A DNA stretch of 64,000 nucleotides from an uncultured Latescibacterota bacterium (GTDB lineage Bacteria > Latescibacterota > UBA2968 > UBA8231). The notes under the pieces are model-generated. The model was not told where the DNA came from. It saw only the letters and a list, made by a program, of their open reading frames with translations, and made no database searches. The DNA lies in the NCBI GenBank assembly GCA_958295495.1, contig OY282352.1, positions 5,278,049 to 5,342,048 on the forward strand. Direction: 5' to 3'. Positions 1 to 64,000 of this stretch are shown one piece after another. The position numbers were made by a program, and so were the translations under genes. The first letter of the stretch is position 1; the number at the start of each line of letters is the position of its first letter.

Positions 1-1667
1 ATAAACACTCCAAACCCCGAGACGCGGTCCCCGCCGACAAACACCCAGTCGTCGATCCCATCGGCGTTGAGATCGCCCACCACCACCGGCGAGCGACGCA
101 ACAGCCGATCATCATACAGCACCTCGGTTTCTACGCGGTCTCCAGCCCCCTTGCGCTGCAAGACGAGCCCCTTGCTCCCTTCGAGTATATCGCGTGTGAA
201 CTCGGTGAGGAAATCCACCTGCCCATCGCCATCAAAATCGCCCACCCCTAACGGCTCCAACTCTTCATCGACTTCAAAGATCTCACCTCGCTGAAACGCT
301 TCGGGCTGGCGGCTCTGCAACGCCTTGCCCAAAGGAGCCACAATCCACCCGCGCGCCAGACCGGGGAACGGCTTCCAGAACACGGCTACGGTCCCATCGC
401 CAGTAAAGTCGCCAATGTGCCTGGGCACATAGTGTTCGGAATACGCCACCTCAGCGGACGTCCACCCCCCCTGTGCGACCTCCCAGACGGCTAACGTGCT
501 AAAAAACTTCGCCCTACCCTCAATTGCTTCCTCTAAAGTGCCTTCAAACGTAGCCCCCCCGACCAACAACTCGACCCGGCCGTCGCCATCCCAATCGGCC
601 ACACCACGGATCGATCGGTCGATCTGCACGAGCACCTCCACTTGGAGGTCCGGGCCGATAGACCACACTTCGGTTGAGGGCTCCCGGTTGCCTCTCGATA
701 GGGCGATTTCGTCTTGACCATCGCCGGTCAAATCGGCACCAAGCACCTTTAAGACCCCCCCCCCTGTGGCGGCTACAGGCCCGCGCTCCAAGGCCCCGTG
801 CCCGTCATTGACGGCCATCAGCCAGCCCGTTTTAGTCTTAGGAGGCCCATGCTTATTAACTACTTTCGTTCCCCAGAGGCCGAACAGGTCTAAGTCGCCA
901 TCGCCATCCAAGTCCGTCAACACGTTGCCCCCTGCCTCCCCTAGATACCCTCCTCCATCTCCTGCATGAACTGCTTCCCCTATACCCGGGGCAATCGGAT
1001 AGAACACCGGCGGCGCAAAAAGGCCAGCCCCCGCAAGGCCAAAGTAGTACTCTACGGCTGGCGGCGGCTGTTCCCCCTGTAGCAGCTCTTCCACGCCGGT
1101 CAACTCGATCCAGTCGATCTCAAACGCCTCCACCACCTCGGTATCCAAATCAAAGCCCAGCATAAAACTGAGCCGAATGTTTTTTAACAGGCCCTCCCAT
1201 CCATATTGACCATCCAACGAGACCTCCACTTCCTGCCACTCGGTGGTATAGACTATTCGTTGGCGGGGGACTTCTACGCCAAGACTAAAAAAATCATGAC
1301 CTGAAGCGCTGTCCCATTCCATCGCAAAAGTACCCTCGGTAGGGCGGTCATGGACGGTGCGGCAGCGGATGCGAACCCGGTCGAACAGACCCGAATCGTA
1401 CCCGATGGGTGAAGAAACCACTTCGACACTCGGCTGGGAGGGGCGGAAACTCTTGGTGGCCGCGGGATCGACCCGGATCCGCCACACCCCATCGTCGATC
1501 GTCCCCGGAAACTGGTGAAATTCACGCGTACCCCCCCTACCGCTCCATACATGAGCTTCTTTGGCGGTCCACCCTTGGGTCGTCCCGTCGTCGAACTCCC
1601 ACCGAATCGCCTCGGCGAGGCTACTCCACAGCACAAGCCCTACAACAGCGGCGAACTTCAGCATCAT
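1..1667 (-). CDS. Secreted FG-GAP/VCBS repeat protein, 3' end beyond window
   Basis: The frame opens with ATG at 1667, preceded by an AAGGA ribosome site, and runs without a stop to the left edge, so about 555 residues are visible and the C-terminus is missing. Residues 1-20 form a signal peptide with a likely cut after SLAEA. A non-repeat, probably beta-sandwich region follows up to about residue 190, then FG-GAP/VCBS blades with calcium-binding-type loops such as DLDGDGDLDLFG, DLTGDGQDEIAL, DWDGDGRVELLV and DFDGDGQVDFLT. The protein is therefore exported and probably folds as a beta-propeller. The visible C-terminal part is closely similar to the broken copy at 2729-4045 (shared RSPVV-DLN-DG-DDW-FVGGDR segment). 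By analogy with that copy it probably ends in a FlgD-like Ig tail. No enzymatic role can be read from it. Confidence 0.8.
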   Translation of the reverse strand, partial: MMLKFAAVVGLVLWSSLAEAIRWEFDDGTTQGWTAKEAHVWSGRGGTREFHQFPGTIDDGVWRIRVDPAATKSFRPSQPSVEVVSSPIGYDSGLFDRVRIRCRTVHDRPTEGTFAMEWDSASGHDFFSLGVEVPRQRIVYTTEWQEVEVSLDGQYGWEGLLKNIRLSFMLGFDLDTEVVEAFEIDWIELTGVEELLQGEQPPPAVEYYFGLAGAGLFAPPVFYPIAPGIGEAVHAGDGGGYLGEAGGNVLTDLDGDGDLDLFGLWGTKVVNKHGPPKTKTGWLMAVNDGHGALERGPVAATGGGVLKVLGADLTGDGQDEIALSRGNREPSTEVWSIGPDLQVEVLVQIDRSIRGVADWDGDGRVELLVGGATFEGTLEEAIEGRAKFFSTLAVWEVAQGGWTSAEVAYSEHYVPRHIGDFTGDGTVAVFWKPFPGLARGWIVAPLGKALQSRQPEAFQRGEIFEVDEELEPLGVGDFDGDGQVDFLTEFTRDILEGSKGLVLQRKGAGDRVETEVLYDDRLLRRSPVVVGDLNADGIDDWVFVGGDRVSGFGVF

Positions 1668-1828
1668 AGCACCGATCCTTTCTAACAGGTAACATTCCGA
1701 CAGGCTGCGCCCTATCCGTGAAATACGAAGGGGAAAGGGGGGCCGGCTCAACGGCTACGATTAAACCGGCCCTTTACCCCATGAGCAGGAGAAACGACCT
1801 TACAGCCGCTAAGGTCGTCTCAGATATT

Positions 1829-2110
1829 TCAAGCGCAGCAGTAGTTCCCCCCGCACCTTGTCACGCAGTTCGAGTCCATCCAACAGTCCTGACATATCCT
1901 CGACTCTGCCCCGTTCGTGTCCTCGTCGCAACCTGCGCTGTACCCCTTGTCTCTTATCCAACTTCTTTCGTCGCACTCGGCTTCGACTTCCTTGGCCCCG
2001 AGCAGGATGGCGATCCCCGTGAGGGCGCTGATGACCCACCCCAAACCCAAACCCTGACGAGCCGGCACCAACCCGCTCGACGACGTGAAGAATTCCCGCA
2101 AGCTCTGCAT
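1829..2110 (-). CDS. Small cysteine-rich exported protein, unknown function
   Basis: A 93-residue product starting at ATG 2110 with a good GGAAGAG ribosome site five bases upstream. Residues about 24-44 form a hydrophobic segment ending in GAKEVEA, which looks like a signal peptide or a single membrane anchor. The remaining ~48 residues contain eight cysteines, with two adjacent ones at the C-terminus (GGNYCCA), an arrangement that could make up to four disulfides. I do not recognise the family. Support is the start site, the signal-like segment and the non-random cysteine pattern; overlapping frames on both strands are also open, so the call is not certain. Confidence 0.55.
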   Translation of the reverse strand: MQSLREFFTSSSGLVPARQGLGLGWVISALTGIAILLGAKEVEAECDERSWIRDKGYSAGCDEDTNGAESRICQDCWMDSNCVTRCGGNYCCA

Positions 2111-2271
2111 GATTCTCTTCCAGTACGCCTGCGGCCTAGTGCCTCTGCCGCTACGCGACTGGAAGTGAGGGTTGAAAAACGACCGAGACGAGTTTCGTAT
2201 TCCCTCCTTTCTTTCGCATCAGCCTCGGCTCTACGGATTATATATGCAAGTTGCGTGCCAAAAAGCAGGAC

Positions 2272-2305
2272 ACGCACAAAAAAATCCTTTAGGATTATCC
2301 TAAAG
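2272..2305 (-). terminator. Possible rho-independent terminator (minus strand)
   Basis: The inverted repeat CTTTAGGAT / ATCCTAAAG spans 2287-2305. On the minus strand it is followed by GGATTTTTTTG, the layout of an intrinsic terminator. The stem is AT-rich and the loop minimal. It would end transcription coming from the right, upstream of the cysteine-rich gene. Confidence 0.45.
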
Positions 2306-2386
2306 AATTGAAAAATATAGGAGTTATAAAAGTATAATTTTTCTTTTATAGGCCTTGCATTCACTATGGGTTCAATGGAGGAATAT

Positions 2387-2450
2387 GTTTTTTCGTATTA
2401 AATACGACTTTTTTCGTATTAAATACGACTTTATACGACTTTATACGACT
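2387..2450. repeat. Short tandem repeats with imperfect palindromes
   Basis: Two copies of a 21-base unit begin at 2394 and 2415. Each contains CGTATTAAATACG, a 13-base palindrome apart from its centre. They run into 10-base units TTATACGACT at 2431-2440 and 2441-2450. The stretch is AT-rich and lies in the roughly 600-base gap between the cysteine-rich gene and the FG-GAP pseudogene. It could be a protein-binding site array or replication-slippage debris; nothing decides between these. Confidence 0.7.
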
Positions 2451-2547
2451 TTTCATCCACGGCGCGAAACCGAAGGCGGCCGTGGCCGAACAGACCCTAC
2501 CGCCGGTCAAATACGCCCCGAGATGGGCCGCCGCGCGGTCCGTGAAC

Positions 2548-2682
2548 TCAAAGGGAGTCGAAGGGAACTTGCAAAAGCTGCGGATCCTCCAGCGAGACCG
2601 CGTCGCGCACTTCAACGTGATGCACATCCATCAACTCTAAGGCCAAGTCGATCTCGTCGCGGCCATCCCATGTCCCTTTCAT
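2548..2682 (-). CDS. Orphan 44-codon reading frame, doubtful
   Basis: An ATG at 2682 opens a 44-residue frame (MKGTWDGRDEIDL at the start, QVPFDSL at the end) with GAGGA upstream. Its first part contains about 18 bases identical to the FlgD-tail coding sequence (the WDGRDE motif also found at about 4190 and 2830), so it may be a scrap of the FG-GAP genes fused to other sequence rather than a functional gene. Confidence 0.2.
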   Translation of the reverse strand: MKGTWDGRDEIDLALELMDVHHVEVRDAVSLEDPQLLQVPFDSL

Positions 2683-2728
2683 GCCGTCTCATCCTCGTTC
2701 GAGTCAAATAGCTCAAAAGAAGGGCTGC

Positions 2729-4045
2729 TCACGGCAGCTTGGTCGTCTTTTTCGCTTCCACCCGCCCATCCACTTCAACCTTATAGATATACACCCCAGC
2801 GGCCACCGCTTGGCCCGCCGCGTCGCGGCCATCCCATACAAACCGATGCGGCCCCGCCTCCAGCGACCCGTCCCACACCTGACGCACCCGACGACCCAAC
2901 ACGTCGTACACCGTCAGCGACACCCCCGCCGCGTCCTTGGCCAACTCAAGGGGGATCACCACCGCCGGATTGAACGGATTGGGATAGCTGTCGCCGAGCC
3001 GATGTTGCGCTGGTTGCGCTGCCGCCGGCGTCAACACGGCGGTCATCTGCTCCCCCACCGAACTCTTCAACACTTGCACCCCGCCCAAGAGGGGATTTAA
3101 CACGACCAAGTCGAGGTCTCCGTCGCCATCGACATCCCCTGGCAGCACCTGTACCCCATCGCCGGCCAACCGATGCCGCTCCACCTCCTTGGCCGGATTC
3201 GCACCCCCACCCCATTCGACAAATACCCCAAAGCCCGAAGCGCGGTCTCCGCCGACAAACGCCCAATCGTCCACCCCGTCCCCGTTGAGGTCGCGCACCA
3301 CGACCGGCGAGCGGAGAAACAGCCGCGCATCATACAGCACCTGCTCTTCTACGCCGCCCCCGGATCGGCGACTCCGCACCACCAGTCCCTTGCGTTGTTC
3401 GGTGCCCTCGTAGCCCAGGGCCGTCAGCAAGTCCACATGCCCATTGCCATCCAAATCGCCTCCATACAAGAAAAGAGGCCCACCATCCAACTCGAAGGCC
3501 AATGGCTCGTCCACTAAGGCCACTTCGCCCAAGCGAGTTACCTTCCATAGGTACGCATCGCCGAAGACCGACATCCATAGCCCCTCCAGCATCCCATTGC
3601 CGGTCAGGTCGCCGATCTGATAGAGGTAAAGGGTACTGGTACCGTTTTCAGGTTTCGCCGACTGCGAGGCCGACCATATCCCGTTTGTTACATCCCAGAA
3701 CTCGAAATGGGACTCGCCGTCCACGGGATGTCCGTTTGCATCGTATTCGATCTCTGTGGAAAAGAGTTCGACAGCGCCGTCGCCATCCCAATCCGCTAGG
3801 CCCTTAAACAAGCGATCGCTTAGCTGCATAAGTACCTCGATTTGAAGGTCTGATCCCATAGACACAACCGCTATGTCAGGCCAGCCAGCCAGCACGATCT
3901 CGTCGGTGCCATTACCGGTCAAGTCACCCGCATGTACCCTTAATAAGGCATTCAGGCCCGTCGTCTCTTCTGTGAGTACAGGTTCAAAGGCCCCTTCACC
4001 ATCATTGAGGGCCACAACCCAACCGGAGGTCAGCACGAGAATGAC
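2729..4045 (-). pseudogene. FG-GAP/FlgD-tail protein, N-terminus lost
   Basis: The minus-strand frame from about 4045 to the stop at 2729 is a second copy of the protein encoded at 1-1667. It has FG-GAP loops (DLTGNGTDEIVL, DWDGDGAVELF, DLDGNGHVDLLT, DVDGDGDLDLVV), then a linker with the YPNPFNP motif and a FlgD-like Ig tail ending in KVEVDGRVEAKKTTKLP. Similarity starts abruptly at the equivalent of the second blade: signal peptide and N-terminal domain are absent. Upstream, the frame stays open to 4354 but reads antisense through an inverted tail fragment, so that part is meaningless. The copy was probably truncated by recombination. The YPNPFNP/FlgD tail resembles C-terminal regions of secreted FCB-group proteins. 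Confidence 0.7.
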
Positions 4046-4165
4046 ACCGAACCCTTGGCAATAACAAACGCCTGTATGTGGACGCTTGGTAAACTCCACC
4101 CTGCTCGGCGACAGGACGGGAAATTGAGTAACTCGCTCGCGGTGCGTGATCCCGAAGCTCGCCAA

Positions 4166-4300
4166 CTGCAAGCGGGTAGTCATCGATTTGTGTGGGATGG
4201 CCGCGACGAGAAGGGCAAGGCGGTGGCGGCTGGCGTGTATATCTATAAGGTCGAAATCGACGGACAGGTGGAAGCTAAGAAGACGACCAAGCTGCCTTGA
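4166..4300 (+). pseudogene. Stray FlgD-like Ig tail fragment, inverted
   Basis: On the plus strand the last 45 codons before the TGA at 4298-4300 read AGSHRFVWDGRDEKG ... KVEIDGQVEAKKTTKLP. This is nearly identical to the tail of the minus-strand copy ending at 2729 and in opposite orientation to it. Sequence upstream of 4160 does not continue the family. It is a remnant of a third copy and forms an inverted repeat with 2729-2860. Confidence 0.7.
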
Positions 4301-4346
4301 GGGGATGGAGTAGGGACAGATTTGAAACGTTAGGTCATGGAAAAAT

Positions 4347-4378
4347 GGCCCCACGGCGATGTTTTTTGCCGTGGGGCC
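4347..4378. terminator. Strong hairpin terminator, probably bidirectional
   Basis: A perfect 11-base stem GGCCCCACGGC / GCCGTGGGGCC encloses a loop of ten bases. It is followed by TTGTTG on the plus strand and CATTTTT on the minus strand. It separates the FG-GAP debris from the gene starting at 4498. Confidence 0.7.
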
Positions 4379-4497
4379 TTGTTGTGCGCGGTAATTAGAC
4401 GCTTTAATTAGGCACTACTCATTGGTGGAAAGGGTAGTTTGGCTTCGTAGAGGACTCCCAAGATGGCTATATCAACGAGCGGATTCAGGAGGAAACC

Positions 4498-6864
4498 ATG
4501 AGCAATTTTCTCAAGCGATACTTCCATTGGTTACACACGCGGTGGCCAGCCGGCGTGGTAGAGAAATTGCCGCGGGTGGATGAGCACGGGCAGAGCAATG
4601 TCCCCGGGCTGTACATCGTCGGCGACTTGACCGGGATCCCGCTGTTGAAGTTCTCAGCCGATACGGGCGCACGGGCCGTGCAGCACATCGCGGCCGACGA
4701 GGCATTCCAGCGCGGCAAGGGGCGGGAGGACGTCTTGGATTTGGCGATTGTCGGCGCGGGCGTTTCCGGCATGTCCGCAGCCTTGGAGGCGCGGGAGGCC
4801 GGGTTGTCATTTGTGCTTTTGGAGGCGACCGAGCCGTTTTCCACGCTGGTCAATTTCCCCAAGGGAAAGCCCATTTACACCTATCCCACCGAGATGGAGC
4901 CAGCCGGGCAAATCCGCTTTGCGGCCGAGGTCAAGGAGCCGCTGATCGCCGAGTTGCAAGAGCAGACCCTCGCCCAAGGCATTGAGCCGACTAGGGCGCG
5001 GGTCGAGCAGGTAAAGAGGCGGGGAGCTCACTTTGAATTGGAGATTCCGGGCCACGAGAATATCAAGGCCCGCCGCACGATCGTCGGGATCGGGCGCTCG
5101 GGCAACTTTCGCAAGCTAGGGGTGCCGGGCGAAAATCTGGACAAGGTTTTCAACCGCTTGCACGACCCGGTTGACTTCTGCGACAAAGACGTGCTGATCG
5201 TTGGCGGCGGCGACAGCGCCTTAGAGGCGGCCATTGCCATCGCCCAATGCGGAGGACGAGTGACCGTCTCCTACCGCAAGCCCGAATTTTCTCGCCCCAA
5301 ACCCGAAAACGTCGAAAAGCTAAACGTGCTCGCAGCCGATCCAATGGCCGACGTGGCCGTGGATACCCCTTCTTCCGAGCGGGTGACGACCAGCAGCGGT
5401 GCCTTTATGGAGGAGGGCCGCCAAGCGGGTTCGATCCGCCTGCTGATGGCCAGCCAAGTGCTGAGCATAGCGGAAGACGCGGTCGCGCTCAAAGACGCCG
5501 AGGGCCAACAACTGAGCCTGCCCAACGACGCGGTGTTTTCCATGATTGGGCGCGAGGCACCGCTCGAGTTCTTCCGCCGCTCGGGCGTCGAAATAAGCGG
5601 CGAAATGAAGAGCAAGCAGTGGTGGGGCTTTGGACTCTTCATGGCCTTTTGCTTTTTCGTCTATAACTGGAAGGCCGGCGGCGCACTGACCAAGCTCTTC
5701 AAAGGGGGTGAACTCTTCCCCTTCAACGTGCCCGAATGGATGCAGGGGCTGTCGGCCCAAGCGGCGGACCTGTCAACGCTCTTGGGCATTCTAACCTTCA
5801 ACCTCGGCAAGCCCGGTTTCTGGTACAGCGTACTCTATACGCTCTTGGTCGTCGTCTTCGGCTACCGGCGCATCGTGCGGCGGCGCACCCCTTACGTCAA
5901 GTGGCAGACCTTTTCGCTGGGGGCGGTACAGATCGCGCCGCTCTTTCTCCTGCCCTATATCGTCCTCCCCTATTTGGGCCACAACGGATTTTTCGATTCG
6001 GGTTGGGCCAAGACCGTCGCCGATGGACTCTTCCCGGTGGTCAATTACGACCACGGGCGCGAATACTGGCGGGCTTTTGGGCTGGTTTTGGCTTGGCCGC
6101 TCTTTGTGTGGAACGTCTTCAGCGGCGAGCCGCTGTGGTGGTGGCTGGTCATCGGCGCGGTGCAGACGTTTGTGGCCATCCCACTGCTCATCTACTTCTG
6201 GGGCAAGGGAGCCTATTGCGGCTGGATCTGTTCCTGCGGCGCACTCGCCGAGACCTTGGGCGACGCGCAGCGGCACAAGATGCCGCACGGGGCCTTCTGG
6301 AACAAGATGAACATCATAGGCCAAGTGATCCTCTTCCTGTGCGTGGTGATGCTCCTAGGGAGGATTGCAAGTTGGGTGTGGCCGGACACGGGCTTGGGTC
6401 AATGGGTGCGCGGGCTATACGAGGGCATGCTCTACGGCTGGCAGGTCTTAGGCATCCAGCTCAACTACAAATGGGCCATTGATCTGATGCTGGCGGGCGT
6501 AGTGGGCTACGGCGCGTACTTCTGGTTTAGCGGCCGGGTGTGGTGCCGCTTCGCCTGCCCGCTGGCGGCCCTGATGCACATCTACGCACGCTTCAGCCGC
6601 TTCCGCATCCTCGCCGACAAGAAAAAGTGCATCTCCTGCAATGTCTGCACCTCGGTGTGTCACCAAGGCATCGACATTATGAACTTCGCCAACAAGGGGC
6701 TGCCCATGGCCGACCCGGAGTGCGTGCGCTGTAGCGCGTGCGTGCAGTCCTGCCCGACGGGCGTGCTGGAATTTGGTCAGATCGACAAAAGCGGCAGGGT
6801 GATAAAAACCGACGGGCTGGCGGCATCGCCGGTGCGGATGAAGGAGGAGGGAACTAACCGCTAG
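4498..6864 (+). CDS. Fused FAD/NAD(P) flavoprotein and membrane polyferredoxin
   Basis: A 788-residue protein starting at ATG 4498 behind a strong AGGAGG site. Residues 1-65 carry a GLYIVGDLTG segment that normally closes the FAD domain of thioredoxin-reductase-like enzymes. A dinucleotide motif GAGVSG lies at 86-91 and a second one (IVGGGDSALEAA) near 235, so the flavoprotein looks circularly permuted. From about residue 370 several membrane helices follow, with a CGWICSCGA motif near 575 as in NapH/NosR/CcoG-type proteins. Two ferredoxin clusters are at about 711 (CISCNVCTSVCHQG) and 741 (CVRCSACVQSCPTG). It probably moves electrons from NAD(P)H to a membrane or periplasmic acceptor. The acceptor is unknown. 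It overlaps the convergent pap gene by 11 bases. Confidence 0.85.
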   Translation: MSNFLKRYFHWLHTRWPAGVVEKLPRVDEHGQSNVPGLYIVGDLTGIPLLKFSADTGARAVQHIAADEAFQRGKGREDVLDLAIVGAGVSGMSAALEAREAGLSFVLLEATEPFSTLVNFPKGKPIYTYPTEMEPAGQIRFAAEVKEPLIAELQEQTLAQGIEPTRARVEQVKRRGAHFELEIPGHENIKARRTIVGIGRSGNFRKLGVPGENLDKVFNRLHDPVDFCDKDVLIVGGGDSALEAAIAIAQCGGRVTVSYRKPEFSRPKPENVEKLNVLAADPMADVAVDTPSSERVTTSSGAFMEEGRQAGSIRLLMASQVLSIAEDAVALKDAEGQQLSLPNDAVFSMIGREAPLEFFRRSGVEISGEMKSKQWWGFGLFMAFCFFVYNWKAGGALTKLFKGGELFPFNVPEWMQGLSAQAADLSTLLGILTFNLGKPGFWYSVLYTLLVVVFGYRRIVRRRTPYVKWQTFSLGAVQIAPLFLLPYIVLPYLGHNGFFDSGWAKTVADGLFPVVNYDHGREYWRAFGLVLAWPLFVWNVFSGEPLWWWLVIGAVQTFVAIPLLIYFWGKGAYCGWICSCGALAETLGDAQRHKMPHGAFWNKMNIIGQVILFLCVVMLLGRIASWVWPDTGLGQWVRGLYEGMLYGWQVLGIQLNYKWAIDLMLAGVVGYGAYFWFSGRVWCRFACPLAALMHIYARFSRFRILADKKKCISCNVCTSVCHQGIDIMNFANKGLPMADPECVRCSACVQSCPTGVLEFGQIDKSGRVIKTDGLAASPVRMKEEGTNR

Positions 6865-8317
6865 CGAGTGCCTGCTCTAGCCGCTGGCAGAGCGTCTCGA
6901 GGACCTTGAGGCGGGCGAAGCGTTTGTCGGTGCCCTCCACCAAAGTCCAAGGAGCAGCGGGGGTGTGGGTGCGAGCTACCATGTCGTCAACAGCGGCCTC
7001 GTAATCGTCCCATTTCTCTCGGTTGCGCCAGTCTTCGTCGGTAATTTTCCAGCACTTGTGCGGGGTCGCCTGACGCGCCTTGAAGCGCCGGAGTTGCTCG
7101 TCCTTGTCTATGTGAATCCAGTATTTGGCCACCACCATGCCGTGGTCTATTAGCTGGTCCTCAAAATTGTTGATCTCGCCGTACGCCCGCTGCCAAGCCG
7201 CTTCGTCGGCAAAGCCCTCGACGCGCTCGACCAGCACCCGGCCATACCAACTGCGGTCGAAAATCGCCACCCGCCCTGCGCGCGGCAGGTGGCGCCAGAA
7301 GCGCCAGAGGTAGTGTTGGGTGTGCTCCTCGTCCGTGGGGGCCGTGACTTGGATGATTTGATAGATACAGGCGTCGAGAGCGACCGTCAGGCGCTGGATG
7401 ACCCCGCCCTTGCCCGCTGCATCGGCCCCCTCGAAAACCAAGACGGTCGAGACGCCTTTGCGGCGAGCCTGCTGAGTCAGGCGATAGAGCCGGCCTTGGC
7501 ATCGCTCTAGCAGGGCTTGGTACTCCTTCTTGGGCACCCGCTTTTCCATGTCCAACTGGGTCAGCACGTTGGGCGCACGCGGCCAGTCCGAGCCAACGCA
7601 CTTGGGGCGGCTCTTTTGGGCCAAGTGCCGGCGGATGGCGTCGCGCACGGCGCGAGCTACCACCAGCATGTAGTGGGGGTCGCTGCTTTCGACGACCTGC
7701 CAACGAGCACCGCTAGCGTTGGTCTTGTGCAGCAAGCGGTCGGCGGCCCGTTTGAACTCGTCGTAGTACTTCCAGCCCTCTTTGGTGCCCGCGGTCACCC
7801 GCCAGCGGGTCAGCGGGTTCCGCTCCAAGGCCGCAATGCGTTTCTGCCGCGCCTCTTTGTCCAAGTGAATCCACAACTTGATCAGCAGCGCACCATCGAC
7901 GACGAGCGCGTTTTCAAAGGCCGCGATGTGCTCGCTGTCGCGGTCAAAGGCCGCCTCATCGCTGTGCCCATGAGCCAAGTCGCGCAGCGGGCGGTCGTAC
8001 CAGCCGTTCAAGTATATGCCGATTGTTCCCTTCGGCGGCAGGGAGAGCCAGTAGCGCCAGTATTCCGGGCGCTCGCGCTCCTCTGCGGACGGCGGCTCAA
8101 AGGCGCAGACCGCGATGCGGCGCGAGTTCATCCACTGCCTGAGCACGTTGCTCGCCTCGCTCGTGCCAGCACCGGCGAAGCCACCCAAGACGATGAGAGT
8201 TGGAAAGCGAGCTTGGTGCAACCGCTCTTGAGCCGCGAGCAGTTCCGGGCGCAGTTCGGCTTCGAGCTTCTTGTATCGGCTGGGCGGAACGCTGCGCTCC
8301 AACTCGTTAGTTGCCAT
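6854..8317 (-). CDS. pap: Polyphosphate:AMP phosphotransferase (double PPK2 domain)
   Basis: A 487-residue protein with two tandem PPK2-type P-loop domains, the usual size for class II PPK2 enzymes that phosphorylate AMP to ADP with polyphosphate. The C-terminal half has an intact Walker A (FEGADAAGKGGVIQRL), the DRSWYGRVLVERV segment and a WHLP-type lid region. In the N-terminal half the equivalent loop reads GGFAGAGTSEASNVL, without the GKG lysine, a degeneration usual for the N-terminal domain of this subfamily. It acts in the cytoplasm in nucleotide/energy balance. It is divergent from aroC and convergent with the flavoprotein gene. Confidence 0.9.
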   Translation of the reverse strand: MATNELERSVPPSRYKKLEAELRPELLAAQERLHQARFPTLIVLGGFAGAGTSEASNVLRQWMNSRRIAVCAFEPPSAEERERPEYWRYWLSLPPKGTIGIYLNGWYDRPLRDLAHGHSDEAAFDRDSEHIAAFENALVVDGALLIKLWIHLDKEARQKRIAALERNPLTRWRVTAGTKEGWKYYDEFKRAADRLLHKTNASGARWQVVESSDPHYMLVVARAVRDAIRRHLAQKSRPKCVGSDWPRAPNVLTQLDMEKRVPKKEYQALLERCQGRLYRLTQQARRKGVSTVLVFEGADAAGKGGVIQRLTVALDACIYQIIQVTAPTDEEHTQHYLWRFWRHLPRAGRVAIFDRSWYGRVLVERVEGFADEAAWQRAYGEINNFEDQLIDHGMVVAKYWIHIDKDEQLRRFKARQATPHKCWKITDEDWRNREKWDDYEAAVDDMVARTHTPAAPWTLVEGTDKRFARLKVLETLCQRLEQALASG

Positions 8318-8430
8318 TGATCGCCTCCCTTGCTAGAAATAGTAAAAAAATCACCACTGATGTCCAGTTGATTGCCGCCCACTGGGCAAATCCGTAGATT
8401 TTTTCACCCTTTGGCAAAGGAGCCTTTGGC

Positions 8431-9681
8431 ATGGAAGTACTCGGCGGCCCGCTTTTTGGCGTTGCCGGAGCAGGAGAATCGCACGGGCCGGCGATTGTCA
8501 CCACGGTCTTCGGCTGTCCCTCCGGCCTGTGGGTGGAGCGCGCCCAGATCCAGCACTATCTCGACCGCCGCCGCCCCGGCAGCAACAAGCTAGGCACCCC
8601 CCGGCGGGAAGACGACCAAGTCGCCCTGCTGTCCGGCCTCTACTCAGAAGATCACGACCAGCTCCTAGCCGGCCCGGCCCTGCATTTGCACCTAGGCGAG
8701 GGCGAGACGCCGGTGCCCACCTATGAGGCCGGCTTCACTACGGGCGAGCCAATCGCCGCGGCCGTGTTCTCGGCCGCCAAACGCTCGGGCGATTACGAGC
8801 AGTTTGCCGGGCCGCAGGGCCACGTCCGGCCCGGGCATACCGACTTAGTCAAGCACTACAAATCGCGGGGCTTTGTCGATGGGCGCGGCGGTGGGCGTTC
8901 GAGCTATCGCTCGACCATCTCCGATGTCATCGGCGGCACCATCGCCCGCCTCTATCTGGCCGAGCACTTAGGCACGGCCATTTTCTCTTCGATCTGCCAA
9001 GTCGGGCCGCTGGAGACGGGCATTTCCCTAGCGGCCCGGGTCGCCGAACTAGGCGCCGAGGCCAACGGGCAGTGCTTGTCTCCCGCAACGTGTGCTGCCC
9101 TCGAAGGCGAGCTAGAGCGCGGGCCACTCCGCGCAGTGGATGCGGATTTTGCCCGCCAAGCGGCCGAGTTGATTGCCAAGACCCGCAAGGAGCAGGACTC
9201 CATCGGCGCCGCGCTCGAAGTAGTAGCCGTCAACGTGCCTCCCCTAGTCGGCGAACCTCTGTATCAGAGCCTGAAGTTGCGCCTGATGGGCAGCCTCGGC
9301 GGCTTGCACGCCGTGCAAGCCTGCGAAATAGGCACGGGCCGCACTGCGTCTGCATGCCGCGGCAGCGAGCACAACGACCCCATCCGCACCAGTGGGTACC
9401 AGAGCAACAGCCACGGCGGCCTGCTCGGCGGCGTGACCACGGGTATGCCGCTAGTATGTCGCTTGAGTTTCAAGCCCACGGCCACCATCGCCCAGCCCCA
9501 AAATTCCGTGCGCAAGGACCTCGAAGAAATCGAGTTTCAGCTCGCCAAGGGCCGCCACGATCCCTGCGTGGGAGTGCGCGCTGGCGCGACCCTAGAGTCG
9601 CGGCTGGCCATCGAGCTGATGAACGCCGTGCTCGCGCACCAAGCGCACTGCATGGATGCGGGGAATTTCAAACTTTTCTAA
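8431..9681 (+). CDS. aroC: Chorismate synthase
   Basis: A 416-residue protein starting at ATG 8431 (AAAGGAG upstream). It catalyses the last shikimate-pathway step, EPSP to chorismate, with reduced FMN. Family signatures are clear: AGAGESHGPA at the N-terminus, HVRPGHTDLVKHYKSRGF, DGRGGGRSSYRST, and the late GYQSNSHGGLLGGVTTGMP segment. Length is slightly above the common 360-400 residues. It appears to be transcribed alone, divergently from pap; the next gene is convergent. Confidence 0.93.
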   Translation: MEVLGGPLFGVAGAGESHGPAIVTTVFGCPSGLWVERAQIQHYLDRRRPGSNKLGTPRREDDQVALLSGLYSEDHDQLLAGPALHLHLGEGETPVPTYEAGFTTGEPIAAAVFSAAKRSGDYEQFAGPQGHVRPGHTDLVKHYKSRGFVDGRGGGRSSYRSTISDVIGGTIARLYLAEHLGTAIFSSICQVGPLETGISLAARVAELGAEANGQCLSPATCAALEGELERGPLRAVDADFARQAAELIAKTRKEQDSIGAALEVVAVNVPPLVGEPLYQSLKLRLMGSLGGLHAVQACEIGTGRTASACRGSEHNDPIRTSGYQSNSHGGLLGGVTTGMPLVCRLSFKPTATIAQPQNSVRKDLEEIEFQLAKGRHDPCVGVRAGATLESRLAIELMNAVLAHQAHCMDAGNFKLF

Positions 9682-9698
9682 TTGTCAGGGTCTAACGC

Positions 9699-10745
9699 TC
9701 ACAGTGCGGGCATTTCCACGCCTAGTTCCGCCGCCACTTCGCCGATTTCATCCCAAGTGGGTTGGGGCAAATCAATGCCTTTGACCAGCAGCCGCGCCCT
9801 AGTCTGCTGTTCGAGCTCGCCGGGCGCATAGACTTTCTCAAACCCGGGCAAGGGACGAGCCGAGCACACCCACTTGGCCATCTCTTCGACTTCGCGCTCG
9901 TACGAGTCCAAGTCGATAAAGTCCTCGATATTGATCGCCAAGACCATGATCCCGTTACCGCCGTTGCCGCCTTCTTTGGTGCAGCCAGCCTGCGAGAGCG
10001 GCCCCACCAACATTTCCACCATCATCGCCAGGCCACTGCCCTTGTGGCCAAACTGCAGGCCGCCCAACGGCAAGACGCCTGTGCCCTCGGCGTCGTCTAA
10101 ATAGCGCTGGGCGTCGGTGACGGGCTGGCCTTCCCGATCTATAACCCAACCTTCGGGCATGGGCTCTCCGCGAATGCTCTTCTGCACGATTTTGCCGCCG
10201 GCCACGACGGTCATGGTCATATCGAGCATGAAAGGCGGACCATTTTGGCGCGGGGCGGAAAAGGCGATCGGCTCGGGACGCAGGCGGCGGTCGGCCGAGC
10301 CAAAGGGCGCGAGGAAGAGGCCACCGCCATTGAGCCAAACCATGCCGATCATGCCCTTTGCGGCAATCCGCGGCGGATAGTCGCCGAGGCGGCAGATATG
10401 AGTGACGTGGTTGAGGCCGACGAAGCCGAAGGTGGCGTTTTGGGCCTTTTCGACGGCAATGTCGAGGGCGCGATTGACCGCGACGATGCCGTTGGCCCCC
10501 TTGCCGTTGATGACCCTGAGCACGGGGGTGTCGCGCACTACCTCGGTCTCTTCCCAGCGGATGTAGTTGTTTTGCATACCGCGGGCGTAGTTGGGGACTA
10601 GCCAAGTGCCGTGGGAATCGTGGCCGTGCAGGTGGCTTTCGACGACGTGGTCGGCGACAATGCGGGCGTCGTCTGCGGGAATACCAGTAGCGGCAAAAAT
10701 GCGATAGCAGAGGTCGTTGAGGACGTCGTGTTGGACTGCGGGCAT
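9699..10745 (-). CDS. Malate/L-lactate dehydrogenase family oxidoreductase (Ldh2/YlbC type)
   Basis: A 348-residue member of the Ldh_2 family, NAD(P)-dependent enzymes unrelated to classical lactate dehydrogenase. Recognisable elements are DHVVESHLHGHDSHGTWLVP near the N-terminus (catalytic His/Arg-type region), an NGKGANG segment, a GLNHVTHICRLGDYP segment, and FGHKGSGLAMMVEML late in the protein. The substrate could be malate, lactate, ureidoglycolate or a sugar-derived hydroxy acid; sequence alone does not say. It lies 26 bases upstream of nothing obviously related, between aroC (convergent) and carA (same strand). Confidence 0.87.
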   Translation of the reverse strand: MPAVQHDVLNDLCYRIFAATGIPADDARIVADHVVESHLHGHDSHGTWLVPNYARGMQNNYIRWEETEVVRDTPVLRVINGKGANGIVAVNRALDIAVEKAQNATFGFVGLNHVTHICRLGDYPPRIAAKGMIGMVWLNGGGLFLAPFGSADRRLRPEPIAFSAPRQNGPPFMLDMTMTVVAGGKIVQKSIRGEPMPEGWVIDREGQPVTDAQRYLDDAEGTGVLPLGGLQFGHKGSGLAMMVEMLVGPLSQAGCTKEGGNGGNGIMVLAINIEDFIDLDSYEREVEEMAKWVCSARPLPGFEKVYAPGELEQQTRARLLVKGIDLPQPTWDEIGEVAAELGVEMPAL

Positions 10746-10771
10746 GAGGGGTCCTTTGGATGAGTGCTTTC

Positions 10772-11854
10772 CTAGGAGGCGTGCGCTTCCATCAGTTCGA
10801 CGAAGTAGCTGAACAGGTGGAAGCTATCGTGCGGGCCTGGCGAAGCCTCCGGGTGGCACTGGATAGAAAAAATGGGTAACTCTCGGTGGTGCAGGCCCTC
10901 GACGCAATTGTCGTTGAGGTTGAGGCGCGTGATTTCGAGGCAACTTGGCAACGAGTCGGCCGCAATGCCCCAGCCGTGGTTTTCAGAAGTGATCAGGATC
11001 CGGTCGCTGGCGCGTTCCTTGATCGGCTGATTGGCCCCACGGTGCCCAAACTTGAGGCGGTAAATTTCCGCGCCAAAAGCCAAGCCGAGAATCTCGTGCC
11101 CCAAGCAGATGCCGAAGATCGGCTTTTTGCCGATGAGGCCCTTACAAGTCGCGATCGCGTAGTCGAGGGGCCGGGGATCGCCCGGGCCGTTGGAGAGAAA
11201 GACGCCGTCCGGTGCCAAAGCCAAGACCTCGTCGGCTGTGGTTTTGGCCGGCACGACCGTCACCCTGCATCCTGCGGCGACCAAGCAGCGGACGATGTTG
11301 CGCTTGATTCCGTAGTCTAGGGCGACGACGTGGAAGCGCGGGGCTTCGGGGTTTGCAACATAGGGCACAGAGCAGCTAACGGCGGCGACCATGTCTACTC
11401 CGGTGAGCCCGGTCCAAGCGCGAGCCTTTTCAACTAAGCTGGCCGGGTCGAGATCTGTGGTGGAAATGGCGGCGTCCATCACGCCTTTGATGCGCACTCT
11501 ACGGGTCAGCTCGCGAGTGTCGAGGCCCTCGATACCGAGAACCCCGTGCTCTTCGAGATACTCGGGCAAGCTCTGGCGCGCACGCCAGCTACTCGGCAGG
11601 CGGCAGCACTCCTTCATCAGGAAGCCGCGGACTTGGGGCCTCACCGACTCGTCGTCTTCGGGCGCGACCCCGTAGTTGCCTATGAGCGGGTACGTCATAG
11701 TGACGATCTGGCCAGCATAGGAGGGGTCCGTGAGAATTTCCTGATAGCCGGTCATGCTGGTATTGAAGACCATTTCGCCGAGGCACTCACCCCCGCGGCC
11801 GAGGGCGCGGCCCTCAAAGACAGTGCCGTCCGCGAGCGCAACGAGTGCTTCCAT
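10772..11854 (-). CDS. carA: Carbamoyl-phosphate synthase small (glutaminase) subunit
   Basis: The start is set at ATG 11854 (MEALVALADG) because AAAGGAG lies 12 bases upstream and homologues begin here; an upstream in-frame ATG adds an unrelated hydrophobic leader. The product is 360 residues, the normal CarA length. The N-terminal CarA domain contains GEMVFNTSMTGYQEILTDPS. The class I glutamine amidotransferase domain has GICLGHEILGLAFG with the nucleophile cysteine and CHPEASPGPHD with the catalytic His/Glu. It supplies ammonia to CarB for arginine and pyrimidine synthesis. carB is not in this window. Confidence 0.94.
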   Translation of the reverse strand: MEALVALADGTVFEGRALGRGGECLGEMVFNTSMTGYQEILTDPSYAGQIVTMTYPLIGNYGVAPEDDESVRPQVRGFLMKECCRLPSSWRARQSLPEYLEEHGVLGIEGLDTRELTRRVRIKGVMDAAISTTDLDPASLVEKARAWTGLTGVDMVAAVSCSVPYVANPEAPRFHVVALDYGIKRNIVRCLVAAGCRVTVVPAKTTADEVLALAPDGVFLSNGPGDPRPLDYAIATCKGLIGKKPIFGICLGHEILGLAFGAEIYRLKFGHRGANQPIKERASDRILITSENHGWGIAADSLPSCLEITRLNLNDNCVEGLHHRELPIFSIQCHPEASPGPHDSFHLFSYFVELMEAHAS

Positions 11855-11934
11855 CGTCCGTAAATACTCCTTTTTGAGAGGGTTTAACAGCAGGTAAAAA
11901 CTTAGAAAAAAAAAGACGCGATGAACAGGCGACC

Positions 11935-12984
11935 TCATTCTGGTGCTGAGTCGGTCAGGTCTTGCCGCTCCTGTCGCGCGCGCTCCTGCATATCGACGGC
12001 CGGGTCGAATTCGCCGACGATTTCTTGGCCGACGATTTCTTCAATCACGTCCTCCAAGGTGACAATGCCGGCAAAGCCACCGTATTCATCGACGACGGCG
12101 AAGAGGTGCTCGCGCCGCTGGATGAACTCTTCGAGCAGGCGGCTGGCCCGCGCCGACTCGGGCACCGAATGGATGGAGCGGCCCACCTCAAAGAGCTTGG
12201 CTTGGTCGCGGCCATCGGCCAAGGCGCTGAACGCATCGCGCCCGAGCACCAAGCCGACGATGTTTTCCCGTTCTCCCTGATAGAGGGGCACCCGGCTGTG
12301 GGACCAGCTACCGGACTGCTGGCAGGCCTCGGCCAAGCTCAAGTCGCGGTCGAGGCAGTGGACTACCGTGCGCGGGGTCATAATATCGCGCGCGCGCAAC
12401 TCGTCGAGCTTGAGGATGTTTTGGATGACGCGCTCTTGGTCGGGCGATATGGTGCCAGAGCGGCGGCTCATCCGCGCGATAATCTCAATCTCTTCCGGTG
12501 CCACTGCCGGCACGTCCGGTGCCCTAGCTGTGATGAGCTGAACGATAAATTTGTTGAGCCAAATAAAAGGCGCGAACAGCCACACCAGCCATTGGATCGG
12601 ACGGGCAATCAACCGGGCCAAGGACCGGGCGTACACCACGCCCATCGTCTTGGGGATGATTTCCGCAAAGATGAGTACCGCCAGCGAGATGGCGATGGTG
12701 AAGTACGTCTCCGGCGTCTGCGGAAACACCCCGACAAAAGCGGCACCCGCGATGGTGGCACCGCCGGTATTAGCCAAGGTGTTCAGCGTGAGGATGGCCG
12801 AGATGGGGCGCTGGATATCCGCGTGCAAGCTCTTGAGGATCTTGCCCGAGGTGCGCCCTTGGCTAGCCAGCATTTCGATCTGACTGGCGGACAGCGAGTA
12901 GAGCGAGGCTTCCAAGAGAGAACAAACACAGGATACAACGAGGACGATGCTGACGGCTAGAATCAGCTCGAATTCAGGGATCAT
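11935..12984 (-). CDS. CNNM/CorC-type membrane protein (DUF21 plus CBS pair)
   Basis: A 349-residue hemolysin-family protein. An N-terminal DUF21 domain (residues 1-~190) has about four membrane helices and the typical EIIPKTMGVVYA motif. Two CBS domains follow; the second contains LFAVVDEYGGFAGIVTLEDV, a family hallmark. Such proteins are linked to magnesium/cobalt efflux or ion homeostasis. The C-terminal CorC/HlyC domain found in longer relatives is missing; the protein ends soon after the CBS pair. Confidence 0.88.
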   Translation of the reverse strand: MIPEFELILAVSIVLVVSCVCSLLEASLYSLSASQIEMLASQGRTSGKILKSLHADIQRPISAILTLNTLANTGGATIAGAAFVGVFPQTPETYFTIAISLAVLIFAEIIPKTMGVVYARSLARLIARPIQWLVWLFAPFIWLNKFIVQLITARAPDVPAVAPEEIEIIARMSRRSGTISPDQERVIQNILKLDELRARDIMTPRTVVHCLDRDLSLAEACQQSGSWSHSRVPLYQGERENIVGLVLGRDAFSALADGRDQAKLFEVGRSIHSVPESARASRLLEEFIQRREHLFAVVDEYGGFAGIVTLEDVIEEIVGQEIVGEFDPAVDMQERARQERQDLTDSAPE

Positions 12985-13007
12985 AGAAGCGAGGGTAATC
13001 TAACAAA

Positions 13008-13037
13008 GAGAGGGACTCCCCGCCGGGAATCCCTCTC
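13008..13037 (-). terminator. Hairpin terminator after the SWIB gene
   Basis: GAGAGGGA pairs with TCCCTCTC, with an inner CCC/GGG pairing. On the minus strand it is followed by TTTGTTAG. It lies 38 bases past the stop of the SWIB gene and before the start of the CNNM-like gene. Confidence 0.6.
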
Positions 13038-13074
13038 CAATGGCACTGGGCTATAACGTCTTGCTCAGGAGTAG

Positions 13075-13473
13075 CTATTCCACGTGCTCACTAACCCGTT
13101 TAGTCAGGTCAAACATGCTCACTTGCTTTTCACCGCCGAAGATGACTTGGAGCTTGTCGTCGGCATTGATCATGCGCTTGTTTTGCTGGTCTTGCAGACC
13201 ATTCTTCTTGATGTACGCCCAGATTTTCTTAGTGATCTGAGTGCGCGGCAATGGCTTATTACCGACTATAGCCCCCAAGGCGGCATCGGGCTGCAAGGGC
13301 CTCATAAAGGCGGGATTGGGCTTGCGCTTCGCCTTTTTCTTGGCGGTGGGTTTCTTAGGAGCAGCCTTCTTGGCAACAACCTTCTTGGCGGCGGGTTTCT
13401 TAGGAGCAGCCTTCTTGGCAACAACCTTCTTGGCGGCGGGTTTCTTCTTGGCAACAGGTTTTTTCTTAGCCAT
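13075..13473 (-). CDS. SWIB/MDM2-domain protein with histone-H1-like lysine tail
   Basis: A 132-residue protein. Residues 1-50 are almost only Lys, Ala, Pro and Val in a repeated AAPKKPAAKKVVAKK pattern, resembling the C-terminal tail of histone H1. Residues about 55-132 are a SWIB domain (PLPRTQITKKIWAYIKKN, then a KQVSMFDLTKRVSEHV end). SWIB domains occur in eukaryotic chromatin remodelling factors and in a few bacterial groups such as Chlamydiae, often near topoisomerase. The protein probably binds DNA and may act in nucleoid organisation. It is monocistronic with its own terminator; the lysine tail is encoded by a repeated DNA segment. Confidence 0.9.
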   Translation of the reverse strand: MAKKKPVAKKKPAAKKVVAKKAAPKKPAAKKVVAKKAAPKKPTAKKKAKRKPNPAFMRPLQPDAALGAIVGNKPLPRTQITKKIWAYIKKNGLQDQQNKRMINADDKLQVIFGGEKQVSMFDLTKRVSEHVE

Positions 13474-13753
13474 GCGAAATTCTCCTTTGGCTGATAGGGG
13501 TAAAACCCGCGAGAGGGGTTTGAGAATTCGGCTTCTCGGCCTCTTCCGCCTGCATGAAGTTTATGGCCGATTCTATCCGCGTTGTGAAGCTACAACGTTT
13601 TCCAATATAGTACGAGGGCAGTATAAGTCAAGCGAAAATGTAGTTTTTTCATAGGAGAAAATGCTCTCACTAGGGACGTTTGACATAGTTTGCTAAAACG
13701 GCCATTTTAATTTTGCACCTTGGATTTGTCGCATTTCGTGGGTCTAAAAATTG

Positions 13754-14560
13754 ATGATCGAAAAGAGCAAATTGGGATTTGTGGGTACTGGCAATATGGG
13801 GCGGGCGCTGATTGAAGGTTTGGTTGGCCAGCTTCCTTCGGGTCAGATAACCGCGACCGACATCCGGCCAGAAGCACTCGAAGGCTTGTCGGCGTTGGGC
13901 ATTCGCACCAGCACCGACGCTGCAGATGCGGTCCGCGGTCAGGACTTGGTAGTGTTGGTGCTCAAGCCGCAAGTGGCCGCTCCAGTATTGGAGACGCTGG
14001 CCGCGCATTTTAGCACCCGGCAGGTCGTCGTCTCGCTCATGGCCGGCGCATCGACCGCCCGGCTCGAGGAGCTGCTGCCCGCACAAATGCCCGTGGTGCG
14101 CGTCATGCCGCAGACGCTGGTGAGGGTCAGGAGTGCAGCTTGCGCCCTCTGCGCTGGTCGCGCTGCCAGCGCAGAGCAGGTGGCACAAGTTCGTTCCCTC
14201 TTCGACTTAGTCGGCACGACGGTCGAGGTCGCCGAAAGTCTCATGGACGCCGTTACCGGGCTTTCCGGCAGCGGCCCGGCTTGGGCTTACACCGTCGTCG
14301 AGGCCCTCGCCGATGGCGGCGTGCGCGCCGGCCTGCCGCGCGAAACCGCATTAACACTCGCCGCGCAAACCCTGCTCGGTGCCGCGCGCCTCGTGCTCGA
14401 AAGCGGCGAGCATCCGGCCGTGCTCAGGGACCAAGTTACTTCGCCGGGCGGCACTACGGCCGCCGGGCTACACAAGCTAGAAGAAAAGGGCCTGCGCGAT
14501 GCCCTGATCAGCGCCGTGCTGGCCGCAGCCGCACGCTCCGCCGAGCTGGGGCAGTCGTGA
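13754..14560 (+). CDS. proC: Pyrroline-5-carboxylate reductase
   Basis: About 268 residues, normal for ProC, which reduces pyrroline-5-carboxylate to proline. The Rossmann motif GFVGTGNMGRALIEGL is at the N-terminus; the C-terminal domain has the family signature (DAVTGLSGSGPAWAYTVVEA and VTSPGGTTAAGLHKLE). I chose ATG 13754; a TTG three bases earlier is also possible, and no clear ribosome site is seen. The usual RVMPNTP motif reads RVMPQTLVRV, a mild deviation. It heads a tightly packed operon with hisH, hisF and proB. Confidence 0.92.
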   Translation: MIEKSKLGFVGTGNMGRALIEGLVGQLPSGQITATDIRPEALEGLSALGIRTSTDAADAVRGQDLVVLVLKPQVAAPVLETLAAHFSTRQVVVSLMAGASTARLEELLPAQMPVVRVMPQTLVRVRSAACALCAGRAASAEQVAQVRSLFDLVGTTVEVAESLMDAVTGLSGSGPAWAYTVVEALADGGVRAGLPRETALTLAAQTLLGAARLVLESGEHPAVLRDQVTSPGGTTAAGLHKLEEKGLRDALISAVLAAAARSAELGQS

Positions 14561-15159
14561 TCGCGGTCATCGACTACGGCATGGGCAATTTGCGCAGCGT
14601 GCAGAAAGCCTTCGAATTCCTTGGCTATGAAGCCGAGATCGTCGAAGCCCCCGAGTGCCTAAGCGCGGCCACACATCTCGTATTGCCCGGGGACGCGGCC
14701 TTTGGCGACGCCATGCACAACTTGCAGGCCGCCGGTTGGGATGCGGCCATCGCCGAGGGCCTCGCGGCCGACAAACCCTTCTTGGGCATCTGCGTGGGAC
14801 TACAGCTCATGCTCGAGGAAAGTGAGGAAATGGGAAGGCATCGCGGCCTCGGAATTTTGCCGGGCATCTGCGTGCGCTTCCCTCCCAACGAGCGGGTGCC
14901 GCACATCGGCTGGAACCAAATAGCCATCAAGCGAGAGGTTTCGCTCTTAGAGGGCGTACCCGAAGGAAGTTTTTTCTACTTTGTGCATTCTTACTACGTG
15001 GTAAACGAAAACAAAGGCGATTGCGTCGCCACGACCGACTACGGAATTGACTACACCTCAGTCGCCGGGAGTGGCCGCGTCTTTGGAGTGCAATTTCATC
15101 CAGAAAAGAGCCAAGTCAACGGCTTGCGCCTCCTCGACAACTTCGCGCGCCTGCGCTGA
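14557..15159 (+). CDS. hisH: Imidazole glycerol phosphate synthase, glutaminase subunit
   Basis: Starts at GTG 14557, overlapping the proC stop in a GTGA junction; 200 residues as expected. It is a class I glutamine amidotransferase: IDYGMGNLRSVQKAFE at the start, FLGICVGLQLML with the nucleophile cysteine, and FGVQFHPEKSQVNG with the catalytic His/Glu. With HisF it forms the enzyme that makes IGP and AICAR in histidine synthesis. Translational coupling to proC is suggested by the overlap. Confidence 0.95.
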   Translation: MIAVIDYGMGNLRSVQKAFEFLGYEAEIVEAPECLSAATHLVLPGDAAFGDAMHNLQAAGWDAAIAEGLAADKPFLGICVGLQLMLEESEEMGRHRGLGILPGICVRFPPNERVPHIGWNQIAIKREVSLLEGVPEGSFFYFVHSYYVVNENKGDCVATTDYGIDYTSVAGSGRVFGVQFHPEKSQVNGLRLLDNFARLR

Positions 15160-15165
15160 AAAACT

Positions 15166-15939
15166 ATGCTCGCCAAGCGAATCATCCCCTGTCTAGATGT
15201 CAAAAATGGCCGCAATGTGCGCGGGGTGCGCTTTTCGGCCGACCGCGACGCCGGCGACCCGGTCGAGCTAGCTGCGCGCTACGACGCCGAAGGCGCAGAT
15301 GAGCTCGTCTTCTACGACATCACTGCTTCAGCCGATGGCCGCGCCATCGTCATGGACCTCGTGCGCCAAGTCTCCGAGCGAGTCTTCATTCCCCTGATGG
15401 TCGGCGGTGGTATTCGCACCTTCGCGGACGTGCGCCACATTCTCAAGACTGGTGCCGACAAGGTCTCGATCAACTCGGCCCATCTGTATTCGCCGGAAAT
15501 CATCAACCAAAGCGCCGAGAGCTTTGGCTCGCAGTGCATAGTCGCGGCTATCGACGCGCTTAGGCGGCCGACCGCGCCCGGCGAGCCGCCGTCGTGGGAG
15601 CTGTACATCAACGGCGGACGCAAGGCGACCGGCATCGACGCCCTAGAGTGGGTGGAGGCCCTCGTCGATCGCGGGGCGGGCGAGTTGGTGCTCAACAGCA
15701 TCGACGCCGACGGGACGCGCGCTGGGTACGATCTCGCGCTAAACCAAGCAGTGGCGCGCCGCGTGGATGTGCCCATCGTCGCCTCGGGCGGCGCCGGCAA
15801 CCTCGACCACATCCACGAGGTACTGACCGCGGGCGAGGCCAGCGCCGCGCTGGCGGCTTCCATCTTCCACTTCCAGCATTACTCGATTCCCGAAGTCAAG
15901 AGCTTTCTGCGCGAGCGCGGGGTAATGGTGCGCCAGTGA
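15166..15939 (+). CDS. hisF: Imidazole glycerol phosphate synthase, cyclase subunit
   Basis: 257 residues, full length for HisF. The (beta/alpha)8 cyclase signatures are present: LAKRIIPCLDVKNGRNVRGV with the first catalytic aspartate, PLMVGGGIRTFADV, VAAIDA, LNSIDADGTRAGYDL with the second catalytic aspartate, and PIVASGGAGNLDHI. It partners the HisH encoded six bases upstream. The other his genes are not in the window. Confidence 0.96.
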   Translation: MLAKRIIPCLDVKNGRNVRGVRFSADRDAGDPVELAARYDAEGADELVFYDITASADGRAIVMDLVRQVSERVFIPLMVGGGIRTFADVRHILKTGADKVSINSAHLYSPEIINQSAESFGSQCIVAAIDALRRPTAPGEPPSWELYINGGRKATGIDALEWVEALVDRGAGELVLNSIDADGTRAGYDLALNQAVARRVDVPIVASGGAGNLDHIHEVLTAGEASAALAASIFHFQHYSIPEVKSFLRERGVMVRQ

Positions 15940-17081
15940 CCGAGGCAAGCAAAGTGCAGCGGCAGGCACTGATGAGCCAAGTGCAGCGGCTGGTGGTCAA
16001 AATTGGCAGCAGCACCCTGACCACGCAAAGCCACGCGCTCGACGATGAGCTCGTCACACAGCTCGTCGAAGACGTAGTCGAACTGCGCTCACAGGGCTTG
16101 GAGGTGGCGATCGTCACCTCGGGGGCGGTGGCCGCGGGCATGGGGCAGATGGAGTTGGACAAACGCCCGGACAACATCGCCCAACTACAAGCTCTCGCGG
16201 CCATCGGCCAAGTCCTGTTGATGGATATCTACAAGGCCAAGTTCCGCTGCCGAGGTGTGCCCATCGGCCAAGTGCTCTTAACCGCCGAGGACATCCTCGG
16301 CGACCGCCATCGCTACGTAAACCTCGAAAACACCTTCCGCAACCTCTTCGCCTATGGGGCCGTGCCCCTAATCAACGAAAACGACAGCGTCGCCGTTGCC
16401 GAGCTCCGGCGCCAGCTCGGGGAAAACGACATGCTCGCCGCTTATGTGACCAACCTGATCCGGGCGGATATGCTGGTCATTTTCTCGGATGTCGAGGGGC
16501 TTTACCACGCCTTTGGCCCGCGCGGCCCCGAAGGCAAACTAGTCAGCCAAGTGAGCCAAGACAGCCTCGACTTAGAGGGGATGATTGGTCGCTCGCTCGA
16601 TGGGCGCGGCAGTGGCGGCATGGCGACTAAGCTACAGGCCGCTCGGCTCTTGATGGCCTGCGGCGAAATGGCGGTCATCGCGCACGGGCGCAAACATCGG
16701 TTGCGCCACATCCTCGCCGGCCGCGAGCAGGGGACGCTCTTTCTGCCGACCGGCCGCAAGCTCAACAGCCGGCGTCGTTGGATCGGCTTTGCCAGTCAAT
16801 GCCGCGGCAGCGCGGTGATCGACCGCGGTGCCCAACGCGCCATCGCCGAGCAGGACAAGAGTCTGCTCCCGGTGGGAGTCGTCTCCTGCGAGGGCGAGTT
16901 TGCCGCTGGCGATGTGGTGCAGGTGATCGGCGAGTGCGGTGAGAAGCTGGGGCGGGGCTTGTGCCGCTACTCGTTTTCTGAACTGCGCCGGATAGTACGC
17001 ATGACCTCGCCCGAAGTCGCAAGCGTGCTGGGCCGTCCCGCCCGCGAAGTCATCCACCGCGACGACCTCGTCTTATTCTAA
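15936..17081 (+). CDS. proB: Glutamate 5-kinase
   Basis: Starts at GTG 15936, overlapping the hisF stop (GTGA), giving 381 residues. The amino-acid-kinase domain contains RLVVKIGSSTLTT, LINENDSVAV, GENDMLAAYVTNLI and GSGGMATKLQAARL. A C-terminal PUA domain follows from about residue 285, as in E. coli ProB. It phosphorylates glutamate, the first committed step to proline, matching proC at the head of the operon. An internal ATG 36 bases downstream is a possible alternative start. Confidence 0.93.
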   Translation: MTEASKVQRQALMSQVQRLVVKIGSSTLTTQSHALDDELVTQLVEDVVELRSQGLEVAIVTSGAVAAGMGQMELDKRPDNIAQLQALAAIGQVLLMDIYKAKFRCRGVPIGQVLLTAEDILGDRHRYVNLENTFRNLFAYGAVPLINENDSVAVAELRRQLGENDMLAAYVTNLIRADMLVIFSDVEGLYHAFGPRGPEGKLVSQVSQDSLDLEGMIGRSLDGRGSGGMATKLQAARLLMACGEMAVIAHGRKHRLRHILAGREQGTLFLPTGRKLNSRRRWIGFASQCRGSAVIDRGAQRAIAEQDKSLLPVGVVSCEGEFAAGDVVQVIGECGEKLGRGLCRYSFSELRRIVRMTSPEVASVLGRPAREVIHRDDLVLF

Positions 17082-17088
17082 AACCGAC

Positions 17089-17370
17089 GTGACTAAAACG
17101 GCCAAAATTCTGCTGATCGCCTTCTTCGCGCTGGTGGCTTACGTGGCCTTTGGCAACGGGCTGTTCTACAAGGTGATGAAGGAAGAGAAGACCCTAACGG
17201 AGCTCGAAGCGCAGGTGAGCCAACTACAGGCCGAAACCGACAGCTTGCGCCAAGTGCTAAAACTGCTCGAAGGCAACCTCGATTTCATCGAAAGGGTCGC
17301 GCGCGAAGATCTCGGCTTGGTCAAACCGGGCGAAGTGGTCATCCCCCTGCCGGCGGAAGAAGGCGAGTGA
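17089..17370 (+). CDS. FtsB/DivIC-like septum formation initiator
   Basis: A 93-residue protein from GTG 17089. A short cytoplasmic start is followed by one membrane helix (residues about 7-25), then a heptad coiled coil (TELEAQVSQLQAETDSLRQ) and the conserved FIERVAREDLGLVKPGE region of the FtsB/DivIC family. Such proteins bridge FtsQ and FtsL at the division site. No ftsL or ftsQ is nearby, so the family assignment rests on topology and the C-terminal motif. Confidence 0.85.
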   Translation: MTKTAKILLIAFFALVAYVAFGNGLFYKVMKEEKTLTELEAQVSQLQAETDSLRQVLKLLEGNLDFIERVAREDLGLVKPGEVVIPLPAEEGE

Positions 17371-17374
17371 CGCC

Positions 17375-18154
17375 GTGCCGCGCACTATCGTCAAGACGCA
17401 CGCCATTGTGCTACACACCATGCGCATGGGTGAGACCAGCAGCCTAGTGACGTTGTATGCTCAGGAGTGCGGCAAACTCAAGGCCATGGCCCGGGGCGCC
17501 CGCAAGCCCAAGAGCCGGTTCGGCGCCGCGCTCGGCCTGATGACCGAGGTCCAAGCCGTGTGCTACGTCAAAGAAACCCGCGACTTGCAAACCCTGAGCG
17601 AATGCACTCTGCTCAAACCAGCACCCGACCTATCGCAAAGTCTAGAGCGACTTTCCTTTGGCAGTGCCGCCTGCGAGTTGGTTGACCGCCTTACAATCGA
17701 GGGCGAGAACAACCCCCGGCTCTACCAGTGCCTATCTGGGGTATTGCACGGGCTTGCCGAAGTAGAGCCGGAGCAGGTCGAATCGCTGTTCTGGTACTTC
17801 CAGCTACGGGCCGCGGCGGCCCTTGGCTACCGCCCGGAGTTGCGCCAGTGCATTACCTGCCAACGCGAACTGGTCGGCCCCTCGTCGTGGTTCAGCGCGG
17901 CCCTAGGGGGTGGCCTGTGCTCGGTCTGTGGACCCGGGAACGGAGTGCGCTTAGCCCAGCGCAGCTTGCGCTTCCTCGCCGTCCTCCAAGGTCTTAGGAC
18001 CTACAGCAAGGAGGCTCTCCCCCAAGCCCCTGCTCAGCGCGGCGAGATCCGCATGGCTTTGCGCGGCTTTCTAGAGTACCACGGGGGTGAGCACAGCCGA
18101 CTTAGATCGCTCGACTTTCTCGATGGCCTCAACAGGGCCGCCTTACCTGCCTAA
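17375..18154 (+). CDS. recO: DNA repair protein RecO
   Basis: 259 residues from GTG 17375. The N-terminal OB fold has the typical AIVLHTMRMGETSSLVTLYA and GKLKAMARGARKPKSRF. The C-terminal domain has a probable zinc site with two CxxC pairs (CITCQRE and CSVCGPG). RecO anneals SSB-coated DNA and loads RecA with RecR. It is five bases downstream of the FtsB-like gene and precedes glyQS. Confidence 0.92.
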   Translation: MPRTIVKTHAIVLHTMRMGETSSLVTLYAQECGKLKAMARGARKPKSRFGAALGLMTEVQAVCYVKETRDLQTLSECTLLKPAPDLSQSLERLSFGSAACELVDRLTIEGENNPRLYQCLSGVLHGLAEVEPEQVESLFWYFQLRAAAALGYRPELRQCITCQRELVGPSSWFSAALGGGLCSVCGPGNGVRLAQRSLRFLAVLQGLRTYSKEALPQAPAQRGEIRMALRGFLEYHGGEHSRLRSLDFLDGLNRAALPA

Positions 18155-18170
18155 CTTATTGGAGATTTTC

Positions 18171-19544
18171 ATGTCCAACGACTCAATGGAAAAACTAGTG
18201 TCCCTGTGCAAGCGCAAAGGCTTCATCTTCCAAAGCTCGGAAATCTACGGCGGCCTCAACGGCTGCTGGGATTACGGCCCTTTGGGCGTCGAGTTGTTGC
18301 GCAACATCAAAGAGGTCTGGTGGAAGGCCATGACCTATCGAGAGGACGTGGAGGGTATCGACGCCAGCATCCTCATGAATCAGCGGGTGTGGGAGGCATC
18401 GGGCCACGTCGATAGCTTTACCGACCCCATGGTCGAAGATCGCAAGACCAACGAGCGCTTCCGGCTCGACCAACTCCTCGAAGAAAACGGCATGGACGTA
18501 GCGGGCCTGAGTGCCGCGGAGATGGGTGCGCTGCTGCGCGAGCGCGATATCAAAAGCCCCAAGGGCAACCAACTGAGCGACCCGCGACAATTCAACCTGA
18601 TGTTCAAGACCTTCGTCGGCCCGCTCGAAGACGACAGTGCGCGGGTGTTTCTCCGCCCGGAGACGGCGCAGGGCATCTTCGTCAACTACCTCAACGTGCA
18701 GGCGGCGACGCGCCAGAAACTGCCCTTTGGCATCGCCCAGATCGGCAAGGCATTTCGCAACGAGATCAACACCAAGAACTTCCTCTTTCGCACTCGGGAA
18801 TTCGAGCAGATGGAGATGCAGTACTTCGTCGCGCCCGGCACCCAAGACGAGTGGTTCGAGTATTGGCGTGGGGAGCGCTGGAAGTGGTTCGCGCAAATTG
18901 GCCTACCCGAGCGCAAGTTGAGCTGGCACGAACACCAAGGCGACGAACTGGCCCACTATGCCCGCGCCGCCTTTGACATCCAGTACGAGTTTCCCTTTGG
19001 CCCCGGCGAGATTGAGGGCATCCACAATCGCGGCGACTACGACCTGTCGCAGCACGAAAAATTCTCGGGCAAACAACTCAAGTACTTCGACGAGGAGCAA
19101 CGCACAAAGTTCGTGCCCTACGTAGTAGAGACCTCAATAGGGGCTAGCCGCACTCTAATGGCCTGTCTAGTCGAGGCATACCACGAGGAAGAAGTCAGGG
19201 GCGAGATGCGGGTGGTGATGCGCTTTCACCCGCGCATCGCGCCAATCAAAGCGGCGGTATTGCCCCTCGTCAAGCGCGACGGCATGCCGGCCATCGCGCG
19301 GCAAGTCGCCGGGGATCTCCGACCGTACATGCGGGTTTTTTACGACGAGGGCGGCGCGATCGGCCGCCGCTATCGGCGCATGGACGAGGTGGGGACGCCG
19401 TTCTGCCTAACGGTCGATTCGGATACCCTAGAGGACCAGACCGTCACCGTGCGCGCCCGCGACACCATGGCCCAAGAGCGAGTGCCCATAGCCGAACTGC
19501 GCGCCCACCTTGAGAGCCGCATGGACGCTTGGCAAATCCCTTGA
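18171..19544 (+). CDS. glyQS: Glycyl-tRNA synthetase, homodimeric type
   Basis: Start set at ATG 18171 (MSNDSMEKLV) with GGAG upstream; 457 residues, the single-chain alpha2 form found in archaea, eukaryotes and some bacteria, not the GlyQ/GlyS heterotetramer. Class II motifs are present: FIFQSSEIYGGLNGCWDYGP, LRPETAQGIFVNYLNV, FGIAQIGKAFRNEI and a late GASRTLMACLVEAYHE, followed by an anticodon-binding domain (PIKAAVLPLVKRD). No T-box leader is seen upstream. Confidence 0.95.
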   Translation: MSNDSMEKLVSLCKRKGFIFQSSEIYGGLNGCWDYGPLGVELLRNIKEVWWKAMTYREDVEGIDASILMNQRVWEASGHVDSFTDPMVEDRKTNERFRLDQLLEENGMDVAGLSAAEMGALLRERDIKSPKGNQLSDPRQFNLMFKTFVGPLEDDSARVFLRPETAQGIFVNYLNVQAATRQKLPFGIAQIGKAFRNEINTKNFLFRTREFEQMEMQYFVAPGTQDEWFEYWRGERWKWFAQIGLPERKLSWHEHQGDELAHYARAAFDIQYEFPFGPGEIEGIHNRGDYDLSQHEKFSGKQLKYFDEEQRTKFVPYVVETSIGASRTLMACLVEAYHEEEVRGEMRVVMRFHPRIAPIKAAVLPLVKRDGMPAIARQVAGDLRPYMRVFYDEGGAIGRRYRRMDEVGTPFCLTVDSDTLEDQTVTVRARDTMAQERVPIAELRAHLESRMDAWQIP

Positions 19545-19585
19545 CCCAGTAGTATAAATCCTGATATTATCCTTCGCGCTTGGGA

Positions 19586-19591
19586 TATAAT
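19586..19591 (+). promoter_or_regulatory. Candidate -10 box for the tRNA-Leu transcript
   Basis: A perfect TATAAT lies about 47 bases upstream of the tRNA in an AT-rich gap after glyQS. No good -35 hexamer is visible at the expected distance, so this is only a candidate. Confidence 0.25.
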
Positions 19592-19637
19592 CCTCCCTAG
19601 TCGCAAACTTTCACATTGCGATGCTGTTTCCAGAATA

Positions 19638-19724
19638 GCGAAAGTGGCGGAACTGGTAGACGCGCTAGATTTAGGATCTAGTGCCCGAAAGGGCATGGGG
19701 GTTCGAGTCCCCCCTTTCGCACCA
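19638..19724 (+). tRNA. tRNA-Leu (anticodon UAG)
   Basis: A complete class II tRNA. The acceptor stem GCGAAAG/CTTTCGC is perfect, followed by A and an encoded CCA. The D-arm contains AACTGGTAGAC; the anticodon stem CTAGA/TCTAG holds the loop TTTAGGA with anticodon TAG. A long variable arm (TGCCCGAAAGGGCA) and the T-arm GGGGGTTCGAGTCCCCC confirm a leucine-type tRNA reading CUN codons. Confidence 0.97.
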
Positions 19725-19787
19725 TGAATAAACGAGCGCACTGCCGGCTTTTCGGTGGTACGCCCTAACCTTATAGAGTTGCGTTTC

Positions 19788-21035
19788 GTGAAGACACACG
19801 TCACAGAGAAGGGCCAATGGGCACGCGAGCTAGCCGTTGAAGTCGAGGCCGCGCGCATCGACACCGCCTTCAATAAGGCACTGCGCCAATACCAAAAGCG
19901 GCTGGAGATCCCAGGCTTCCGCAAGGGCAAAGTGCCACTCAGGATCGTCGAGGCCCGCTTAGGCAGTTCCATCCGCGGCGAAGTCCTCGGCGATCTCCTC
20001 CCCTCGCTACTAGAAGAAGCCACGCACAAAGCGGGCCTGCGACCGGCCGCGCCGCCCAAAATTTCCCAGCTCAACCACGAGCCGGGGGGAAACCTGACGT
20101 TCACGGCGGATCTTGACATCTGGCCCGAAATCAAAGCCGAGCACTACGAAAATCTCGCCGCCACGCGCATGATTCACGAGGTGGCCGACGAGGAAATCGG
20201 CGAGCACCTAGAGGAGTTGCGTCGCCGCCACGCCACGGAACGAGTCGTCGAGCGGCCGTTGGCCCCTGGCGACGTGCTCGTCGCGGATTTACAGCGACTC
20301 GACGATAGCGGCCTGCCCATCATTGGCGACAAGTACGAGAAGCGCCACATCCTCATCGGCGATGAGAACGCCCTCAGCCCCGAGTTTGAAGAGGCCCTCG
20401 TCGGCATGGACGCCGGCGAAGAGCGCAAGGTCCGCTTCGCCTACCGCGAGGACCTGCCCAACGACCAACTCGCTGGCCAGACCGCGCATTTTGCAGTGGC
20501 CGCCCACGAGGTGCGCGAGCGCACGCTGCCCGCGCTCGACGACGAGTTCGCCAAGGACCTCGGCGAGCACTTCCAGACCCTCAACGACTTGCGCCAGGAC
20601 CTCAGCGAGCAGATCCAAGAGCGCTGGAAATACATGGCCCAGCAGCGCCTGCGCAGCGACTTAATCGGCCAGCTCATCCAAAAAAACGACTTTGAGTTGC
20701 CCGAGAGCATGGTCAATAACTACCTCGACTTGCTCGAGCAGGAGCTGGAAGACCACGACCACGACCACGACCACGACCATAGCCACAGCGACGAAGAGCG
20801 CGCACGCGCCACGCACCAGCTCAAGAGCTATGTGCTGCTCGAAAGCGTGCGCCAACAAGCCGGGGTCGAAGTGACGGACGCCGAGTTTGCCCAATTCGCC
20901 GCCGAGCACGCCGCCCTAGCCGGCGTCCCAGTTGCCGACTTGCAGAACGCCGCGGAATTGCGGCGCGAGTTGGAAGACCAAAAGGTCTTTGAGTTGCTCG
21001 TCGCCAAAGCCAAAATCAAAGAGGAAAAGGTATAA
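19788..21035 (+). CDS. tig: Trigger factor
   Basis: The start is placed at GTG 19788, which aligns with the normal trigger factor N-terminus; an in-frame GTG at 19755 would add eleven residues. About 415 residues. The ribosome-binding domain has IPGFRKGKVPLRIVEARLG, the family signature, followed by the PPIase and C-terminal arm regions. A histidine/aspartate-rich insert (EDHDHDHDHDHSHSDEE) interrupts the C-terminal arm and is unusual. The gene forms the classical tig-clpP-clpX operon. Confidence 0.93.
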   Translation: MKTHVTEKGQWARELAVEVEAARIDTAFNKALRQYQKRLEIPGFRKGKVPLRIVEARLGSSIRGEVLGDLLPSLLEEATHKAGLRPAAPPKISQLNHEPGGNLTFTADLDIWPEIKAEHYENLAATRMIHEVADEEIGEHLEELRRRHATERVVERPLAPGDVLVADLQRLDDSGLPIIGDKYEKRHILIGDENALSPEFEEALVGMDAGEERKVRFAYREDLPNDQLAGQTAHFAVAAHEVRERTLPALDDEFAKDLGEHFQTLNDLRQDLSEQIQERWKYMAQQRLRSDLIGQLIQKNDFELPESMVNNYLDLLEQELEDHDHDHDHDHSHSDEERARATHQLKSYVLLESVRQQAGVEVTDAEFAQFAAEHAALAGVPVADLQNAAELRRELEDQKVFELLVAKAKIKEEKV

Positions 21036-21038
21036 TTC

Positions 21039-21647
21039 ATGTCGCTGATTCCAATGGTCATCGAACAGACGGGCCGCGGAGAGCGCTCTTATGACATCTA
21101 CTCGCGGCTGCTCAAGGATCGCATCATCTTTGCGGGCACTCCGATCAACGACGCGATCGCCAATCTCATCATCGCCCAAATGCTCTTTCTCGCTTCTGAA
21201 GACCCAAAAAAGGACATCGCGCTCTATCTCAATACCCCCGGCGGGCTGGTCTCGGCGGGCATGGCCATCTACGACACCATGCAATACGTGGCCTCCGACA
21301 TAGCCACAATTTGCATCGGCCAAGCATCCAGCATGGGAGCTGTGCTGTTGGCTGGCGGCACCAAGGGTAAGCGCCAAGCCTTGCCCAATGCCCGCGTCTT
21401 GCTGCACCAGCCCATGGGCGGGATCGGCGGCCAAGCGGCCGACGTGGAGATCCACGCCCGCGAAATCATCGCCATGCGCCAGCAGATCAACGAGGTCCTA
21501 GTCGAGTGTACCGGGCAGCCGCTGGAGCGCATTGAGCACGACACCGAGCGCGACTTCTTCATGTCGGCCGCAGCAGCCGTCGAATACGGCATCATCGACG
21601 AGATCATCTCTCCATCTCACGTCGAGGTCGCCCCTTCCTCAATATAG
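21039..21647 (+). CDS. clpP: ATP-dependent Clp protease proteolytic subunit
   Basis: 202 residues, a typical ClpP serine protease. The start region [20 protein letters not shown], the nucleophile serine in [11 protein letters not shown], the histidine in [11 protein letters not shown] and the aspartate in ERDFFMSA complete the catalytic triad. It forms a tetradecameric barrel fed by ClpX, encoded immediately downstream. Confidence 0.97.
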
Positions 21648-21656
21648 GAGCCTATT

Positions 21657-22907
21657 TTGCGTCGCCGGCCCCCCAAAAGCGATCCGCGCTGCTCATTCTG
21701 CGGTCGCAGCCACAACCAAGTTGACAAGATCATACCCGGCCCCCAGGTCCACATCTGTAACGAGTGCGTCAAGCTGTGCAATGACGTACTGACCGAGGAG
21801 CGGCAAAAGGCCCTCCCTTGGGAGACCGCAGAGATGCCTAAGCCGACCCAAATCAAGGATTTTCTCGACGAATACGTGATCGCCCAAGAGCGGGCCAAGA
21901 AAATCCTCGCGGTCGCCGTGTACAACCACTACAAGCGCATTCGCACCAAAGTTGATTTAGACGAGGTAGAACTCGAAAAGAGCAACGTAATGCTCATCGG
22001 CCCCACCGGCACCGGCAAGACCGAACTGGCCAAAACCCTCGCAAAATTCCTGCAAGTCCCCTTCTCCATTGCCGACGCCACCATTCTCACTGAGGCCGGC
22101 TACGTGGGCGAGGACGTGGAGAACATCCTCGTGAGCCTTTTGCAAGCAGCCGATTACGACGTGCCCCGCGCCGAAAAGGGCATCCTCTATCTCGACGAGG
22201 TTGACAAGATCGCCCGCAAGAGTGCCACGCCTTCGGTTGGCCGCGACGTGTCGGGCGAAGGCGTACAGCAAGCACTGCTCAAAATTTTGGAGGGCACCAC
22301 CGCCAACATCCCACCCAAGGGGGGCCGCAAGCACCCTGAGCAGCCGATGATCCAGATGGATACCCGCAACATCCTCTTCGTCTGCGGCGGGGCCTTCGAG
22401 GGCCTAGACAAGATAATCAGCCAACGGGTCGGCAAGCGCACCATGGGCTTTGGGGCCGACAGCGACGACGAGCACAACTCCGACGCCCCAGACGTATTGC
22501 CGCTGGTGCAGCCCGAAGATCTGCTCGCCTACGGCATGATCCCCGAATTTGTCGGCCGCGTACCGGTGATAACCACCATGGACGCGCTCGCCGAGGACGA
22601 CTTGCTCCGCATCCTCACCGAGCCGCACGACGCCATCATCAAGCAGTCGCAGCGGCTCTTCGCCATGGACGGAGTTGAAGTGGAGTTCACCGAGGAAGCC
22701 CTGTGCAAGATAGTGGCCCTGACCGTTCACAAGGGCACTGGGGCCCGCGGCCTCCGCTCCGTCCTAGAGCAGGCCATGATGGACATCATGTTCGACATTC
22801 CCTCTCAGGAGGGCGTGACGCGCCTGCAAGTTACGGGCGAGATGATCGAGAGCGGGATCGAGCAGTACAGCAGCGAAGACGAAGAGATGCAGCGCAAACG
22901 CGCCTAG
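21657..22907 (+). CDS. clpX: ClpX ATPase, ClpP unfoldase
   Basis: 416 residues from a TTG start at 21657. The N-terminal zinc-binding domain has CSFCGRS and CNECVKLC. The AAA+ domain has Walker [16 protein letters not shown], Walker [14 protein letters not shown] and the GRVPVI pore/sensor region. ClpX unfolds tagged substrates for ClpP. Order and spacing after clpP are conventional. Confidence 0.96.
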
Positions 22908-22923
22908 TCTCCAAGCTCCGGCC

Positions 22924-23517
22924 ATGCGCTTTTCCTCTGTCGAATTCAAAATTGGCGCTGTCCGCACGGCCGATCTGCCCAAGGACGGCTTGCCCGAAAT
23001 CGCCTTAGTGGGCCGCTCCAACGTCGGCAAGTCTTCCTTGATCAACAGGTTGGCGCAGCGCAAGAAGTTGGCGCGCACCAGCACCGTACCCGGCAAGACC
23101 CAGCAGTTGAACTACTATCTGGCCAACGAGCGGTTCTACTTGGTCGATCTGCCCGGCTACGGGTACGTGCGCGGCGGCGTGGGCTTGCGCTTGCAGCTCG
23201 GCCAGCTCATCCGCAGTTACATGGCCAATCGAGAGGCATTGTGCGCGGTGTTGCAACTCGTCGATGCCCGGCGCGGCCCCACCGATTTGGATCGGCAGAT
23301 GATTGACGAATTGCGCGTGCTCGATAAGCCCTTCCTGTTGGTCTTTACCAAGGCCGACAAACTGTCGCGCAACAAGCTGCAACATCTGTTCGACCAACTC
23401 GATGCCCAAGGATCGCTCGCCGGCCTTTCCTTTGTGCCCTTCTCGGCGGTTGACGGCCGTGGGCAGAGCGACATTACAGGGTGGATCGCCGAGGCGCTAG
23501 TTGGCAATGCAGCCTAA
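22924..23517 (+). CDS. engB: Ribosome biogenesis GTPase EngB/YsxC
   Basis: 197 residues from ATG 22924. GTPase motifs: G1 GRSNVGKSSLINRL, G3 DLPGYGYVRGG, G4 FTKADKLS. The TSTVPGKTQQLNYY switch region is typical of the EngB family, which helps assemble the large ribosomal subunit. It is 16 bases downstream of clpX. Confidence 0.94.
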   Translation: MRFSSVEFKIGAVRTADLPKDGLPEIALVGRSNVGKSSLINRLAQRKKLARTSTVPGKTQQLNYYLANERFYLVDLPGYGYVRGGVGLRLQLGQLIRSYMANREALCAVLQLVDARRGPTDLDRQMIDELRVLDKPFLLVFTKADKLSRNKLQHLFDQLDAQGSLAGLSFVPFSAVDGRGQSDITGWIAEALVGNAA

Positions 23518-23525
23518 AGAGGACT

Positions 23526-25106
23526 ATGAAAGTACTGATTAGCGACAAGATGGACCCTCGCTGCGTCGAGATCCTCGAAGCCAATGACGGGATTGCAGTT
23601 GACGTGTGCAGCGGGTTGTCGCCGAGCGCACTCCTAGACTGCATCGGCTCCTACGAGGGACTCGTCGTGCGCAGCGCGACCAAGGTGCCGGCCGAAGTGC
23701 TCGCCGCCGCGCCGCGTCTGCGGGTCATTGGCCGCGCCGGCACGGGCTTCGACAACATCGACGTAGAGGCGGCAACGCGCCACGGCGTCATCGTCATGAA
23801 CACCCCGGGCGGCAATTCCCTATCGACTGCCGAGCACACCTTCGCGCTCATAGTCTCCCTTGCGCGGCACATCCCACAGGCGACGGCCTCGCTTAAAAAG
23901 GGGCTGTGGGAACGGAGCCAATTCGTCGGCGTCGAGCTGGCCGGCAAGACCCTCGCCGTGGTCGGCTTGGGCCGAGTGGGGAGGGAGGTGGCCGCGCGCG
24001 CGACGGCCTTTCAGATGAAAGTACTCGGTTACGATCCCTATATCGGCCAAGAGGTCGCTCTTTCCTGCGGTGCGCATCTAGCGTCCCTCGACGAGATCTA
24101 CGCTGCCGCGGATTTTATCACTGTCCACACCCATCTCAGCGACCAGACCCGGCACCTGATTTCCGACGCCGAGATCGCTCAGTGCAAAGACGGGGTCTAT
24201 CTAATCAACTGCGCCCGCGGCGGCATCATAGACGAGGACGCCCTCTTGCGCGGCTTGAACTCGGGCAAGGTCGCCGGTGCGGCCTTAGACGTCTTTGAGG
24301 AGGAGCCGCCGACCCTCGTGGACCTTTTGGTTGACGACCGCGTGATTTGCACGCCACACTTGGCGGCTTCCACAAAGGAAGCCCAAGCCAATGTCGCCTT
24401 GGAGGTAGCTGAGCAGGTCGGCGACGCGCTGATGGGCCGCGTCATTCGCAACGCGGTCAACGCCCCTTCAATTGATCCCGAGATCCACGCCAAGCTACAG
24501 CCCTACCTCGTGCTGGCCGAGCGGCTAGGTCGCCTGCAAGCCCAACTCGGCGCGGGACAGCTAGAGCGCATCACCATCGAATACCAAGGCGACGTCACCG
24601 CCTACCCGACCTCGCCGCTGACCTCGGCCGTGCTCAAGGGCATTATGGAGACCGTCTCGGACGCGGCGGTCAATGTGGTCAATGCGCTGCTTTTCGCGCA
24701 GGAGCGCGGCGTGCAAGTCGATGAGCGGCTCAGCAGCGAGCACGAGGACTACGCCAGCCTCATCACCGTGGTGTACCATACCAACAAGGGGCAGCGCCTG
24801 CTCGCCGGGACGCTCTTTGGCAAGAGCGACCCGCGCCTCGTGCGCCTCGACGAGTACAGCTTCGACGCCGTTCCAGAGGGGCACATGCTCTTTTACATCA
24901 ACGACGATGTCCCGGGCATCATCGGCCAAATCGGCACGGTCATGGGGAGCCACGAGGTCAACATTGCCCAAATGTCGTGTGGGCGTCGCCAAATGGGCGG
25001 CCAAGCCCTGACCATCCTCAACGTCGATGACCCGATCACCACCGACATAGTTGACGATATTCTCTCTCGGGAGTACATCTCTTGGGCCAAACAAGTCAGT
25101 CTTTAA
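23526..25106 (+). CDS. serA: D-3-phosphoglycerate dehydrogenase
   Basis: Start at ATG 23526 (MKVLISDKMD, AGAGGA upstream), giving 526 residues, the long form of SerA. The catalytic part contains GRAGTGFDNIDVEAATRHG, the NAD motif VVGLGRVGREVAARA, NCARGGIIDEDALLRG, EEEPP and the catalytic His in CTPHLAASTKEA. It is followed by the intervening (ASB) domain and a C-terminal ACT domain (INDDVPGIIGQIGTVMG) that usually senses serine. It commits glycolytic carbon to serine. Confidence 0.95.
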   Translation: MKVLISDKMDPRCVEILEANDGIAVDVCSGLSPSALLDCIGSYEGLVVRSATKVPAEVLAAAPRLRVIGRAGTGFDNIDVEAATRHGVIVMNTPGGNSLSTAEHTFALIVSLARHIPQATASLKKGLWERSQFVGVELAGKTLAVVGLGRVGREVAARATAFQMKVLGYDPYIGQEVALSCGAHLASLDEIYAAADFITVHTHLSDQTRHLISDAEIAQCKDGVYLINCARGGIIDEDALLRGLNSGKVAGAALDVFEEEPPTLVDLLVDDRVICTPHLAASTKEAQANVALEVAEQVGDALMGRVIRNAVNAPSIDPEIHAKLQPYLVLAERLGRLQAQLGAGQLERITIEYQGDVTAYPTSPLTSAVLKGIMETVSDAAVNVVNALLFAQERGVQVDERLSSEHEDYASLITVVYHTNKGQRLLAGTLFGKSDPRLVRLDEYSFDAVPEGHMLFYINDDVPGIIGQIGTVMGSHEVNIAQMSCGRRQMGGQALTILNVDDPITTDIVDDILSREYISWAKQVSL

Positions 25107-25121
25107 GTACTGGAGTATGCA

Positions 25122-26399
25122 ATGCCCGCAAAAATAGTATTAGGAGCCCAGTGGGGCGATGAAGGCAAGGCCAAGGTCGTCGATTACCTCACGCCCGCAG
25201 CCGACGTGGTGGTGCGCTATCAGGGGGGGGCCAACGCCGGCCACACGGTCGTCGCCGACTCCACCGAGTTCATCTTCCACACCATTCCCTCCGGCATCAT
25301 GCACGAGGGCAAAATCTGCGTGGTGGGCAACGGGGTGGTCGTCGATCCAGCCACTATGCTCAATGAGCTCGCCAAGCTGGAGGCCAAGGGCTTTTCAGTG
25401 GCCGGCCGCTTCTTCGTCAGCCAAGTTGCCCACGTCGTAATGCCCTACCACAAGGTCTTGGAAAAGGCCGGGGAAGAAAGCGAAAACAGCATCGCCATCG
25501 GCACGACCGGCCGCGGCATTGGCCCAGCTTACCGCGACAAAGTCGAGCGCAGCCACGGGGTGCGCGTCATGGATTTGTGCGATCCGGCGCGTTTGCGCGA
25601 CAAGCTCCGGGCCAGCATCCGCGCCAAAAACGAGGTCCTGACCAAGATTTTCGGCCAAGAGCCGCTGGAGGCCGGTCCCATCATCGACGCGTACATCAGC
25701 TACGGCGAGCGGCTCGCCCCTTATGTCGCCGACACCTCGGTCCTGCTCAACCAAGCCCTCGACCAAGGCCAAACGGTCCTCTGCGAAGGGGCGCAAGGGA
25801 CCTTGCTCGACATCGACCACGGCACCTATCCCTACGTCACCTCCTCGAACACCACTGCGGGCGCCGCCTGCACCGGCACTGGCATCGGCCCCACGCGGAT
25901 CGCCGAGGTCGTAGGCGTGGCCAAAGCGTACACCACGCGGGTAGGCAATGGGCCTTTTCCCACCGAGTTATTGGGAGAAGAGGGCGAGCGCCTGCGCGGC
26001 TTGGGCCGCGAGTACGGAGCCACCACCGGCCGGCCGCGGCGTTGCGGCTGGTTCGACGCCGCCATCTTGCGGGTCTCGACGCGCATCAACGGCCTGACCA
26101 GCATCGCCCTGACCCGGCTCGATGTACTCGACCAATGCGACCACCTCAAGCTGGGTATTGGCTACCGCTGCGGCGACCAAGTGCTGGAGGAGTTCCCCGC
26201 CGACCCGCAAGTCCTAGAGCTGTGCGAGCCAATCTACGAGGAGGTCGAGGGCTGGTGTGCGCCAACCACCCACGCGCGCCGCTTCGACGACCTACCGCCA
26301 AAGGCGCAGGCTTACGTGGAGCGGGTCGCCCAACTGAGCCGAGTGCCGGTCTCTCTGATTTCCGTAGGGCCGGAGCGCGAAGCCACTATCGACGTTTAA
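25122..26399 (+). CDS. purA: Adenylosuccinate synthetase
   Basis: 425 residues from ATG 25122. Signatures: VLGAQWGDEGKAKVVDYL, GGANAGHTVV, GTTGRGIGPAYRDKV, EGAQGTLLDIDHGTYPYVTS and TRVGNGPFPTEL. It condenses IMP with aspartate using GTP in AMP synthesis. It is in the same run of plus-strand genes as serA. Confidence 0.96.
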   Translation: MPAKIVLGAQWGDEGKAKVVDYLTPAADVVVRYQGGANAGHTVVADSTEFIFHTIPSGIMHEGKICVVGNGVVVDPATMLNELAKLEAKGFSVAGRFFVSQVAHVVMPYHKVLEKAGEESENSIAIGTTGRGIGPAYRDKVERSHGVRVMDLCDPARLRDKLRASIRAKNEVLTKIFGQEPLEAGPIIDAYISYGERLAPYVADTSVLLNQALDQGQTVLCEGAQGTLLDIDHGTYPYVTSSNTTAGAACTGTGIGPTRIAEVVGVAKAYTTRVGNGPFPTELLGEEGERLRGLGREYGATTGRPRRCGWFDAAILRVSTRINGLTSIALTRLDVLDQCDHLKLGIGYRCGDQVLEEFPADPQVLELCEPIYEEVEGWCAPTTHARRFDDLPPKAQAYVERVAQLSRVPVSLISVGPEREATIDV

Positions 26400-27307
26400 T
26401 GCTCCTCAAGGGTCGTTCCAAATCAAAAGCGGGCGTCTTGCGCCGCCTCATCGCCGAAAAAACCGTGGCCATGCCCGGGGCCTTCAACGCGCCCGTGGCC
26501 ATGCTGGCCGAGCGCACCGGGTTTGAGGCCGTGTACATTTCCGGGGCCGGGCTGGCCAACGGCCTCGCTGGGTATCCCGATGTCGGCCTGCTGGGCATGG
26601 ACGAGATGGCGCGCCAAGCCGGCTACATTGCCAACGCAGTGCAAGTGCCCTGTATCTGCGACGCCGATACGGGTTTCGGCGAGATCTGGCAGGTGATGCG
26701 CACGGTGCAGACTTACGAGCGCGAGGGCTTGGCCGGGTTGCACTTAGAAGACCAAGTGATGCCCAAGCGCTGCGGCCACCTCGACGGCAAGGCCCTGATC
26801 GGGGTGGAGGAAATGGAGCGCAAGATCGCCGCGGCCGGCGCGGCGCGGCAAGACCCGGACTTTGTGATCATCGCTCGCTGCGACGCCCGCGCTGTCGAGG
26901 GATTTGCCGAGAGCGTCGAGCGCGGCCAACGCTACTTGGCAGCCGGCGCGGACGCAGTCTTTCCCGAAGCCATGCAGAGCGCCGAGGAATTCGCCCGCTA
27001 CGCCGAGCAAGTCAAAGGCCCGCTCCTCGCCAACATGACCGAATTCGGCAAATCGCCCTATCTGACGGTAGAAGAGTTCGCCGCGCTGGGCTATCAGATG
27101 GTCATTTTCCCGATGAGCGCGTTCCGCACCATGATGAAGGCCGTCGAAGGGTTGTTCCGCGAACTCAAGGAAAAGGGCACGCTAGCAGAAGCCCTCGGGC
27201 AGATGCAGACGCGAGCGGAGCTCTACGAACTACTCGGCTACGACGAGTACACCAAGCTAGACGCAGCGTTGGCCGCCCGCTTTCCAGCGCACGGAGACCC
27301 CCGCTGA
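26399..27307 (+). CDS. Isocitrate lyase/PEP mutase family, 2-methylisocitrate lyase-like
   Basis: Starts at ATG 26399 overlapping the purA stop (TAATG); 302 residues. The (beta/alpha)8 enzyme has the metal-binding DADTGFGE, the catalytic loop MPKRCGHLDGK (PrpB-type KRCGH), EDQ and FPEAMQS segments. PrpB splits 2-methylisocitrate to pyruvate and succinate. The downstream citrate-synthase-like gene supports a methylcitrate role, but prpD is absent here, and oxaloacetate or carboxyphosphoenolpyruvate activities are known in the same superfamily. Confidence 0.85.
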   Translation: MLLKGRSKSKAGVLRRLIAEKTVAMPGAFNAPVAMLAERTGFEAVYISGAGLANGLAGYPDVGLLGMDEMARQAGYIANAVQVPCICDADTGFGEIWQVMRTVQTYEREGLAGLHLEDQVMPKRCGHLDGKALIGVEEMERKIAAAGAARQDPDFVIIARCDARAVEGFAESVERGQRYLAAGADAVFPEAMQSAEEFARYAEQVKGPLLANMTEFGKSPYLTVEEFAALGYQMVIFPMSAFRTMMKAVEGLFRELKEKGTLAEALGQMQTRAELYELLGYDEYTKLDAALAARFPAHGDPR

Positions 27308-27374
27308 ATTATCAGCTACCATGGCAGCCTCAAACCCACCCACGACCAACACTTCCCATAGAGAGACATACAGA

Positions 27375-28505
27375 ATGACCGACAAATCCTACAGCCCCGG
27401 CCTCGAAGGAGTAATCGCCGGCGAGTCCGCCCTTTCGCGCATCGATGTCGAAATCAACCGCCTGATCCTATACGGCTACGACCTAGTGGAGCTGACCGAA
27501 AACGCCTGCTACGAAGAGGTTGCCTACTTGCTGCTCTACGGCGAGTTGCCGACGGTCGCCGAACTGGCGGAGTTCAACCAACAACTGCGCTCGCAGCGCG
27601 ACCTGCCCGGCCCAGTCGTCGAGCTGTTGCGCTCTGCTCCGGCGGACGCCCACCCCATGGACCTGTTGCGCACGGCCGTGTCGGCACTGGCGTTTTTCGA
27701 CGCCGAGACCCCCGACAACTCCCACGCGGCCAACGTGCGCAAGGCCGAGCGCTTGCTGGCCAAAATTCCCACCGCGCTCGCCTATGGCTATCGCTTCGCG
27801 CAAAACCTCGCGCCCATAGCCCCCAGCACCGAGCTGGACCACGCGGCCAATTTGCTCTTCATGCTGCGCGGCGAAAAACCGCCCGCGTACGAAGTAGAGG
27901 CCATGAACACTTCGCTGATCCTCTACGCCGAGCATGGGTACAACGCCTCCACGTTTACCGCCCGGGTCGTAGCCTCGACGCTCGCCGACCTGTACGCCGC
28001 CATGACCGCGGCCATCGGTGCCCTGCACGGTCCCTTGCACGGCGGTGCCAACGAGGCGGCCATGCAGATGCTCTTGGAGGTAGATTCGCCCGCAGCGGCC
28101 GAGCAGTGGGTCCTCGACGCGTTGGCGCAAAAGAAGAAGATCATGGGCTTTGGACATCGGGAATACAAAAATGGCGACTCGCGGGTGCCGACGATGAAGA
28201 AGGTTGGCCGCGAGGTCGCCGCAGCCATCGGCGACACCAAGTGGCCGGACTTAGCTGACGTGGTCGAAGCGACGATGATGCGCGAGAAAGGCATCTTCCC
28301 CAACGTCGATTTCCCCTGTGCGTACACCTACTACATCATGGGCATCCCGATCCCGCTTTACACCCCTATTTTCGTGGCCAGCCGCGTGGTGGGCTGGGCG
28401 GCGCACGTGATTGAACAGCACGACGCCAACCGGCTCATCCGCCCCAACCACATCTACACCGGGCCGGATCATCGCGCATTTGTCGCGCTCGGCGAGCGGG
28501 GCTGA
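27375..28505 (+). CDS. Citrate/2-methylcitrate synthase
   Basis: Start set at ATG 27375 (MTDKSYSPGLEGV); an upstream in-frame ATG at 27321 adds 18 low-complexity residues. 376 residues of the short citrate synthase type. Catalytic histidines fall in ALHGPLHGGANEAAMQ and GFGHREYKNGDSRVP, with the late aspartate in NVDFPCAYTYY. Its position after a PrpB-like gene suggests 2-methylcitrate synthase, i.e. propionate use. Distinguishing it from ordinary citrate synthase is not possible by eye. Confidence 0.88.
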   Translation: MTDKSYSPGLEGVIAGESALSRIDVEINRLILYGYDLVELTENACYEEVAYLLLYGELPTVAELAEFNQQLRSQRDLPGPVVELLRSAPADAHPMDLLRTAVSALAFFDAETPDNSHAANVRKAERLLAKIPTALAYGYRFAQNLAPIAPSTELDHAANLLFMLRGEKPPAYEVEAMNTSLILYAEHGYNASTFTARVVASTLADLYAAMTAAIGALHGPLHGGANEAAMQMLLEVDSPAAAEQWVLDALAQKKKIMGFGHREYKNGDSRVPTMKKVGREVAAAIGDTKWPDLADVVEATMMREKGIFPNVDFPCAYTYYIMGIPIPLYTPIFVASRVVGWAAHVIEQHDANRLIRPNHIYTGPDHRAFVALGERG

Positions 28506-28506
28506 C

Positions 28507-29067
28507 CTACAACCTGAGCTTAGCCGAAGTTCTGCTGCGCACTCTTAGCAACCAAGACCGCATATAGAGCAAGAAACGCTGCATTGCATCGGTCCGGTAG
28601 TCGGGATAGGTCCATTCCAGAGGCTGGTAGCATCCCTGCTGATAGAGCAGGGTCACCTCGGCGTAGAGCTGCGGGGCAATGCACACCCGGTGGCCAGCGG
28701 GCTTGGTCGTGGCCAACACCAAGCTCTCGGTCGAGAGCAGTCCTGGGTCGATGTTGGCGCGGCGGCGCAATGTCCCTCCTCTTGCTCTTCCCAGTGCTTT
28801 TTCTAGTTCGATCGTCTGGCGCTTGCAGGTCGCCAACTCGGCGGGGTCAATCTGCTGGGTAAAGCACACGAGCTGTTTGCGCAGCCCCGTGCCCATTTCC
28901 GCTTCGTAGTACGAGGTGAAATCAAAATCATAGGTCTCACTAGCCGCATGCGGGAGACCGAAGTATTCGAGGAGGCCGATTTTGGCGTCGGCGAACGCAT
29001 CGGAGGAATCGGCCAATATCGCGCAGACTAAGGCGACGGGCGTGGAGGGTTGGAGATCGATGGGCAT
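28507..29067 (-). CDS. DUF4416 family protein
   Basis: About 186 residues from ATG 29067; an ATG at 29094 would add nine. Recognised DUF4416 features: an N-terminal VALVCAILADSSDAF segment, DFDFTSYYEAEMGTGL, NIDPGLLSTESLVLATTK, and the C-terminal YAEVTLLYQQGCYQPLEWTY. The family has no established function and is widespread in Deltaproteobacteria and related uncultured phyla. Convergent with the citrate synthase gene, one base between stops. Confidence 0.85.
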   Translation of the reverse strand: MPIDLQPSTPVALVCAILADSSDAFADAKIGLLEYFGLPHAASETYDFDFTSYYEAEMGTGLRKQLVCFTQQIDPAELATCKRQTIELEKALGRARGGTLRRRANIDPGLLSTESLVLATTKPAGHRVCIAPQLYAEVTLLYQQGCYQPLEWTYPDYRTDAMQRFLLYMRSWLLRVRSRTSAKLRL

Positions 29068-29178
29068 CTTGTAACAAAAGGCAAAAGACCGCATCGCGTC
29101 AATTTCTGCGGCGAGATTGGTTTGCTATTTTATGGCCTTTATGGCCGCAGCTCCCACCTTCATTCAGGAAAAACCACT

Positions 29179-30237
29179 ATGCTCGTAGAAGACCTCGACA
29201 CGCCCGCCCTCCTCGTCGATCTCGATGGCTTAGAGGACAACCTCGACCGCTACCAACGCTACTTTGACGAGCACGGCATTGGCTTGCGGCCCCACATAAA
29301 GACCCACAAGTGCGTGGCCATCGCCCATCTGCAAATGCGTCGCGGGGCGATCGGCATCACCTGCCAGAAGCTCGGAGAGGCCGAGGTCATGGCGGCGGGC
29401 GGGGTCGATCGCGACATCCTGATTCCCTACAACATCATCGGCGCGCAAAAGCTGGCGCGGCTGGTCGCGCTGGCGCGGAACACCCGGCTGACCGTGGCGG
29501 CCGATTCCGAATACACCGTGCAGGGGCTGGCTGCGGCCGCGGCTGAAGCGGATGTCGCCTTGGGCGTGGTCGTCGAACTCGATCGCGGGCGCACGGGCGT
29601 AGGCTCGCCCGCCGCGGCGGCGGCCTTGGGCGAAAAAATCGCTCGGGGCCCAAACATCGAACTCCGGGGCATCATGTCCATGCCGGCGACTCCAGACATG
29701 CGGCCGCTAATCCAAGAGACGCTCGCGCATTTCGACCGCAAGGGCCTGCCGCATCCCATCGTCAGCGGCGGCAGCACCTCAGGCGCGTTCATGGCGCACG
29801 AGATTCCCGAGCTGACCGAGTACCGGGCCGGCGAGTACCCAGTCGGCGGCGTCGGCCATTATAGACGGGGCACCCACAGCGTCGAACAATGTGCAGGTCG
29901 GGTGCTGATGACCGTGGTCAGCCGGCCAGCCGCGGACCGCGCCATTCTCGACGGGGGCAGCAAATCGCTCAGCGCAGCGGTCTATCGCGAGGAGAATGGC
30001 TCGTCCATCGTGGGCCACCTCGTCGAGTATCCCCAAGCTGTCTTCTCTGGGGCCTCGGAGGAACACGGGCAAGTCGATCTATCGGCCTGCGATGACAAGC
30101 CCCAAATCGGCGAACAGGTGCAGGTCTTGCCGGTTCATCCCTGCCCCTGTTTCAACGAACACGACCAGATCTTTGCCGTGCGCGGCGGCCAAGTGGAAGC
30201 TGTCTGGCCGGTTGACGCCCGCGGGCAGATACGCTGA
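29179..30237 (+). CDS. D-threonine-aldolase/alanine-racemase-like PLP enzyme
   Basis: 352 residues from ATG 29179. It has a fold-type III PLP barrel: LDTPALLVDLDGLEDNL at the start, the PLP lysine in RPHIKTHKC, then a C-terminal beta domain with a probable metal site near HPCPCFNEHDQIF. This is the DSD1/D-threonine aldolase family, which cleaves beta-hydroxy-D-amino acids or dehydrates D-serine. It is followed 12 bases later by an RraA-family gene, so the two probably act in one small catabolic route. Confidence 0.87.
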   Translation: MLVEDLDTPALLVDLDGLEDNLDRYQRYFDEHGIGLRPHIKTHKCVAIAHLQMRRGAIGITCQKLGEAEVMAAGGVDRDILIPYNIIGAQKLARLVALARNTRLTVAADSEYTVQGLAAAAAEADVALGVVVELDRGRTGVGSPAAAAALGEKIARGPNIELRGIMSMPATPDMRPLIQETLAHFDRKGLPHPIVSGGSTSGAFMAHEIPELTEYRAGEYPVGGVGHYRRGTHSVEQCAGRVLMTVVSRPAADRAILDGGSKSLSAAVYREENGSSIVGHLVEYPQAVFSGASEEHGQVDLSACDDKPQIGEQVQVLPVHPCPCFNEHDQIFAVRGGQVEAVWPVDARGQIR

Positions 30238-30249
30238 AAGGAGCGAATT

Positions 30250-30951
30250 GTGGATTTTGCCGCACTGAGCGAAAAACTAAAGGCGGTCAGCACGGCGACC
30301 CTGACGTCCGTGCTCCGCAACAAGGGACTGCACAACACCTTTATGCACCAAGTCGCGCCCCTCGCGCCCGACGCGCAGATGGTCGGCCGGGCCTTTACGC
30401 TGCGCTACATACCGGCGCGCGAAGACCTCGACGAAGGGCCTGTGGACAACCTGAAAGACGTGCAGCGGGTCGGCATTGAGCAAGTAGCCGCTGGCGACGC
30501 GTTCGTCATTGACGCCCGCGGCGACACCCGAGCCGGGACTATGGGCTCCATCTTAGCGGCGCGGCTGCAGATGCGCGGCTGCGCGGGAATCGTCACCGAT
30601 GGGGCCTACCGCGACTCGCCGACCATCGCCGCGTCGGGATTGCCCGCATACGCGGTGGCCATGAACGCCCACACCAACAAAACCATCCACCACCCCAGCG
30701 AAATCCAAGTGCCCATCGCCTGCGGCGGCGTGGCGGTGTTCCCCGGTGACATCCTCGTCGGCGATGGGGAGGGGGTCGTGGTCATACCGACGGCAATGGC
30801 CGCGGAGGTGGCCGTTGAGGCGAAGGAGATGGAGGAAAAGGAGCGCTTCATCGCCGAGAAAATCCGCGCCGGGGCCAGTATCGTCGGCACCTATCCTCCC
30901 GACGAGCAGACCTTGGCCGAGTACCAAGCTTGGAAAGCAAACCAACCGTAG
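30250..30951 (+). CDS. RraA-family protein (aldolase/decarboxylase-like)
   Basis: 233 residues from GTG 30250 with AAGGAG upstream. The RraA-like fold is shown by AVSTATLTSVLRNKG, VGRAFTLRY, DARGDTRAGTMGSILAARLQ, RGCAGIVTDGAYRDS and VFPGDILVGDGEGVVVIP. The family includes the RNase E regulator RraA and metal-dependent HMG/CHA aldolases. The GxxxR-D metal site seen here (GAYRD) favours an enzymatic aldolase/decarboxylase rather than a regulator. Confidence 0.87.
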   Translation: MDFAALSEKLKAVSTATLTSVLRNKGLHNTFMHQVAPLAPDAQMVGRAFTLRYIPAREDLDEGPVDNLKDVQRVGIEQVAAGDAFVIDARGDTRAGTMGSILAARLQMRGCAGIVTDGAYRDSPTIAASGLPAYAVAMNAHTNKTIHHPSEIQVPIACGGVAVFPGDILVGDGEGVVVIPTAMAAEVAVEAKEMEEKERFIAEKIRAGASIVGTYPPDEQTLAEYQAWKANQP

Positions 30952-30958
30952 GCCCTCT

Positions 30959-32299
30959 TTAGCCCAGACGACGGCGCAAACAGTGCGCGAGATCCGCGAC
31001 CGCAGCGGGAGCGGTGGCGGCGATGTTGTGCAACTCGTCGGGGTCTTGTTCAAGGTCGTAGAGTTCGTCGCAGTCGTTGTAATTCTGGATGTATTTGTGC
31101 GTAGCCGTGCGAATGCAGCGGAAGTTGTGCAGGGCGGCGACCGTCTCTTGGCGGTGGGTGTCGGTCTGGGCGTCGAGGACCGGTTGCAGCGAGCGGGCGT
31201 CGATGTCTTGCTGCGGCGCGAGCTGGGCAAAATCGCATATCGTGGCATTGAGGTCGATAAGTTCGCACAGCGCGTCACTGACGCGACCTCCGGCGATATT
31301 CGGCCCGGCCATAACCAGCGGGACGCGCAGGCTGGTCTCGTAGGCAGCGCTCTTGGTGTACAGCCCGTGGTCGCCGAGCAGTTCGCCGTGGTCAGAGGCG
31401 AAGATGATATAGGTGTTGCCGAGTTGGCCGCGTTTTTCGAGCGCGTCGAGGATCTGGCCGATCTGGTCGTCGATGAGTTCGATGGCGGCGCAGTATTGGC
31501 GGCGGGTTTGGGCGATTTGGTCTGGCGTAAATTCTGCGGCGCGTTTTTTGATCCACTCGGGTTTGCCAGCGAGCGAGTCGCTGATGGCCGGGGGCATGGC
31601 CGCGTCGCGGTAGCGGTCGCCATATACGGTGGGCGGGTCAAAGGGGTCGTGCGGGCCGACGAAGCTGACGAAGTAATGCCAAGGGAAGTCGGCGGGCACA
31701 TTGGCGATCCACTCGGCGGCGCGACGGCCAATATAGGCGTCCTCAAAGTCCGCGCTGGCCAGCGGCGAGTCGCGGCAGTCGGTAATCCAACCAGCGGCTG
31801 CGCGTTGTCGATAGTCTTGGTGAAACGTCGCCAATTGCCCTTTGGCGGCTAGGTAGTGCGTATAGGGGCCAATCGGCGTGGGCGAGGAGCCAGCGTGCAT
31901 TTTGCCCTCGCATTCCTCTGGATGGGTAAAGCCCCAGCTATAGGCGTGGGGTCGGTCGCCGTAGCGGCCATTGTAGCCATCGGATTTGCACAGGTCGAGC
32001 TTGCCGACGCAGCCGACTCGGTAGCCGGAGTCGCGCAGCCGCTGATAGTAGGTGGTGGTGCCCAAGGGCAGCCGCCCCGAATTGTCTAGACAGCCGAGGC
32101 GGCTTGGTTGCAGGCCAGAGGCCAAGCCGACCCGCGCCGGCGCGCACACGGGTGCGTTGGTGGTGCATTGGGTGAAGCGGACGCCAGCGGCGGCGAGGCG
32201 GTCGAGGTGGGGGGTCCGCAGGAAGTTGGCACCGGCGGCACCGAGATAGTCGTGGCGGTGCTGATCATCCATGATGAAGAGTATGTTGGGACGAGGCAT
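30959..32299 (-). CDS. Sulfatase, cysteine type
   Basis: 446 residues starting at ATG 32299. Alkaline-phosphatase superfamily: NILFIMDDQHRHDYLG holds metal ligands, and VCAPARVGLASG is the CxPxR motif in which the cysteine becomes formylglycine. FASDHGELLGDHGLY supplies further metal ligands. No signal peptide is visible, so it may be cytoplasmic or exported another way. It probably removes sulfate from a sulfated sugar. Convergent with the RraA-like gene. Confidence 0.9.
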   Translation of the reverse strand: MPRPNILFIMDDQHRHDYLGAAGANFLRTPHLDRLAAAGVRFTQCTTNAPVCAPARVGLASGLQPSRLGCLDNSGRLPLGTTTYYQRLRDSGYRVGCVGKLDLCKSDGYNGRYGDRPHAYSWGFTHPEECEGKMHAGSSPTPIGPYTHYLAAKGQLATFHQDYRQRAAAGWITDCRDSPLASADFEDAYIGRRAAEWIANVPADFPWHYFVSFVGPHDPFDPPTVYGDRYRDAAMPPAISDSLAGKPEWIKKRAAEFTPDQIAQTRRQYCAAIELIDDQIGQILDALEKRGQLGNTYIIFASDHGELLGDHGLYTKSAAYETSLRVPLVMAGPNIAGGRVSDALCELIDLNATICDFAQLAPQQDIDARSLQPVLDAQTDTHRQETVAALHNFRCIRTATHKYIQNYNDCDELYDLEQDPDELHNIAATAPAAVADLAHCLRRRLG

Positions 32300-32463
32300 T
32301 GGGCGTTCCTTGGCGTTTTAGGTAGTTGAACGAGCAGGACGTGCGATATGTTGGACGACCTAACTCGTGCTCAATCTACCCAGTCGCCAATCTCGCTTCA
32401 AGGACGGTAGCGCAGAAGCGCGCCGATTTTGACCTATGGGAGATAGGACAAGTCCATGCTCGG

Positions 32464-32580
32464 GCCCAAACACCCCATCGCTACATCGACAACGCTCTGG
32501 CGGCGTATGGTTGGGACGCGGGCATTTCGGAGGACGAAGCGTTGCGGAACTGCTGGCACTTAACTTGGCGAATGGATGCG
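32464..32580 (+). pseudogene. Possible C-terminal scrap of a DNA methyltransferase
   Basis: The frame upstream of the next gene reads HRYIDNALAAYGWDAGISED, then EALRNCWHLTW. This resembles the extreme C-terminus of large class I SAM-dependent DNA methyltransferases (AYGW...LSDEEIL..LLALN). Nothing else of that protein is seen, and the surrounding codons look random. It is a likely remnant of a restriction-modification gene at the edge of the island. Confidence 0.3.
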
Positions 32581-32610
32581 AGTAAACCGCTCTTAACAAA
32601 AGGAAACGAC

Positions 32611-33324
32611 ATGAGCGAATTCACAAGTCCTGCGGTTCAGGCGATGAATCTCATTCGATACATTGGAGACCAAGTATCGGAATCAGGTAAACCTATTTCC
32701 GATCTTCCCAAAATCAGCGAGAAAATTGGCGTTCCGAGCGAGGAATTCCTCGAGCAACTCGTCGAAGAGTTGTGCGAAAACGGGATCATCAAAATGACGA
32801 AATCAGAGATCACCTGGTCCCCTAACGTAACTCGATTCGCGCGTGTAAACCTTACCCTCGACGGATGGAAGCAGTATGAGGCGGAAAAACGCGGGGGGTT
32901 CGCTGGAAATAACGGCTTCCTCGCCATGCAGTTCGGCGAACCCGACCTCGAAGCCTTTGTTCTGGAAGTTGTGAAACCGGCGGTGAAAGAGGATACTGGC
33001 TATGATCTCGTCGATATGCGCGATGTCGGGAAGGCGGGCATCATCGACAATATCATGCGCGTCCAAATAAGAGACGCCAAGTTCGTCATTGCTGATCTTA
33101 CCCACGATAACAATGGCGCGTATTGGGAAGCCGGTTACGCAGAGGGTCTGGGCAAGCCTGTTATCTATATCTGCGAAAAGGAAAAATTTGAGCGTGATGA
33201 TGGAACTCATTTCGATACGAATCACTGCACGACCGTTGTCTGGTCTAAGTCTAGGGATAATGACGACAATTTCCGTCAGGAATTGACCGCGACCCTTCGC
33301 CGGTCGCTCGATGAATCGCGATAG
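32611..33324 (+). CDS. Nucleoside 2-deoxyribosyltransferase-like protein with winged-helix N-terminus
   Basis: 237 residues from ATG 32611 with AAAGGA upstream. The N-terminal ~90 residues look like a winged helix (ISDLPKISEKIGVPSEEFLEQ). The C-terminal half resembles nucleoside 2-deoxyribosyltransferase/TIR-like folds: FLAMQFGEPDLEAFVLEVVK, AKFVIADLTHDNNGAYWEAG with the catalytic-type glutamate, then YAEGLGKPVIYICEK. Such domains hydrolyse nucleosides or NAD in several defence proteins. It stands next to a decayed ATPase/DUF4276 pair, so a defence role is plausible but inferred. Confidence 0.7.
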   Translation: MSEFTSPAVQAMNLIRYIGDQVSESGKPISDLPKISEKIGVPSEEFLEQLVEELCENGIIKMTKSEITWSPNVTRFARVNLTLDGWKQYEAEKRGGFAGNNGFLAMQFGEPDLEAFVLEVVKPAVKEDTGYDLVDMRDVGKAGIIDNIMRVQIRDAKFVIADLTHDNNGAYWEAGYAEGLGKPVIYICEKEKFERDDGTHFDTNHCTTVVWSKSRDNDDNFRQELTATLRRSLDESR

Positions 33325-33383
33325 CCGCCAACGGAGCAGCCAGTCCACCCAACAGTAATGTTCAAAAAATACGGAGGAACAAC

Positions 33384-34564
33384 ATGAGGATTGAGCAGAT
33401 TGAAATCAGGAACTACCGTTCCTTCCGCCACGCCGTGTTTGCGAATTTACCCCCAATGATCGTAGTCGTGGGCGCGAACGGCACGGGCAAGTCAACGCTA
33501 CTCGACGTGTTTAGCTTTCTCAAGGACGCGCTGATCCAGAACGTCGCCACGGCCGTGGCGCGACGCGGCGGGTTTCGCGAGTTGGTCAGCCGGGGAGAAA
33601 AGGGGTCGATTGGGATCACCATCAAATTCCGCGAGAGCGGCAGACGTCTGGCCACCTATGTACTCCAAGTGGCCGAGGACCATGGGCGCATAGTAGTAGA
33701 ACGCGAAATTCTGCGCTACCGTCGGGGCCAGTTCGGCAAGCCTTGGCACTTTGTGGATTTTAGCCGCGGTGTCGGAAGCGCAATCACCAATGAATCGGTC
33801 TATGGCGAGGAAGGCACTGAGGAGAAAAGAGAGGCGTACAAGCTCGACGATCCGAGCGTCCTCGCGATCAAGGGCTTGGGCCAGTTCCGCGAATTCCAAG
33901 TCGTCTCAGAGTTCCGCAGCCTGATCGAGAACTGGCACGTTTCGGACTTCCACATTGCCGACGCCCGACCAAGCAGTGAAGCTGGCTATGCCGAGCATCT
34001 GTCTGACCGTGGCGACAACGTCGCCCAAGTTGCCCAGTACCTCTACGAGAATCACCGCGAGTGCTTCGACCGAGTGCTGAAGGCTATGAGCCAACGCGTC
34101 CCGGGCGTGAGCGGCATTGACGCCAAGCCGACAGAGGACGGGCGTCTCGTTCTGCGCTTTCAGGATGGCAGTTTCAAGGACCCATTCATTGCCCGCTACG
34201 TCTCCGACGGCACCATCAAGGTGTTCGCCTACCTCGTCTTGCTGTATGACCCGAAGCCCCATCCGTTGCTGGCGGTCGAAGAACCCGAAAACCACCTCTA
34301 TCCCGAACTGCTAATAGAATTGGCCGAGGAATTTCGGGACTACGCCCGGCGCGGCGGCCAAGTGTTCGTCTCGACCCACTCTCCCGACTTCCTAAACGGA
34401 GCGGGAATCAACGAGATCTTCTGGTTGGTCAAGAAAGACGGCTTCACGATCGTACGCCGAGCGTCCCGTCCGACAGCGAGCTGTTGCACAGCCTTGTCGC
34501 AGAGGGAGACTTGCCAGGTGCCCTCTGGAAGCAGAGACTTTTCGAGGATGCTGGGCTACAATGA
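33384..34564 (+). pseudogene. AAA ATPase (RecF/AAA_15 type), frameshifted near its end
   Basis: From ATG 33384 the frame reads a SMC/RecF-like ATPase: IEIRNYRSFRHAVFANLPP, Walker A VVGANGTGKSTLLDVF, a signature/Walker B LLAVEEPENHLYPELLIEL and the D-loop histidine in VFVSTHSPDF. Near 34460 the meaningful sequence changes frame: it continues one frame over as PSDSELLHSLVAEGDLPGAL and ends at TGA 34562-34564. One base is missing or two are extra there. Without the correction the protein would run on in nonsense to 34907. Its correct stop overlaps the next start (ATGA), the usual layout for this ATPase with a DUF4276 partner. Confidence 0.75.
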
Positions 34565-34965
34565 ATCGCATTGTGTTCCTGCTAGAAGAAGACTCAATGA
34601 GGATACTACTGGAAGGCTTGCTGCCGAGATTATTTCCCGAATTGTTATTCCAGTGTGTGCCCCACGATGGAAAGCAGGACTTGGAGAAGAGCATCCCGCG
34701 CAAGTTGAAGGCTTGGCGAGAGCCGGGCGTGCATTTCGTCGTGGTACGGGATCAGGACAGCGCGGATTGCCACCAAGTGAAGACCAGTCTCGTCCAACTG
34801 TGCCAGAGTACCACGCCTATTATCTCGGCAAGCAAGGCAAGGACAAGCCCTACCGCAAGCAGACCGGCCTGCTGGTCAGCGACGGCGATTTCGAGCTGCC
34901 TGCGTGATTGGCGATGCTCCCGTGGTTGCCCCCTCACCCGCGATCCTCATCGGCCCGCTCAATGA
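34561..34965 (+). pseudogene. DUF4276 (TOPRIM-like) protein, C-terminus replaced
   Basis: The first ~80 residues are a good DUF4276 start: NRIVFLLEEDSMRILLEGL, QDLEKSIPRKLKAWREPGV and VVVRDQDSADCHQVK. After QLCQS (about 34805) the family sequence should continue with a GRP..LVRIACRELE region, but the frame becomes random. A different frame reads YHAYYLGKQGKDKPYRKQTG to a stop at 34907, which looks like a fragment of another gene. The partner ATPase upstream is also broken. Such ATPase/DUF4276 pairs are thought to be OLD-like nuclease or defence modules. Confidence 0.65.
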
Positions 34966-36328
34966 CCCGCATACTCTTCCAGCGACCCGTGCGAAAGCGC
35001 AAGTAGAAAGCCACGCCCAAGACGCATACATAAGCACAACCAAAGCTCCATATCAGGTACAGCCCCCCGTCGAAATAGGTTAGGGCGACGAAAGACGGCA
35101 CGACCATGAGCGCCCAAGCCAGCGAGATCGAAATCCACATGACGAAGCGGGTGTCGCCCGCCCCCTTCAGGGTCGCCGTGAAGACCATATAGGCGGCGTC
35201 GGAGACGCAGTACAGGGCCACGAAGCGCAACAAGACCACGGCGATCTGATGCGCGGCCGCAAAATTGGCGTCCCTATCTTCGCCAAAGGGCGCAAGGAAA
35301 AACTCCGGCACTACGACGTAGCCCACGGACATCGTCCCCATGTACAGCATGGCCAAATGCAAACCCGTCCACGTGCAGTACTCGGCGGCTTCGGGCTGAT
35401 CGCGCCCCAAGCGCTGGCCGACCATCGTCGATATGGCAATGCAGCAACCAATGAGCGGCATAAAGGCGAGGCTGTTGATGTGAAAGGCCAAATTCGTCGC
35501 CGCCAGCGGGATCGGCCCCAAGCGGCCCACGATAAACAAAAAGAAGGTAAAGGCCATGATGTCGAGCATGAAGTTGACCCCGTTAGGGCCGCCGAAGCGC
35601 AACAGGCGCAATAGCAGCTTGAGGTCGGGCTTCCAGCCGCGCAAGGTGGCGTACTCATTGCGATACCGCGGCCTCAAAAACAGCAGCGCGAAGCAAAGGG
35701 CCGAGACCACCAAGCCGAGATTGGTGGCCCACGCCGCCCCGACAATCCCCAGCTCAGGCAGTCCCCAGTGCCCGAATATCAGGCCGTAGTCGCAGACGAT
35801 GTTGACGCTGATGGCCATGGCATTGACCGCCAGCACCACCCACGTTTGACCCCGCCCGCTGAAAAAGCACGAGAAGGCCGTGGACAAGACCTGCGGCCCG
35901 GTGCCGTAGCAAAGGATGCGGAAGTACTGGGTTTCAGCGGCGCGGATGTCTGGGTCGTGGCCGATGAGCGCGAAAAGCTCGCCGGCAAAGGCGGCCGGCA
36001 GCAAGGCCAAGAGGCCGCTGAACAGGGCCAAGTACGCCCCTTGCCACACGGCCGGCCCCACGCGCGCCAGCCGCCGCGCCCCCATGTATTGGGCGACAAA
36101 CGTGTTGGCGTATTGGGCCGTGCCCATGAAGAGGCTGATGAAGGTGAAGTTGGCCATGCCCGCCGGCAGCGCGGCCGCCAAGGCCTCGGTGGAATACCAA
36201 GAGAGAAAGATCCGGTCGACGAAGTGCTGGATGCTCCAGCTAGCCGTGCTCAGAATCAGCGGTAGGGCAAGCCCCAAAAACTCCCGGTACCCGCCTGCGG
36301 CCCCCCACCGCCTAACGATGCGGCCCAC
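34934..36328 (-). CDS. MATE-family efflux transporter
   Basis: About 464 residues from a GTG at 36328; an ATG at 36391 inside the upstream gene is also open. Twelve membrane helices in two MatE repeats, with LGLALPLILSTASWSIQHFVD at the start and typical MATE segments such as GHWGLPELGIVGAAWAT. It would export a drug or metabolite by Na+ or H+ antiport. It lies two bases behind the oxidoreductase gene stop and is probably cotranscribed. Confidence 0.85.
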   Translation of the reverse strand: MGRIVRRWGAAGGYREFLGLALPLILSTASWSIQHFVDRIFLSWYSTEALAAALPAGMANFTFISLFMGTAQYANTFVAQYMGARRLARVGPAVWQGAYLALFSGLLALLPAAFAGELFALIGHDPDIRAAETQYFRILCYGTGPQVLSTAFSCFFSGRGQTWVVLAVNAMAISVNIVCDYGLIFGHWGLPELGIVGAAWATNLGLVVSALCFALLFLRPRYRNEYATLRGWKPDLKLLLRLLRFGGPNGVNFMLDIMAFTFFLFIVGRLGPIPLAATNLAFHINSLAFMPLIGCCIAISTMVGQRLGRDQPEAAEYCTWTGLHLAMLYMGTMSVGYVVVPEFFLAPFGEDRDANFAAAHQIAVVLLRFVALYCVSDAAYMVFTATLKGAGDTRFVMWISISLAWALMVVPSFVALTYFDGGLYLIWSFGCAYVCVLGVAFYLRFRTGRWKSMRVIERADEDRG

Positions 36329-36330
36329 GC

Positions 36331-37350
36331 TCAGCTCGCCATAACTTCGGCCACCGCAATCAATTCGCCGCCGCGCTGCGCCGACTCCCACCCCGCCAGC
36401 ACTGGGGCCAGCGAATGGAGGCCGTCGGCATAGTCGTTGAGTAGCAGGGTGCGGTTGCCGGTGCGCACGGCCTCAATGAAGGCGCGGTCTTGCTCAAACC
36501 ACGGGTCGAATTCCTCCGGCGCGTACGCGACCTCGCCATTGACCTCAATTCGGTCGTACATCCACAGCGCCAAGCATCCCCCTTCGTAAAAAACGGTGAA
36601 GCGCGGCTCATCGCCCGGGGCGGCGGGCGCGGTGGCGAGGAAGGTCGAGGTCATGGTCGCTCCGTTTTCCAACAAAAAGTTAAACGAACACGACAGCGGC
36701 ATGTTGTACCGAGGGGGGTGGTAATAAAACGCTTGGGCTTGGGTAATATCGAGGCCGCTCATAAAGCGCGCGTAGTCAACGGCGTGAACCCCCCAGTCGA
36801 AGGCCGAGCCGCCGGCCTTGTCCATCTGATAGTGCCAACTGGCCGGGTCGGGGACTTCGGCGGTCAGCAGGGGCAAGCCGGATGTGCTCTGGAAGCGGAT
36901 GTGGGTGATGGCCTTATCCGCGAGCAGGCGGCGGGCCTCCTGAAAGAGCGGGCGGTAGCGCTCGCGGAAACAGACCGTTGAGATCGCGCCGCTCGCGGCG
37001 ACCGCATCGGCAATGCGCCGCGCAACAGCCATGCGGGTCGCTTGCGGTTTCTCGCTGAAGAGGTGGATGCCCCGCGCTGCGGCCACAGCTTCCACATCGG
37101 TGCGCGCAAAGGCCGGCACGACCGAGTAGAGCGCGTCTAGCCGCTCCTCCGCGAGCATCCGGTGAGGATCCGCATAGGTGCGGGCGATGGAGAATTTTTG
37201 TGCGGTGGCGGCGAGGTTGTCCGGGTTGGGATCACTCGCCGCGACCAACTCGACGCCGTCTAGCTTGCTCAGGTTGGGCAGGTGGGTGCGATTGGCGAAA
37301 CGGCCGGTGCCATAGATGCCGACGCGCACCGGGCGATTGTTGGCGGGCAT
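36331..37350 (-). CDS. Gfo/Idh/MocA family oxidoreductase
   Basis: 339 residues from ATG 37350 (MPANNRPVRVG), chosen for the AAAGGA site nine bases upstream. The Rossmann fold starts VGIYGTGRFANRTHLPNLS; the EKPQATR motif and the WGVHAVDYARFM segment mark the family. NAD(P)-dependent dehydrogenation of a sugar or inositol-like substrate is the usual activity. Such genes cluster with sulfatases and sugar transporters in this kind of genome. Confidence 0.88.
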   Translation of the reverse strand: MPANNRPVRVGIYGTGRFANRTHLPNLSKLDGVELVAASDPNPDNLAATAQKFSIARTYADPHRMLAEERLDALYSVVPAFARTDVEAVAAARGIHLFSEKPQATRMAVARRIADAVAASGAISTVCFRERYRPLFQEARRLLADKAITHIRFQSTSGLPLLTAEVPDPASWHYQMDKAGGSAFDWGVHAVDYARFMSGLDITQAQAFYYHPPRYNMPLSCSFNFLLENGATMTSTFLATAPAAPGDEPRFTVFYEGGCLALWMYDRIEVNGEVAYAPEEFDPWFEQDRAFIEAVRTGNRTLLLNDYADGLHSLAPVLAGWESAQRGGELIAVAEVMAS

Positions 37351-37582
37351 AGAGTGAATCCTTTGTTTAGCAGCCTCTATATAGGGAGCGAAAGGGGCAA
37401 GAAAAGAAAAAAGGAACCCATGCGCCAGAGCACCCTGAAGTCGGATGTTGCATCTTTCTATAAACCCTTGTAAAATATGACTATGCCGGAAATCAGTCGA
37501 TTCCTTGGGATCGTGATTGGTATGTTCCATCTCGCACAACAGCACCGTCCATTGAATAAAATTCCGCCCTTGGTGTGAGAAG

Positions 37583-37969
37583 ATGATACCTCTTGTGATT
37601 GAAGCTCACTATGTAGGCGACTTTGTAGATGCAAGGACGTTCATCGGAAAAACTGTCGATGTTACTATAGATCGACCTTTGGGCTCCAAACATCCTGAAG
37701 CGGGCTTCATCTATCCAGTCAACTACGGATTTCTCCCGAATGTACCGGCACCTGACGGAGAAGATGTGGACGCCTATATCCTCGGCGTCTTCAAACCGAT
37801 AGAGACGTTCACAGGCAGGTGTATTGCCGTCATTCAACGATCTGACGACGATGACGATAAGCTCATTGTCGCACCTGCCGGCAAGTACTACTCCGACGAG
37901 CAGATTCTCGCCTTGACGGAATTCCAAGAGCGGTTTTTCAAATCGTTCGTAACACGTGAAGTGATTTAG
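37583..37969 (+). CDS. Short inorganic-pyrophosphatase-like protein
   Basis: 128 residues from ATG 37583. Similar to family I inorganic pyrophosphatases: GSKHPEAGFIYPVNYGFLPN matches the YPxNYG strand, and APDGEDVDAYILGVF matches the metal-binding DGDPVDV region. The protein is shorter than the usual ~170 residues and lacks the C-terminal helix region. Codon use is more AT-rich than its neighbours. It and the next two genes look like acquired cargo. Confidence 0.8.
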   Translation: MIPLVIEAHYVGDFVDARTFIGKTVDVTIDRPLGSKHPEAGFIYPVNYGFLPNVPAPDGEDVDAYILGVFKPIETFTGRCIAVIQRSDDDDDKLIVAPAGKYYSDEQILALTEFQERFFKSFVTREVI

Positions 37970-37980
37970 GGAAGAGACAC

Positions 37981-38643
37981 ATGCCATTCGAGATAGCTAA
38001 TGATCAGGAGATCGATTATCGGGAGCTAGTAAGAACCGCCTATAACCGATGTGCGATGGATTACGCGAGGCAAAGACGTACCACGGCCGAGGCGGAGCTT
38101 TACTTGGTAACTGAGCGTCTGGCCCCTAATTCAAAGATCCTTGATGTTGGATGTGGTGCTGGTATCCCGGTCGCCCGACATCTTGCAAGGATGTTCAGCC
38201 TCACCGGGATCGACATTTCCTCGAACATGATAGCTCTAGCTAAGGAAAACGTCCCCACAGCCAAATTCGCTATCGCCGACGCAATGGAGACCGAATTCCC
38301 CGCATGTAGCTTCGATGCAATTGTCAGCTTTTACGCCATCTTCCATATCCCAAGGCAGGAGCATCTGAACCTATTTCGTCGATTCGCACACTGGCTTCGG
38401 CCCGGTGGCCTCCTTCTGTTTACGGTTGCTAGGAAGGACGACGGACCTGGATATACTGAAGATGACTTCTGCGGCGGGACCATGTACTGGAGCAACTTTG
38501 GCCCCTCGACCTACAAGAAGTTTCTTACTGAGACTGGGTTTCAGATTGAACAGGAAGGTATCGTAGGAGGAGGATTCGGAAGTGTTGATGCACCGGAGGA
38601 GGTTCACCCGTTTTTCTTCGCCGTTAAAAGAGAGGGTTTGTAG
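37981..38643 (+). CDS. Class I SAM-dependent methyltransferase
   Basis: 220 residues. Motif I is ILDVGCGAGIPVARHLA; the SAM acidic residue is in LTGIDISSNMIALAKEN; motif for the fourth strand is DAIVSFYAIFHIP. The substrate is not evident; similar small enzymes methylate metabolites. It is 11 bases downstream of the pyrophosphatase-like gene. Confidence 0.88.
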   Translation: MPFEIANDQEIDYRELVRTAYNRCAMDYARQRRTTAEAELYLVTERLAPNSKILDVGCGAGIPVARHLARMFSLTGIDISSNMIALAKENVPTAKFAIADAMETEFPACSFDAIVSFYAIFHIPRQEHLNLFRRFAHWLRPGGLLLFTVARKDDGPGYTEDDFCGGTMYWSNFGPSTYKKFLTETGFQIEQEGIVGGGFGSVDAPEEVHPFFFAVKREGL

Positions 38644-38716
38644 ATCAGCAAACGTCGTGAAGTGAGCTCATTCGCCACAATCGGCGCACTCATTTATCTG
38701 GAGAGGTAGGCTACCA

Positions 38717-39112
38717 ATGCCGCTAACGGGTCGGTGTCTTTGTGGGGCGGTCAGCTATACAAGCGACGCGGAGCCCCAATTTGTGACCTATTGCCACTGT
38801 GACGACTGCCGTAGGGCCACGGGCAGTGCTTTCAATGTTGGAGTTGGCGTACCAGCATCCACGTTTCAACTGAGCGGTAAAACCAAGGGATACGAATCTA
38901 CGAATGATGAAGGCCGCGCAAAAATTCGCGAATTCTGCCCAGAATGTGGTTCGCAATTGTTCACACGTTACCCCGACTTGGTGTTTATCAAGGCGGGCAC
39001 CCTAGACAATTCCGAAAATTTGCAACCAACTCGGGAAATTTGGACCGAAATGGCAGTCCCGTGGTCTAAAATTCCCGATGGTCTGCATGAATTTCCCCGT
39101 GGGGGAAGTTAG
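38717..39112 (+). CDS. GFA/CENP-V-type zinc protein
   Basis: 131 residues. Zinc ligands of the glutathione-dependent formaldehyde-activating fold are visible: GRCLCGAVSY, YCHCDDCRRATGSAF and FCPECGSQLFTRYP. The family name comes from one characterised member; most relatives have no known substrate. Confidence 0.9.
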   Translation: MPLTGRCLCGAVSYTSDAEPQFVTYCHCDDCRRATGSAFNVGVGVPASTFQLSGKTKGYESTNDEGRAKIREFCPECGSQLFTRYPDLVFIKAGTLDNSENLQPTREIWTEMAVPWSKIPDGLHEFPRGGS

Positions 39113-39138
39113 CAGCGGGTGGGTTGCCGCACAGCTAT

Positions 39139-39345
39139 ATGGCGTTTACGTCGCTGGCAACATCCCTCATGCTGGATTTCAAGTGCATTATTAGCCCGTA
39201 TAACGCGTATGCCCACGACGGTAATTGGGTGGAAGGTGAACTCGACGACGCAACGACGGCGAGATTAAACAGGTCTCTAGCTGTGCTGACTGAACTTGCG
39301 GAACGACTCGAGAGCCGATCCTATATATCGAACTGGGAAATCTGA
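39139..39345 (+). CDS. Small protein of unknown function, coupled to next gene
   Basis: About 68 residues if ATG 39139 is used (TTG 39124 and ATG 39169 are alternatives; none has a clear ribosome site). The sequence NAYAHDGNWVEGELDDAT is followed by an amphipathic helix (LNRSLAVLTELAERLESR). Its stop overlaps the next start (TGATG), suggesting translational coupling. Family not recognised. Confidence 0.45.
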   Translation: MAFTSLATSLMLDFKCIISPYNAYAHDGNWVEGELDDATTARLNRSLAVLTELAERLESRSYISNWEI

Positions 39346-39749
39346 TGTCAAACTGCGACTACAGTCTTACGTGGTATCATGGCTCTCAGCAAGAGCTGAC
39401 TAAACTTCGGGTCGGAAGTTCGATCACACAGGACAGAAATGTGGCGAAAGCATTCTCTCATAGGCCCTCACTTGTCTCTTGGTCTGACGGAGGTGAGGTT
39501 AAGCACAACGGCGTGACGCCTGGTTATCTCTACGCCGTTTCCGATGACATTGGTCCTGACGATGTGCATCCCCATCCCCATCCAGTAAATGCCGATCGCT
39601 GGGAGTGGCTGACTAACCGGGAATTGAAGCTGGAACTCATCGAACAGACTATCGCAACGGACAGAGAACGTCTGACAGACGAAGAAGTCGCAGAGATAAG
39701 GCGGAAACAAAAGGAAAGGGGCGAGGAGTCATTCGCGGAGCACGATTAA
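39345..39749 (+). CDS. Unknown protein with an ADP-ribosyltransferase-like start
   Basis: 134 residues. LTWYHGSQQELTKLRVGSSI resembles the first strand of ART-fold toxins and RNA 2'-phosphotransferases (H-G-S-x). Then ITQDRNVAKAFSHRPSLVSW and a histidine run (DDVHPHPHPVNADRWEWL) follow, and a charged helix ends the protein. With the small gene in front it has the layout of a two-gene toxin-antitoxin module. The resemblance is weak and read by eye. Confidence 0.5.
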   Translation: MSNCDYSLTWYHGSQQELTKLRVGSSITQDRNVAKAFSHRPSLVSWSDGGEVKHNGVTPGYLYAVSDDIGPDDVHPHPHPVNADRWEWLTNRELKLELIEQTIATDRERLTDEEVAEIRRKQKERGEESFAEHD

Positions 39750-39777
39750 CAAATCTCTGATTGAAAGGTAACCCCAA

Positions 39778-40557
39778 ATGCTGATAATCGACGCGCATTG
39801 CCACGCCGGAAACAACTGGTTCGAGCCTATCGAACTACTTGAGTTCGAGATGGACCGCAACGGCGTTGACAAGGCCGTACTCATCCAACACGGCGGCACA
39901 TACGACAACACCTACCTCTTCGAGGAAGCTGCCAAGCGACCGGGCCGATTCAAAATTGCGGTCCTCGTCGATCCCGAGTCCCGCGATCCACTCGGCGATC
40001 TTGCGCGGCTCGCAGAGCAAGGAGCCGCCGGGGTGCGCATGGCCCCGGATGGCCAGTTCGCCAACGCGGGGCCCTATGATATATGGCGCAGAGCCGGCGA
40101 ACTCGGCCTCGTAGTCTCGAGCATCGGCAACGCGCCCCAGTTCGCGGCCGACGACTTCTCGCGGGTGCTCGATGCGTGCCCCGACACCCACGTCATCCTC
40201 GAGCACCTCGCCGGAGCGGGCATTGCCGAGCCGCCCTATGCCGATTACGCTAAAGCCCTGCGACACGGAGAGCGCGACCACATCAGCATCAAAGTCCCCG
40301 GCTTGGGCGAAATCTGCGCCCGCCCGCCGCGCCTGCTGCCCGAACTCGAATTCGACTGCGTGCCGCCACTTTTCGAGATGGCCAAGGACGCCTTCGGCGT
40401 ACAACGCATGATGTGGGGCAGCGACTTCCCGCCCAGTGCTGGTAGAGAGGGCTACGCCAATGCGCTGCGCGGCGTCTTCGAGCATCCGGCCTTTGCCGCC
40501 GGCCATGATATCGAGTGGGTCATGGGTAAGACCGCGGCGCGCGTGTGGGGATTCTAA
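39778..40557 (+). CDS. Amidohydrolase 2 family metal-dependent hydrolase
   Basis: 259 residues. IIDAHCHAGNNW gives the HxH metal motif, the HLAG segment (VILEHLAGAG) a third histidine, and MMWGSDFPPSAGREGYAN the catalytic aspartate. The TIM-barrel family hydrolyses or decarboxylates lactones and aromatic acids. It is tightly followed by a methyltransferase gene on the same strand. Confidence 0.87.
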   Translation: MLIIDAHCHAGNNWFEPIELLEFEMDRNGVDKAVLIQHGGTYDNTYLFEEAAKRPGRFKIAVLVDPESRDPLGDLARLAEQGAAGVRMAPDGQFANAGPYDIWRRAGELGLVVSSIGNAPQFAADDFSRVLDACPDTHVILEHLAGAGIAEPPYADYAKALRHGERDHISIKVPGLGEICARPPRLLPELEFDCVPPLFEMAKDAFGVQRMMWGSDFPPSAGREGYANALRGVFEHPAFAAGHDIEWVMGKTAARVWGF

Positions 40558-40575
40558 GGATTGGAGTACGGCGAA

Positions 40576-41199
40576 ATGGCCAAAGAAAAAAAGAAAACCA
40601 CGCGCCAAGCCTATGGCATCACGGTGCTCAAAGCCGCTGACCCCCGGGTGCGCGCCCAAAAAAAGAAGCACGCCCCCTGCATCCACGGCAACAAATTCTG
40701 GAATGTGAGTTGGTGCGTGATGGACTTTCTCTCGCATCAGGGCCTGCGGCCAGAGACGCGGGTTTTGGATATCGGCTGCGGTTGGGGCCTCGCCGGGATA
40801 TATTGCGCCAAAAACCACGGTGCCAACGTCACGGCGATGGACGCGGATGCAGCGGTCTTTCCCTATTTGCAGCTACACGCCGAGATCAACGGAGTCGAGA
40901 TAGAGACTTGGCGCTGCAAGTTCGAGAAGGTAAAAAAGAAAGACCTGCGACAAACCAACCTGATCATCGGGGCCGATATTTGCTTCTGGGACGAGATGGT
41001 CGAGCCGCTCTACAAGCTGATCAAAAAGGCGGTCGGGGCCGAGGTTGGGCAGATCATCATTGCCGACCCGGGCCGACCGCCCTTTCACGAGCTGAGCGAG
41101 AAAGTAGTGGAGAAGCTCGGCGGCGAGGTCAAGGAGTGGGAAATCAACGGCGAGGTCCAAGCCGACGCGTACCTGCTCATCGCGGGCACGCTGCCCTAG
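40576..41199 (+). CDS. Class I SAM-dependent methyltransferase (METTL/EEF1A-lysine type)
   Basis: 207 residues from ATG 40576 (MAKEKKKTTRQ); GGAG lies ten bases upstream. Motif I VLDIGCGWGLAGIYCAKN, the acidic ANVTAMDADAAVFPYL and LIIGADICFWDEMVEPLY. The lysine-rich start and the DxCFW motif resemble protein methyltransferases of the nicotinamide/METTL group, but the target is unknown. Confidence 0.85.
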   Translation: MAKEKKKTTRQAYGITVLKAADPRVRAQKKKHAPCIHGNKFWNVSWCVMDFLSHQGLRPETRVLDIGCGWGLAGIYCAKNHGANVTAMDADAAVFPYLQLHAEINGVEIETWRCKFEKVKKKDLRQTNLIIGADICFWDEMVEPLYKLIKKAVGAEVGQIIIADPGRPPFHELSEKVVEKLGGEVKEWEINGEVQADAYLLIAGTLP

Positions 41200-41202
41200 C
41201 GC

Positions 41203-42159
41203 TCAGAACCAGTTTCCTTTATCCACCACATTCACTAAGGGCTCGCCGCGGGCGAAGCGCTGGCAGTTTTCCACCAGCAGGTCGCGCCGGCGCTCGTTCA
41301 GATAAGGGCCGGCCGCGGCCACGTGTGGGGTCATCAGAAAGTTCGGGGCTGTCCACAGCGGGTGCTCCGGCGGCAGCGGCTCCTCCTCAAACACGTCTAG
41401 GGCAGCACCGGCGATCTGACCTTCGCGCAGGGCTTGGTCGAGGTCGGCCAATTTGACGTTCGCGCCGCGACCGATGTTGACGAAGTACGCGCTGGCCTGC
41501 ATCTGCTCAAACTGGGCACTGGTGAAAAGGCCCTCGGTCTGCGGCGTCTGCGGCGCGGTGACCAAGACGAAATCCGCTCTCGGCAGGAGCTGGTCGAGTG
41601 CGTCTGGGCGGTATAGCTCGTCAACGCCCGCCGGCGCCGACTCAGCGCGGGGGTCGATGCCAATGGTCGTCATGTCCCAGTTCTTGCACTGGCGCGCGGT
41701 CTCTGCGCCAATCCCGCCGACGCCGACGATCAGGGCGGTGGCTTCGGGTAGGTAGGTAGAGGGGCTCGATTCCCCGCCGCTTTGCCAATGGCCGGCGAAC
41801 TGGTTGCGGAAGTAGCAGTGCATGCCGCGCGAGAGCGCGAGCACAAAGGCCATGATATGGGCCGAGATGTGGTCGTTGAAGATGCCGCGGAAATTGGTCA
41901 CAACCACGTCGCTGGCGATGAGTTCCGGGAAGTAATACCCCTTGGGCGGGCCGGCGGCCGGGGCGGCCAACCACTTGAGCTGGACGGCCGCGGCCAACAG
42001 CTCTGGATCCAAGGTGCCGAAACAAGCTTGTGCCGTGGGGAGAGCAGCCAGGGCTTCGGCGCGGCTTTCGCAGTGGACGATCTCCATCGTGGGGACCGCT
42101 TCGGACATGGCAGCGGCTAGCTCGCTGGCGGGTGACAAAAAGACGAATTTGAAAGACAT
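41203..42159 (-). CDS. D-2-hydroxyacid dehydrogenase
   Basis: 318 residues. NAD-binding LIVGVGGIGAETARQC, the catalytic arginine in VNIGRGANVKLADLDQAL, the glutamate in FEEEPLPPEHPLW and the histidine in MTPHVAAAGPY. It is a member of the hydroxypyruvate/phosphoglycerate dehydrogenase-like family; the substrate is probably a 2-oxo acid. Convergent with the methyltransferase gene. Confidence 0.9.
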   Translation of the reverse strand: MSFKFVFLSPASELAAAMSEAVPTMEIVHCESRAEALAALPTAQACFGTLDPELLAAAVQLKWLAAPAAGPPKGYYFPELIASDVVVTNFRGIFNDHISAHIMAFVLALSRGMHCYFRNQFAGHWQSGGESSPSTYLPEATALIVGVGGIGAETARQCKNWDMTTIGIDPRAESAPAGVDELYRPDALDQLLPRADFVLVTAPQTPQTEGLFTSAQFEQMQASAYFVNIGRGANVKLADLDQALREGQIAGAALDVFEEEPLPPEHPLWTAPNFLMTPHVAAAGPYLNERRRDLLVENCQRFARGEPLVNVVDKGNWF

Positions 42160-42278
42160 GGGGCTCCTTCCGCTGGCGCGTGGTTACGTGTTGGCGCAAT
42201 ATACCACCCAGCACCAGCGGCGACAATCAGGTTGACCGGGCGTACCTTTGGCGCGACTATTTCCCTGCAGGACAACCC

Positions 42279-42665
42279 ATGAGACACGCGACTTGTTCCC
42301 AACTAACACCGGCTGCAATGGCGGCCTACCAAGCAGCGGCCCGCCAGCGCCACCGCGCCGAAAAGGAGCGGCTGCACACCCGTCGTCAATGTGCTTGGAA
42401 CCTAGCACGGCAGGCCGCCCGCCTCCTCGAGGAACGCTTCAACGCCGAGCGGGTGGTGCTCTTCGGCTCGCTGGCGCACGAGGACAGGTTCAACCGCTGG
42501 TCCGATGTGGATATCGCCGCTTGGGGCCTCCGACCCGAGGACATTTGGCGAGCACTCGGAGCGGTCATGGACCTCGACTCAAAAATTGCAGTGAATTTGG
42601 TCGATATGGCCTGTTGCCGTCCCTCTCTAAGAGCGGTTATCGAGCGCGAAGGAGTTGACCTATGA
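42279..42665 (+). CDS. MNT-type nucleotidyltransferase
   Basis: 128 residues from ATG 42279. The minimal nucleotidyltransferase motif is present: VVLFGSLAHEDRFNRWSDVDIAAW, i.e. G-S followed by DxD; the quoted part here is GSLAHEDRFNRWSDVDIA. Such proteins act as antitoxins of HEPN ribonucleases, often by modifying them with AMP. Its stop overlaps the start of the next small gene (ATGA). Confidence 0.85.
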   Translation: MRHATCSQLTPAAMAAYQAAARQRHRAEKERLHTRRQCAWNLARQAARLLEERFNAERVVLFGSLAHEDRFNRWSDVDIAAWGLRPEDIWRALGAVMDLDSKIAVNLVDMACCRPSLRAVIEREGVDL

Positions 42666-42808
42666 TCGCCTGCTGCATCTATGCCTTTGAGTTCGACCCG
42701 CAGCGAATAAAGCCGCTGGCTGAAGCACTGACCGACGATTTCGCCCAAGTCAAGGGCGAACTAGCGGTCTTTATCGACTATCTCACAGGATTGGCCGACG
42801 CCGACTAG
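42662..42808 (+). CDS. Tiny HEPN-like partner, possibly truncated
   Basis: 48 codons from ATG 42662, overlapping the nucleotidyltransferase stop by four bases. The helical sequence (PLAEALTDDFAQVKGELAVF, then IDYLTGLADAD) looks like the first helices of the HEPN-type partner that normally follows such genes, but is far too short to be a full HEPN domain and lacks the Rx4-6H motif. Either a degenerate toxin or a short regulatory partner. Confidence 0.5.
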   Translation: MIACCIYAFEFDPQRIKPLAEALTDDFAQVKGELAVFIDYLTGLADAD

Positions 42809-42819
42809 CCCCTCGTCCA

Positions 42820-44190
42820 ATGAACGACCCCGCGCCCCCAGCCCAAGCTCTACTCTACACCAAGGTCGCCGTGCCCCCGGCGTTCACCCGTCCCAATGCA
42901 AGCGGCCGGCCGGTAGGCGGCGACCTCCGCATCGGCGACCTGACTGGAGACGGGCAGGTCGATTTTCTCGTGTACAATGCCCTCGGGGGCATCAAGCCCT
43001 GTTTTCTAGGGGCCTTTTCGCTTGCTGGCGAGCCGCTGTGGGCGGTGGGGGATCGGGATTTCACCGCTCTCGACGCCGACGGCCCGGGACGCCTCGCGAC
43101 GATTTCTCCCGACCGCCCGGGGCCGGTGGCCATCTGCGACATCGACCAAGACGGGCGGCAAGAAGTCCTCTGTTTTCTCATCGACCCCCACGTGAAACGC
43201 ACCAGCAAATGGAACCTCGCAGACGTTCACATTGCCATCCTCGACGGGCGCACGGGTGCGGTCAAACGCTGGGCCGCACCCGAGGAACTAGCGCGCTGCA
43301 ATGCCTACGCGGACGGAGAAATGCACGTCCCCAACTACGTGCATCAGCGGCTGCTGATCGCCAACTTCTCCAGGCACGACCAGCCGCGCGACTTTGTCGT
43401 CAAGCTAGGCCGCGATGTTCTCGCATTCAACGACCAACTCGAAGTGCTGTGGCACTATCGCAGCAAGTGGCATCGCTATCCACAGCACGCGGCGTACATT
43501 CCGGCCGTCGGCGACTTGGACGGCGATGGGCGCGACGAGGTCAACGGCGGGCACTTCGGCCTCGACCACGACGGCCGCGTCTTGTGGGAAACCTTTTTGG
43601 GCGACCATGCAGACAGCGTATTGGTGGATAGGTGGGGGACCAAATCAGCGGCCATTGTCTCGGGCGGAGGCCAAGTGTTAGACAGCAGCGGACAACGCCT
43701 GCTGCACTTGGGGGCGGACGTGGTGCCGCACGGGCAGGAGGTGCGCTGCGGCAACTTGCGGCCCGAACTGCCGGGCCGCGAATTGGCCATCCGCTACAAC
43801 GGGCACCATGCGGACGTGATGATCGTCGCGCAAGACGGTGTTGTGCTCAATCGCTTCCGGGTAGATGAGTCGCCAAACAACACAGGGCTGGAAATCGTGC
43901 GTTGGAACGGGCCGGAGCAAGGGGATTTGCTGTACAGTCCGGCGGCCCTCTTCAACGGCCACGGCCACGAGGTCGCAACCTTTCCAGACCTACCCGCGCC
44001 GACCGGCGGCAAGATGGGGTGGTATCACTGCTTTCCAGCCGATGTGTGCGGCGACCAGCGCGAGGAAGTGGTGCTCTACGATCCATACAGCGATGCCGTG
44101 TACGTCTATACGCCCGCGCCGCTCGACGCGAGCCGGTTTGGCCGCTACCACCACGGCCCGCGCCAGTACAACGCGCGCCTAATCAATTGA
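42820..44190 (+). CDS. Beta-propeller FG-GAP-like protein, no signal peptide
   Basis: 456 residues from ATG 42820. FG-GAP-like loops recur: DLTGDGQVDFLV, DIDQDGRQEVLCF, DLDGDGRDEVNGG and DVCGDQREEVVLYDP. No signal peptide is visible, unlike the secreted propellers at the left of the window. The layout resembles rhamnogalacturonan-lyase-like propellers (PL11) without a clear catalytic motif, so no activity is claimed. It is followed by a sulfatase-like gene. Confidence 0.75.
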   Translation: MNDPAPPAQALLYTKVAVPPAFTRPNASGRPVGGDLRIGDLTGDGQVDFLVYNALGGIKPCFLGAFSLAGEPLWAVGDRDFTALDADGPGRLATISPDRPGPVAICDIDQDGRQEVLCFLIDPHVKRTSKWNLADVHIAILDGRTGAVKRWAAPEELARCNAYADGEMHVPNYVHQRLLIANFSRHDQPRDFVVKLGRDVLAFNDQLEVLWHYRSKWHRYPQHAAYIPAVGDLDGDGRDEVNGGHFGLDHDGRVLWETFLGDHADSVLVDRWGTKSAAIVSGGGQVLDSSGQRLLHLGADVVPHGQEVRCGNLRPELPGRELAIRYNGHHADVMIVAQDGVVLNRFRVDESPNNTGLEIVRWNGPEQGDLLYSPAALFNGHGHEVATFPDLPAPTGGKMGWYHCFPADVCGDQREEVVLYDPYSDAVYVYTPAPLDASRFGRYHHGPRQYNARLIN

Positions 44191-44255
44191 CGAGTTGATT
44201 TAACGTGAACACCCCAAAACCAAAATCTCGTCCATCCCATAAATCCCATAAATCC

Positions 44256-45503
44256 ATGGCAAAATTCCTGATCGTATCCATTGACTGCTGGCGTTACGAC
44301 GCGCTGAGCCGGACGAACCCGCGCTTTAACACGCCCAAATTCGATCTGCTGACGCGGGATTACGCCTTTGCCGAGCGCTACTTTGTCACCGCGCCGGCGA
44401 CCCGCCCTTCGCACACCTCGCTGTTTACCGGGCTGTATCCTTTTGAGCATGGGCTTTTGGGGCAGACCTACTTAAAGATGTTCGCCGGCGTGGCCCATCT
44501 CTTCGATATTTTTGCTAAGGCCGGGTACAGCGTCCGGGGGTTTTCCGAGCGGCCGGACGTATTCCGCTTCCTCGACTTCGCGCCTTTTATCGGGCCGGTT
44601 GATCCAGCAGCCACCCAGCAGCACCTAGGGTCGCTCGAACGCTTGTGTGCCGAACTGATCGAGCCGAGCGGGCCGCAGTTTAAGTTCCTCCACTTTTGGT
44701 ACACGCACGGCGGCTATGGCTTGGGCGAAATACCCCAGCGGCCCGATTTGGGGCAGCTAGTGGCAGCCGGGCAGGTAGAAGAGGCTCTGCGCTACTACGA
44801 AGCGGCGGTAATCCATGTGCTGGAGTTTTCCCTCGTCGAGCTGCTCAGGCGCATCGACCTCAGCGAGTGGGCGGTCTTTATCTGCGGCGATCACGGCGAG
44901 GGGTTTTGTGGGGAGGTTATGGCGCATGGCGATCGGCTGCACCCCAACGTGGTTCACGTGCCCATGCTGGCGCACGTACCGGGCGGGTTTTCCTTTCCGC
45001 GCGACCGAGCCGTCTCCGCCATTGACCTCTTTCCGACCATCGCGGCGTTGGCCGACCTGCCCGTTGACTACCGGGGGTTTGGGCAAAACTGGCTGGAGCC
45101 GAGCGCGGCGTCGGCCGATCGTTGGGTATTATCTGAGTTAGACAGCCTGTACGGGGTGGGTTTTCTCAGCGCCGACAATCTGCGTCTGCCCGAAGGGCAC
45201 GTCACGTCGCCTACGGCTATCGACGGCGAGGAAATAGCGCGTTATGCCGAAGGCATCCGCGAGTGGTGCCTGTGCGATGGGCGGCATTTCTACCGCGAAA
45301 ACGAACAGACGGGCGGATACGTCCTGCGCGACCTGCGCCGCGGCGACGACGATTTGGTTTGCGAGGCCCCATCGTACTACCGAGCGCAATATCGCGCCTT
45401 GCGCGATCGCTCTGCGTATCAACATACGCAGGCTCAAAGTGAGGCGGCTGGTGAAGCCGCAATCCTCAAAGAACGCCTGCGCGCCCTCGGGTATCTAGAT
45501 TGA
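44256..45503 (+). CDS. Sulfatase-like phosphohydrolase with threonine at the nucleophile site
   Basis: 415 residues from ATG 44256; a GTG at 44205 is also in frame. Alkaline-phosphatase superfamily: FLIVSIDCWRYDAL with the first metal aspartate and CGDHGEGFCGE for later metal ligands. At the position of the formylglycine cysteine/serine the motif reads PATRPSHTSLFTGLYP, so the aligned residue is threonine. Such variants are usually phosphodiesterases or phosphotransferases, not sulfatases. The stop overlaps the TTG start of the next gene. Confidence 0.8.
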   Translation: MAKFLIVSIDCWRYDALSRTNPRFNTPKFDLLTRDYAFAERYFVTAPATRPSHTSLFTGLYPFEHGLLGQTYLKMFAGVAHLFDIFAKAGYSVRGFSERPDVFRFLDFAPFIGPVDPAATQQHLGSLERLCAELIEPSGPQFKFLHFWYTHGGYGLGEIPQRPDLGQLVAAGQVEEALRYYEAAVIHVLEFSLVELLRRIDLSEWAVFICGDHGEGFCGEVMAHGDRLHPNVVHVPMLAHVPGGFSFPRDRAVSAIDLFPTIAALADLPVDYRGFGQNWLEPSAASADRWVLSELDSLYGVGFLSADNLRLPEGHVTSPTAIDGEEIARYAEGIREWCLCDGRHFYRENEQTGGYVLRDLRRGDDDLVCEAPSYYRAQYRALRDRSAYQHTQAQSEAAGEAAILKERLRALGYLD

Positions 45504-46570
45504 TCGCTTTCGTCTTGTTGCTCGTCTTGGCCGGGTGCGGCGAGGACGCGGGCGTGGATAGCACCTCAAACGGCGACTGTGAAGGTAACATTCTGCCGGG
45601 CAACCGCATCGTGCGCTCGCGCGAAGACGCGGATGCGCTGGAGAAGGAGGGGAGGTGCAATTACACCATTGCTGGCCACCTCGAAATTACGCGCCTAGAC
45701 CCCACCCTTTTTGAAGGCTTGAAGCAACTCAGCGCGGTGGATGGCAACCTCACCATCCACGACAACGACGAGCTCAAACACTTTGAGGGGCTGAACAACC
45801 TCGTCGCCGTGGGAGGGGACATCGCCATCCACGACAACGACAAACTCGTCGATCTCAAGGGTCTATCCTTCCTCCACACAATCGGCGGGCACTTTAGCAT
45901 ATCCCACAACGACAAGCTGACCGCTGTCGATGGCCTAATCAAACTCAACGCGGTTGCCGGCAACGTGCGCATCGACAACAACAACCAATTGGCCGCTGTC
46001 GATGGCCTGTTCGGCCTCGCCGCGGTCGGCGGCAGCTTCATCATTGCGTTCAACCCCTCTCTTGCGCTTATAGAGGACCTTTCGAATCTCAGCCGCGTCG
46101 GCGGCGACCTCGTCGTCGAGGACAACTTGTCCCTCATCGCGCTAGAAGATGTATCATCTCTAAAGGAAATTGGCGGTAGCTTGCGCCTTGGGCGCAATGC
46201 CGCGTTGGACAGGGTCGAGGACGTATCGAACCTAACGGATGTCGGCCAAGACCTGAGCATTTACAGCAACCCGCGACTGACTAGCCTTGCCGGGCTGGCC
46301 AATCTCAGCCGCGTCGGCGGCAACCTCAACATCTACAACAATGAAAAACTGACCACGTTGGCGGGGTTGGAAAGCCTTGAGCAGGTCGGCCAAGACCTCA
46401 ACATCTACAACAATGAAAAACTGACTAGCCTCGCCGGGCTGGCCAGTCTCGTCGGCATTGGGCGCAACGTGCTCATCGTCGAAAACGGCAACTTACCTAC
46501 GAGCGAGGCCCAAGCCTTGGCCGAGCGGGCCGCAGCGGGCGAGGTGTCCATCGCCAACAACGCGGATTAG
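45500..46570 (+). CDS. Lipoprotein with receptor-L/LRR-like solenoid repeats
   Basis: 356 residues from TTG 45500 (overlap TTGA with the preceding gene). A short signal sequence with the lipobox LVLAGC is followed by about ten repeats of roughly 24 residues of the form L..VGGDL.I.NN..L..L.GL..L, e.g. VGGNLNIYNNEKLTTLAGL and VGQDLNIYNNEKLTSLAGL. This is a right-handed solenoid like the receptor L domain. It is likely surface-attached and binding. Two repeats near the end are almost identical, showing recent duplication. Confidence 0.85.
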   Translation: MIAFVLLLVLAGCGEDAGVDSTSNGDCEGNILPGNRIVRSREDADALEKEGRCNYTIAGHLEITRLDPTLFEGLKQLSAVDGNLTIHDNDELKHFEGLNNLVAVGGDIAIHDNDKLVDLKGLSFLHTIGGHFSISHNDKLTAVDGLIKLNAVAGNVRIDNNNQLAAVDGLFGLAAVGGSFIIAFNPSLALIEDLSNLSRVGGDLVVEDNLSLIALEDVSSLKEIGGSLRLGRNAALDRVEDVSNLTDVGQDLSIYSNPRLTSLAGLANLSRVGGNLNIYNNEKLTTLAGLESLEQVGQDLNIYNNEKLTSLAGLASLVGIGRNVLIVENGNLPTSEAQALAERAAAGEVSIANNAD

Positions 46571-46650
46571 ACCCCGCCAATCCCCGGTGTAGGGGCGGCC
46601 CGATTCAACCTACCCAAGTAGGGTCTAGCAGCAACGACAGCGAGGTCACA

Positions 46651-47400
46651 CTAGCTAGCCATCCCAGTAATAACCCGCTCCACCTCGGCAACGGTCGTCT
46701 CCTTGGGGTCGATGTCGTCGGCGACGACGCGGCCTTGGCGCAGCACCACGATCCGGTCCACGACCTGAAAGACGTGGTGGATGTTGTGGGCGATGAAAAT
46801 GCAGGAGTGGCCCGAGTCGCGGGCGTTGCGGACGAAGCGCAAGACGCCTTGCGTCTCTGCGACTCCTAGGTTGTTGGTCGGCTCGTCGAGAATGATTAGC
46901 TCGCTGTCGAAGTGCATGGCCCGCGCAATGGCCACGGATTGACGCTCGCCGCCCGACAACGCGCCGATGGGCGTCGTCGGGGGAATGTCCTTTTCAATGC
47001 CCACCTGCTTGAGCAAGGCACGGGCCACATTCGCCATGGCGTCTTGGTCCATGCGCCCTAAAAACGCCGGGCCTTTCAGGGGCTCGCGGCCCAAGAAAAA
47101 ATTCCGCGCAATGGACAATTCCGCTACGAGGGCGGAGTCCTGATAGATGGTTTCAATGCCGTAGCCAATGGCGTCGGCGGTGCTCTTTATGTCGGCTCGT
47201 GCGCCGCGTATGAAGATGTTGCCGCTGCTGGCGGGAACGGCCCCGGAGAGGATTTTGATCAGCGTGGATTTACCGGCCCCATTGTCGCCGAGCAAGCCGA
47301 CGATCTCGCGCTCGTCGACCGTCAGATTGACCCCTTCGAGGGCGCGCACCCGTCCGTAGGACTTGCTGATGTTTTGCATCTGGACTAGTGCCGCTGTCAT
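46651..47400 (-). CDS. Sugar ABC transporter ATP-binding protein
   Basis: 249 residues with one ABC domain: Walker A GLLGDNGAGKSTLIKIL, signature ALSGGERQSVAIARAM, Walker B LIILDEPTNNLGV and the His-loop IFIAHNIHHVF. This single-domain form resembles FrcA/ribose-type importers (CUT2). Its permease and binding protein are encoded upstream at 49521-51427 on the same strand, but 2.1 kb of unrelated genes lie between. Confidence 0.88.
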   Translation of the reverse strand: MTAALVQMQNISKSYGRVRALEGVNLTVDEREIVGLLGDNGAGKSTLIKILSGAVPASSGNIFIRGARADIKSTADAIGYGIETIYQDSALVAELSIARNFFLGREPLKGPAFLGRMDQDAMANVARALLKQVGIEKDIPPTTPIGALSGGERQSVAIARAMHFDSELIILDEPTNNLGVAETQGVLRFVRNARDSGHSCIFIAHNIHHVFQVVDRIVVLRQGRVVADDIDPKETTVAEVERVITGMAS

Positions 47401-47427
47401 TGGCTAGCCCTATTTTTTATTAGGTCC

Positions 47428-47874
47428 TCAAAGGTGCTGTAAATCATCCAAATCTTTATGCCTTCCACTCGCTTGCTTGTTCTGCTTTAAGTATTTCAGG
47501 TTTATAATGTAAACTTCGACGTTATCTATCACATCGACAATCCGTTCTGAATAACAAGAGTCAAAACCGACACCTGATATTGTTGTCAGAAGTTCTATTC
47601 TCATGGGCGGAACCCCCATGCGAACAATTTGATTCTCTTGCAAAAAGAGATCGGCTGATAATTGAGGCGCATTAAACCCAAATTCCCTCAAAACTGCAAC
47701 CAGTTTTTCGGCGTTCCTTTGACGAATTGCCACCCATAAATCCATGTCGCCGGTTGCACGCGGATAGCCATGATAACCAACTGCGTAGCCACCGACGAGC
47801 AGATATTCAACTCGATGTGAGTTGAGCAACTTCAAGAACTCTTTGAAGTCGGGTGGTAGTTGGATCATAGCCAT
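47428..47874 (-). CDS. Nucleotidyltransferase of AbiEii/DUF6036-like type
   Basis: 148 residues from ATG 47874. EYLLVGGYAVGYHGYPRATG followed by DMDLWV shows the GG-x-A and DxD motifs of this nucleotidyltransferase group. Related proteins are toxins or antitoxins of two-gene modules. It overlaps the upstream small gene by 68 bases in another frame. Confidence 0.8.
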   Translation of the reverse strand: MAMIQLPPDFKEFLKLLNSHRVEYLLVGGYAVGYHGYPRATGDMDLWVAIRQRNAEKLVAVLREFGFNAPQLSADLFLQENQIVRMGVPPMRIELLTTISGVGFDSCYSERIVDVIDNVEVYIINLKYLKQNKQASGRHKDLDDLQHL

Positions 47875-48019
47875 AGTTAATCTGCCGCATCAACTCAACG
47901 GATTCCAAGCGTTCATAAGGAGTTTTCGCTTGCCAGTATTCCCTTTCATCTGATTCTGCAGAAAGGGATACAATTGAAAGGACGCCCTTATCCATTTTGA
48001 AGGTATCTATTGCCTTCAT
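47807..48019 (-). CDS. Small partner of the nucleotidyltransferase
   Basis: 70 residues from ATG 48019. EREYWQAKTPYERLESVELM then RQINYGYDPTTTRLQRVLEV is a pattern often found just before AbiEii-like nucleotidyltransferases, usually annotated as unknown. It is probably the antitoxin or substrate of the following gene, which it overlaps. Confidence 0.75.
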   Translation of the reverse strand: MKAIDTFKMDKGVLSIVSLSAESDEREYWQAKTPYERLESVELMRQINYGYDPTTTRLQRVLEVAQLTSS

Positions 48020-48037
48020 GCGTTTCTCCCGCGCCTT

Positions 48038-48960
48038 CTAACGACCCAAGCTCAGGCGGGCCGACGGGATTTGCCGGAACCCCGAAACCCACCATTTGTT
48101 GATTGGAACTCTAACGGGAAAGACTCCCGTCGTCAACTGCAACGGCTCGTTGGGATGATCATTAGACGAGTGCCCAAAAACCCTATGCTTCGTACAATCA
48201 GACGCGCTGAGGGCGTCTGAGAACAGGTAGCCGCTGACCGAGCCTATGCGCCGACCCAGCACCCCGACCAGATGCGGACCAATGCCGTGCTCCTCGACAT
48301 TCAGGCTGTGACAACTGCTGCAATGCGTCCCGTATAGCTGAGCACCTGTGGCCGCGACCACCGCATCCGGTATCTTCGCGTCTGTATGGTCAACCCCCGA
48401 GCCGCAGTTGACCGCATAGACGCGGCGGTTCCACTTAGACTCATCGTCGCAGTGGGCGTAGTAAGATCGGCTCAGGAAATGGACCCTTCCCCTACCGGCC
48501 AACAGAGCGATACGCCCGTCCGGCATTTGCGCGAGATCCCGCATCCGGTAGCCAACTTCGATAGGCTCGACGTATTGCACATCCACGCCGTCGCGGCGGA
48601 CTCGAAAGAGCGAGCGGCCGGTAAGCGAACTGATCAGCAGATCGTCTCTCCACAGGGGGAACAAGCGCTCGTCATTTACGACGATGCTGGAAATGCCGAT
48701 TGACGGCACCCAAGCGAAAACGGGCTTTATGAAGCCATCGTGTTGGCCCAAATGTTCGACGCTGGACACGTTGATAGTTTTTCCATACCCGACGCCATAA
48801 GTAACCAAAGGCCAACCGTGTTGCCGTCCTCGTCCCGTGCCAGCCCTTGCGGATTGCGAAGGCCGAAGGCCAGCGTCTCCGCGGTGCCGGTCTCGATTTC
48901 GATGCGGACGAGCTTGCCCAAGTGCGAGTCTGAGGCTTGAGCGTGGCTCCTATATTTATG
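48038..48960 (-). pseudogene. Sugar (sorbosone) dehydrogenase-cytochrome c, decayed
   Basis: Two frames together give parts of a PQQ-type glucose/sorbosone dehydrogenase: KLVRIEIETGTAETLAFGLRN-type text (48960-48830), then after a frame change WPLVTYGVGYGK, HDGFIKPVFAWVPSIGIS, VEPIEVGYRMRDLAQMPDGR. About 25 codons that normally lie between DEDGN and WPLVTYG are deleted. A cytochrome c site CSSCHSLN follows, then the sequence loses similarity after SDALSASD. The N-terminal two thirds is missing. This is a relic, inserted between transporter genes. Confidence 0.75.
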
Positions 48961-48965
48961 ATCTC

Positions 48966-49517
48966 CTATACATTGCAAATAGACCAACGCCACGCCGACC
49001 GGTTCGCAAATGGACGCTGGCTGCCCAAGTTGACGGCTATGATTTCTTCCGCCTGGGGTTGGGTGCTTACAATCGCGTCGGCAGGGGCCGCTTGGAGCTC
49101 GGGGGCTGTTATTGGGACGACACTTGACCACTCGGATTGCCCGTGGGCGTTGACAGCGGCAACCCGAACCTCATACTGCCTCCCGCTCATCGCCCACATA
49201 TCCGCGATGGTGTAGGGCGAGGAAGGCGTCGTGTATGCGCGCCATCTGGGGATGAGTTCGTTTTTCAGCCTGACGGCGATCGCATAACTCGTCGCGCCGG
49301 GGACCGTGCTCCAAGCTATGGTAATTCGTCTGTTGGAGGCACTAACGGCGACTCCGGTTGGCGCACCAAGCGTAGGTAGGAACTCGATGCGATCCGCTTC
49401 CTCCCTGTCGGGGACGATGCTGATGTACATGCAGCCAGCGGATGCCAACAGCATGAGCAAGAGAGCAAGCGCCGAAACTCGGGACCGAATCGCTTTCTCT
49501 GACACCCGCTCGCCCAT
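48966..49517 (-). CDS. Lipoprotein with fibronectin type III domain, probably truncated
   Basis: 183 residues from ATG 49517, four bases after the permease stop and with GAAAGG upstream. The lipobox is LLASAGC. Residues about 50-140 form an Fn3 domain (PTGVAVSASNRRITIAWSTV, then GRQYEVRVAAVNAHGQSEWS). The last ~20 residues look random and meet the dehydrogenase relic, so the original protein may have been an Fn3-dehydrogenase fusion. Confidence 0.65.
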   Translation of the reverse strand: MGERVSEKAIRSRVSALALLLMLLASAGCMYISIVPDREEADRIEFLPTLGAPTGVAVSASNRRITIAWSTVPGATSYAIAVRLKNELIPRWRAYTTPSSPYTIADMWAMSGRQYEVRVAAVNAHGQSEWSSVVPITAPELQAAPADAIVSTQPQAEEIIAVNLGSQRPFANRSAWRWSICNV

Positions 49518-49520
49518 CGC

Positions 49521-50497
49521 CTAGTGCCTTTCCTGCCGACGGCGGTCCACCCACGAATGCAGGGCCATCATTCCCAAGATGATCGCGCCGATGAAAATGT
49601 TGTACGCCAGTCCGGGCACGCCGACGAGCACGATGCCGTTGCGCATCAGGCGCAAGATGAACACGCCGAGCACCGTGCCAACGATGGTGCCGCGCCCGCC
49701 CGTCAGGGCCGTCCCTCCAATTACGACCATGGCGATGACCTCCAGTTCGTAGCCGGTGCCGCTGTTGGGGTTGGCCGCGGCCGTGCGAATGGAGCTGATG
49801 ATGCCGGCGAAACCCGCCGTGACGGCCGAGAGCACAAACAGCTTGACCTTGGTGCGCTCCACAGCCACGCCGCGGGCGCGGGCGGCCTCGGCATTGCCGC
49901 CTGCCGCTTGGAGCCAGTTCCCCATCTTGGTCTGAGTCAGCAGGTAGCCGAGCAACAGCGCAGCCGCCACAAACCAAAACAGCGACATGTACACGCGCAG
50001 GCCGGCCACGTTGAAATCCCCGACTAGCACCTCGGCGAGCAAAAGATCCGCTGCGTCCCAAGTCCGCTGCGGAAACCCGCTCGTCACCACCAGGGCACTG
50101 CCCCGCACGACCAGCAACATGCCGAGCGTCACCAAGAACGAGGGAATCCGCAAGCGCGTGAGAACAGGCCGCTGCACAGGCCGAGAACGGCAGCCGTGCC
50201 CAAGGCGAGGACAAAGCCGACCTCAATGGATGTGGCCCCGGTGTTGTACAGGGTCCATACGAGCACCGGGCAGAACCCGAACAACGAGCCGACCGAAAGG
50301 TCGAATTCGCCGGCCGTCATCAGCAGGGTCATGGCCAGCGCGATCAGCCCCAGCTCCACCGTGAAGGCCAGCATGTTGCCAATGTTGCGCGACGATAGAA
50401 ACGCCGGATTGATCTGCCAGAAGACGAAAATCATGGCGACCAGCAGGACGAACGGGCCGAATTCCGGGCGCGACAGGATGCGCTTGATGGCAGGCAT
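49521..50497 (-). pseudogene. Sugar ABC transporter permease, one-base frameshift
   Basis: Two overlapping frames encode one RbsC-like permease. The first (ATG 50497) reads GLIALAMTLLMTAGEFDLSVGS and runs to GLCSGLFS; the second continues as TRLRIPSFLVTLGMLLVVRG and ends RRRQERH at 49521. Inserting one base near 50155 (CTGTTC-GTC-ACG) joins them in frame. All expected membrane helices are present. Because both halves are well kept, this is a very recent mutation or an assembly indel. The start abuts the binding-protein stop (TAAATG). Confidence 0.85.
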
Positions 50498-51427
50498 TTA
50501 TTCTTTCGACAGGATGTCGTCGTAGAGCTGGGCCTTGTCGGCCTCGTAGAGCATGCCGGTGATCACGTCAAATCCCGGGGGGATGCCGCTGGCTGCCATG
50601 GCCGCCAACGACAGGGCCACGTAGCTGGTCGCCTGAGGGTCTTGCCACTGGGCGGCATTCACGTATCCGGCGAGCACCTCTTGGGTCGTGTCGAGGGAAT
50701 TGCCCCAGCCGACGACTGGAATCTCCCCGGGCGCGACCCCGCACTGGTCAAAGACGCGCTTGATGCTGCCGGTTACCAAGTCGCCGAGGCCGATGATCGC
50801 GTCGATCTTGTCGTAGTTGGCGGTCACGTAATCAACCATGCGGGCGATGGCTTCGGCCTGATCGAGCGTAGCGTCGGTGACTTCCCACGTGATGCCCAGC
50901 GGCTCAAAGACGCTGGCGACGCCCTGCTCCTCTTGGACCCCATAGGTCGCGCCCGGCACTTCCACCGGCATCCACACGAAGTCGCCGGATTCGACCAAGC
51001 CCTTGTCAACCAAGTACTGCGCCCACTGCCGACCGACCGCTACGAGGTCGCCGCCCACATAGGCGTCAAAACTGGCGGTGGGGTCGGGCGTGTTCATGTT
51101 GATGATGGGTATGTTGGCTTCGTTGGCCTCTTTCGCCACCTGCACCAAGCTGCCCGGGTCTGGGCTGCTGGTGACGATGCCAGCGGCGCCGGTGGCAATG
51201 GCGACGCGCACGGCCTCCTGATGAGAAGCCACATCGCCGTTGTGGAAGGACGTGTTGACCTCGTGGCCGGTATCCTGTTGCCACTGCCGCACGCCAGCCA
51301 GAAAGTAGGTCCATACCGGGTCGGCGGGCGAGCCGTGCGAAATCCAGTAAAAGGTCTTGGCCTCGGCCAAGGGCACACTCAGGGCTAGCAGTGCGCCGGC
51401 AAGCGCAACAATCCTCGTCTTAAACAT
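50498..51427 (-). CDS. Sugar ABC transporter substrate-binding protein
   Basis: 309 residues. The signal peptide is residues 1-23 (ending PLAEA). The periplasmic-binding-protein fold of the RbsB type is shown by GVRQWQQDTGHEVNTSF, VTSSPDPGSLVQVAKEAN, IPIINMNTPDP and a late VVGWGNSLDTTQEVL. It captures a sugar or related ligand for the permease and ATPase encoded downstream; the ligand is unknown. Confidence 0.9.
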   Translation of the reverse strand: MFKTRIVALAGALLALSVPLAEAKTFYWISHGSPADPVWTYFLAGVRQWQQDTGHEVNTSFHNGDVASHQEAVRVAIATGAAGIVTSSPDPGSLVQVAKEANEANIPIINMNTPDPTASFDAYVGGDLVAVGRQWAQYLVDKGLVESGDFVWMPVEVPGATYGVQEEQGVASVFEPLGITWEVTDATLDQAEAIARMVDYVTANYDKIDAIIGLGDLVTGSIKRVFDQCGVAPGEIPVVGWGNSLDTTQEVLAGYVNAAQWQDPQATSYVALSLAAMAASGIPPGFDVITGMLYEADKAQLYDDILSKE

Positions 51428-51680
51428 CGGCGTTCCTCTCTATATTGAAATGTAGGCTCGGCAGCGGCGCGCCGAGGCGAGTTACTCAATATAGGCGTGG
51501 ATTTCTTCCCTTCCAATCATCGCCAATAGAACACAAAAACAAACCCAATTATGGGTGTCGTGTAGTTAGGTTTTTCACCTTTAAGCTGAAGACAGTAAAG
51601 CGGGCGGGAACCCACGAATGCGCCGGTGGATTCCAGTCCGAATACGTATAGGGGTTGAGCTCCATTTTTTAGGGATTGAG

Positions 51681-51925
51681 CTAAAAACTCGACTTAGCCG
51701 GGCTGTGGATGGCGAGTTGCCGGTTGAGGATTTCGTCGGTCAGGGGACGCAGATTGACCTCCAGCCAGCCCCTCGTATAGGTGATGCTGCGGTCGTCGCC
51801 AATCGACAACTCGGCGCTGTGGCTGCCCGGCGGGGCCGGCAAAATGCCGCATGCCGAGCTGGTGGCCGCAGCTCAGGAGGAGCAGCGCAATGGCCGCTGG
51901 GACGAGGGTATAGCCCGTTTTTTTA
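51681..51925 (-). pseudogene. Remnant of a small lipoprotein gene
   Basis: In one minus-strand frame YTLVPAAIALLLLSCG reads as a lipoprotein signal; in another, after a shift near 51840, SAELSIGDDRSITYTRGWLE continues to a stop at 51681. No start codon is found for the first part. The gap 51428-51992 holds nothing else that I can identify. Confidence 0.4.
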
Positions 51926-51992
51926 TAAGGCTGCTCCCGTTGGGCTGTGTCTGAGTGCCGCAGATGCTATTCTATATATCACAGTTCCATGC

Positions 51993-53171
51993 TCAGGGCG
52001 CAGTTGGGGCCTTAATTTTGTGATTCTCCGGCATGCCAGCGGGGCGTGGACAGAAGTATCGGAAATCGCATGCCGCACATGTCGCCTCATCCTCACAGTT
52101 CGGTGCCCAAGCCTCAAGAATGTTGCGGCCATCCGCTTCGTCCACGACATCTTCCTCTGCTTGCCGAACGACATCATCGAAGGACTCAAGGGCACGCTTT
52201 ATGCTCTGCTCGGAAACTGGAATGATCCGAATAGCCCGACGTAGCCGAAAATCAAGCGATAGTTGACTTGTGTCCATGCCTTCCCGCCACATTCTAATAA
52301 TCTGCTTATCCTGATCAGTCCATCTATCCTGATCGGTTGAGCGATTCGATAGGCCGCGCTGAATCGCTTGCATCTCTGCATCACCAAGTATCAATTCGTT
52401 TATGTAAATCAGGATTCCCGCCACAACTGGCAACGCCTCGGGCTGTCGTCCTCTCAACCAAGCGTAGGTTTGAATTTGCCAATCTCCTTGCTCCCAATAG
52501 GGTTCGTCAGTCAGGGGGCGTCTCGCACCTTTATAGTCGACGATAACCTCGAATGTTTCTGGCAGGTCTGAGCAAACTTGCTGAACGTACTGACGAATAA
52601 AATTGTCTTCAGAGGCTTCCGAAAGGGTTACATGGGTCAAGACGTCAATAACGCCGTGTACTTCATAGTTGTCGCAGCGAAGGTCCTTCACACTATCTGG
52701 CACTGCTCTTGTTCCAATCACTTTGCGCTCTGTAGAAGCAATGAGCGGAAACAGGTGTGGTCCCAACTCATTCACCGCGACTTTAACGCGACGGTACGCC
52801 GAGTCGCGAGCGGCTGTGCTGCGAGCTTGCTTGCCCTGCTGTCTAAGAGCATCCTCTACTGCGCCGGCAAATTTACCAATATCGTGGTTTTCCCACCTCG
52901 GAGAATCTTGACGCCATTCGCGTTTTGTGCATGGCCAAGGAAAATCAGGTGGCTGTTGGCCCTCTTGTCGCAGTTCAGCCCAAAACCGATAGGACATTTC
53001 TAGCGTACCATGTAGGAATTCTCCGAACCAGAGTTGAACCGGCCTCGACGGTGGCAAGGCACTGCCGTTGTGATAGCGATACTGTAGCCGACAGCGTAGG
53101 TAGGACAGCAAGTCGCCTATGAGCGAATAGGAAGGAACAATATGTTCTGGACGTTTGATTTCGAGTTCCAT
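51993..53171 (-). CDS. PD-(D/E)XK nuclease of Cas4/AddB type, probable Fe-S protein
   Basis: 392 residues from ATG 53171 (MELEIKRPEHIV). An upstream ATG at 53222 would overlap the helicase gene. The nuclease core is visible: VHGVIDVLTH (motif II aspartate) and FEVIVDYKGARRPL (D-x-K). Four cysteines suit a 4Fe-4S cluster as in Cas4/AddB/Dna2: one near the N-terminus (YLRCRLQYRY) and C-x2-C-x5-C at the end (TCAACDFRYFC). With the UvrD-like helicase upstream it would act as an end-processing helicase-nuclease, like AddAB. It is the last gene of the five-gene cassette. Confidence 0.85.
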   Translation of the reverse strand: MELEIKRPEHIVPSYSLIGDLLSYLRCRLQYRYHNGSALPPSRPVQLWFGEFLHGTLEMSYRFWAELRQEGQQPPDFPWPCTKREWRQDSPRWENHDIGKFAGAVEDALRQQGKQARSTAARDSAYRRVKVAVNELGPHLFPLIASTERKVIGTRAVPDSVKDLRCDNYEVHGVIDVLTHVTLSEASEDNFIRQYVQQVCSDLPETFEVIVDYKGARRPLTDEPYWEQGDWQIQTYAWLRGRQPEALPVVAGILIYINELILGDAEMQAIQRGLSNRSTDQDRWTDQDKQIIRMWREGMDTSQLSLDFRLRRAIRIIPVSEQSIKRALESFDDVVRQAEEDVVDEADGRNILEAWAPNCEDEATCAACDFRYFCPRPAGMPENHKIKAPTAP

Positions 53172-54848
53172 GTCAATTTCCGGTAGTGCGTTGGGATTAC
53201 AGCAGCAAGAATGGTGGCTCAATTCGAACAGGAGGTTGGCGACTACTGTATTCCTGCCTCCATGGCCAAGTCTTGTCGCGACACCAACCTAAGGCGATAT
53301 TCGGAATTGACTTTTGGGTGTGGTTTTTTCCGGTTCCATAGCGCAAGCAGTTCTCGCAGCCCACGAGCATCAGCACAGACTGTGGTCGGCTATAGGCGAC
53401 ATAGTAGAGTCGCACCAAGTCGTCAAAAGTACGGTCCAATCCTTTACGGGTATTTCGGAGTGGAGCAGTTAGATAAGACTCTACGTCATTTTCAGCTTGT
53501 ACTACATTTGAAATGCGATCCGGGAATCTCAAAAATCGCTGCATCCGATGATCTCTTGTAAAACGACTTCCAACATCAACTATTACTAAGGGAAATTCCA
53601 GTCCCTTTGCTTGATGGATAGTCATAAATTGCAAACGATCACGAGGAACACTTGGCATAATGTCTTCATCGACTTCAACCTCATTTTCCGCGATGGGCAA
53701 GAGGGCATCTCGAACAAGGCTTAATCGACTCAAGCTTACATGGTCATCGGAAGTATTCTGTAGAAGATTCATACGATATGGAGATGCCATACCTGCGCTC
53801 GCAATGATGCGCGTAATGGCCTCCAGCCATACTTGATGCTCGGGATTACGCTGAAATTCAGGCATCCAAGAGATCAGCTTAAAGATAAGTTCCAGAACTG
53901 GCCAGTCTTGAGGAAAGTCTTCTGTTGCTTTTCCCACCGCGGCATTTTGCCAATCTCTAATGAATCCTCTGAGTGCTTGGCCATCATTCGGAGGCGGATT
54001 TGAATCAACAAACTGCTGAGCCTTTTGCCTCCATTGCATAAGAAAGAACCTCGCCTCATTCGTCGGCATGACATCATCAATGATGGTGTTTTTTGGGTCA
54101 ACTGCTAGAAGGACGAGACCCAAGAGAGAGCGTACATCAGGAACGGTTCGCAGAGCTTGACCACGTGGATTGAAGACTTGGATACCATTGGTTTCCATTT
54201 GGTTTCGGAGTATGCCCGGAAATCGCTCCTGTAATTCATGGTTGTAGGGGCTGTAGCTCTCCTCTTCAATAGAGTGAGCTAGAAAGACCACATCCCCTAA
54301 TGCTCCGTCCTTTAACATCCGAATTTCTCGACCTGTTTCGCCAACAGGAAGACCTCGTTGATTAACCAGCGTACTCAGAAATTCAGCAAGGCCTGTTGCT
54401 AGACTTTCCTGATCAGGCCTGAACATGCCGATTACGGGAATAGATTCACTTGCTCGGGTTACTGTGACTAATGGTTTTGGAGGGATTATTCTTACAGGAG
54501 AAAAACTTGGGTCACTTGTAATATAATCATTATAGAACTGCACAATCTCCGGCCTTGACCGAAAGTTTCTGGTCATGTCCACGCGACTAGTTTTTCGTCT
54601 TGTTGCTTGCTCACAACGACTGGCAAATTCAGTGAAAAGTTCGACCGAGCCTCCCCGGAACCTGTACATGGATTGATCGTCGTCCCCTACAATGGTCATT
54701 GATAGGCAAGGCATACCTATAAGCATCTGAAAATAAATGGCTTCCTGAAGCGGATTCGTGTCCTGATATTCGTCGATCAAAACTACTCGTAGGTCTTTAA
54801 GCCATTCGTCAAGCGATCCACCGGACAGTTGCTGGAGGAACTGTTTCT

Positions 54849-54857
54849 CTAAAATTG
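54849..54857. repeat. Target-site duplication, left copy
   Basis: CTAAAATTG directly abuts the left IS end; the same nine bases abut the right end at 56024-56032. Confidence 0.85.
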
Positions 54858-56023
54858 CTAAGTACACGACAGTAATCTAAGTTGTGGTACAGCCCCGATT
54901 TAGGTTTATTTGTAATCGCCGAAGATTGCATCTAAATCCTAAACACAGGAGCTGTACCGTGCTTATTCATACGCTAAAGAAAGCCCTCACGCAAGGGTCG
55001 GTATCCCTCACGCGCCACCGTATCGACCTGATCAGTCGCTTGGTGTGTGCGCTGATTCAAGTGCGTTCGGTCAATATGAAAAAACTCGCGTGTAGCCTTT
55101 CGGGGATGGCCCAGATTGACAGTCACTATCGCCGTCTCCAGCGTTTTTTCAGTAGTGCTGTTTCGCCGTCGGTGTTTACCCAGTTGATTGTATCCAAGGT
55201 CGTTCGCCCCGGCCAACAACAACTCTTAGTTATGGATCGCACCCATTGGCGATTGGGGCGCACCGATCAGAATGTGTTGTGTGTCGGCTTAGTCTATCAG
55301 GGGGTCTCGATTCCGTTGGTATATCAGTCGTTGCAAAAGCCGGGTACCTCCAACACCTCAGAGCGCAAGCGTCTCCTGACGAAGGTATTGGCCTACCTTG
55401 ATCCCCGCGTATGCTGTTTAGTCGCCGATCGCGAGTTTATCGGTCGAGCGTGGTTCGCCTTTTTGCTGGAGCAGCAGGTCGATTTTGTCATCCGCCTACG
55501 CGGCAATACATCGCTCATACTCAACGACGGTCGGCGGCGCTATGGGGCTACTTTTAATGAACGGATGCCGAGAGGTACGACCCGATCCTACCCACAGACC
55601 ACCCTCTATGACGGCTTGACCCTGAATTTGGTGTGTCACCGCCCCATCCGCGGCGAGCGCATCCTACTCATCACCAACCGAACTGACCTCAAGCAGGTGC
55701 TGGCCGTCTATGGACAACGCTGGGCTATTGAAACGACGTTTGCTTGTTTGAAATCGAGAGGATTTAACCTCGAAGACACCCATTTGACCCACCCCCAACG
55801 CTTGCACCTACTGCTGGGGCTGCTGGCATGGACGCTCCTATGGGCGCTGTTGGTAGGACGGCGGTTGCATCAGAGAAAACCCATCCCCATAAAAAAACAT
55901 GGACGACCAGCCATAAGCCTCTTTCGAAAAGGATTAGACCAACTCACACAAATCATACACCAAGCACGAGACCAACCTAAACGCGACCGACAATATCAAC
56001 ACATTTTACTGTCGTGTACTTAG
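54858..56023 (+). mobile_element. Complete IS4-family-like insertion sequence
   Basis: 1,166 bases bounded by perfect 18-base inverted repeats (left CTAAGTACACGACAGTAA at 54858-54875, right complement at 56006-56023) and flanked by the direct repeat CTAAAATTG. It holds one full-length DDE transposase gene whose stop codon lies inside the right repeat. Intact ends and duplication point to a recent insertion. The exact IS group cannot be named without a database. Confidence 0.93.
54959..56023 (+). CDS. IS4-family DDE transposase
   Basis: 354 residues from GTG 54959, chosen for the AGGAG site seven bases upstream; a GTG at 54884 is also in frame. Probable catalytic residues are Asp93 (LLVMDRTHWRLG), Asp157 (CLVADREFIG) and Glu258 (RWAIETTFACLKSRG). 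The last matches the YREK-type signature of the IS4 superfamily, where the transposase cuts and pastes the element. A C-terminal basic tail follows. Confidence 0.9.
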   Translation: MLIHTLKKALTQGSVSLTRHRIDLISRLVCALIQVRSVNMKKLACSLSGMAQIDSHYRRLQRFFSSAVSPSVFTQLIVSKVVRPGQQQLLVMDRTHWRLGRTDQNVLCVGLVYQGVSIPLVYQSLQKPGTSNTSERKRLLTKVLAYLDPRVCCLVADREFIGRAWFAFLLEQQVDFVIRLRGNTSLILNDGRRRYGATFNERMPRGTTRSYPQTTLYDGLTLNLVCHRPIRGERILLITNRTDLKQVLAVYGQRWAIETTFACLKSRGFNLEDTHLTHPQRLHLLLGLLAWTLLWALLVGRRLHQRKPIPIKKHGRPAISLFRKGLDQLTQIIHQARDQPKRDRQYQHILLSCT

Positions 56024-56032
56024 CTAAAATTG
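56024..56032. repeat. Target-site duplication, right copy
   Basis: CTAAAATTG next to the right IS end, identical to 54849-54857. Confidence 0.85.
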
Positions 56033-56754
56033 TAAAGTCAAAGACATTTGTTTCAATTGCTTGCTGGCGATAGGATTCCAGCATCTCAACAATCAATCTT
56101 TGGGCTTGCCCTGACTGTGCATAACTGTTCAAATTCACACGATCCTGTATCAAACGTTCAAGCAAGCGTTTCGTTGTTCTTAGCGCATCCCCACGATTGC
56201 GAGGAGGCTTGCTATCGAAGGTGTATCGACTCAAAAGAGTATCAAAGATAGCTTGATTTGGCACGTACAGGTTCTGAAACGCCAATCTCTTCAGAATAAG
56301 ATTACTTGCGGAAGCCTCTGCGACTACAGGCGCGAGTGTCCCTGGCAAGCGATATTCTGTCAGCACTTGTTGAACAATACTATCCAATGTGTCAATTATG
56401 CATCGATTAAGGTCAATCTGGTCGAGGTTGATATCAGGATCTGACTCAAGTTCTGTACAAAGGATTGTCCCCCAATCCAGCCAGCGTGTGCGTAGTTCGC
56501 GAGCAGCCTTTCGAGTGAATGTAGTGATCACGATGTTCTCAGGTAGAACGTCCTCTACGAAGACGAATCGCAAGGCGCGAAGTACAAGTACAGTGGTCTT
56601 TCCTGAACCTGGACCAGCAACAATTTGTAGAATACGATCATCGGCATGGAGGACAGCTTTGAGTTGATCTTCGTTATTTGGATTTCGCAGATTGCGTCCA
56701 AGGCGACTATCAACTAGATCGAGAAAACGGTCGTTATTAATCATATCGTGCTCT

Positions 56755-58581
56755 TCATCTCCCGTACTTCAAATCCAAAAAAGACGCGACGCGCTCATTT
56801 GCATCTTCCGTCTTCACAGGCAGAGGAACCGCCTCAAGGCCGGTCGCGTCGTGGCTGACCAGAAGCCATTGCCCTTTCCCAAACTTAAACGTTTGGTTCA
56901 GTATCTCATCGCCAAAACCAAATGCCTCAGAAACAGCCGTGCGGTCGGTGGCCCTCGGCAGCTTTGAGATAAAATAGGTATGAGGCTGAGACATGATGTT
57001 GGTATCAAGATAGCGAATCCGCTGGGTTGCTATACCCAGACCAATTCCAAATTTCCTTCCACGCCGTGCAATTGTTTCAGCAATTTTAGCCGAGTTTTCA
57101 TAGCTGCCAGTACCCCCTGAACGGATAAATTCATCAGCCTCGTCAAAGATGAAACTGACGGATGGATCAATGACACCGCTAAGCCTTCGACTTTCATACA
57201 GTTCACTTCCAAGATTATGCGAAAACTCCCTAAGATCGTCAGGACTATGAGATTGGATTATCCAAAGAGAATGGCGGGTTTTATCATTTAAGTCAGCTAT
57301 AATGTCCGGTAGTGTCGTACTCGCAGCTAGATGTTCGGCTGTTGACCGTTCAAGTTCTTCAAGTTTGGAAATATGATTGGCAAAGTCCCCATCCTCACGG
57401 AACTCGGCATATTGCTGCTGTTCAAGCAGTTTCTCCAATTTCTCCCTGATCTGCTTCGCGAGGTCAGGGCTAAAATGCACTTTTCTATAATCAGTCCTGA
57501 TTCGGGATTCCCTCAATGCTTCCTTGGTCAGTCCCAAGCGATTCTGACGCCTTGCTTCCTGTCTTTCTTTTGCCCAAGTGACTACCTCATTAGTAAAAAA
57601 AAGATCGTAAACGGTTATGCTTTTCGATTCGTTGAAATAGCGTACTTTCTCACTTTTGATAAAATCGAGAAAGGCCCGTTCCATTTTACTTCGCTTACCC
57701 TGAAGGGCTTTAGGAAGAAGAGTGTAGCGCAAGAACTGCGTTGTCGCCTCAGTATTTTTCGGTGCCCCTCTTAGCCCGTTGATATACTTAAACGTTCCTT
57801 CTGGAAGAGTATTCCTACCAATAGTGAGCAAACGTCCATCAACTTCATCTGAAAGAAGTTGATCAACTAAAAGGCCAGTATATTCACTCATTAAATCGAA
57901 GAACACTAACTTTATTGGCTCTTGTGTCGATGCAAAAATTTTTGCCACTATGGTTGACAAAAGATTGGATTTTCCCACTCCAGTAAAACCGAAAATAGCA
58001 AAATGAGTACGGAGCAAATCATCAATCCGCATAAGAATCTCAACATCTGCGTCGCGTACGAGTGTTCCAATCTCGGCTATATTCTTTTCGTTTTCTTTGT
58101 CAATGTCATTATTGGCAATCCGGTTTGTAGTTTCACTATCGAGTACGCGAACTTTCGATCCAACCATTGCCATGTTCGTCTCAGGCCCAATATCAAAAGA
58201 TGTATCTCCGTATAATTCCGCCTCCACGATCTCTAAGAGTGTTGGAATGGCCGCAGCTTCTATCTTCGTCGTTTCCTCCGTAGCCTCTTTATCCTGCGAC
58301 TCCCAATCTTCCGCCGCGCTACGAGCAGCCTCAACAATAAACCCTGGGTAACCCGAATTTCCACTCTGCAAAGCAAAATGCGAAGGCAACACTGAGATAA
58401 TTTCCAGTATAGACCAGCGGCGAAACTTGGCATCTGAACCAAAATTTGCAACTGCCAGCATTGTTCCTTCCTGAATTTCATTTATCGTTTCACGTGTATA
58501 ATCAAACCAGATAGTGTACCGAAATCGTGTATCGGGGGACTCCTGCATCGACATCAGAGTCCCCTCAAGCTTCTTAAACAT
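56755..58581 (-). CDS. HerA-like DNA translocase/ATPase (DUF87)
   Basis: 608 residues from ATG 58581 with GAGGT upstream, three bases after the NurA-like stop. A beta-barrel-like N-terminus precedes Walker A IFGFTGVGKSNLLSTIVAK (about 197-206), Walker B SFIFDEADEFI (about 476-486), and RRGRKFGIGLGIATQRIRYL, the arginine-finger/sensor stretch of HerA/FtsK proteins. A helical insert lies between about 290 and 420. HerA hexamers translocate DNA and load NurA nuclease; adjacency to a NurA-like gene supports the same partnership here. Confidence 0.88.
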   Translation of the reverse strand: MFKKLEGTLMSMQESPDTRFRYTIWFDYTRETINEIQEGTMLAVANFGSDAKFRRWSILEIISVLPSHFALQSGNSGYPGFIVEAARSAAEDWESQDKEATEETTKIEAAAIPTLLEIVEAELYGDTSFDIGPETNMAMVGSKVRVLDSETTNRIANNDIDKENEKNIAEIGTLVRDADVEILMRIDDLLRTHFAIFGFTGVGKSNLLSTIVAKIFASTQEPIKLVFFDLMSEYTGLLVDQLLSDEVDGRLLTIGRNTLPEGTFKYINGLRGAPKNTEATTQFLRYTLLPKALQGKRSKMERAFLDFIKSEKVRYFNESKSITVYDLFFTNEVVTWAKERQEARRQNRLGLTKEALRESRIRTDYRKVHFSPDLAKQIREKLEKLLEQQQYAEFREDGDFANHISKLEELERSTAEHLAASTTLPDIIADLNDKTRHSLWIIQSHSPDDLREFSHNLGSELYESRRLSGVIDPSVSFIFDEADEFIRSGGTGSYENSAKIAETIARRGRKFGIGLGIATQRIRYLDTNIMSQPHTYFISKLPRATDRTAVSEAFGFGDEILNQTFKFGKGQWLLVSHDATGLEAVPLPVKTEDANERVASFLDLKYGR

Positions 58582-58584
58582 GAT

Positions 58585-60408
58585 TTACCTCTTAGCAGAA
58601 TCTCTAGTCGTTCTAAAAGTATCGCTGAGTGGATTGCTACTCAGTACCCTTGTTGATGACTCGATTGTTTTGCCGACCCATCGTCCCATACTTTTGGCTC
58701 CCCAATCAGCTTTGTGCAGTGGGTCTGGATATCCAATGGCCTCAGCAAAGTGATTCTTAGTTAAGACAGACAACAAGTACATCATTACTGTTTGGCCGCG
58801 GTTTAGGTGTTCAGCATCTCTCCAAGCGAATGGCTCGACACGGCCTAGTTCACTTGTCTCGATTGGAATTTCTGCTGGCGAATCTTCTGCACCAAGAGAG
58901 TCGAGAAATGGTTGTAAGAGTCTTTCTATAAAAACGACGTGGCCCATTAATGGATTTTTCTTGTCACGACTTAAAAAAAATTGGCCAAGCGACTTCATGA
59001 AAAGACGCTCCTGATTCACAGTCCACCCCCTTATTCCACCAACCTGAGTCTTACCTATCTCATCGCGCTCGCGATGAAGCGTCATAAATGCTGAATCAAA
59101 TTCGATTGTTGCCCATGGAGTCTCTATACTATCGTCAAAACGTGGCAATGCCTCGCAGAGCATTCGATCCGTCCACGGCAGTGTATTGACCGTTAGGTTG
59201 CGAAGTTGAGGGTGAAACCCTGTCTCTAGCGCCACTCCAAAATAGTTGCGTCCAAAGTAACGAGACGCGGAATCTTTTATGATTCCATACAGTAAGACTT
59301 TGCGTTCCCAGCTTACCTCAATGAGCAAGCGCATCCCGACAGCTACTAGAAAGTTCAAATCATTGGAAGACATCCAGTGCTTCCGCAAGACTCCAGAATA
59401 ATCAGTGGTCTCGTATTGAAGTGCAGTCGGGTCTTTCTCAAGGAATAGACGCTTGCAGATATTCTGAAAAAAAGCCTTTGTATAATCCCAAGATTCACGA
59501 ACATTTACCAAAGGATCTCCGTTCTCATCTAAGACTCCGCGTTTAGCGAGCCAGCCAAGTGCTCTTCTAAGACTGGTAACTTCTACACCATAGACTTGAG
59601 CGATTGTGTTCAGATCTACTCGCTTCGTAGGCTCTCTCAAGAGCGAAGCAATAATCGTCCTAGGTCGATCCATATTCTTACTTGAAGGTATGCCAAATAT
59701 ATCGTTCACGGGTTGAGCATAGGCGACCGCTATATCTGCCTTCGTCAGTTCTCTACGGTCGTATGGGTAGCCGACCAAACCGACCCTATCTTGAGCCTGG
59801 GCAACATTTGCGAGCACTGAAGAAGGCGATAAGTCCATCAGAACAAGGTGAGGAGCATCCAAGGCAGATGATGTAATGGCATTGATCGCCAAAAAAATCT
59901 CAGCTAATTGCATTATCTGAGTGTGGACACTCGCGACGTTAGCTTCTTCTTCATTTGTCGCCAAAAATTGCTCGCCCTGCGGCTGGACCTCTTCAAGCCT
60001 TGCAAACGGTACGGGAACCCAAGCAACCATAGAAACATCCTGATCCAGACTCCAGCGCTTGTATTGAACTCTATGATCGCCAGCATCCAGTTCGAGCTCG
60101 CCGCGTGCTCCGTATGCTCCTCCAAAGAAAGTCAGCATATCGGAAAACTGCTCTCTCCTGCACGTTCCATCTATCGCAATGAATTGAAGCCGACGAGTCC
60201 CCAAATAACGTTCTATATATTCCTGTAGTCGATCGCGACCTCGCGGCGACGAAAACCACTTGCGAAAATGAACGACCTGAGTTGATAGGAATTGCTCATA
60301 AAATTCTTCGGCGGCCGAAAGCCTCTCTGAGACAAGTTCATTGTACTGATCCCGTCCAACATTTAGGGCGTCGCGGTAAGCCGTGCTAATGTCAGATGCC
60401 CTAGACAT
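58585..60408 (-). CDS. NurA-like nuclease with internal winged-helix-like insert
   Basis: 607 residues from ATG 60408, overlapping the DpdA-like stop by eight bases with AGGTGG just upstream. NurA-type active-site elements: LQFIAIDGTCRREQFSD (Asp80), APHLVLMDLSPSSVLAN (Asp192), and LLYGIIKDSASRYFGRNY (about 372-390, lysine/serine strand). Between about 250 and 300 VDLNTIAQVYGVEVTSLRRA then LGWLAKRGVLDENG looks like a winged helix. This is longer than ordinary NurA (about 300-400). The assignment rests on these motifs and on the HerA-like neighbour. Confidence 0.78.
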   Translation of the reverse strand: MSRASDISTAYRDALNVGRDQYNELVSERLSAAEEFYEQFLSTQVVHFRKWFSSPRGRDRLQEYIERYLGTRRLQFIAIDGTCRREQFSDMLTFFGGAYGARGELELDAGDHRVQYKRWSLDQDVSMVAWVPVPFARLEEVQPQGEQFLATNEEEANVASVHTQIMQLAEIFLAINAITSSALDAPHLVLMDLSPSSVLANVAQAQDRVGLVGYPYDRRELTKADIAVAYAQPVNDIFGIPSSKNMDRPRTIIASLLREPTKRVDLNTIAQVYGVEVTSLRRALGWLAKRGVLDENGDPLVNVRESWDYTKAFFQNICKRLFLEKDPTALQYETTDYSGVLRKHWMSSNDLNFLVAVGMRLLIEVSWERKVLLYGIIKDSASRYFGRNYFGVALETGFHPQLRNLTVNTLPWTDRMLCEALPRFDDSIETPWATIEFDSAFMTLHRERDEIGKTQVGGIRGWTVNQERLFMKSLGQFFLSRDKKNPLMGHVVFIERLLQPFLDSLGAEDSPAEIPIETSELGRVEPFAWRDAEHLNRGQTVMMYLLSVLTKNHFAEAIGYPDPLHKADWGAKSMGRWVGKTIESSTRVLSSNPLSDTFRTTRDSAKR

Positions 60409-62119
60409 GCCCACCTTCTTGGATACATTTATACAGCATGAGCGTGTTGTGCGCTCCCCGTCTCTTGTTGCGATTCGCCCCTCGGAATATAAGAATATGT
60501 ATTCCGATTTCCTTGCAAAAGGGACATTTACACTCTCTCCAAGGCCGTTCCTCCAGTGTTTCCTTATATCTCTTTTGCATGGACTGTATTTCACTAGATC
60601 TTTCCAAGTGGCAGTCATAACTGAGAACAGCGTCGAGAACTTCGCTGATACTGGCTTCATCCCTATCATATCTACATAGTAGGCTCAAAACTTTGTGTTC
60701 CTCTTGCTCCAATTGAGCAATATCCGCATTTGCCGCTATCAATCGCTGGCGTGTACGCCCATCGCTGGTCATCGGAACCCGCAATGCCGCATACCATTTG
60801 CCATTGATGCTGAGGTAATTCTGGTCGGAGCGGAGCCACGCTTTTCGGAAGTACGTTGCGCTATCAAAGCTGTCAATTCTAAGTTCGCGAAACACCTTTT
60901 GCAATTTGGGACGAAAAACCCCGAACAGGTGTATCCACGGTCGCTCTTTGAGTTCGTTGGCCGCGGCAATTACCGCTCTCGCAATACTCTCTATTTCGCT
61001 ATCGCTCAGTGGAACAAGGCCCCCGATCGCTAGGTGGCGGTAGCCGAGGCTACTATAATGGTGAACGGATTTAGCGTACTCCTCTGGATTGAGAGCTTGG
61101 ATAGTACCAACCGGATTGAATTGAGCCTTCCGTTTTTTCGTAGCCTCTATAAAGTCTTCTGCATTCTCACGAGTGACTTTTATTCTCTCTTGACGTTCAT
61201 TATCAGAAAGAAACGTCTTTTCTCCGTTTTTATTAATTTTTCTGACGGGAATGTGATCAACTGATGCCCCAAAGTCGAAACCATAGGACTCGTAGAGGGC
61301 GACGGCCTGCTCCACCGAAATCGTTGGCTTCTCCTCGTTCACGTAGCTGAAAGCCCCACAATCGCCAAAGAGATACTGCTCCGATGAAAGGCCGAACTGG
61401 CGGCGGAGGGGCGGTGGGGATAGAGCACCGGCTTCCGTACCTTCCAGTCGCCGTAAAGGGCCTTTTGATGTTCCATGCTGGGCAAGACTGACGAGAACAC
61501 CGTCACACATTTGTTCGGGCTGCATCAAGACGCAGCAGTGTTTGTCCTCTCTTTTTTTTCGAGTGGGTCCTGAGAAGGAGTCTTGTTCAAAGTCAAACTC
61601 CGGATCCAGAAGATCATCCCAATCGGGCAAGAAATAGCGGGTCTTGCCCGTGCCACCCTCAACCTCAGCCTTCTCGCGACGGTCCGACGATGTGTTATTG
61701 AGGAAAGACTTGATTTGACTCATCTTCAGGCCAATGGGACCCTGAAATACTTCTTCCTTGTTATTGAGCCTGTCCAGTGCAGGCTGAACGGCGGGCAGAT
61801 AGTCCCTTCCCACTGACAGGTAAACCTTCTGATGGTAGGTAGCCCATTCTTTGAGCGTCTTAGAACATTCTGAGGCTTTGACCCTAGCCGTAGCCGCGTC
61901 CATCCTCGTATCGTAGTTCTCTATTCCCTTCAGGATTCCAAACAGACCATATCTTGCAGAAAGAACGCCAATAGATACATCTTCAGGCCACTGATAGTCT
62001 CGCAAGAACTTTCTCAGAACTCGGTACGGCGGGCCATCGTAGCGGGCAAGCGCAGGAAGCAAACCATCACAATCTCGTTTGGCCTGCGAACAACTGAGAA
62101 CGAGTAATTTTTTATTCAT
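60401..62119 (-). CDS. dpdA: DpdA-like DNA 7-deazaguanine transglycosylase with DUF6884-like domain
   Basis: 572 residues from ATG 62119. Residues 1-~130 resemble DUF6884 (KLLVLSCSQAKRDCDG, YDGPPYR, VLSARYGLFG). The rest is a TGT-superfamily barrel: FGDCGAFSYVNEEKP (Asp253, the general acid/base position of DSGGF), GYRHLAIGGLVPLSD (GGL base-binding loop), IDSFDSATYFRKAW (Asp419, nucleophile position) and a CxCxxC...H zinc site (Cys530, 532, 535, His557). Queuine tRNA enzymes lack the N-terminal domain and have DSGGFQ. DpdA relatives exchange guanine in DNA for preQ0-type bases. It is first in the cassette. No preQ0 synthesis or dpdB/dpdC genes are nearby. Confidence 0.8.
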   Translation of the reverse strand: MNKKLLVLSCSQAKRDCDGLLPALARYDGPPYRVLRKFLRDYQWPEDVSIGVLSARYGLFGILKGIENYDTRMDAATARVKASECSKTLKEWATYHQKVYLSVGRDYLPAVQPALDRLNNKEEVFQGPIGLKMSQIKSFLNNTSSDRREKAEVEGGTGKTRYFLPDWDDLLDPEFDFEQDSFSGPTRKKREDKHCCVLMQPEQMCDGVLVSLAQHGTSKGPLRRLEGTEAGALSPPPLRRQFGLSSEQYLFGDCGAFSYVNEEKPTISVEQAVALYESYGFDFGASVDHIPVRKINKNGEKTFLSDNERQERIKVTRENAEDFIEATKKRKAQFNPVGTIQALNPEEYAKSVHHYSSLGYRHLAIGGLVPLSDSEIESIARAVIAAANELKERPWIHLFGVFRPKLQKVFRELRIDSFDSATYFRKAWLRSDQNYLSINGKWYAALRVPMTSDGRTRQRLIAANADIAQLEQEEHKVLSLLCRYDRDEASISEVLDAVLSYDCHLERSSEIQSMQKRYKETLEERPWRECKCPFCKEIGIHILIFRGANRNKRRGAHNTLMLYKCIQEGGHV

Positions 62120-62205
62120 AATCTCTGAAAACCCCAAAAGGCCGCATAGCCACTGAATACAAAGCATCATAAAGATACCTACGGCTCAGGGCAAATCTAA
62201 CCCCG

Positions 62206-63571
62206 TCACAACTCCAGATCCACGAGATGCTCCTCAAACACCTCCACCTGCGCCGCGTATTGCGCCCGCAGCCTGACGATCAATTCCTCAAAGTACTTGT
62301 TCTCCTCGGCCTTTCTCAGCCAGTACTTGGCCCGCCGAATCGTCTGTGGAAAGGGCTCGGGCCGGTCGGGGATGCGCTCCTCAACCTTGAATATGGAGAA
62401 GCCTTCTTCCAGCGTTAAGGGACCTTTCAACTCGCCGATGGGGGCCTTTTCCATGGCCTCGTCGTGGAGCGGGCCGAATATGGCCCGCTCGTACGCATGC
62501 AGGTGGATCCGCCCTTGTTGCTGTTTGGCGAACTGCCGCGTGGTGTGGCGCACGGCGAGCGTCTCCATGTCCGCCCCGCCCGCGATTTCCCGCAGCAGCG
62601 AATCGGCCATGGCCCAGGTGGGAACCAGAATCTCCAAAATTACGGTCGCACGCGGCTCCATAAACTTGTGCAGGTTGCTCTCGTAATAGCGGCGGGCCGA
62701 AGCGTCGGTAGTATCGACGCGGGCCTGAACTTCTCGCTCTTTGAGCGCTTCGAGCAGCAGGGCCTCTTTCTTGTTGTGCAGCCAAGCCACGACCGCCGGG
62801 GCCTCGTCCAAGCCCTCCTCGAGGGCTTCGAGGTAAAACAGGCGGGCCGACAGGATGTGCGTATCTATGAAATCGGCCATGCCCTCGCGGCTGAATTCGA
62901 GCCGGTACTGGAAGCGGACCGTCCAGTACGCATTCACCAAATCCTTGAACCGGCACTTCAAACAGGGCGTGGGCGATGGCCAACGGGAGCGGCACCTCGC
63001 GCAAGTTTTCGCGGCCTATGAAGTGCTCGCTCAGGAGGCCGCCGTTGGCGGCCGTGGTCCGATTCGCTGAGTGCTCCGCAGCCACTTCGGCGAAGGGGCG
63101 TCCCTGTTCTAGCTCTTGGACGACTTGTTGGGCTTGCTCTTGGGTCGCCACCCGAATGTGCGCCAGCTTGAGCAGGCGGCTCCACTTGCTCTGCTCGAAA
63201 TGCTCCCGGACTTCCCGCTCCGAGGGCTGGCTCTCGGGCAGCACGTGTCGCTCTATGTACTCCTTGACGATCCGGTTCTGCTGCTCCTGCTCCCATTGCG
63301 CGGCGAATGGCGCCTCCGCGTCCAAGCCTTGGGCGCGGGCCTCCACGAGCATCAATTCCATGTCGATCAGGGTCTGGAGATAATCCTTGGCCGCGTCCAT
63401 GCCGGTAGCTTCCGATCTCAGCAGGGCCGGGGTCTTTGCGGCGAAAAGGGTTAGGTCCTCGCGGGTAATTTCTCTGTCGCCGACGCGGGCGGCCAGATGG
63501 TCGGCGACATGGCTAGGGCCGCCGCACTGAATCAAGGCCAGCGCGGCAAGGGTCGAAACATTCCTGAGCAT
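62206..63571 (-). pseudogene. Parvulin-type peptidyl-prolyl isomerase lipoprotein, one-base frameshift
   Basis: From ATG 63571 a lipoprotein signal (LALIQC) leads into a SurA/PpiC-like protein: DREITREDLTLFAAKTPALL, HIRVATQEQAQQVVQELEQG, NGGLLSEHFIG, LAIAHALFEVPVQ. Near 62945 one extra base (CAAGGAT for CAGGAT) shifts the frame. The continuation DLVNAYWTVRFQYRLEF then runs through a second rotamase-like stretch (GEL-GPLTLEEGFSIFKVEER) to the stop at 62206. Rejoined it would be about 455 residues. The shift sits in a short homopolymer and may be an assembly error. Confidence 0.82.
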
Positions 63572-63620
63572 TAAAGTTCTCCAGTAGCGGCAAACAGGCG
63601 GACCAAGGTCCCGGTCTCGG

Positions 63621-64000
63621 CTATAAGGCAAAGACGAAGCTGTTGAAGTCGTCCTCCTCGCCCGAGCGCAAATTCTGCTGCTCTTTCGGGTTGTCGAAAT
63701 TGCTGAACTCCAGCCCAACATCGACCCAAGTCTGCGGCAGAAAGTTGTAGCGGAAAAGCAGGGCACCAGCGCACTCTAGGCAGTTGAGAGTGCCTTGGAG
63801 GTTGGTGTCGATCGCGTTGGTAGCCGCGTGAACTGAAGGATCGGCTGCCGCGTCGATGAGCAGGTCGAAGGGACCTGTCAGCGATTCCAAGTCGCGGGGA
63901 AAGCGCACATCGCCGTGGATGAATTCTATGTTGCGTGTCCTGAAGTCGGCCAAGTTCAGCTCGGACCCGCGCCGCCGGCAATGCACAAGCTCACGGCAGC
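63621..64000 (-). pseudogene. Chimeric fragment: SDR/epimerase piece joined to an outer-membrane protein end
   Basis: The minus-strand frame enters at the right edge. Its first part (RGSELNLADF, NIEFIHGDVRFPRDLESL, PFDLLIDAAADPSVHA, IDTNLQGTLNCLE) belongs to an NAD-dependent epimerase/dehydratase without its Rossmann start. From about 63765 it becomes RYNFLPQTWVDVGLEFSNFD ... DDFNSFVFAL, which resembles the last strands of a beta-barrel protein. The junction suggests recombination; what lies beyond 64000 cannot be seen. It precedes the PPIase gene on the same strand. Confidence 0.55.

What the first reader, a model, noticed from the sequence alone, without database searches (positions are those of the whole stretch)
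1829..2110. Possible new cysteine-rich exported small protein
Eight cysteines in 48 residues after a signal-like segment, with a good ribosome site. It could be a disulfide-rich toxin, adhesin cap or metal binder.
Basis: seen in the sequence. Interest (0 to 1): 0.5.

Follow-up and report, generated by a model that had tools for sequence, protein, structure and literature searches.

The report
Variable cysteine-rich exported bacterial peptide family
The short gene is real: it belongs to a many-copy family of small, probably exported, cysteine-rich proteins in uncultured Latescibacterota bacteria, with a near-constant front end, a variable cysteine-studded back end, what looks like its own genetic switch and, probably, its own finishing enzymes.

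Summary
ORF 1829-2110 (-) is a genuine gene. Its ~44-residue signal-like leader has 20 strong hits in this 5.97-Mb Latescibacterota genome, some of them broken copies, and occurs in 6 of 11 genus genomes. The remaining 35-58 residues are cysteine-rich and variable. In five close pairs, cysteines are kept at 39 of 40 positions, other residues at 113 of 188; pN/pS is 0.10 (leader) and 0.92 (mature). Of 15 hits without a sorting tail, 13 directly precede an FG-GAP propeller gene; one more is split from it by a transposase. The palindrome TCGTATTWAATACGA occurs 12 times in the genome, each time 295-345 bases upstream of such a gene, followed by a sigma-54 promoter. The DNA-binding end of adjacent sigma-54 regulators matches the upstream-site type at 9 of 9 recognisable loci. 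Several relatives, and one cluster here, sit beside an A24 (prepilin-type) peptidase, MauD/ResA-like thioredoxins and an FMN_bind-like protein. Best reading: exported disulfide-rich recognition or effector peptides, one maturation set for many substrates. Target and activity are unknown.

The parts
1829..2110 (-). Cysteine-rich precursor peptide, 93 aa plus stop
1979..2110 (-). Conserved leader (codons 1-44), signal-like, ends VEA
1832..1978 (-). Variable mature part, 49 aa, eight cysteines (framework 14-11-2-5-3-4-0)
2246..2260 (-). Sigma-54 (-24/-12) promoter TGGCACGCAACTTGC, about 150 bases upstream of the ATG
   Evidence: pattern match only; no transcript data
2393..2407 (.). Palindromic presumed activator site TCGTATTAAATACGA
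   Evidence: 12 sites in the genome
2414..2428 (.). Second presumed activator site TCGTATTAAATACGA; further TACGA half-sites at 2434-2438 and 2444-2448
2281..2310 (-). Hairpin between activator sites and promoter (TCCTTTAGGATTATCCTAAAGAA); most other copies have a fuller stem followed by a T run, like a terminator
   Evidence: seen by eye, function not tested
1..1667 (-). N-terminal 555 residues of the partner protein downstream in the operon (signal-like start, FDDGT domain, FG-GAP repeats); the FlgD_ig/T9SS-like tail seen in its sister proteins lies outside the window

Best explanation
The ORF encodes one member of a multi-copy family of cysteine-rich peptides with an export-type leader. SHOWN by sequence: a near-constant leader and a variable core whose cysteines are kept; sigma-54-type promoters with a private palindromic site and a Reg_prop/sigma-54 regulator or its remnant beside several of them; frequent coupling to an FG-GAP propeller gene. 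Also shown: several relatives, and one cluster of the same genome, carry near the peptide gene an A24 (prepilin/preflagellin-type) membrane peptidase with both catalytic aspartates, thioredoxin-fold proteins with CxxC (MauD/ResA-like) and an FMN_bind-like protein. INFERRED: the leader is the handle by which one maturation set serves many peptides; the A24 peptidase (perhaps at the R-x-G|L step before the hydrophobic stretch) and/or signal peptidase I (at A44) removes it; the thioredoxin and flavin proteins form or proof-read the disulfides; the folded peptide acts outside the cell beside the propeller protein as a diversified recognition or effector module towards neighbours or an animal host. 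The last step is the least certain.
For: 20 strong leader hits in the genome; 6 of 11 genus genomes. Leader nearly constant, -1 Ala in 16 of 16 and -3 A/V/T. Cysteines 39/40 versus other residues 113/188, P 5e-7; nonsynonymous change, leader versus mature, P 8e-29. Neighbouring pairs with near-identical flanks and different cores: 111/147 in the core against 131/132 and 567/587 around it; 97/138 against 200/200, 131/132 and 561/595. Propeller gene directly downstream in 13 of 15 and in 7 of 7 on L046-L050. 12 palindromes, all before these operons, control 0; sigma-54 pattern 8 of 16 hits before leader genes; HTH type and site type agree at 9 of 9 loci. A24, FMN_bind-like and thioredoxin genes next to leader genes in G002, G003, G010, G043 and the own genome; A24 aspartates D35 and D95 invariant in 5 of 5. 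No DSBA, Thioredoxin_4 or VKOR hit in the genome, which would make a private oxidation route useful. Long members with several cysteine modules plus a sorting-type tail; SprA present.
Against: No expression, export, disulfide or activity data. pN does not exceed pS in the pooled core (0.92), and synonymous change is raised there too (P 0.015), so recombination may explain part of the variation. Not every close pair shows the contrast: 530915 versus the window copy has core 136/147 and propeller 520/559, both 0.93; 510209 versus 519211 has core 98/105 with unrelated flanks; the between-species pair has core pN/pS 0.46. The maturation genes lie beside only one of six fetched clusters of this genome, not in the window. 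Thioredoxin-like hits also lie beside four propeller loci without a leader gene (L086, L088, L089, L101), so that link is not exclusive. Most family matches of the maturation proteins are weak: A24 near the cut-off, FMN_bind under it, MauD, ResA, FlaK and RnfG far under it. Leader hits at L147, L148 and L149 are weak (E 2.8e-4, 3.6e-4, 2.0e-5). The operon copies arose by duplication and are not independent. Five of 11 genus genomes lack the leader.
Confidence: 0.55

Rival explanations
1. Bacteriocin or toxin: the peptides are secreted antimicrobial, disulfide-stabilised toxins (defensin- or laterosporulin-like) aimed at competing bacteria.
For: Small, cysteine-rich, many variants. Three laterosporulin bacteriocins are among the first five rows of the structural second look (Z 2.6-2.7). 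One thioredoxin has a weak match to a bacteriocin-maturation disulfide isomerase model (PedC_BrcD, E 2.7e-4, far under cut-off).
Against: Z under 3 is no evidence of kinship; Foldseek has no E <= 0.001. Net charge -8 to +2, unlike most cationic antimicrobial peptides (general knowledge). No immunity-type gene was noticed between peptide and propeller gene (spacers of 95-168 bases measured from the stop to near the partner's start in 8 of 10 copies).
Confidence: 0.2
2. Light-chain-like subunit of a redox enzyme: peptide plus propeller form a methylamine-dehydrogenase-like pair matured by a MauD-like thioredoxin.
For: Propeller gene next to a small cysteine-rich gene; MauD is among the best families of the thioredoxin proteins (E 1.3e-11 to 1e-5, all under cut-off). 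That MADH pairs a propeller heavy chain with a cysteine-rich light chain having a long leader is recalled.
Against: No Pfam match of the peptides to the MADH light chain at E <= 1; the core is too variable for a cofactor-bearing chain; the propeller is of FG-GAP type with a FlgD_ig tail.
Confidence: 0.1
3. Metal-binding peptide: the cysteines are metal ligands, not disulfides.
For: No DSBA, Thioredoxin_4 or VKOR hit in the genome; framework I contains C-x2-C.
Against: Spacing differs between three frameworks, with adjacent CC pairs and no shared ligand pattern; thioredoxin-fold genes stand beside several relatives.
Confidence: 0.08
4. Decaying repeat family: the cassettes are duplicated, recombining DNA and the core variation is relaxed drift rather than diversification for a function.
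For: Broken copies: an in-frame TAG (527407-527694), copies without the normal start (492048, 506857, 522095), a cysteine-poor shifted copy (1763084), a leader start fused to a propeller gene (4435783); a transposase inside one cassette; core pN/pS near 1.
Against: Cysteines are kept far better than the other residues (P 5e-7); leader pN/pS 0.10-0.26; promoter and activator sites kept; the between-species pair is constrained (0.46).
Confidence: 0.07

Closest known systems
Prochlorosins (lanthipeptides of marine picocyanobacteria; paper listing and abstract start seen)
   Same: Many substrates with a conserved leader and a variable, cysteine-containing core, thought to be served by one maturation set.
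   Different: Here a hydrophobic export-type leader; A24 peptidase, thioredoxins and flavoprotein instead of a lanthipeptide synthetase (none among the 28 neighbour proteins given to Pfam); no lanthionine evidence.
Conotoxins (recalled; paper listings)
   Same: Conserved signal region, variable disulfide-rich mature part with few cysteine frameworks.
   Different: Animal venom peptides; no kinship claimed; target and toxicity unknown here.
Methylamine dehydrogenase system (MauA/MauB/MauD; recalled, MauD model hit)
   Same: Small cysteine-rich chain, propeller protein, MauD-like thioredoxin.
   Different: No match to the light-chain family, variable core, FG-GAP propeller, added A24 peptidase and FMN_bind-like protein.
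Laterosporulins (defensin-like bacteriocins; PDB rows, paper listing)
   Same: About 50 residues, cysteine-rich, weakly similar predicted fold.
   Different: Described as leaderless (title); Z under 3; no sequence kinship.
Type IV prepilins and their A24 peptidases (Peptidase_A24)
   Same: Charged N-terminus, R-x-G before a hydrophobic stretch in most leaders, A24 peptidase gene nearby in several loci.
   Different: No glutamate at +5 of that site; seven further residues separate the invariant SG from the hydrophobic stretch; no pilus assembly genes noticed in the scanned neighbours.

Membership tests
Exported protein (Sec / signal peptidase I type) | Hydrophobic segment followed by small residues at -3 and -1 | tested here: met
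   Invariant A44 and A/V/T at -3 in 16 of 16; no SignalP available
Exported protein (Sec / signal peptidase I type) | Actual cleavage and export | not testable with these tools
   needs proteomics
Sigma-54-dependent operon | -24/-12 element (GG-N10-GC) | tested here: met
   TGGCACGCAACTTGC upstream of the window gene; 8 leader genes of this genome
Sigma-54-dependent operon | Enhancer-binding activator with Sigma54_activat domain and upstream sites | tested here: met
   Regulator beside 4429608; palindromes; similar regulators beside two other clusters by sequence. No regulator lies in the window itself
RiPP with conserved leader and variable core (prochlorosin-like) | Conserved leader, variable core | tested here: met
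RiPP with conserved leader and variable core (prochlorosin-like) | Known RiPP-modifying enzyme nearby | tested here: inconclusive
   None among 28 neighbour proteins given to Pfam; the whole genome was not searched for them
Methylamine dehydrogenase light chain | Match to the light-chain Pfam family | tested here: not met
   No such hit at E <= 1
Type IV prepilin (class III signal peptide) | G at -1, Glu at +5, hydrophobic stretch from +1 | tested here: not met
   R-x-G|L/M and hydrophobic stretch in most leaders, but W, not Glu, about +5
Laterosporulin-type bacteriocin | Same fold | tested here: inconclusive
   Z 2.6-2.7 only
Laterosporulin-type bacteriocin | Antibacterial activity | not testable with these tools
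   needs assay
Type IX secretion cargo | C-terminal sorting domain | tested here: not met
   Absent from the window peptide and from the 16 short members. Long members and partner proteins carry FlgD_ig (over cut-off) with Por_Secre_tail and CHU_C under cut-off; SprA is present in the genome

The most novel reading that the evidence does not exclude
A bacterial counterpart of the conotoxin arrangement: one private export and oxidation set (A24 leader peptidase, two thioredoxins, FMN-binding electron carrier, sometimes ApbE) handles a genome-wide set of hypervariable disulfide-rich peptides, which a dedicated Reg_prop/sigma-54 regulon switches on together with a surface propeller protein, for use against neighbours or in dealing with an animal host.
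Probability: 0.3. Interest if true: 0.85.

Novelty: new variant of a known kind. Interest (0 to 1): 0.62.

Why it matters
If right, it adds a bacterial peptide system with an unusual combination of parts: a prepilin-type peptidase and a flavin/thioredoxin set apparently dedicated to variable disulfide-rich peptides, in a phylum for which the paper searches made here listed no such system. The leader and the regulon's palindrome make more members easy to find and predict which genes switch on together; how uncultured bacteria without recognisable DsbA or VKOR could make disulfide-rich peptides becomes testable.

Tried and rejected
Chance ORF: rejected by conservation and the coding pattern. The overlapping plus-strand ORF 1718-2311 was not preferred, because leader conservation, promoter and operon partner lie on the minus strand. 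Cysteine count as proof: weak (5 of 553 frames).

Positive selection: pN exceeds pS in some close pairs, but the Fisher tests of four pairs are not significant (P 0.09-0.47) and the pooled ratio is 0.92, so I do not claim it. Diversity-generating retroelement: by eye the aligned differences were not confined to one base; no reverse transcriptase search was made.

Viral origin: 31 stretches matched a pattern, none encoded a relative. RNA element: no Rfam hit at gathering score in window 1-5000. Sequence searches gave no usable relative: PDB, NCBIfam, PADLOC, PHROGs. The structure model of the propeller partner has mean pLDDT 45.5 and was not used. Fold search of the peptide model gave no clear match; fold families absent from those lists are not excluded. 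PDB sequence search with the partner alignment matched FlgD domains, and at E 0.03-0.09 parathion hydrolase and cartilage acidic protein 1. Ten paper searches listed, in the titles and abstract starts that I saw, no paper on such a family; only passages of PMC12993501 were read, with 0 occurrences of 'secretion', 'sigma' and 'adhesin'. The host of the carrier MAGs could not be confirmed (one search returned one unrelated paper).

Full report
Observation. The minus-strand ORF 1829-2110 codes for 93 residues: a leader MQSLREFFTSSSGLVPARQGLGLGWVISALTGIAILLGAKEVEA followed by 49 residues with eight cysteines. Pfam gives no match at E <= 1.

Family. In the window's own genome (one 5.97-Mb contig, completeness 94.8, contamination 8.9) the leader profile has 20 strong hits (E <= 1.3e-9) plus weaker fragments. 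Five of the 20 are longer proteins with a FlgD_ig tail (523861, 1761641, 1762381, 4439095, 5276317; tail motif seen, Pfam run on one of them). Fifteen have no tail, and of these 10 have intact-looking reading frames; five look broken (in-frame TAG at 527407-527694; missing normal start at 492048, 506857 and 522095; cysteine-poor shifted frame at 1763084). At E <= 0.01, 6 of 11 genomes of the genus, the own one included, carry the leader; at E <= 0.001, 8 of 47 genomes of the class, the two outside the genus being weak hits again followed by cysteines. A scan of a collection of 84,980 species genomes confirmed five loci: four in two MAGs named Latescibacterota and one in a record named Gemmatimonadetes; it used two short patterns and may miss distant members. 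A viral-contig scan found none.

Anatomy. In 16 short members 21 columns are invariant, 18 of them in the leader; the residue before the mature part is always Ala and the -3 residue V, A or T. The 20 mature parts listed sort into three cysteine frameworks: I (7 members, the window's among them), spacing about 14-11-2-5-3/4-4-0, three of them with ten cysteines; II (9), about 5/6-5-10-0-7/8-6-1, with variants; III (4), 4-5-7-3-4. Net charges run from -8 to +2. The precursor model is poor in the leader and fair from residue 51 on (pLDDT block means 70-88), order strand-helix-strand-strand; the PDB second look gives Z <= 2.8, three laterosporulin bacteriocins being rows 3-5, and Foldseek no E <= 0.001.

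Variation. Among 10 own-genome copies (45 pairs) mean nucleotide identity is 0.87 in the leader and 0.66 in the mature part; pooled pN/pS is 0.26 (leader), 0.74 (mature) and 0.54 (start of the propeller gene). In the pair 5275611/5280158 (the second is the window copy) leader identity is 131/132, mature 111/147, propeller start 567/587; in another species' pair (L050) the 200 bases upstream are identical, leader 131/132, mature 97/138, after the stop 123/125, propeller 561/595. Other pairs of the same call differ: 530915 against the window copy has mature 136/147 and propeller 520/559, no contrast; 510209/519211 has mature 98/105 with unrelated flanks; L047/L046b and 495294/510209 have diverged flanks as well as diverged cores. 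Over five pairs, one of them between species, cysteines are kept at 39 of 40 aligned positions and other residues at 113 of 188 (P = 5e-7); nonsynonymous change, leader against mature, P = 8e-29; synonymous change is also higher in the mature part (P = 0.015); pooled mature pN/pS is 0.92; the between-species pair has 0.46. Recombination or conversion may contribute; positive selection is not shown.

Operon and regulon. Of the 15 tail-less leader hits, 13 directly precede an FDDGT/FG-GAP propeller gene on the same strand, one (510209) is separated from it by a DDE transposase and one (519211) has none. Each of the seven leader genes on L046-L050 is followed by such a gene. The propeller family is wider: 13 of 47 class genomes and 23 places in this genome. 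Of 27 propeller loci examined, the gene start was located in 17, and 5 of these have a leader gene within 1.5 kb upstream. TCGTATTWAATACGA occurs 12 times in this genome, at seven places, each about 295-345 bases upstream of a leader gene; the reversed control pattern occurs 0 times. TGGYACGNNNYTTGC has 16 hits (control 4), eight of them upstream of leader genes. A regulator with Reg_prop, Sigma54_activat and a just-sub-cut-off HTH_8 domain stands beside 4429608; similar proteins lie beside two further clusters and a remnant beside a third. The one examined has no strongly hydrophobic stretch (highest 19-residue mean 1.31). Where a regulator end is recognised by motif (9 loci), five NPERLRSR-type ends go with TCGTA half-sites and four HPE[KR]LRYR-type ends with CCAC/GTGG sites. 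The copies are duplicates and not independent.

Maturation neighbours. G002 (L145) and G010 C10 (L144; A24 split over two frames there) hold, in order, A24 peptidase, FMN_bind-like protein, thioredoxin-like 1, thioredoxin-like 2, leader peptide, propeller. G010 C96 and C97 (L143, L142) hold the same with the A24 gene cut by the contig end. G003 C13 (L147) has A24, thioredoxin, peptide; G003 C262 (L146) a thioredoxin before the peptide at a contig end; G003 C312 (L038) an A24 fragment before it; G010 C25 (L148) thioredoxin, A24, peptide; G043 C76 (L149), of another family, ApbE, FMN_bind-like, two thioredoxins, A24, peptide. In the window's genome FMN_bind-like, A24, thioredoxin 1 and thioredoxin 2 lie at about 497.8-500.7 kb behind the peptide-propeller operon of 495294; the set was not seen elsewhere in the 160 kb of this genome that I held, nor in the window, and the rest of the genome was not searched for it. 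Against exclusivity: thioredoxin-like hits also lie beside four propeller loci without a leader gene (L086, L088, L089, L101). Family calls are modest: Peptidase_A24 E 2e-5 to 9e-8, over its cut-off in two of three; FMN_bind E 0.004-0.006, under cut-off and not reached by the own-genome protein, which has the DGITGAT motif by eye; AhpC-TSA up to E 2e-18; MauD, ResA, FlaK and RnfG all under cut-off. Both A24 aspartates (D35, D95) are invariant in five sequences; that these are the catalytic ones is recalled. The genome gives no hit for DSBA, Thioredoxin_4 or VKOR but has SprA.

Reading. Presumably exported, disulfide-rich, variable peptides, made together with a propeller protein under a private sigma-54 switch, and probably finished by a private peptidase and thioredoxin/flavin set. 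The target is unknown. Sponge-associated Latescibacterota are described (PMC12993501, passages read); that the present carriers live in sponges or corals rests on recalled meanings of MAG names and was not confirmed.

Noticed in passing
2728-2863 and 4166-4301: 136-nt inverted repeat, 82% complementary, around a rearranged FG-GAP/FlgD_ig gene (2729-4354, -); a plus-strand FlgD_ig-like piece lies at 4055-4300.
   Followed up: partly
4498-6864: 788-aa protein joining pyridine-nucleotide-disulfide oxidoreductase, Fer4_5 and 4Fe-4S domains.
   Followed up: no
6854-8317: 487-aa protein with two PPK2 stretches.
   Followed up: no
L026 (own genome 4435783-4437993): Leader start fused directly to a propeller gene, as if the peptide core had been deleted.
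   Followed up: partly
L024 (own genome 527407-527694): A paralog with an in-frame TAG in the leader although promoter and activator sites are kept.
   Followed up: partly
L026:1018-4179: Reg_prop propeller fused to a sigma-54 activator (and Y_Y_Y) without a strongly hydrophobic stretch, so possibly a cytoplasmic propeller sensor.
   Followed up: partly
L023:10613-11707: DDE transposase inserted between a peptide gene and its propeller gene; a similar one at L029:12790-13926.
   Followed up: yes
2548-2682 (-): Short remnant resembling part of the DUF4159 protein that accompanies other clusters, upstream of the window gene.
   Followed up: no
L033:1501-2481, L039: Long leader-bearing proteins with repeated cysteine modules and a FlgD_ig tail.
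   Followed up: partly

What the first reader, a model, noticed from the sequence alone, without database searches (positions are those of the whole stretch)
60401..62119. DUF6884-like domain fused to a TGT/DpdA barrel, with no local preQ0 pathway
Both catalytic aspartates and the zinc site are kept, so the enzyme should be active, but queC/D/E, folE, dpdB and dpdC are absent nearby. Either preQ0 comes from the genome elsewhere, or the enzyme uses another base, or it acts as a hydrolase/lyase through the N-terminal domain.
Basis: partly seen in the sequence, partly recalled or inferred. Interest (0 to 1): 0.65.

Follow-up and report, generated by a model that had tools for sequence, protein, structure and literature searches.

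The report
DNA 7-deazaguanine marking system, new nuclease partners
This is a gene for a DNA-marking enzyme (DpdA, swapping guanine for a 7-deazaguanine) fused to a domain related to its usual partner enzyme (DpdC), sitting in a five-gene cluster with DNA-motor and DNA-cutting enzymes that probably destroy unmarked foreign DNA, an arrangement of the known Dpd defence system for which I found no description in the papers I could search.

Summary
In detail: window 60401-62119 (-) encodes a 572-aa DUF6884-TGT fusion with the catalytic aspartates and zinc ligands kept and no preQ0 genes in the window. The barrel is a true DpdA (NCBIfam equivalog 351 bits against a cut-off of 200; best structure 7UI4, the Salmonella preQ0 insertase). 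Two reader claims change. (1) dpdC is not simply missing: DUF6884 is the domain of DpdC, and the fusion also occurs in cyanobacterial and Paenibacillus proteins annotated DpdA, and in reverse order in a haloarchaeon. (2) The genome has folE, queD, queE and queC elsewhere, so preQ0 should be available. No exotic base or lyase is needed. DpdB-like genes are absent from the genome. The UvrD-nuclease pair recurs beside DpdA in rhizobia, cyanobacteria, an archaeon and metagenomic contigs: 7 of 8 plasmids with the nuclease also carry DpdA. Best reading: a compact Dpd modification-restriction system whose dpdD-K restriction module is replaced by helicase/translocase nucleases. New variant of a known kind; function inferred, not tested.

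The parts
60401..62119 (-). DpdC-DpdA fusion, 572 aa (first gene of the operon)
   Evidence: ORF and translation; NCBIfam DpdA equivalog 351 bits, cut-off 200; 74% identical full-length homologue in L024/L026
61682..62119 (-). N-terminal DUF6884 / DpdC-type domain, residues 1-146 (motifs C10-x3-K14, Y27-x-G29, S54-A-x-x-G58, Y69)
   Evidence: Pfam DUF6884 2.5e-4; hhalign to DpdC prob 94.9, E 4.7e-8 and to fused DpdC domains prob 97.6, E 3.6e-12; motif set shared by 18 sequences
60419..61648 (-). DpdA (DNA guanine transglycosylase) domain, residues 158-567; D253, D288, Q341, D419, zinc C530/C532/C535/H557
   Evidence: 7UI4 phmmer E 7e-65 over 158-567; Foldseek 7UI4 E 1.3e-31 against about 1e-9 for the next TGTs; alignment with canonical TGT
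58585..60408 (-). NurA-like nuclease, about 607 aa, ATG overlapping the end of the fusion gene by 8 nt
   Evidence: 87% identical in L024; four NurA-like motifs FIAIDGT, HLVLMDLS, GIIKDS, GYPDPLH; lies just before HerA; no Pfam or PDB hit, so inferred; start and overlap
56755..58581 (-). HerA-type ATPase/translocase, 608 aa
   Evidence: Pfam DUF87 3e-16; PADLOC HerA 1.4e-80; 81% identical in L024
56024..56744 (-). UvrD-like helicase, 5' part (interrupted)
   Evidence: Pfam UvrD 4.5e-24; intact 815-aa orthologue at L024:7125-9572
54858..56023 (+). Insertion sequence with DDE transposase (54884-56023), 28-nt inverted repeats, 9-bp target duplication CAATTTTAG; splits the UvrD gene
   Evidence: inverted repeats, target-site duplication, Pfam DDE_Tnp_1 9.7e-19
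53197..54857 (-). UvrD-like helicase, 3' part
   Evidence: Pfam UvrD 6.7e-17 and UvrD_C; 78% identical to the matching part of the L024 helicase
51993..53171 (-). PD-(D/E)XK nuclease with four conserved Cys (Cas4/AddB-like), 392 aa
   Evidence: Pfam PDDEXK_1 9e-13; D232, D268-Y-K270 and Cys conserved in four relatives, numbering of L024; start ATG 53171

Best explanation
A compact, horizontally acquired Dpd-type DNA modification-restriction system. The DpdA half exchanges guanine in the cell's own DNA for preQ0 made by the host's FolE-QueD-QueE-QueC. The fused DpdC-type domain then processes or positions the inserted base (in Salmonella DpdC converts dPreQ0 to the 7-amido form). The mark labels self DNA. 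Unmarked invading DNA is attacked by two motor-nuclease pairs encoded in the same operon: HerA with a NurA-like nuclease, and a UvrD helicase with a PD-(D/E)XK nuclease. These stand in place of the usual dpdD-K restriction genes. In this copy the UvrD gene is split by an insertion sequence, so restriction is probably impaired here. Shown by sequence: DpdA identity, DpdC-domain homology, preQ0 genes, operon conservation and recurrent linkage of DpdA with UvrD-nuclease. Inferred: DNA as the target, the final base, self/non-self marking, and the restriction role.
For: DpdA: NCBIfam equivalog 351 bits, cut-off 200; 7UI4 best by sequence and fold; catalytic and zinc residues kept. DpdC: profile comparison E 4.7e-8 to DpdC and 3.6e-12 to fused DpdC domains; true DpdC hits DUF6884; GATOR-GC names DUF6884 as the dpdC domain (PMC11888242); DUF6884-DpdA fusions in RefSeq DpdAs and the reverse order in Halobaculum. 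preQ0 genes in the genome. Five-gene operon conserved at 74-87% per protein in a second genome at another chromosomal site. The UvrD-PDDEXK pair sits beside DpdA in L032, L038 and L023 and beside DpdC-DpdB-DpdA-DpdB plus queCDE in Rhizobium and Bradyrhizobium; 7 of 8 plasmids with the nuclease also carry a DpdA relative, while only 37 of 72,556 plasmids do. DpdC-DpdA + NurA-like + HerA also in L034; a Picosynechococcus plasmid carries fusion, NurA, HerA, UvrD and nuclease together. Cluster GC 0.48 in a 0.60 background.
Against: No function was tested. The window-type DUF6884 is closer to free-standing HerA-associated DUF6884 (34-37%) than to DpdC (18-19%) and reads YD.RM where DpdC reads Y..T; an Aulosira plasmid has this DUF6884 near HerA without DpdA, so its function may differ from DpdC. 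DpdB is absent from the genome. NurA is inferred from motifs only; no profile hit and the model failed. One UvrD-nuclease pair lies next to DISARM genes without DpdA, and in two archaeal plasmids nuclease and DpdA are tens of kb apart.
Confidence: 0.68

Rival explanations
1. The DUF6884 half is not a DpdC-like nitrile-acting enzyme but a DNA-lesion or modified-base reader (YaaA/YfjM-like) that aims HerA-nuclease complexes; DpdA still marks DNA, with preQ0 as the final base.
For: Pfam authors relate DUF6884 to the DNA-binding protein YaaA and note YfjM among abasic-site interactors (PMC11701544); closest relatives of this domain are HerA-linked free-standing proteins, one without DpdA; other standalone copies sit by PAPS-reductase-like genes.
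Against: Domain fused to DpdA in both orders in distant lineages; homologous to DpdC with the same C-K, YxG, SAxxG and Tyr motifs; where DpdA-DUF6884 fusions occur a separate DpdC was not seen.
Confidence: 0.25
2. The operon is a DNA-repair or phage-counter-defence cassette rather than modification-restriction: DpdA marks DNA of a mobile element or phage, and the helicase-nucleases serve recombination.
For: UvrD-PDDEXK-DpdA on a contig classed as viral (L038) and DUF6884/DpdA in phage-like contigs; UvrD resembles AddA and the nuclease resembles Cas4/AddB.
Against: The window and L024 loci are chromosomal without nearby phage genes; rhizobial loci carry full DpdC-DpdB-DpdA-DpdB plus queCDE next to the pair; one pair sits in a DISARM locus; the genome already has a separate NurA-HerA.
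Confidence: 0.12
3. The protein is a tRNA-guanine transglycosylase with an extra domain, acting in queuosine biology.
For: TGT fold family; the L024 cluster lies beside canonical tgt.
Against: Canonical tgt is separate in both genomes; DpdA equivalog score; 7UI4 far ahead of TGTs.
Confidence: 0.03
4. The fusion acts as a glycosylase or lyase removing bases from foreign DNA.
For: TGT chemistry passes through a base-free covalent intermediate (established knowledge); the operon encodes nucleases.
Against: All exchange-reaction and base-pocket residues kept; preQ0 supply present; related islands carry queCDE next to DpdA.
Confidence: 0.04

Closest known systems
Dpd (dpdA-K) 7-deazaguanine DNA modification-restriction island, S. 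Montevideo type
   Same: DpdA orthologue (7UI4), DpdC-type domain, preQ0 dependence expected, horizontally acquired, nuclease/helicase partners
   Different: DpdC fused to DpdA; no DpdB; no dpdD-K found; restriction genes are NurA-like, HerA, UvrD and PD-(D/E)XK nuclease
BREX-related capture (BRC) systems with HerA/FtsK plus TGT (PMC12839542)
   Same: HerA translocase and a TGT/DpdA in one operon, without DpdB
   Different: None of the BRC components PglZ, BrxC-like DUF6079, STAND NTPase, DUF4007 or GNAT was found; has NurA-like, UvrD and PDDEXK instead
Cyanobacterial and Paenibacillus DpdC-DpdA fusions annotated DpdA (e.g. WP_015211588)
   Same: Same domain order and motifs; Picosynechococcus also carries UvrD, PDDEXK, NurA and HerA on the plasmid
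   Different: About 35% identical in the barrel; longer linker; accompanied by a second TGT and DEAD helicases
HerA-NurA nuclease complexes (archaeal type; HerA-linked anti-phage systems)
   Same: HerA translocase with a NurA-like nuclease encoded side by side
   Different: Very divergent NurA with a long insert; linked to DNA modification; the genome has a separate NurA/HerA
AddAB / RecB-like helicase-nuclease
   Same: UvrD-family helicase with a four-Cys PD-(D/E)XK nuclease
   Different: Dedicated pair linked to DpdA, much smaller proteins than AddA/AddB

Membership tests
Bacterial DpdA | Meets DpdA equivalog model | tested here: met
   NF041059 351 bits, cut-off 200
Bacterial DpdA | Catalytic Asp pair, zinc ligands, closest structure 7UI4, no PUA domain | tested here: met
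Bacterial DpdA | Inserts preQ0 into DNA | not testable with these tools
   needs mass spectrometry
DpdC | Sequence homology and shared motifs with DpdC | tested here: met
   hhalign E 4.7e-8, motifs
DpdC | Scores against PADLOC DpdC models | tested here: not met
   no PADLOC DpdC hit for the window protein at E 0.1; locus B relative only 6e-4; so related to, but not filed as, DpdC
DpdC | Converts dPreQ0 to dADG | not testable with these tools
   biochemistry needed
Dpd system (canonical dpdA-K) | DpdB present | tested here: not met
   no DndB/DGQHR match in the genome; relatives in rhizobia have it
Dpd system (canonical dpdA-K) | dpdD-K restriction genes | tested here: not met
   neighbouring genes hit HerA, UvrD and PDDEXK models, none hit DpdD-K
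Dpd system (canonical dpdA-K) | preQ0 supply (FolE, QueD, QueE, QueC) | tested here: met
   in the genome, not local
BRC system | PglZ, DUF6079, STAND NTPase, DUF4007 with HerA | tested here: not met
   none among the operon genes or the neighbouring genes tested downstream in the window
NurA | Pfam NurA match | tested here: not met
   no hit for window gene 2; motifs only
HerA | HerA central ATPase domain | tested here: met
   Pfam 3e-16, PADLOC 1.4e-80

The most novel reading that the evidence does not exclude
A distinct class of 7-deazaguanine modification-restriction in which a single DpdC-DpdA fusion marks self DNA without DpdB, and unmarked DNA is destroyed by two cooperating motor-nucleases (HerA-NurA-like and UvrD-PD-(D/E)XK), the latter being a general alternative restriction arm of Dpd islands across bacteria and archaea.
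Probability: 0.5. Interest if true: 0.75.

Novelty: new variant of a known kind. Interest (0 to 1): 0.6.

Why it matters
[quoted passage not shown] A minimal version, with modification in one protein and restriction in two recognisable motor-nuclease pairs, would make that question directly testable. It also gives DUF6884, a family of unknown function in Pfam, a concrete chemical hypothesis through its fusion to DpdA in both domain orders. The UvrD-nuclease pair could serve as a marker for finding unrecognised Dpd islands.

Tried and rejected
The genome-contig scan with a two-sequence alignment chose poor patterns and found only the Latescibacteria homologue; tblastn on plasmids and viral scans with a wider alignment worked better. 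The NurA-like gene: structure prediction from two sequences failed (pLDDT 33), and PDB profile search and hhalign to other NurA-like genes gave nothing significant; a viral scan found none. BLAST of DpdC against the fusion was not significant pairwise; only profile comparison and motifs link them. HerA on plasmids and phages: no close relatives. The original Dpd papers (Thiaville 2016, Yuan 2018, Gedara 2023) are not held, so their content is taken from citing papers and a fusion or UvrD link described there cannot be excluded. The tRNA-TGT reading and the lyase reading were rejected on residue conservation and DpdA orthology.
Full report
WHAT IS THERE. The minus-strand ORF 60401-62119 encodes 572 residues. 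Residues 2-146 resemble DUF6884 (Pfam 2.5e-4, below the cut-off), and residues 158-567 are a DpdA: PADLOC 2e-98, NCBIfam equivalog NF041059 351 bits against a cut-off of 200, and the Salmonella DNA preQ0 insertase 7UI4 at 7e-65. A nine-sequence AlphaFold2 model (mean pLDDT 73; barrel good, N-terminal domain poor) finds 7UI4 first with E 1.3e-31, while tRNA enzymes come at about 1e-9. Aligned with the genome's own tRNA TGT, D253 and D419 match the two catalytic aspartates, D288 and Q341 the base-pocket Asp and Gln, and C530, C532, C535 and H557 the zinc ligands.

THE N-TERMINAL DOMAIN IS OF THE DpdC KIND. A paper mining dpd islands names DUF6884 as the domain found in dpdC (PMC11888242), and an Enterobacter DpdC scores against it. 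Profile comparison links the window-type domain to DpdC (E 4.7e-8) and, more strongly, to the N-terminal domain of cyanobacterial and Paenibacillus proteins annotated as DpdA (E 3.6e-12); those in turn match DpdC at 3.4e-16. Eighteen sequences share C[STN]xxK, YxG, S[AS]xxG and a following Tyr. Halobaculum carries the same two domains in the reverse order. Caution: the window domain is nearer to free-standing DUF6884 proteins in HerA loci (34-37%) than to DpdC (18-19%), misses PADLOC's DpdC models, and such a protein occurs in an Aulosira plasmid near HerA without DpdA. So homology to DpdC is shown; the DpdC reaction is not.

preQ0. None of the pathway genes lies in the window, but the same chromosome has queC and queE side by side, queD and folE near each other, and a canonical tgt. 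DpdB (DndB/DGQHR) was not found anywhere in the genome; a BREX paper notes that DpdB has been suggested dispensable in some clusters (PMC12839542).

THE OPERON. Downstream on the same strand, nearly without gaps, are a NurA-like gene (58585-60408, 8-nt overlap with the fusion), HerA (56755-58581), a UvrD helicase (53197-56744) and a PD-(D/E)XK nuclease with four conserved cysteines (51993-53171). The UvrD gene is split by a 1.17-kb insertion sequence with inverted repeats and a 9-bp duplication. A second Latescibacteria genome has the five genes intact, 74-87% identical per protein, at a different site next to tgt. GC is 0.48 in both clusters against 0.60 and 0.56 around them, as expected of a mobile cassette. 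NurA is the weakest assignment: motifs FIAIDGT, HLVLMDLS, GIIKDS and GYPDPLH and its place before HerA support it, but no model matched and the structure prediction failed.

RECURRENCE. The UvrD-nuclease pair lies beside DpdA in a GC-rich metagenomic contig with a 50%-identical fusion (L032), in a viral contig (L038) and on a Scytonema plasmid (L023). Searching plasmids with the nuclease gave eight records, seven of which also carry a DpdA relative, against 37 of 72,556 records overall (hypergeometric about 4e-23, which ignores relatedness and plasmid size). In Rhizobium and Bradyrhizobium the pair directly adjoins DpdC-DpdB-DpdA-DpdB and queCDE, with no dpdD-K among the neighbouring genes that were annotated or tested. 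Halobaculum has the pair with queC, folE, queE, queD and the reverse fusion. In two other archaeal plasmids the nuclease and DpdA are 28-40 kb apart. The eighth record has the pair beside DISARM genes. NurA-like plus HerA follow a DpdC-DpdA fusion in L034, and one Picosynechococcus plasmid has fusion, NurA (Pfam 8e-6), HerA, UvrD and nuclease. The window genome holds a second locus with free-standing DUF6884, HerA, a weak NurA match and a phage-type TGT, next to EcoRV-like restriction genes.

MECHANISM. The simplest account is modification-restriction: DpdA plus the DpdC-type domain mark self DNA, and the motor-nucleases attack unmarked DNA. HerA-NurA from Thermococcus degrades double-stranded DNA and is discussed as antiviral (PMC12977600). 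Each functional step is inference from homology and linkage.

KNOWN OR NEW. DpdA, DpdC and their fusion are known or already annotated. Within the papers held I found no description of Dpd islands with UvrD-PDDEXK or NurA-HerA; the original Dpd papers and the 2024 review are not held, so this is not proof of novelty. BRC systems pair HerA with TGT, but their other components were not found here.

Noticed in passing
L011:9937-17839 (own genome, C1:2145936-2153838): Second related locus: free-standing DUF6884, HerA, NurA-like and a phage-type DpdA/TGT, then a MetE-like gene, an EcoRV-like endonuclease (Pfam 1e-108) and a D12 adenine methylase; GC 0.48 in a 0.60 genome.
   Followed up: partly
L056:5841-7573 and L057:6021-7561: Free-standing DUF6884 directly after a PAPS-reductase-like gene and before a ParB-family gene on Shinella and Agrobacterium plasmids, without DpdA; L036 also has a PAPS-reductase-like gene right after a DUF6884-DpdA fusion.
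   Followed up: partly
L054:14477-17383: Haloarchaeal 968-aa DpdA relative carrying DUF6884 at its C-terminus, the reverse domain order.
   Followed up: partly
L055:6716-9945: The same UvrD-PD-(D/E)XK pair beside DISARM genes (drmA, DUF1998, drmC) in Nostoc N6, without DpdA nearby.
   Followed up: no
L027:6159-7082, L028:12308-13255, L022:11203-12126: A second, short TGT-like gene (about 305-315 aa); between two DEAD/DEAH helicases in the cyanobacterial DpdC-DpdA islands, and just downstream of DpdA in Paenibacillus; role unknown.
   Followed up: no
L018:8094 and L051:9124: Annotated DpdC starts appear too short: the conserved TC..K motif lies in frame upstream in both.
   Followed up: yes
window 54858-56023: Insertion sequence with 9-bp duplication CAATTTTAG and near-intact inverted repeats, so probably a recent insertion into the UvrD gene.
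   Followed up: yes
L012 (own genome C1:3186818-3187435): A second strong QueC-family match (199 bits) away from queE; not determined whether it is a true QueC.
   Followed up: no
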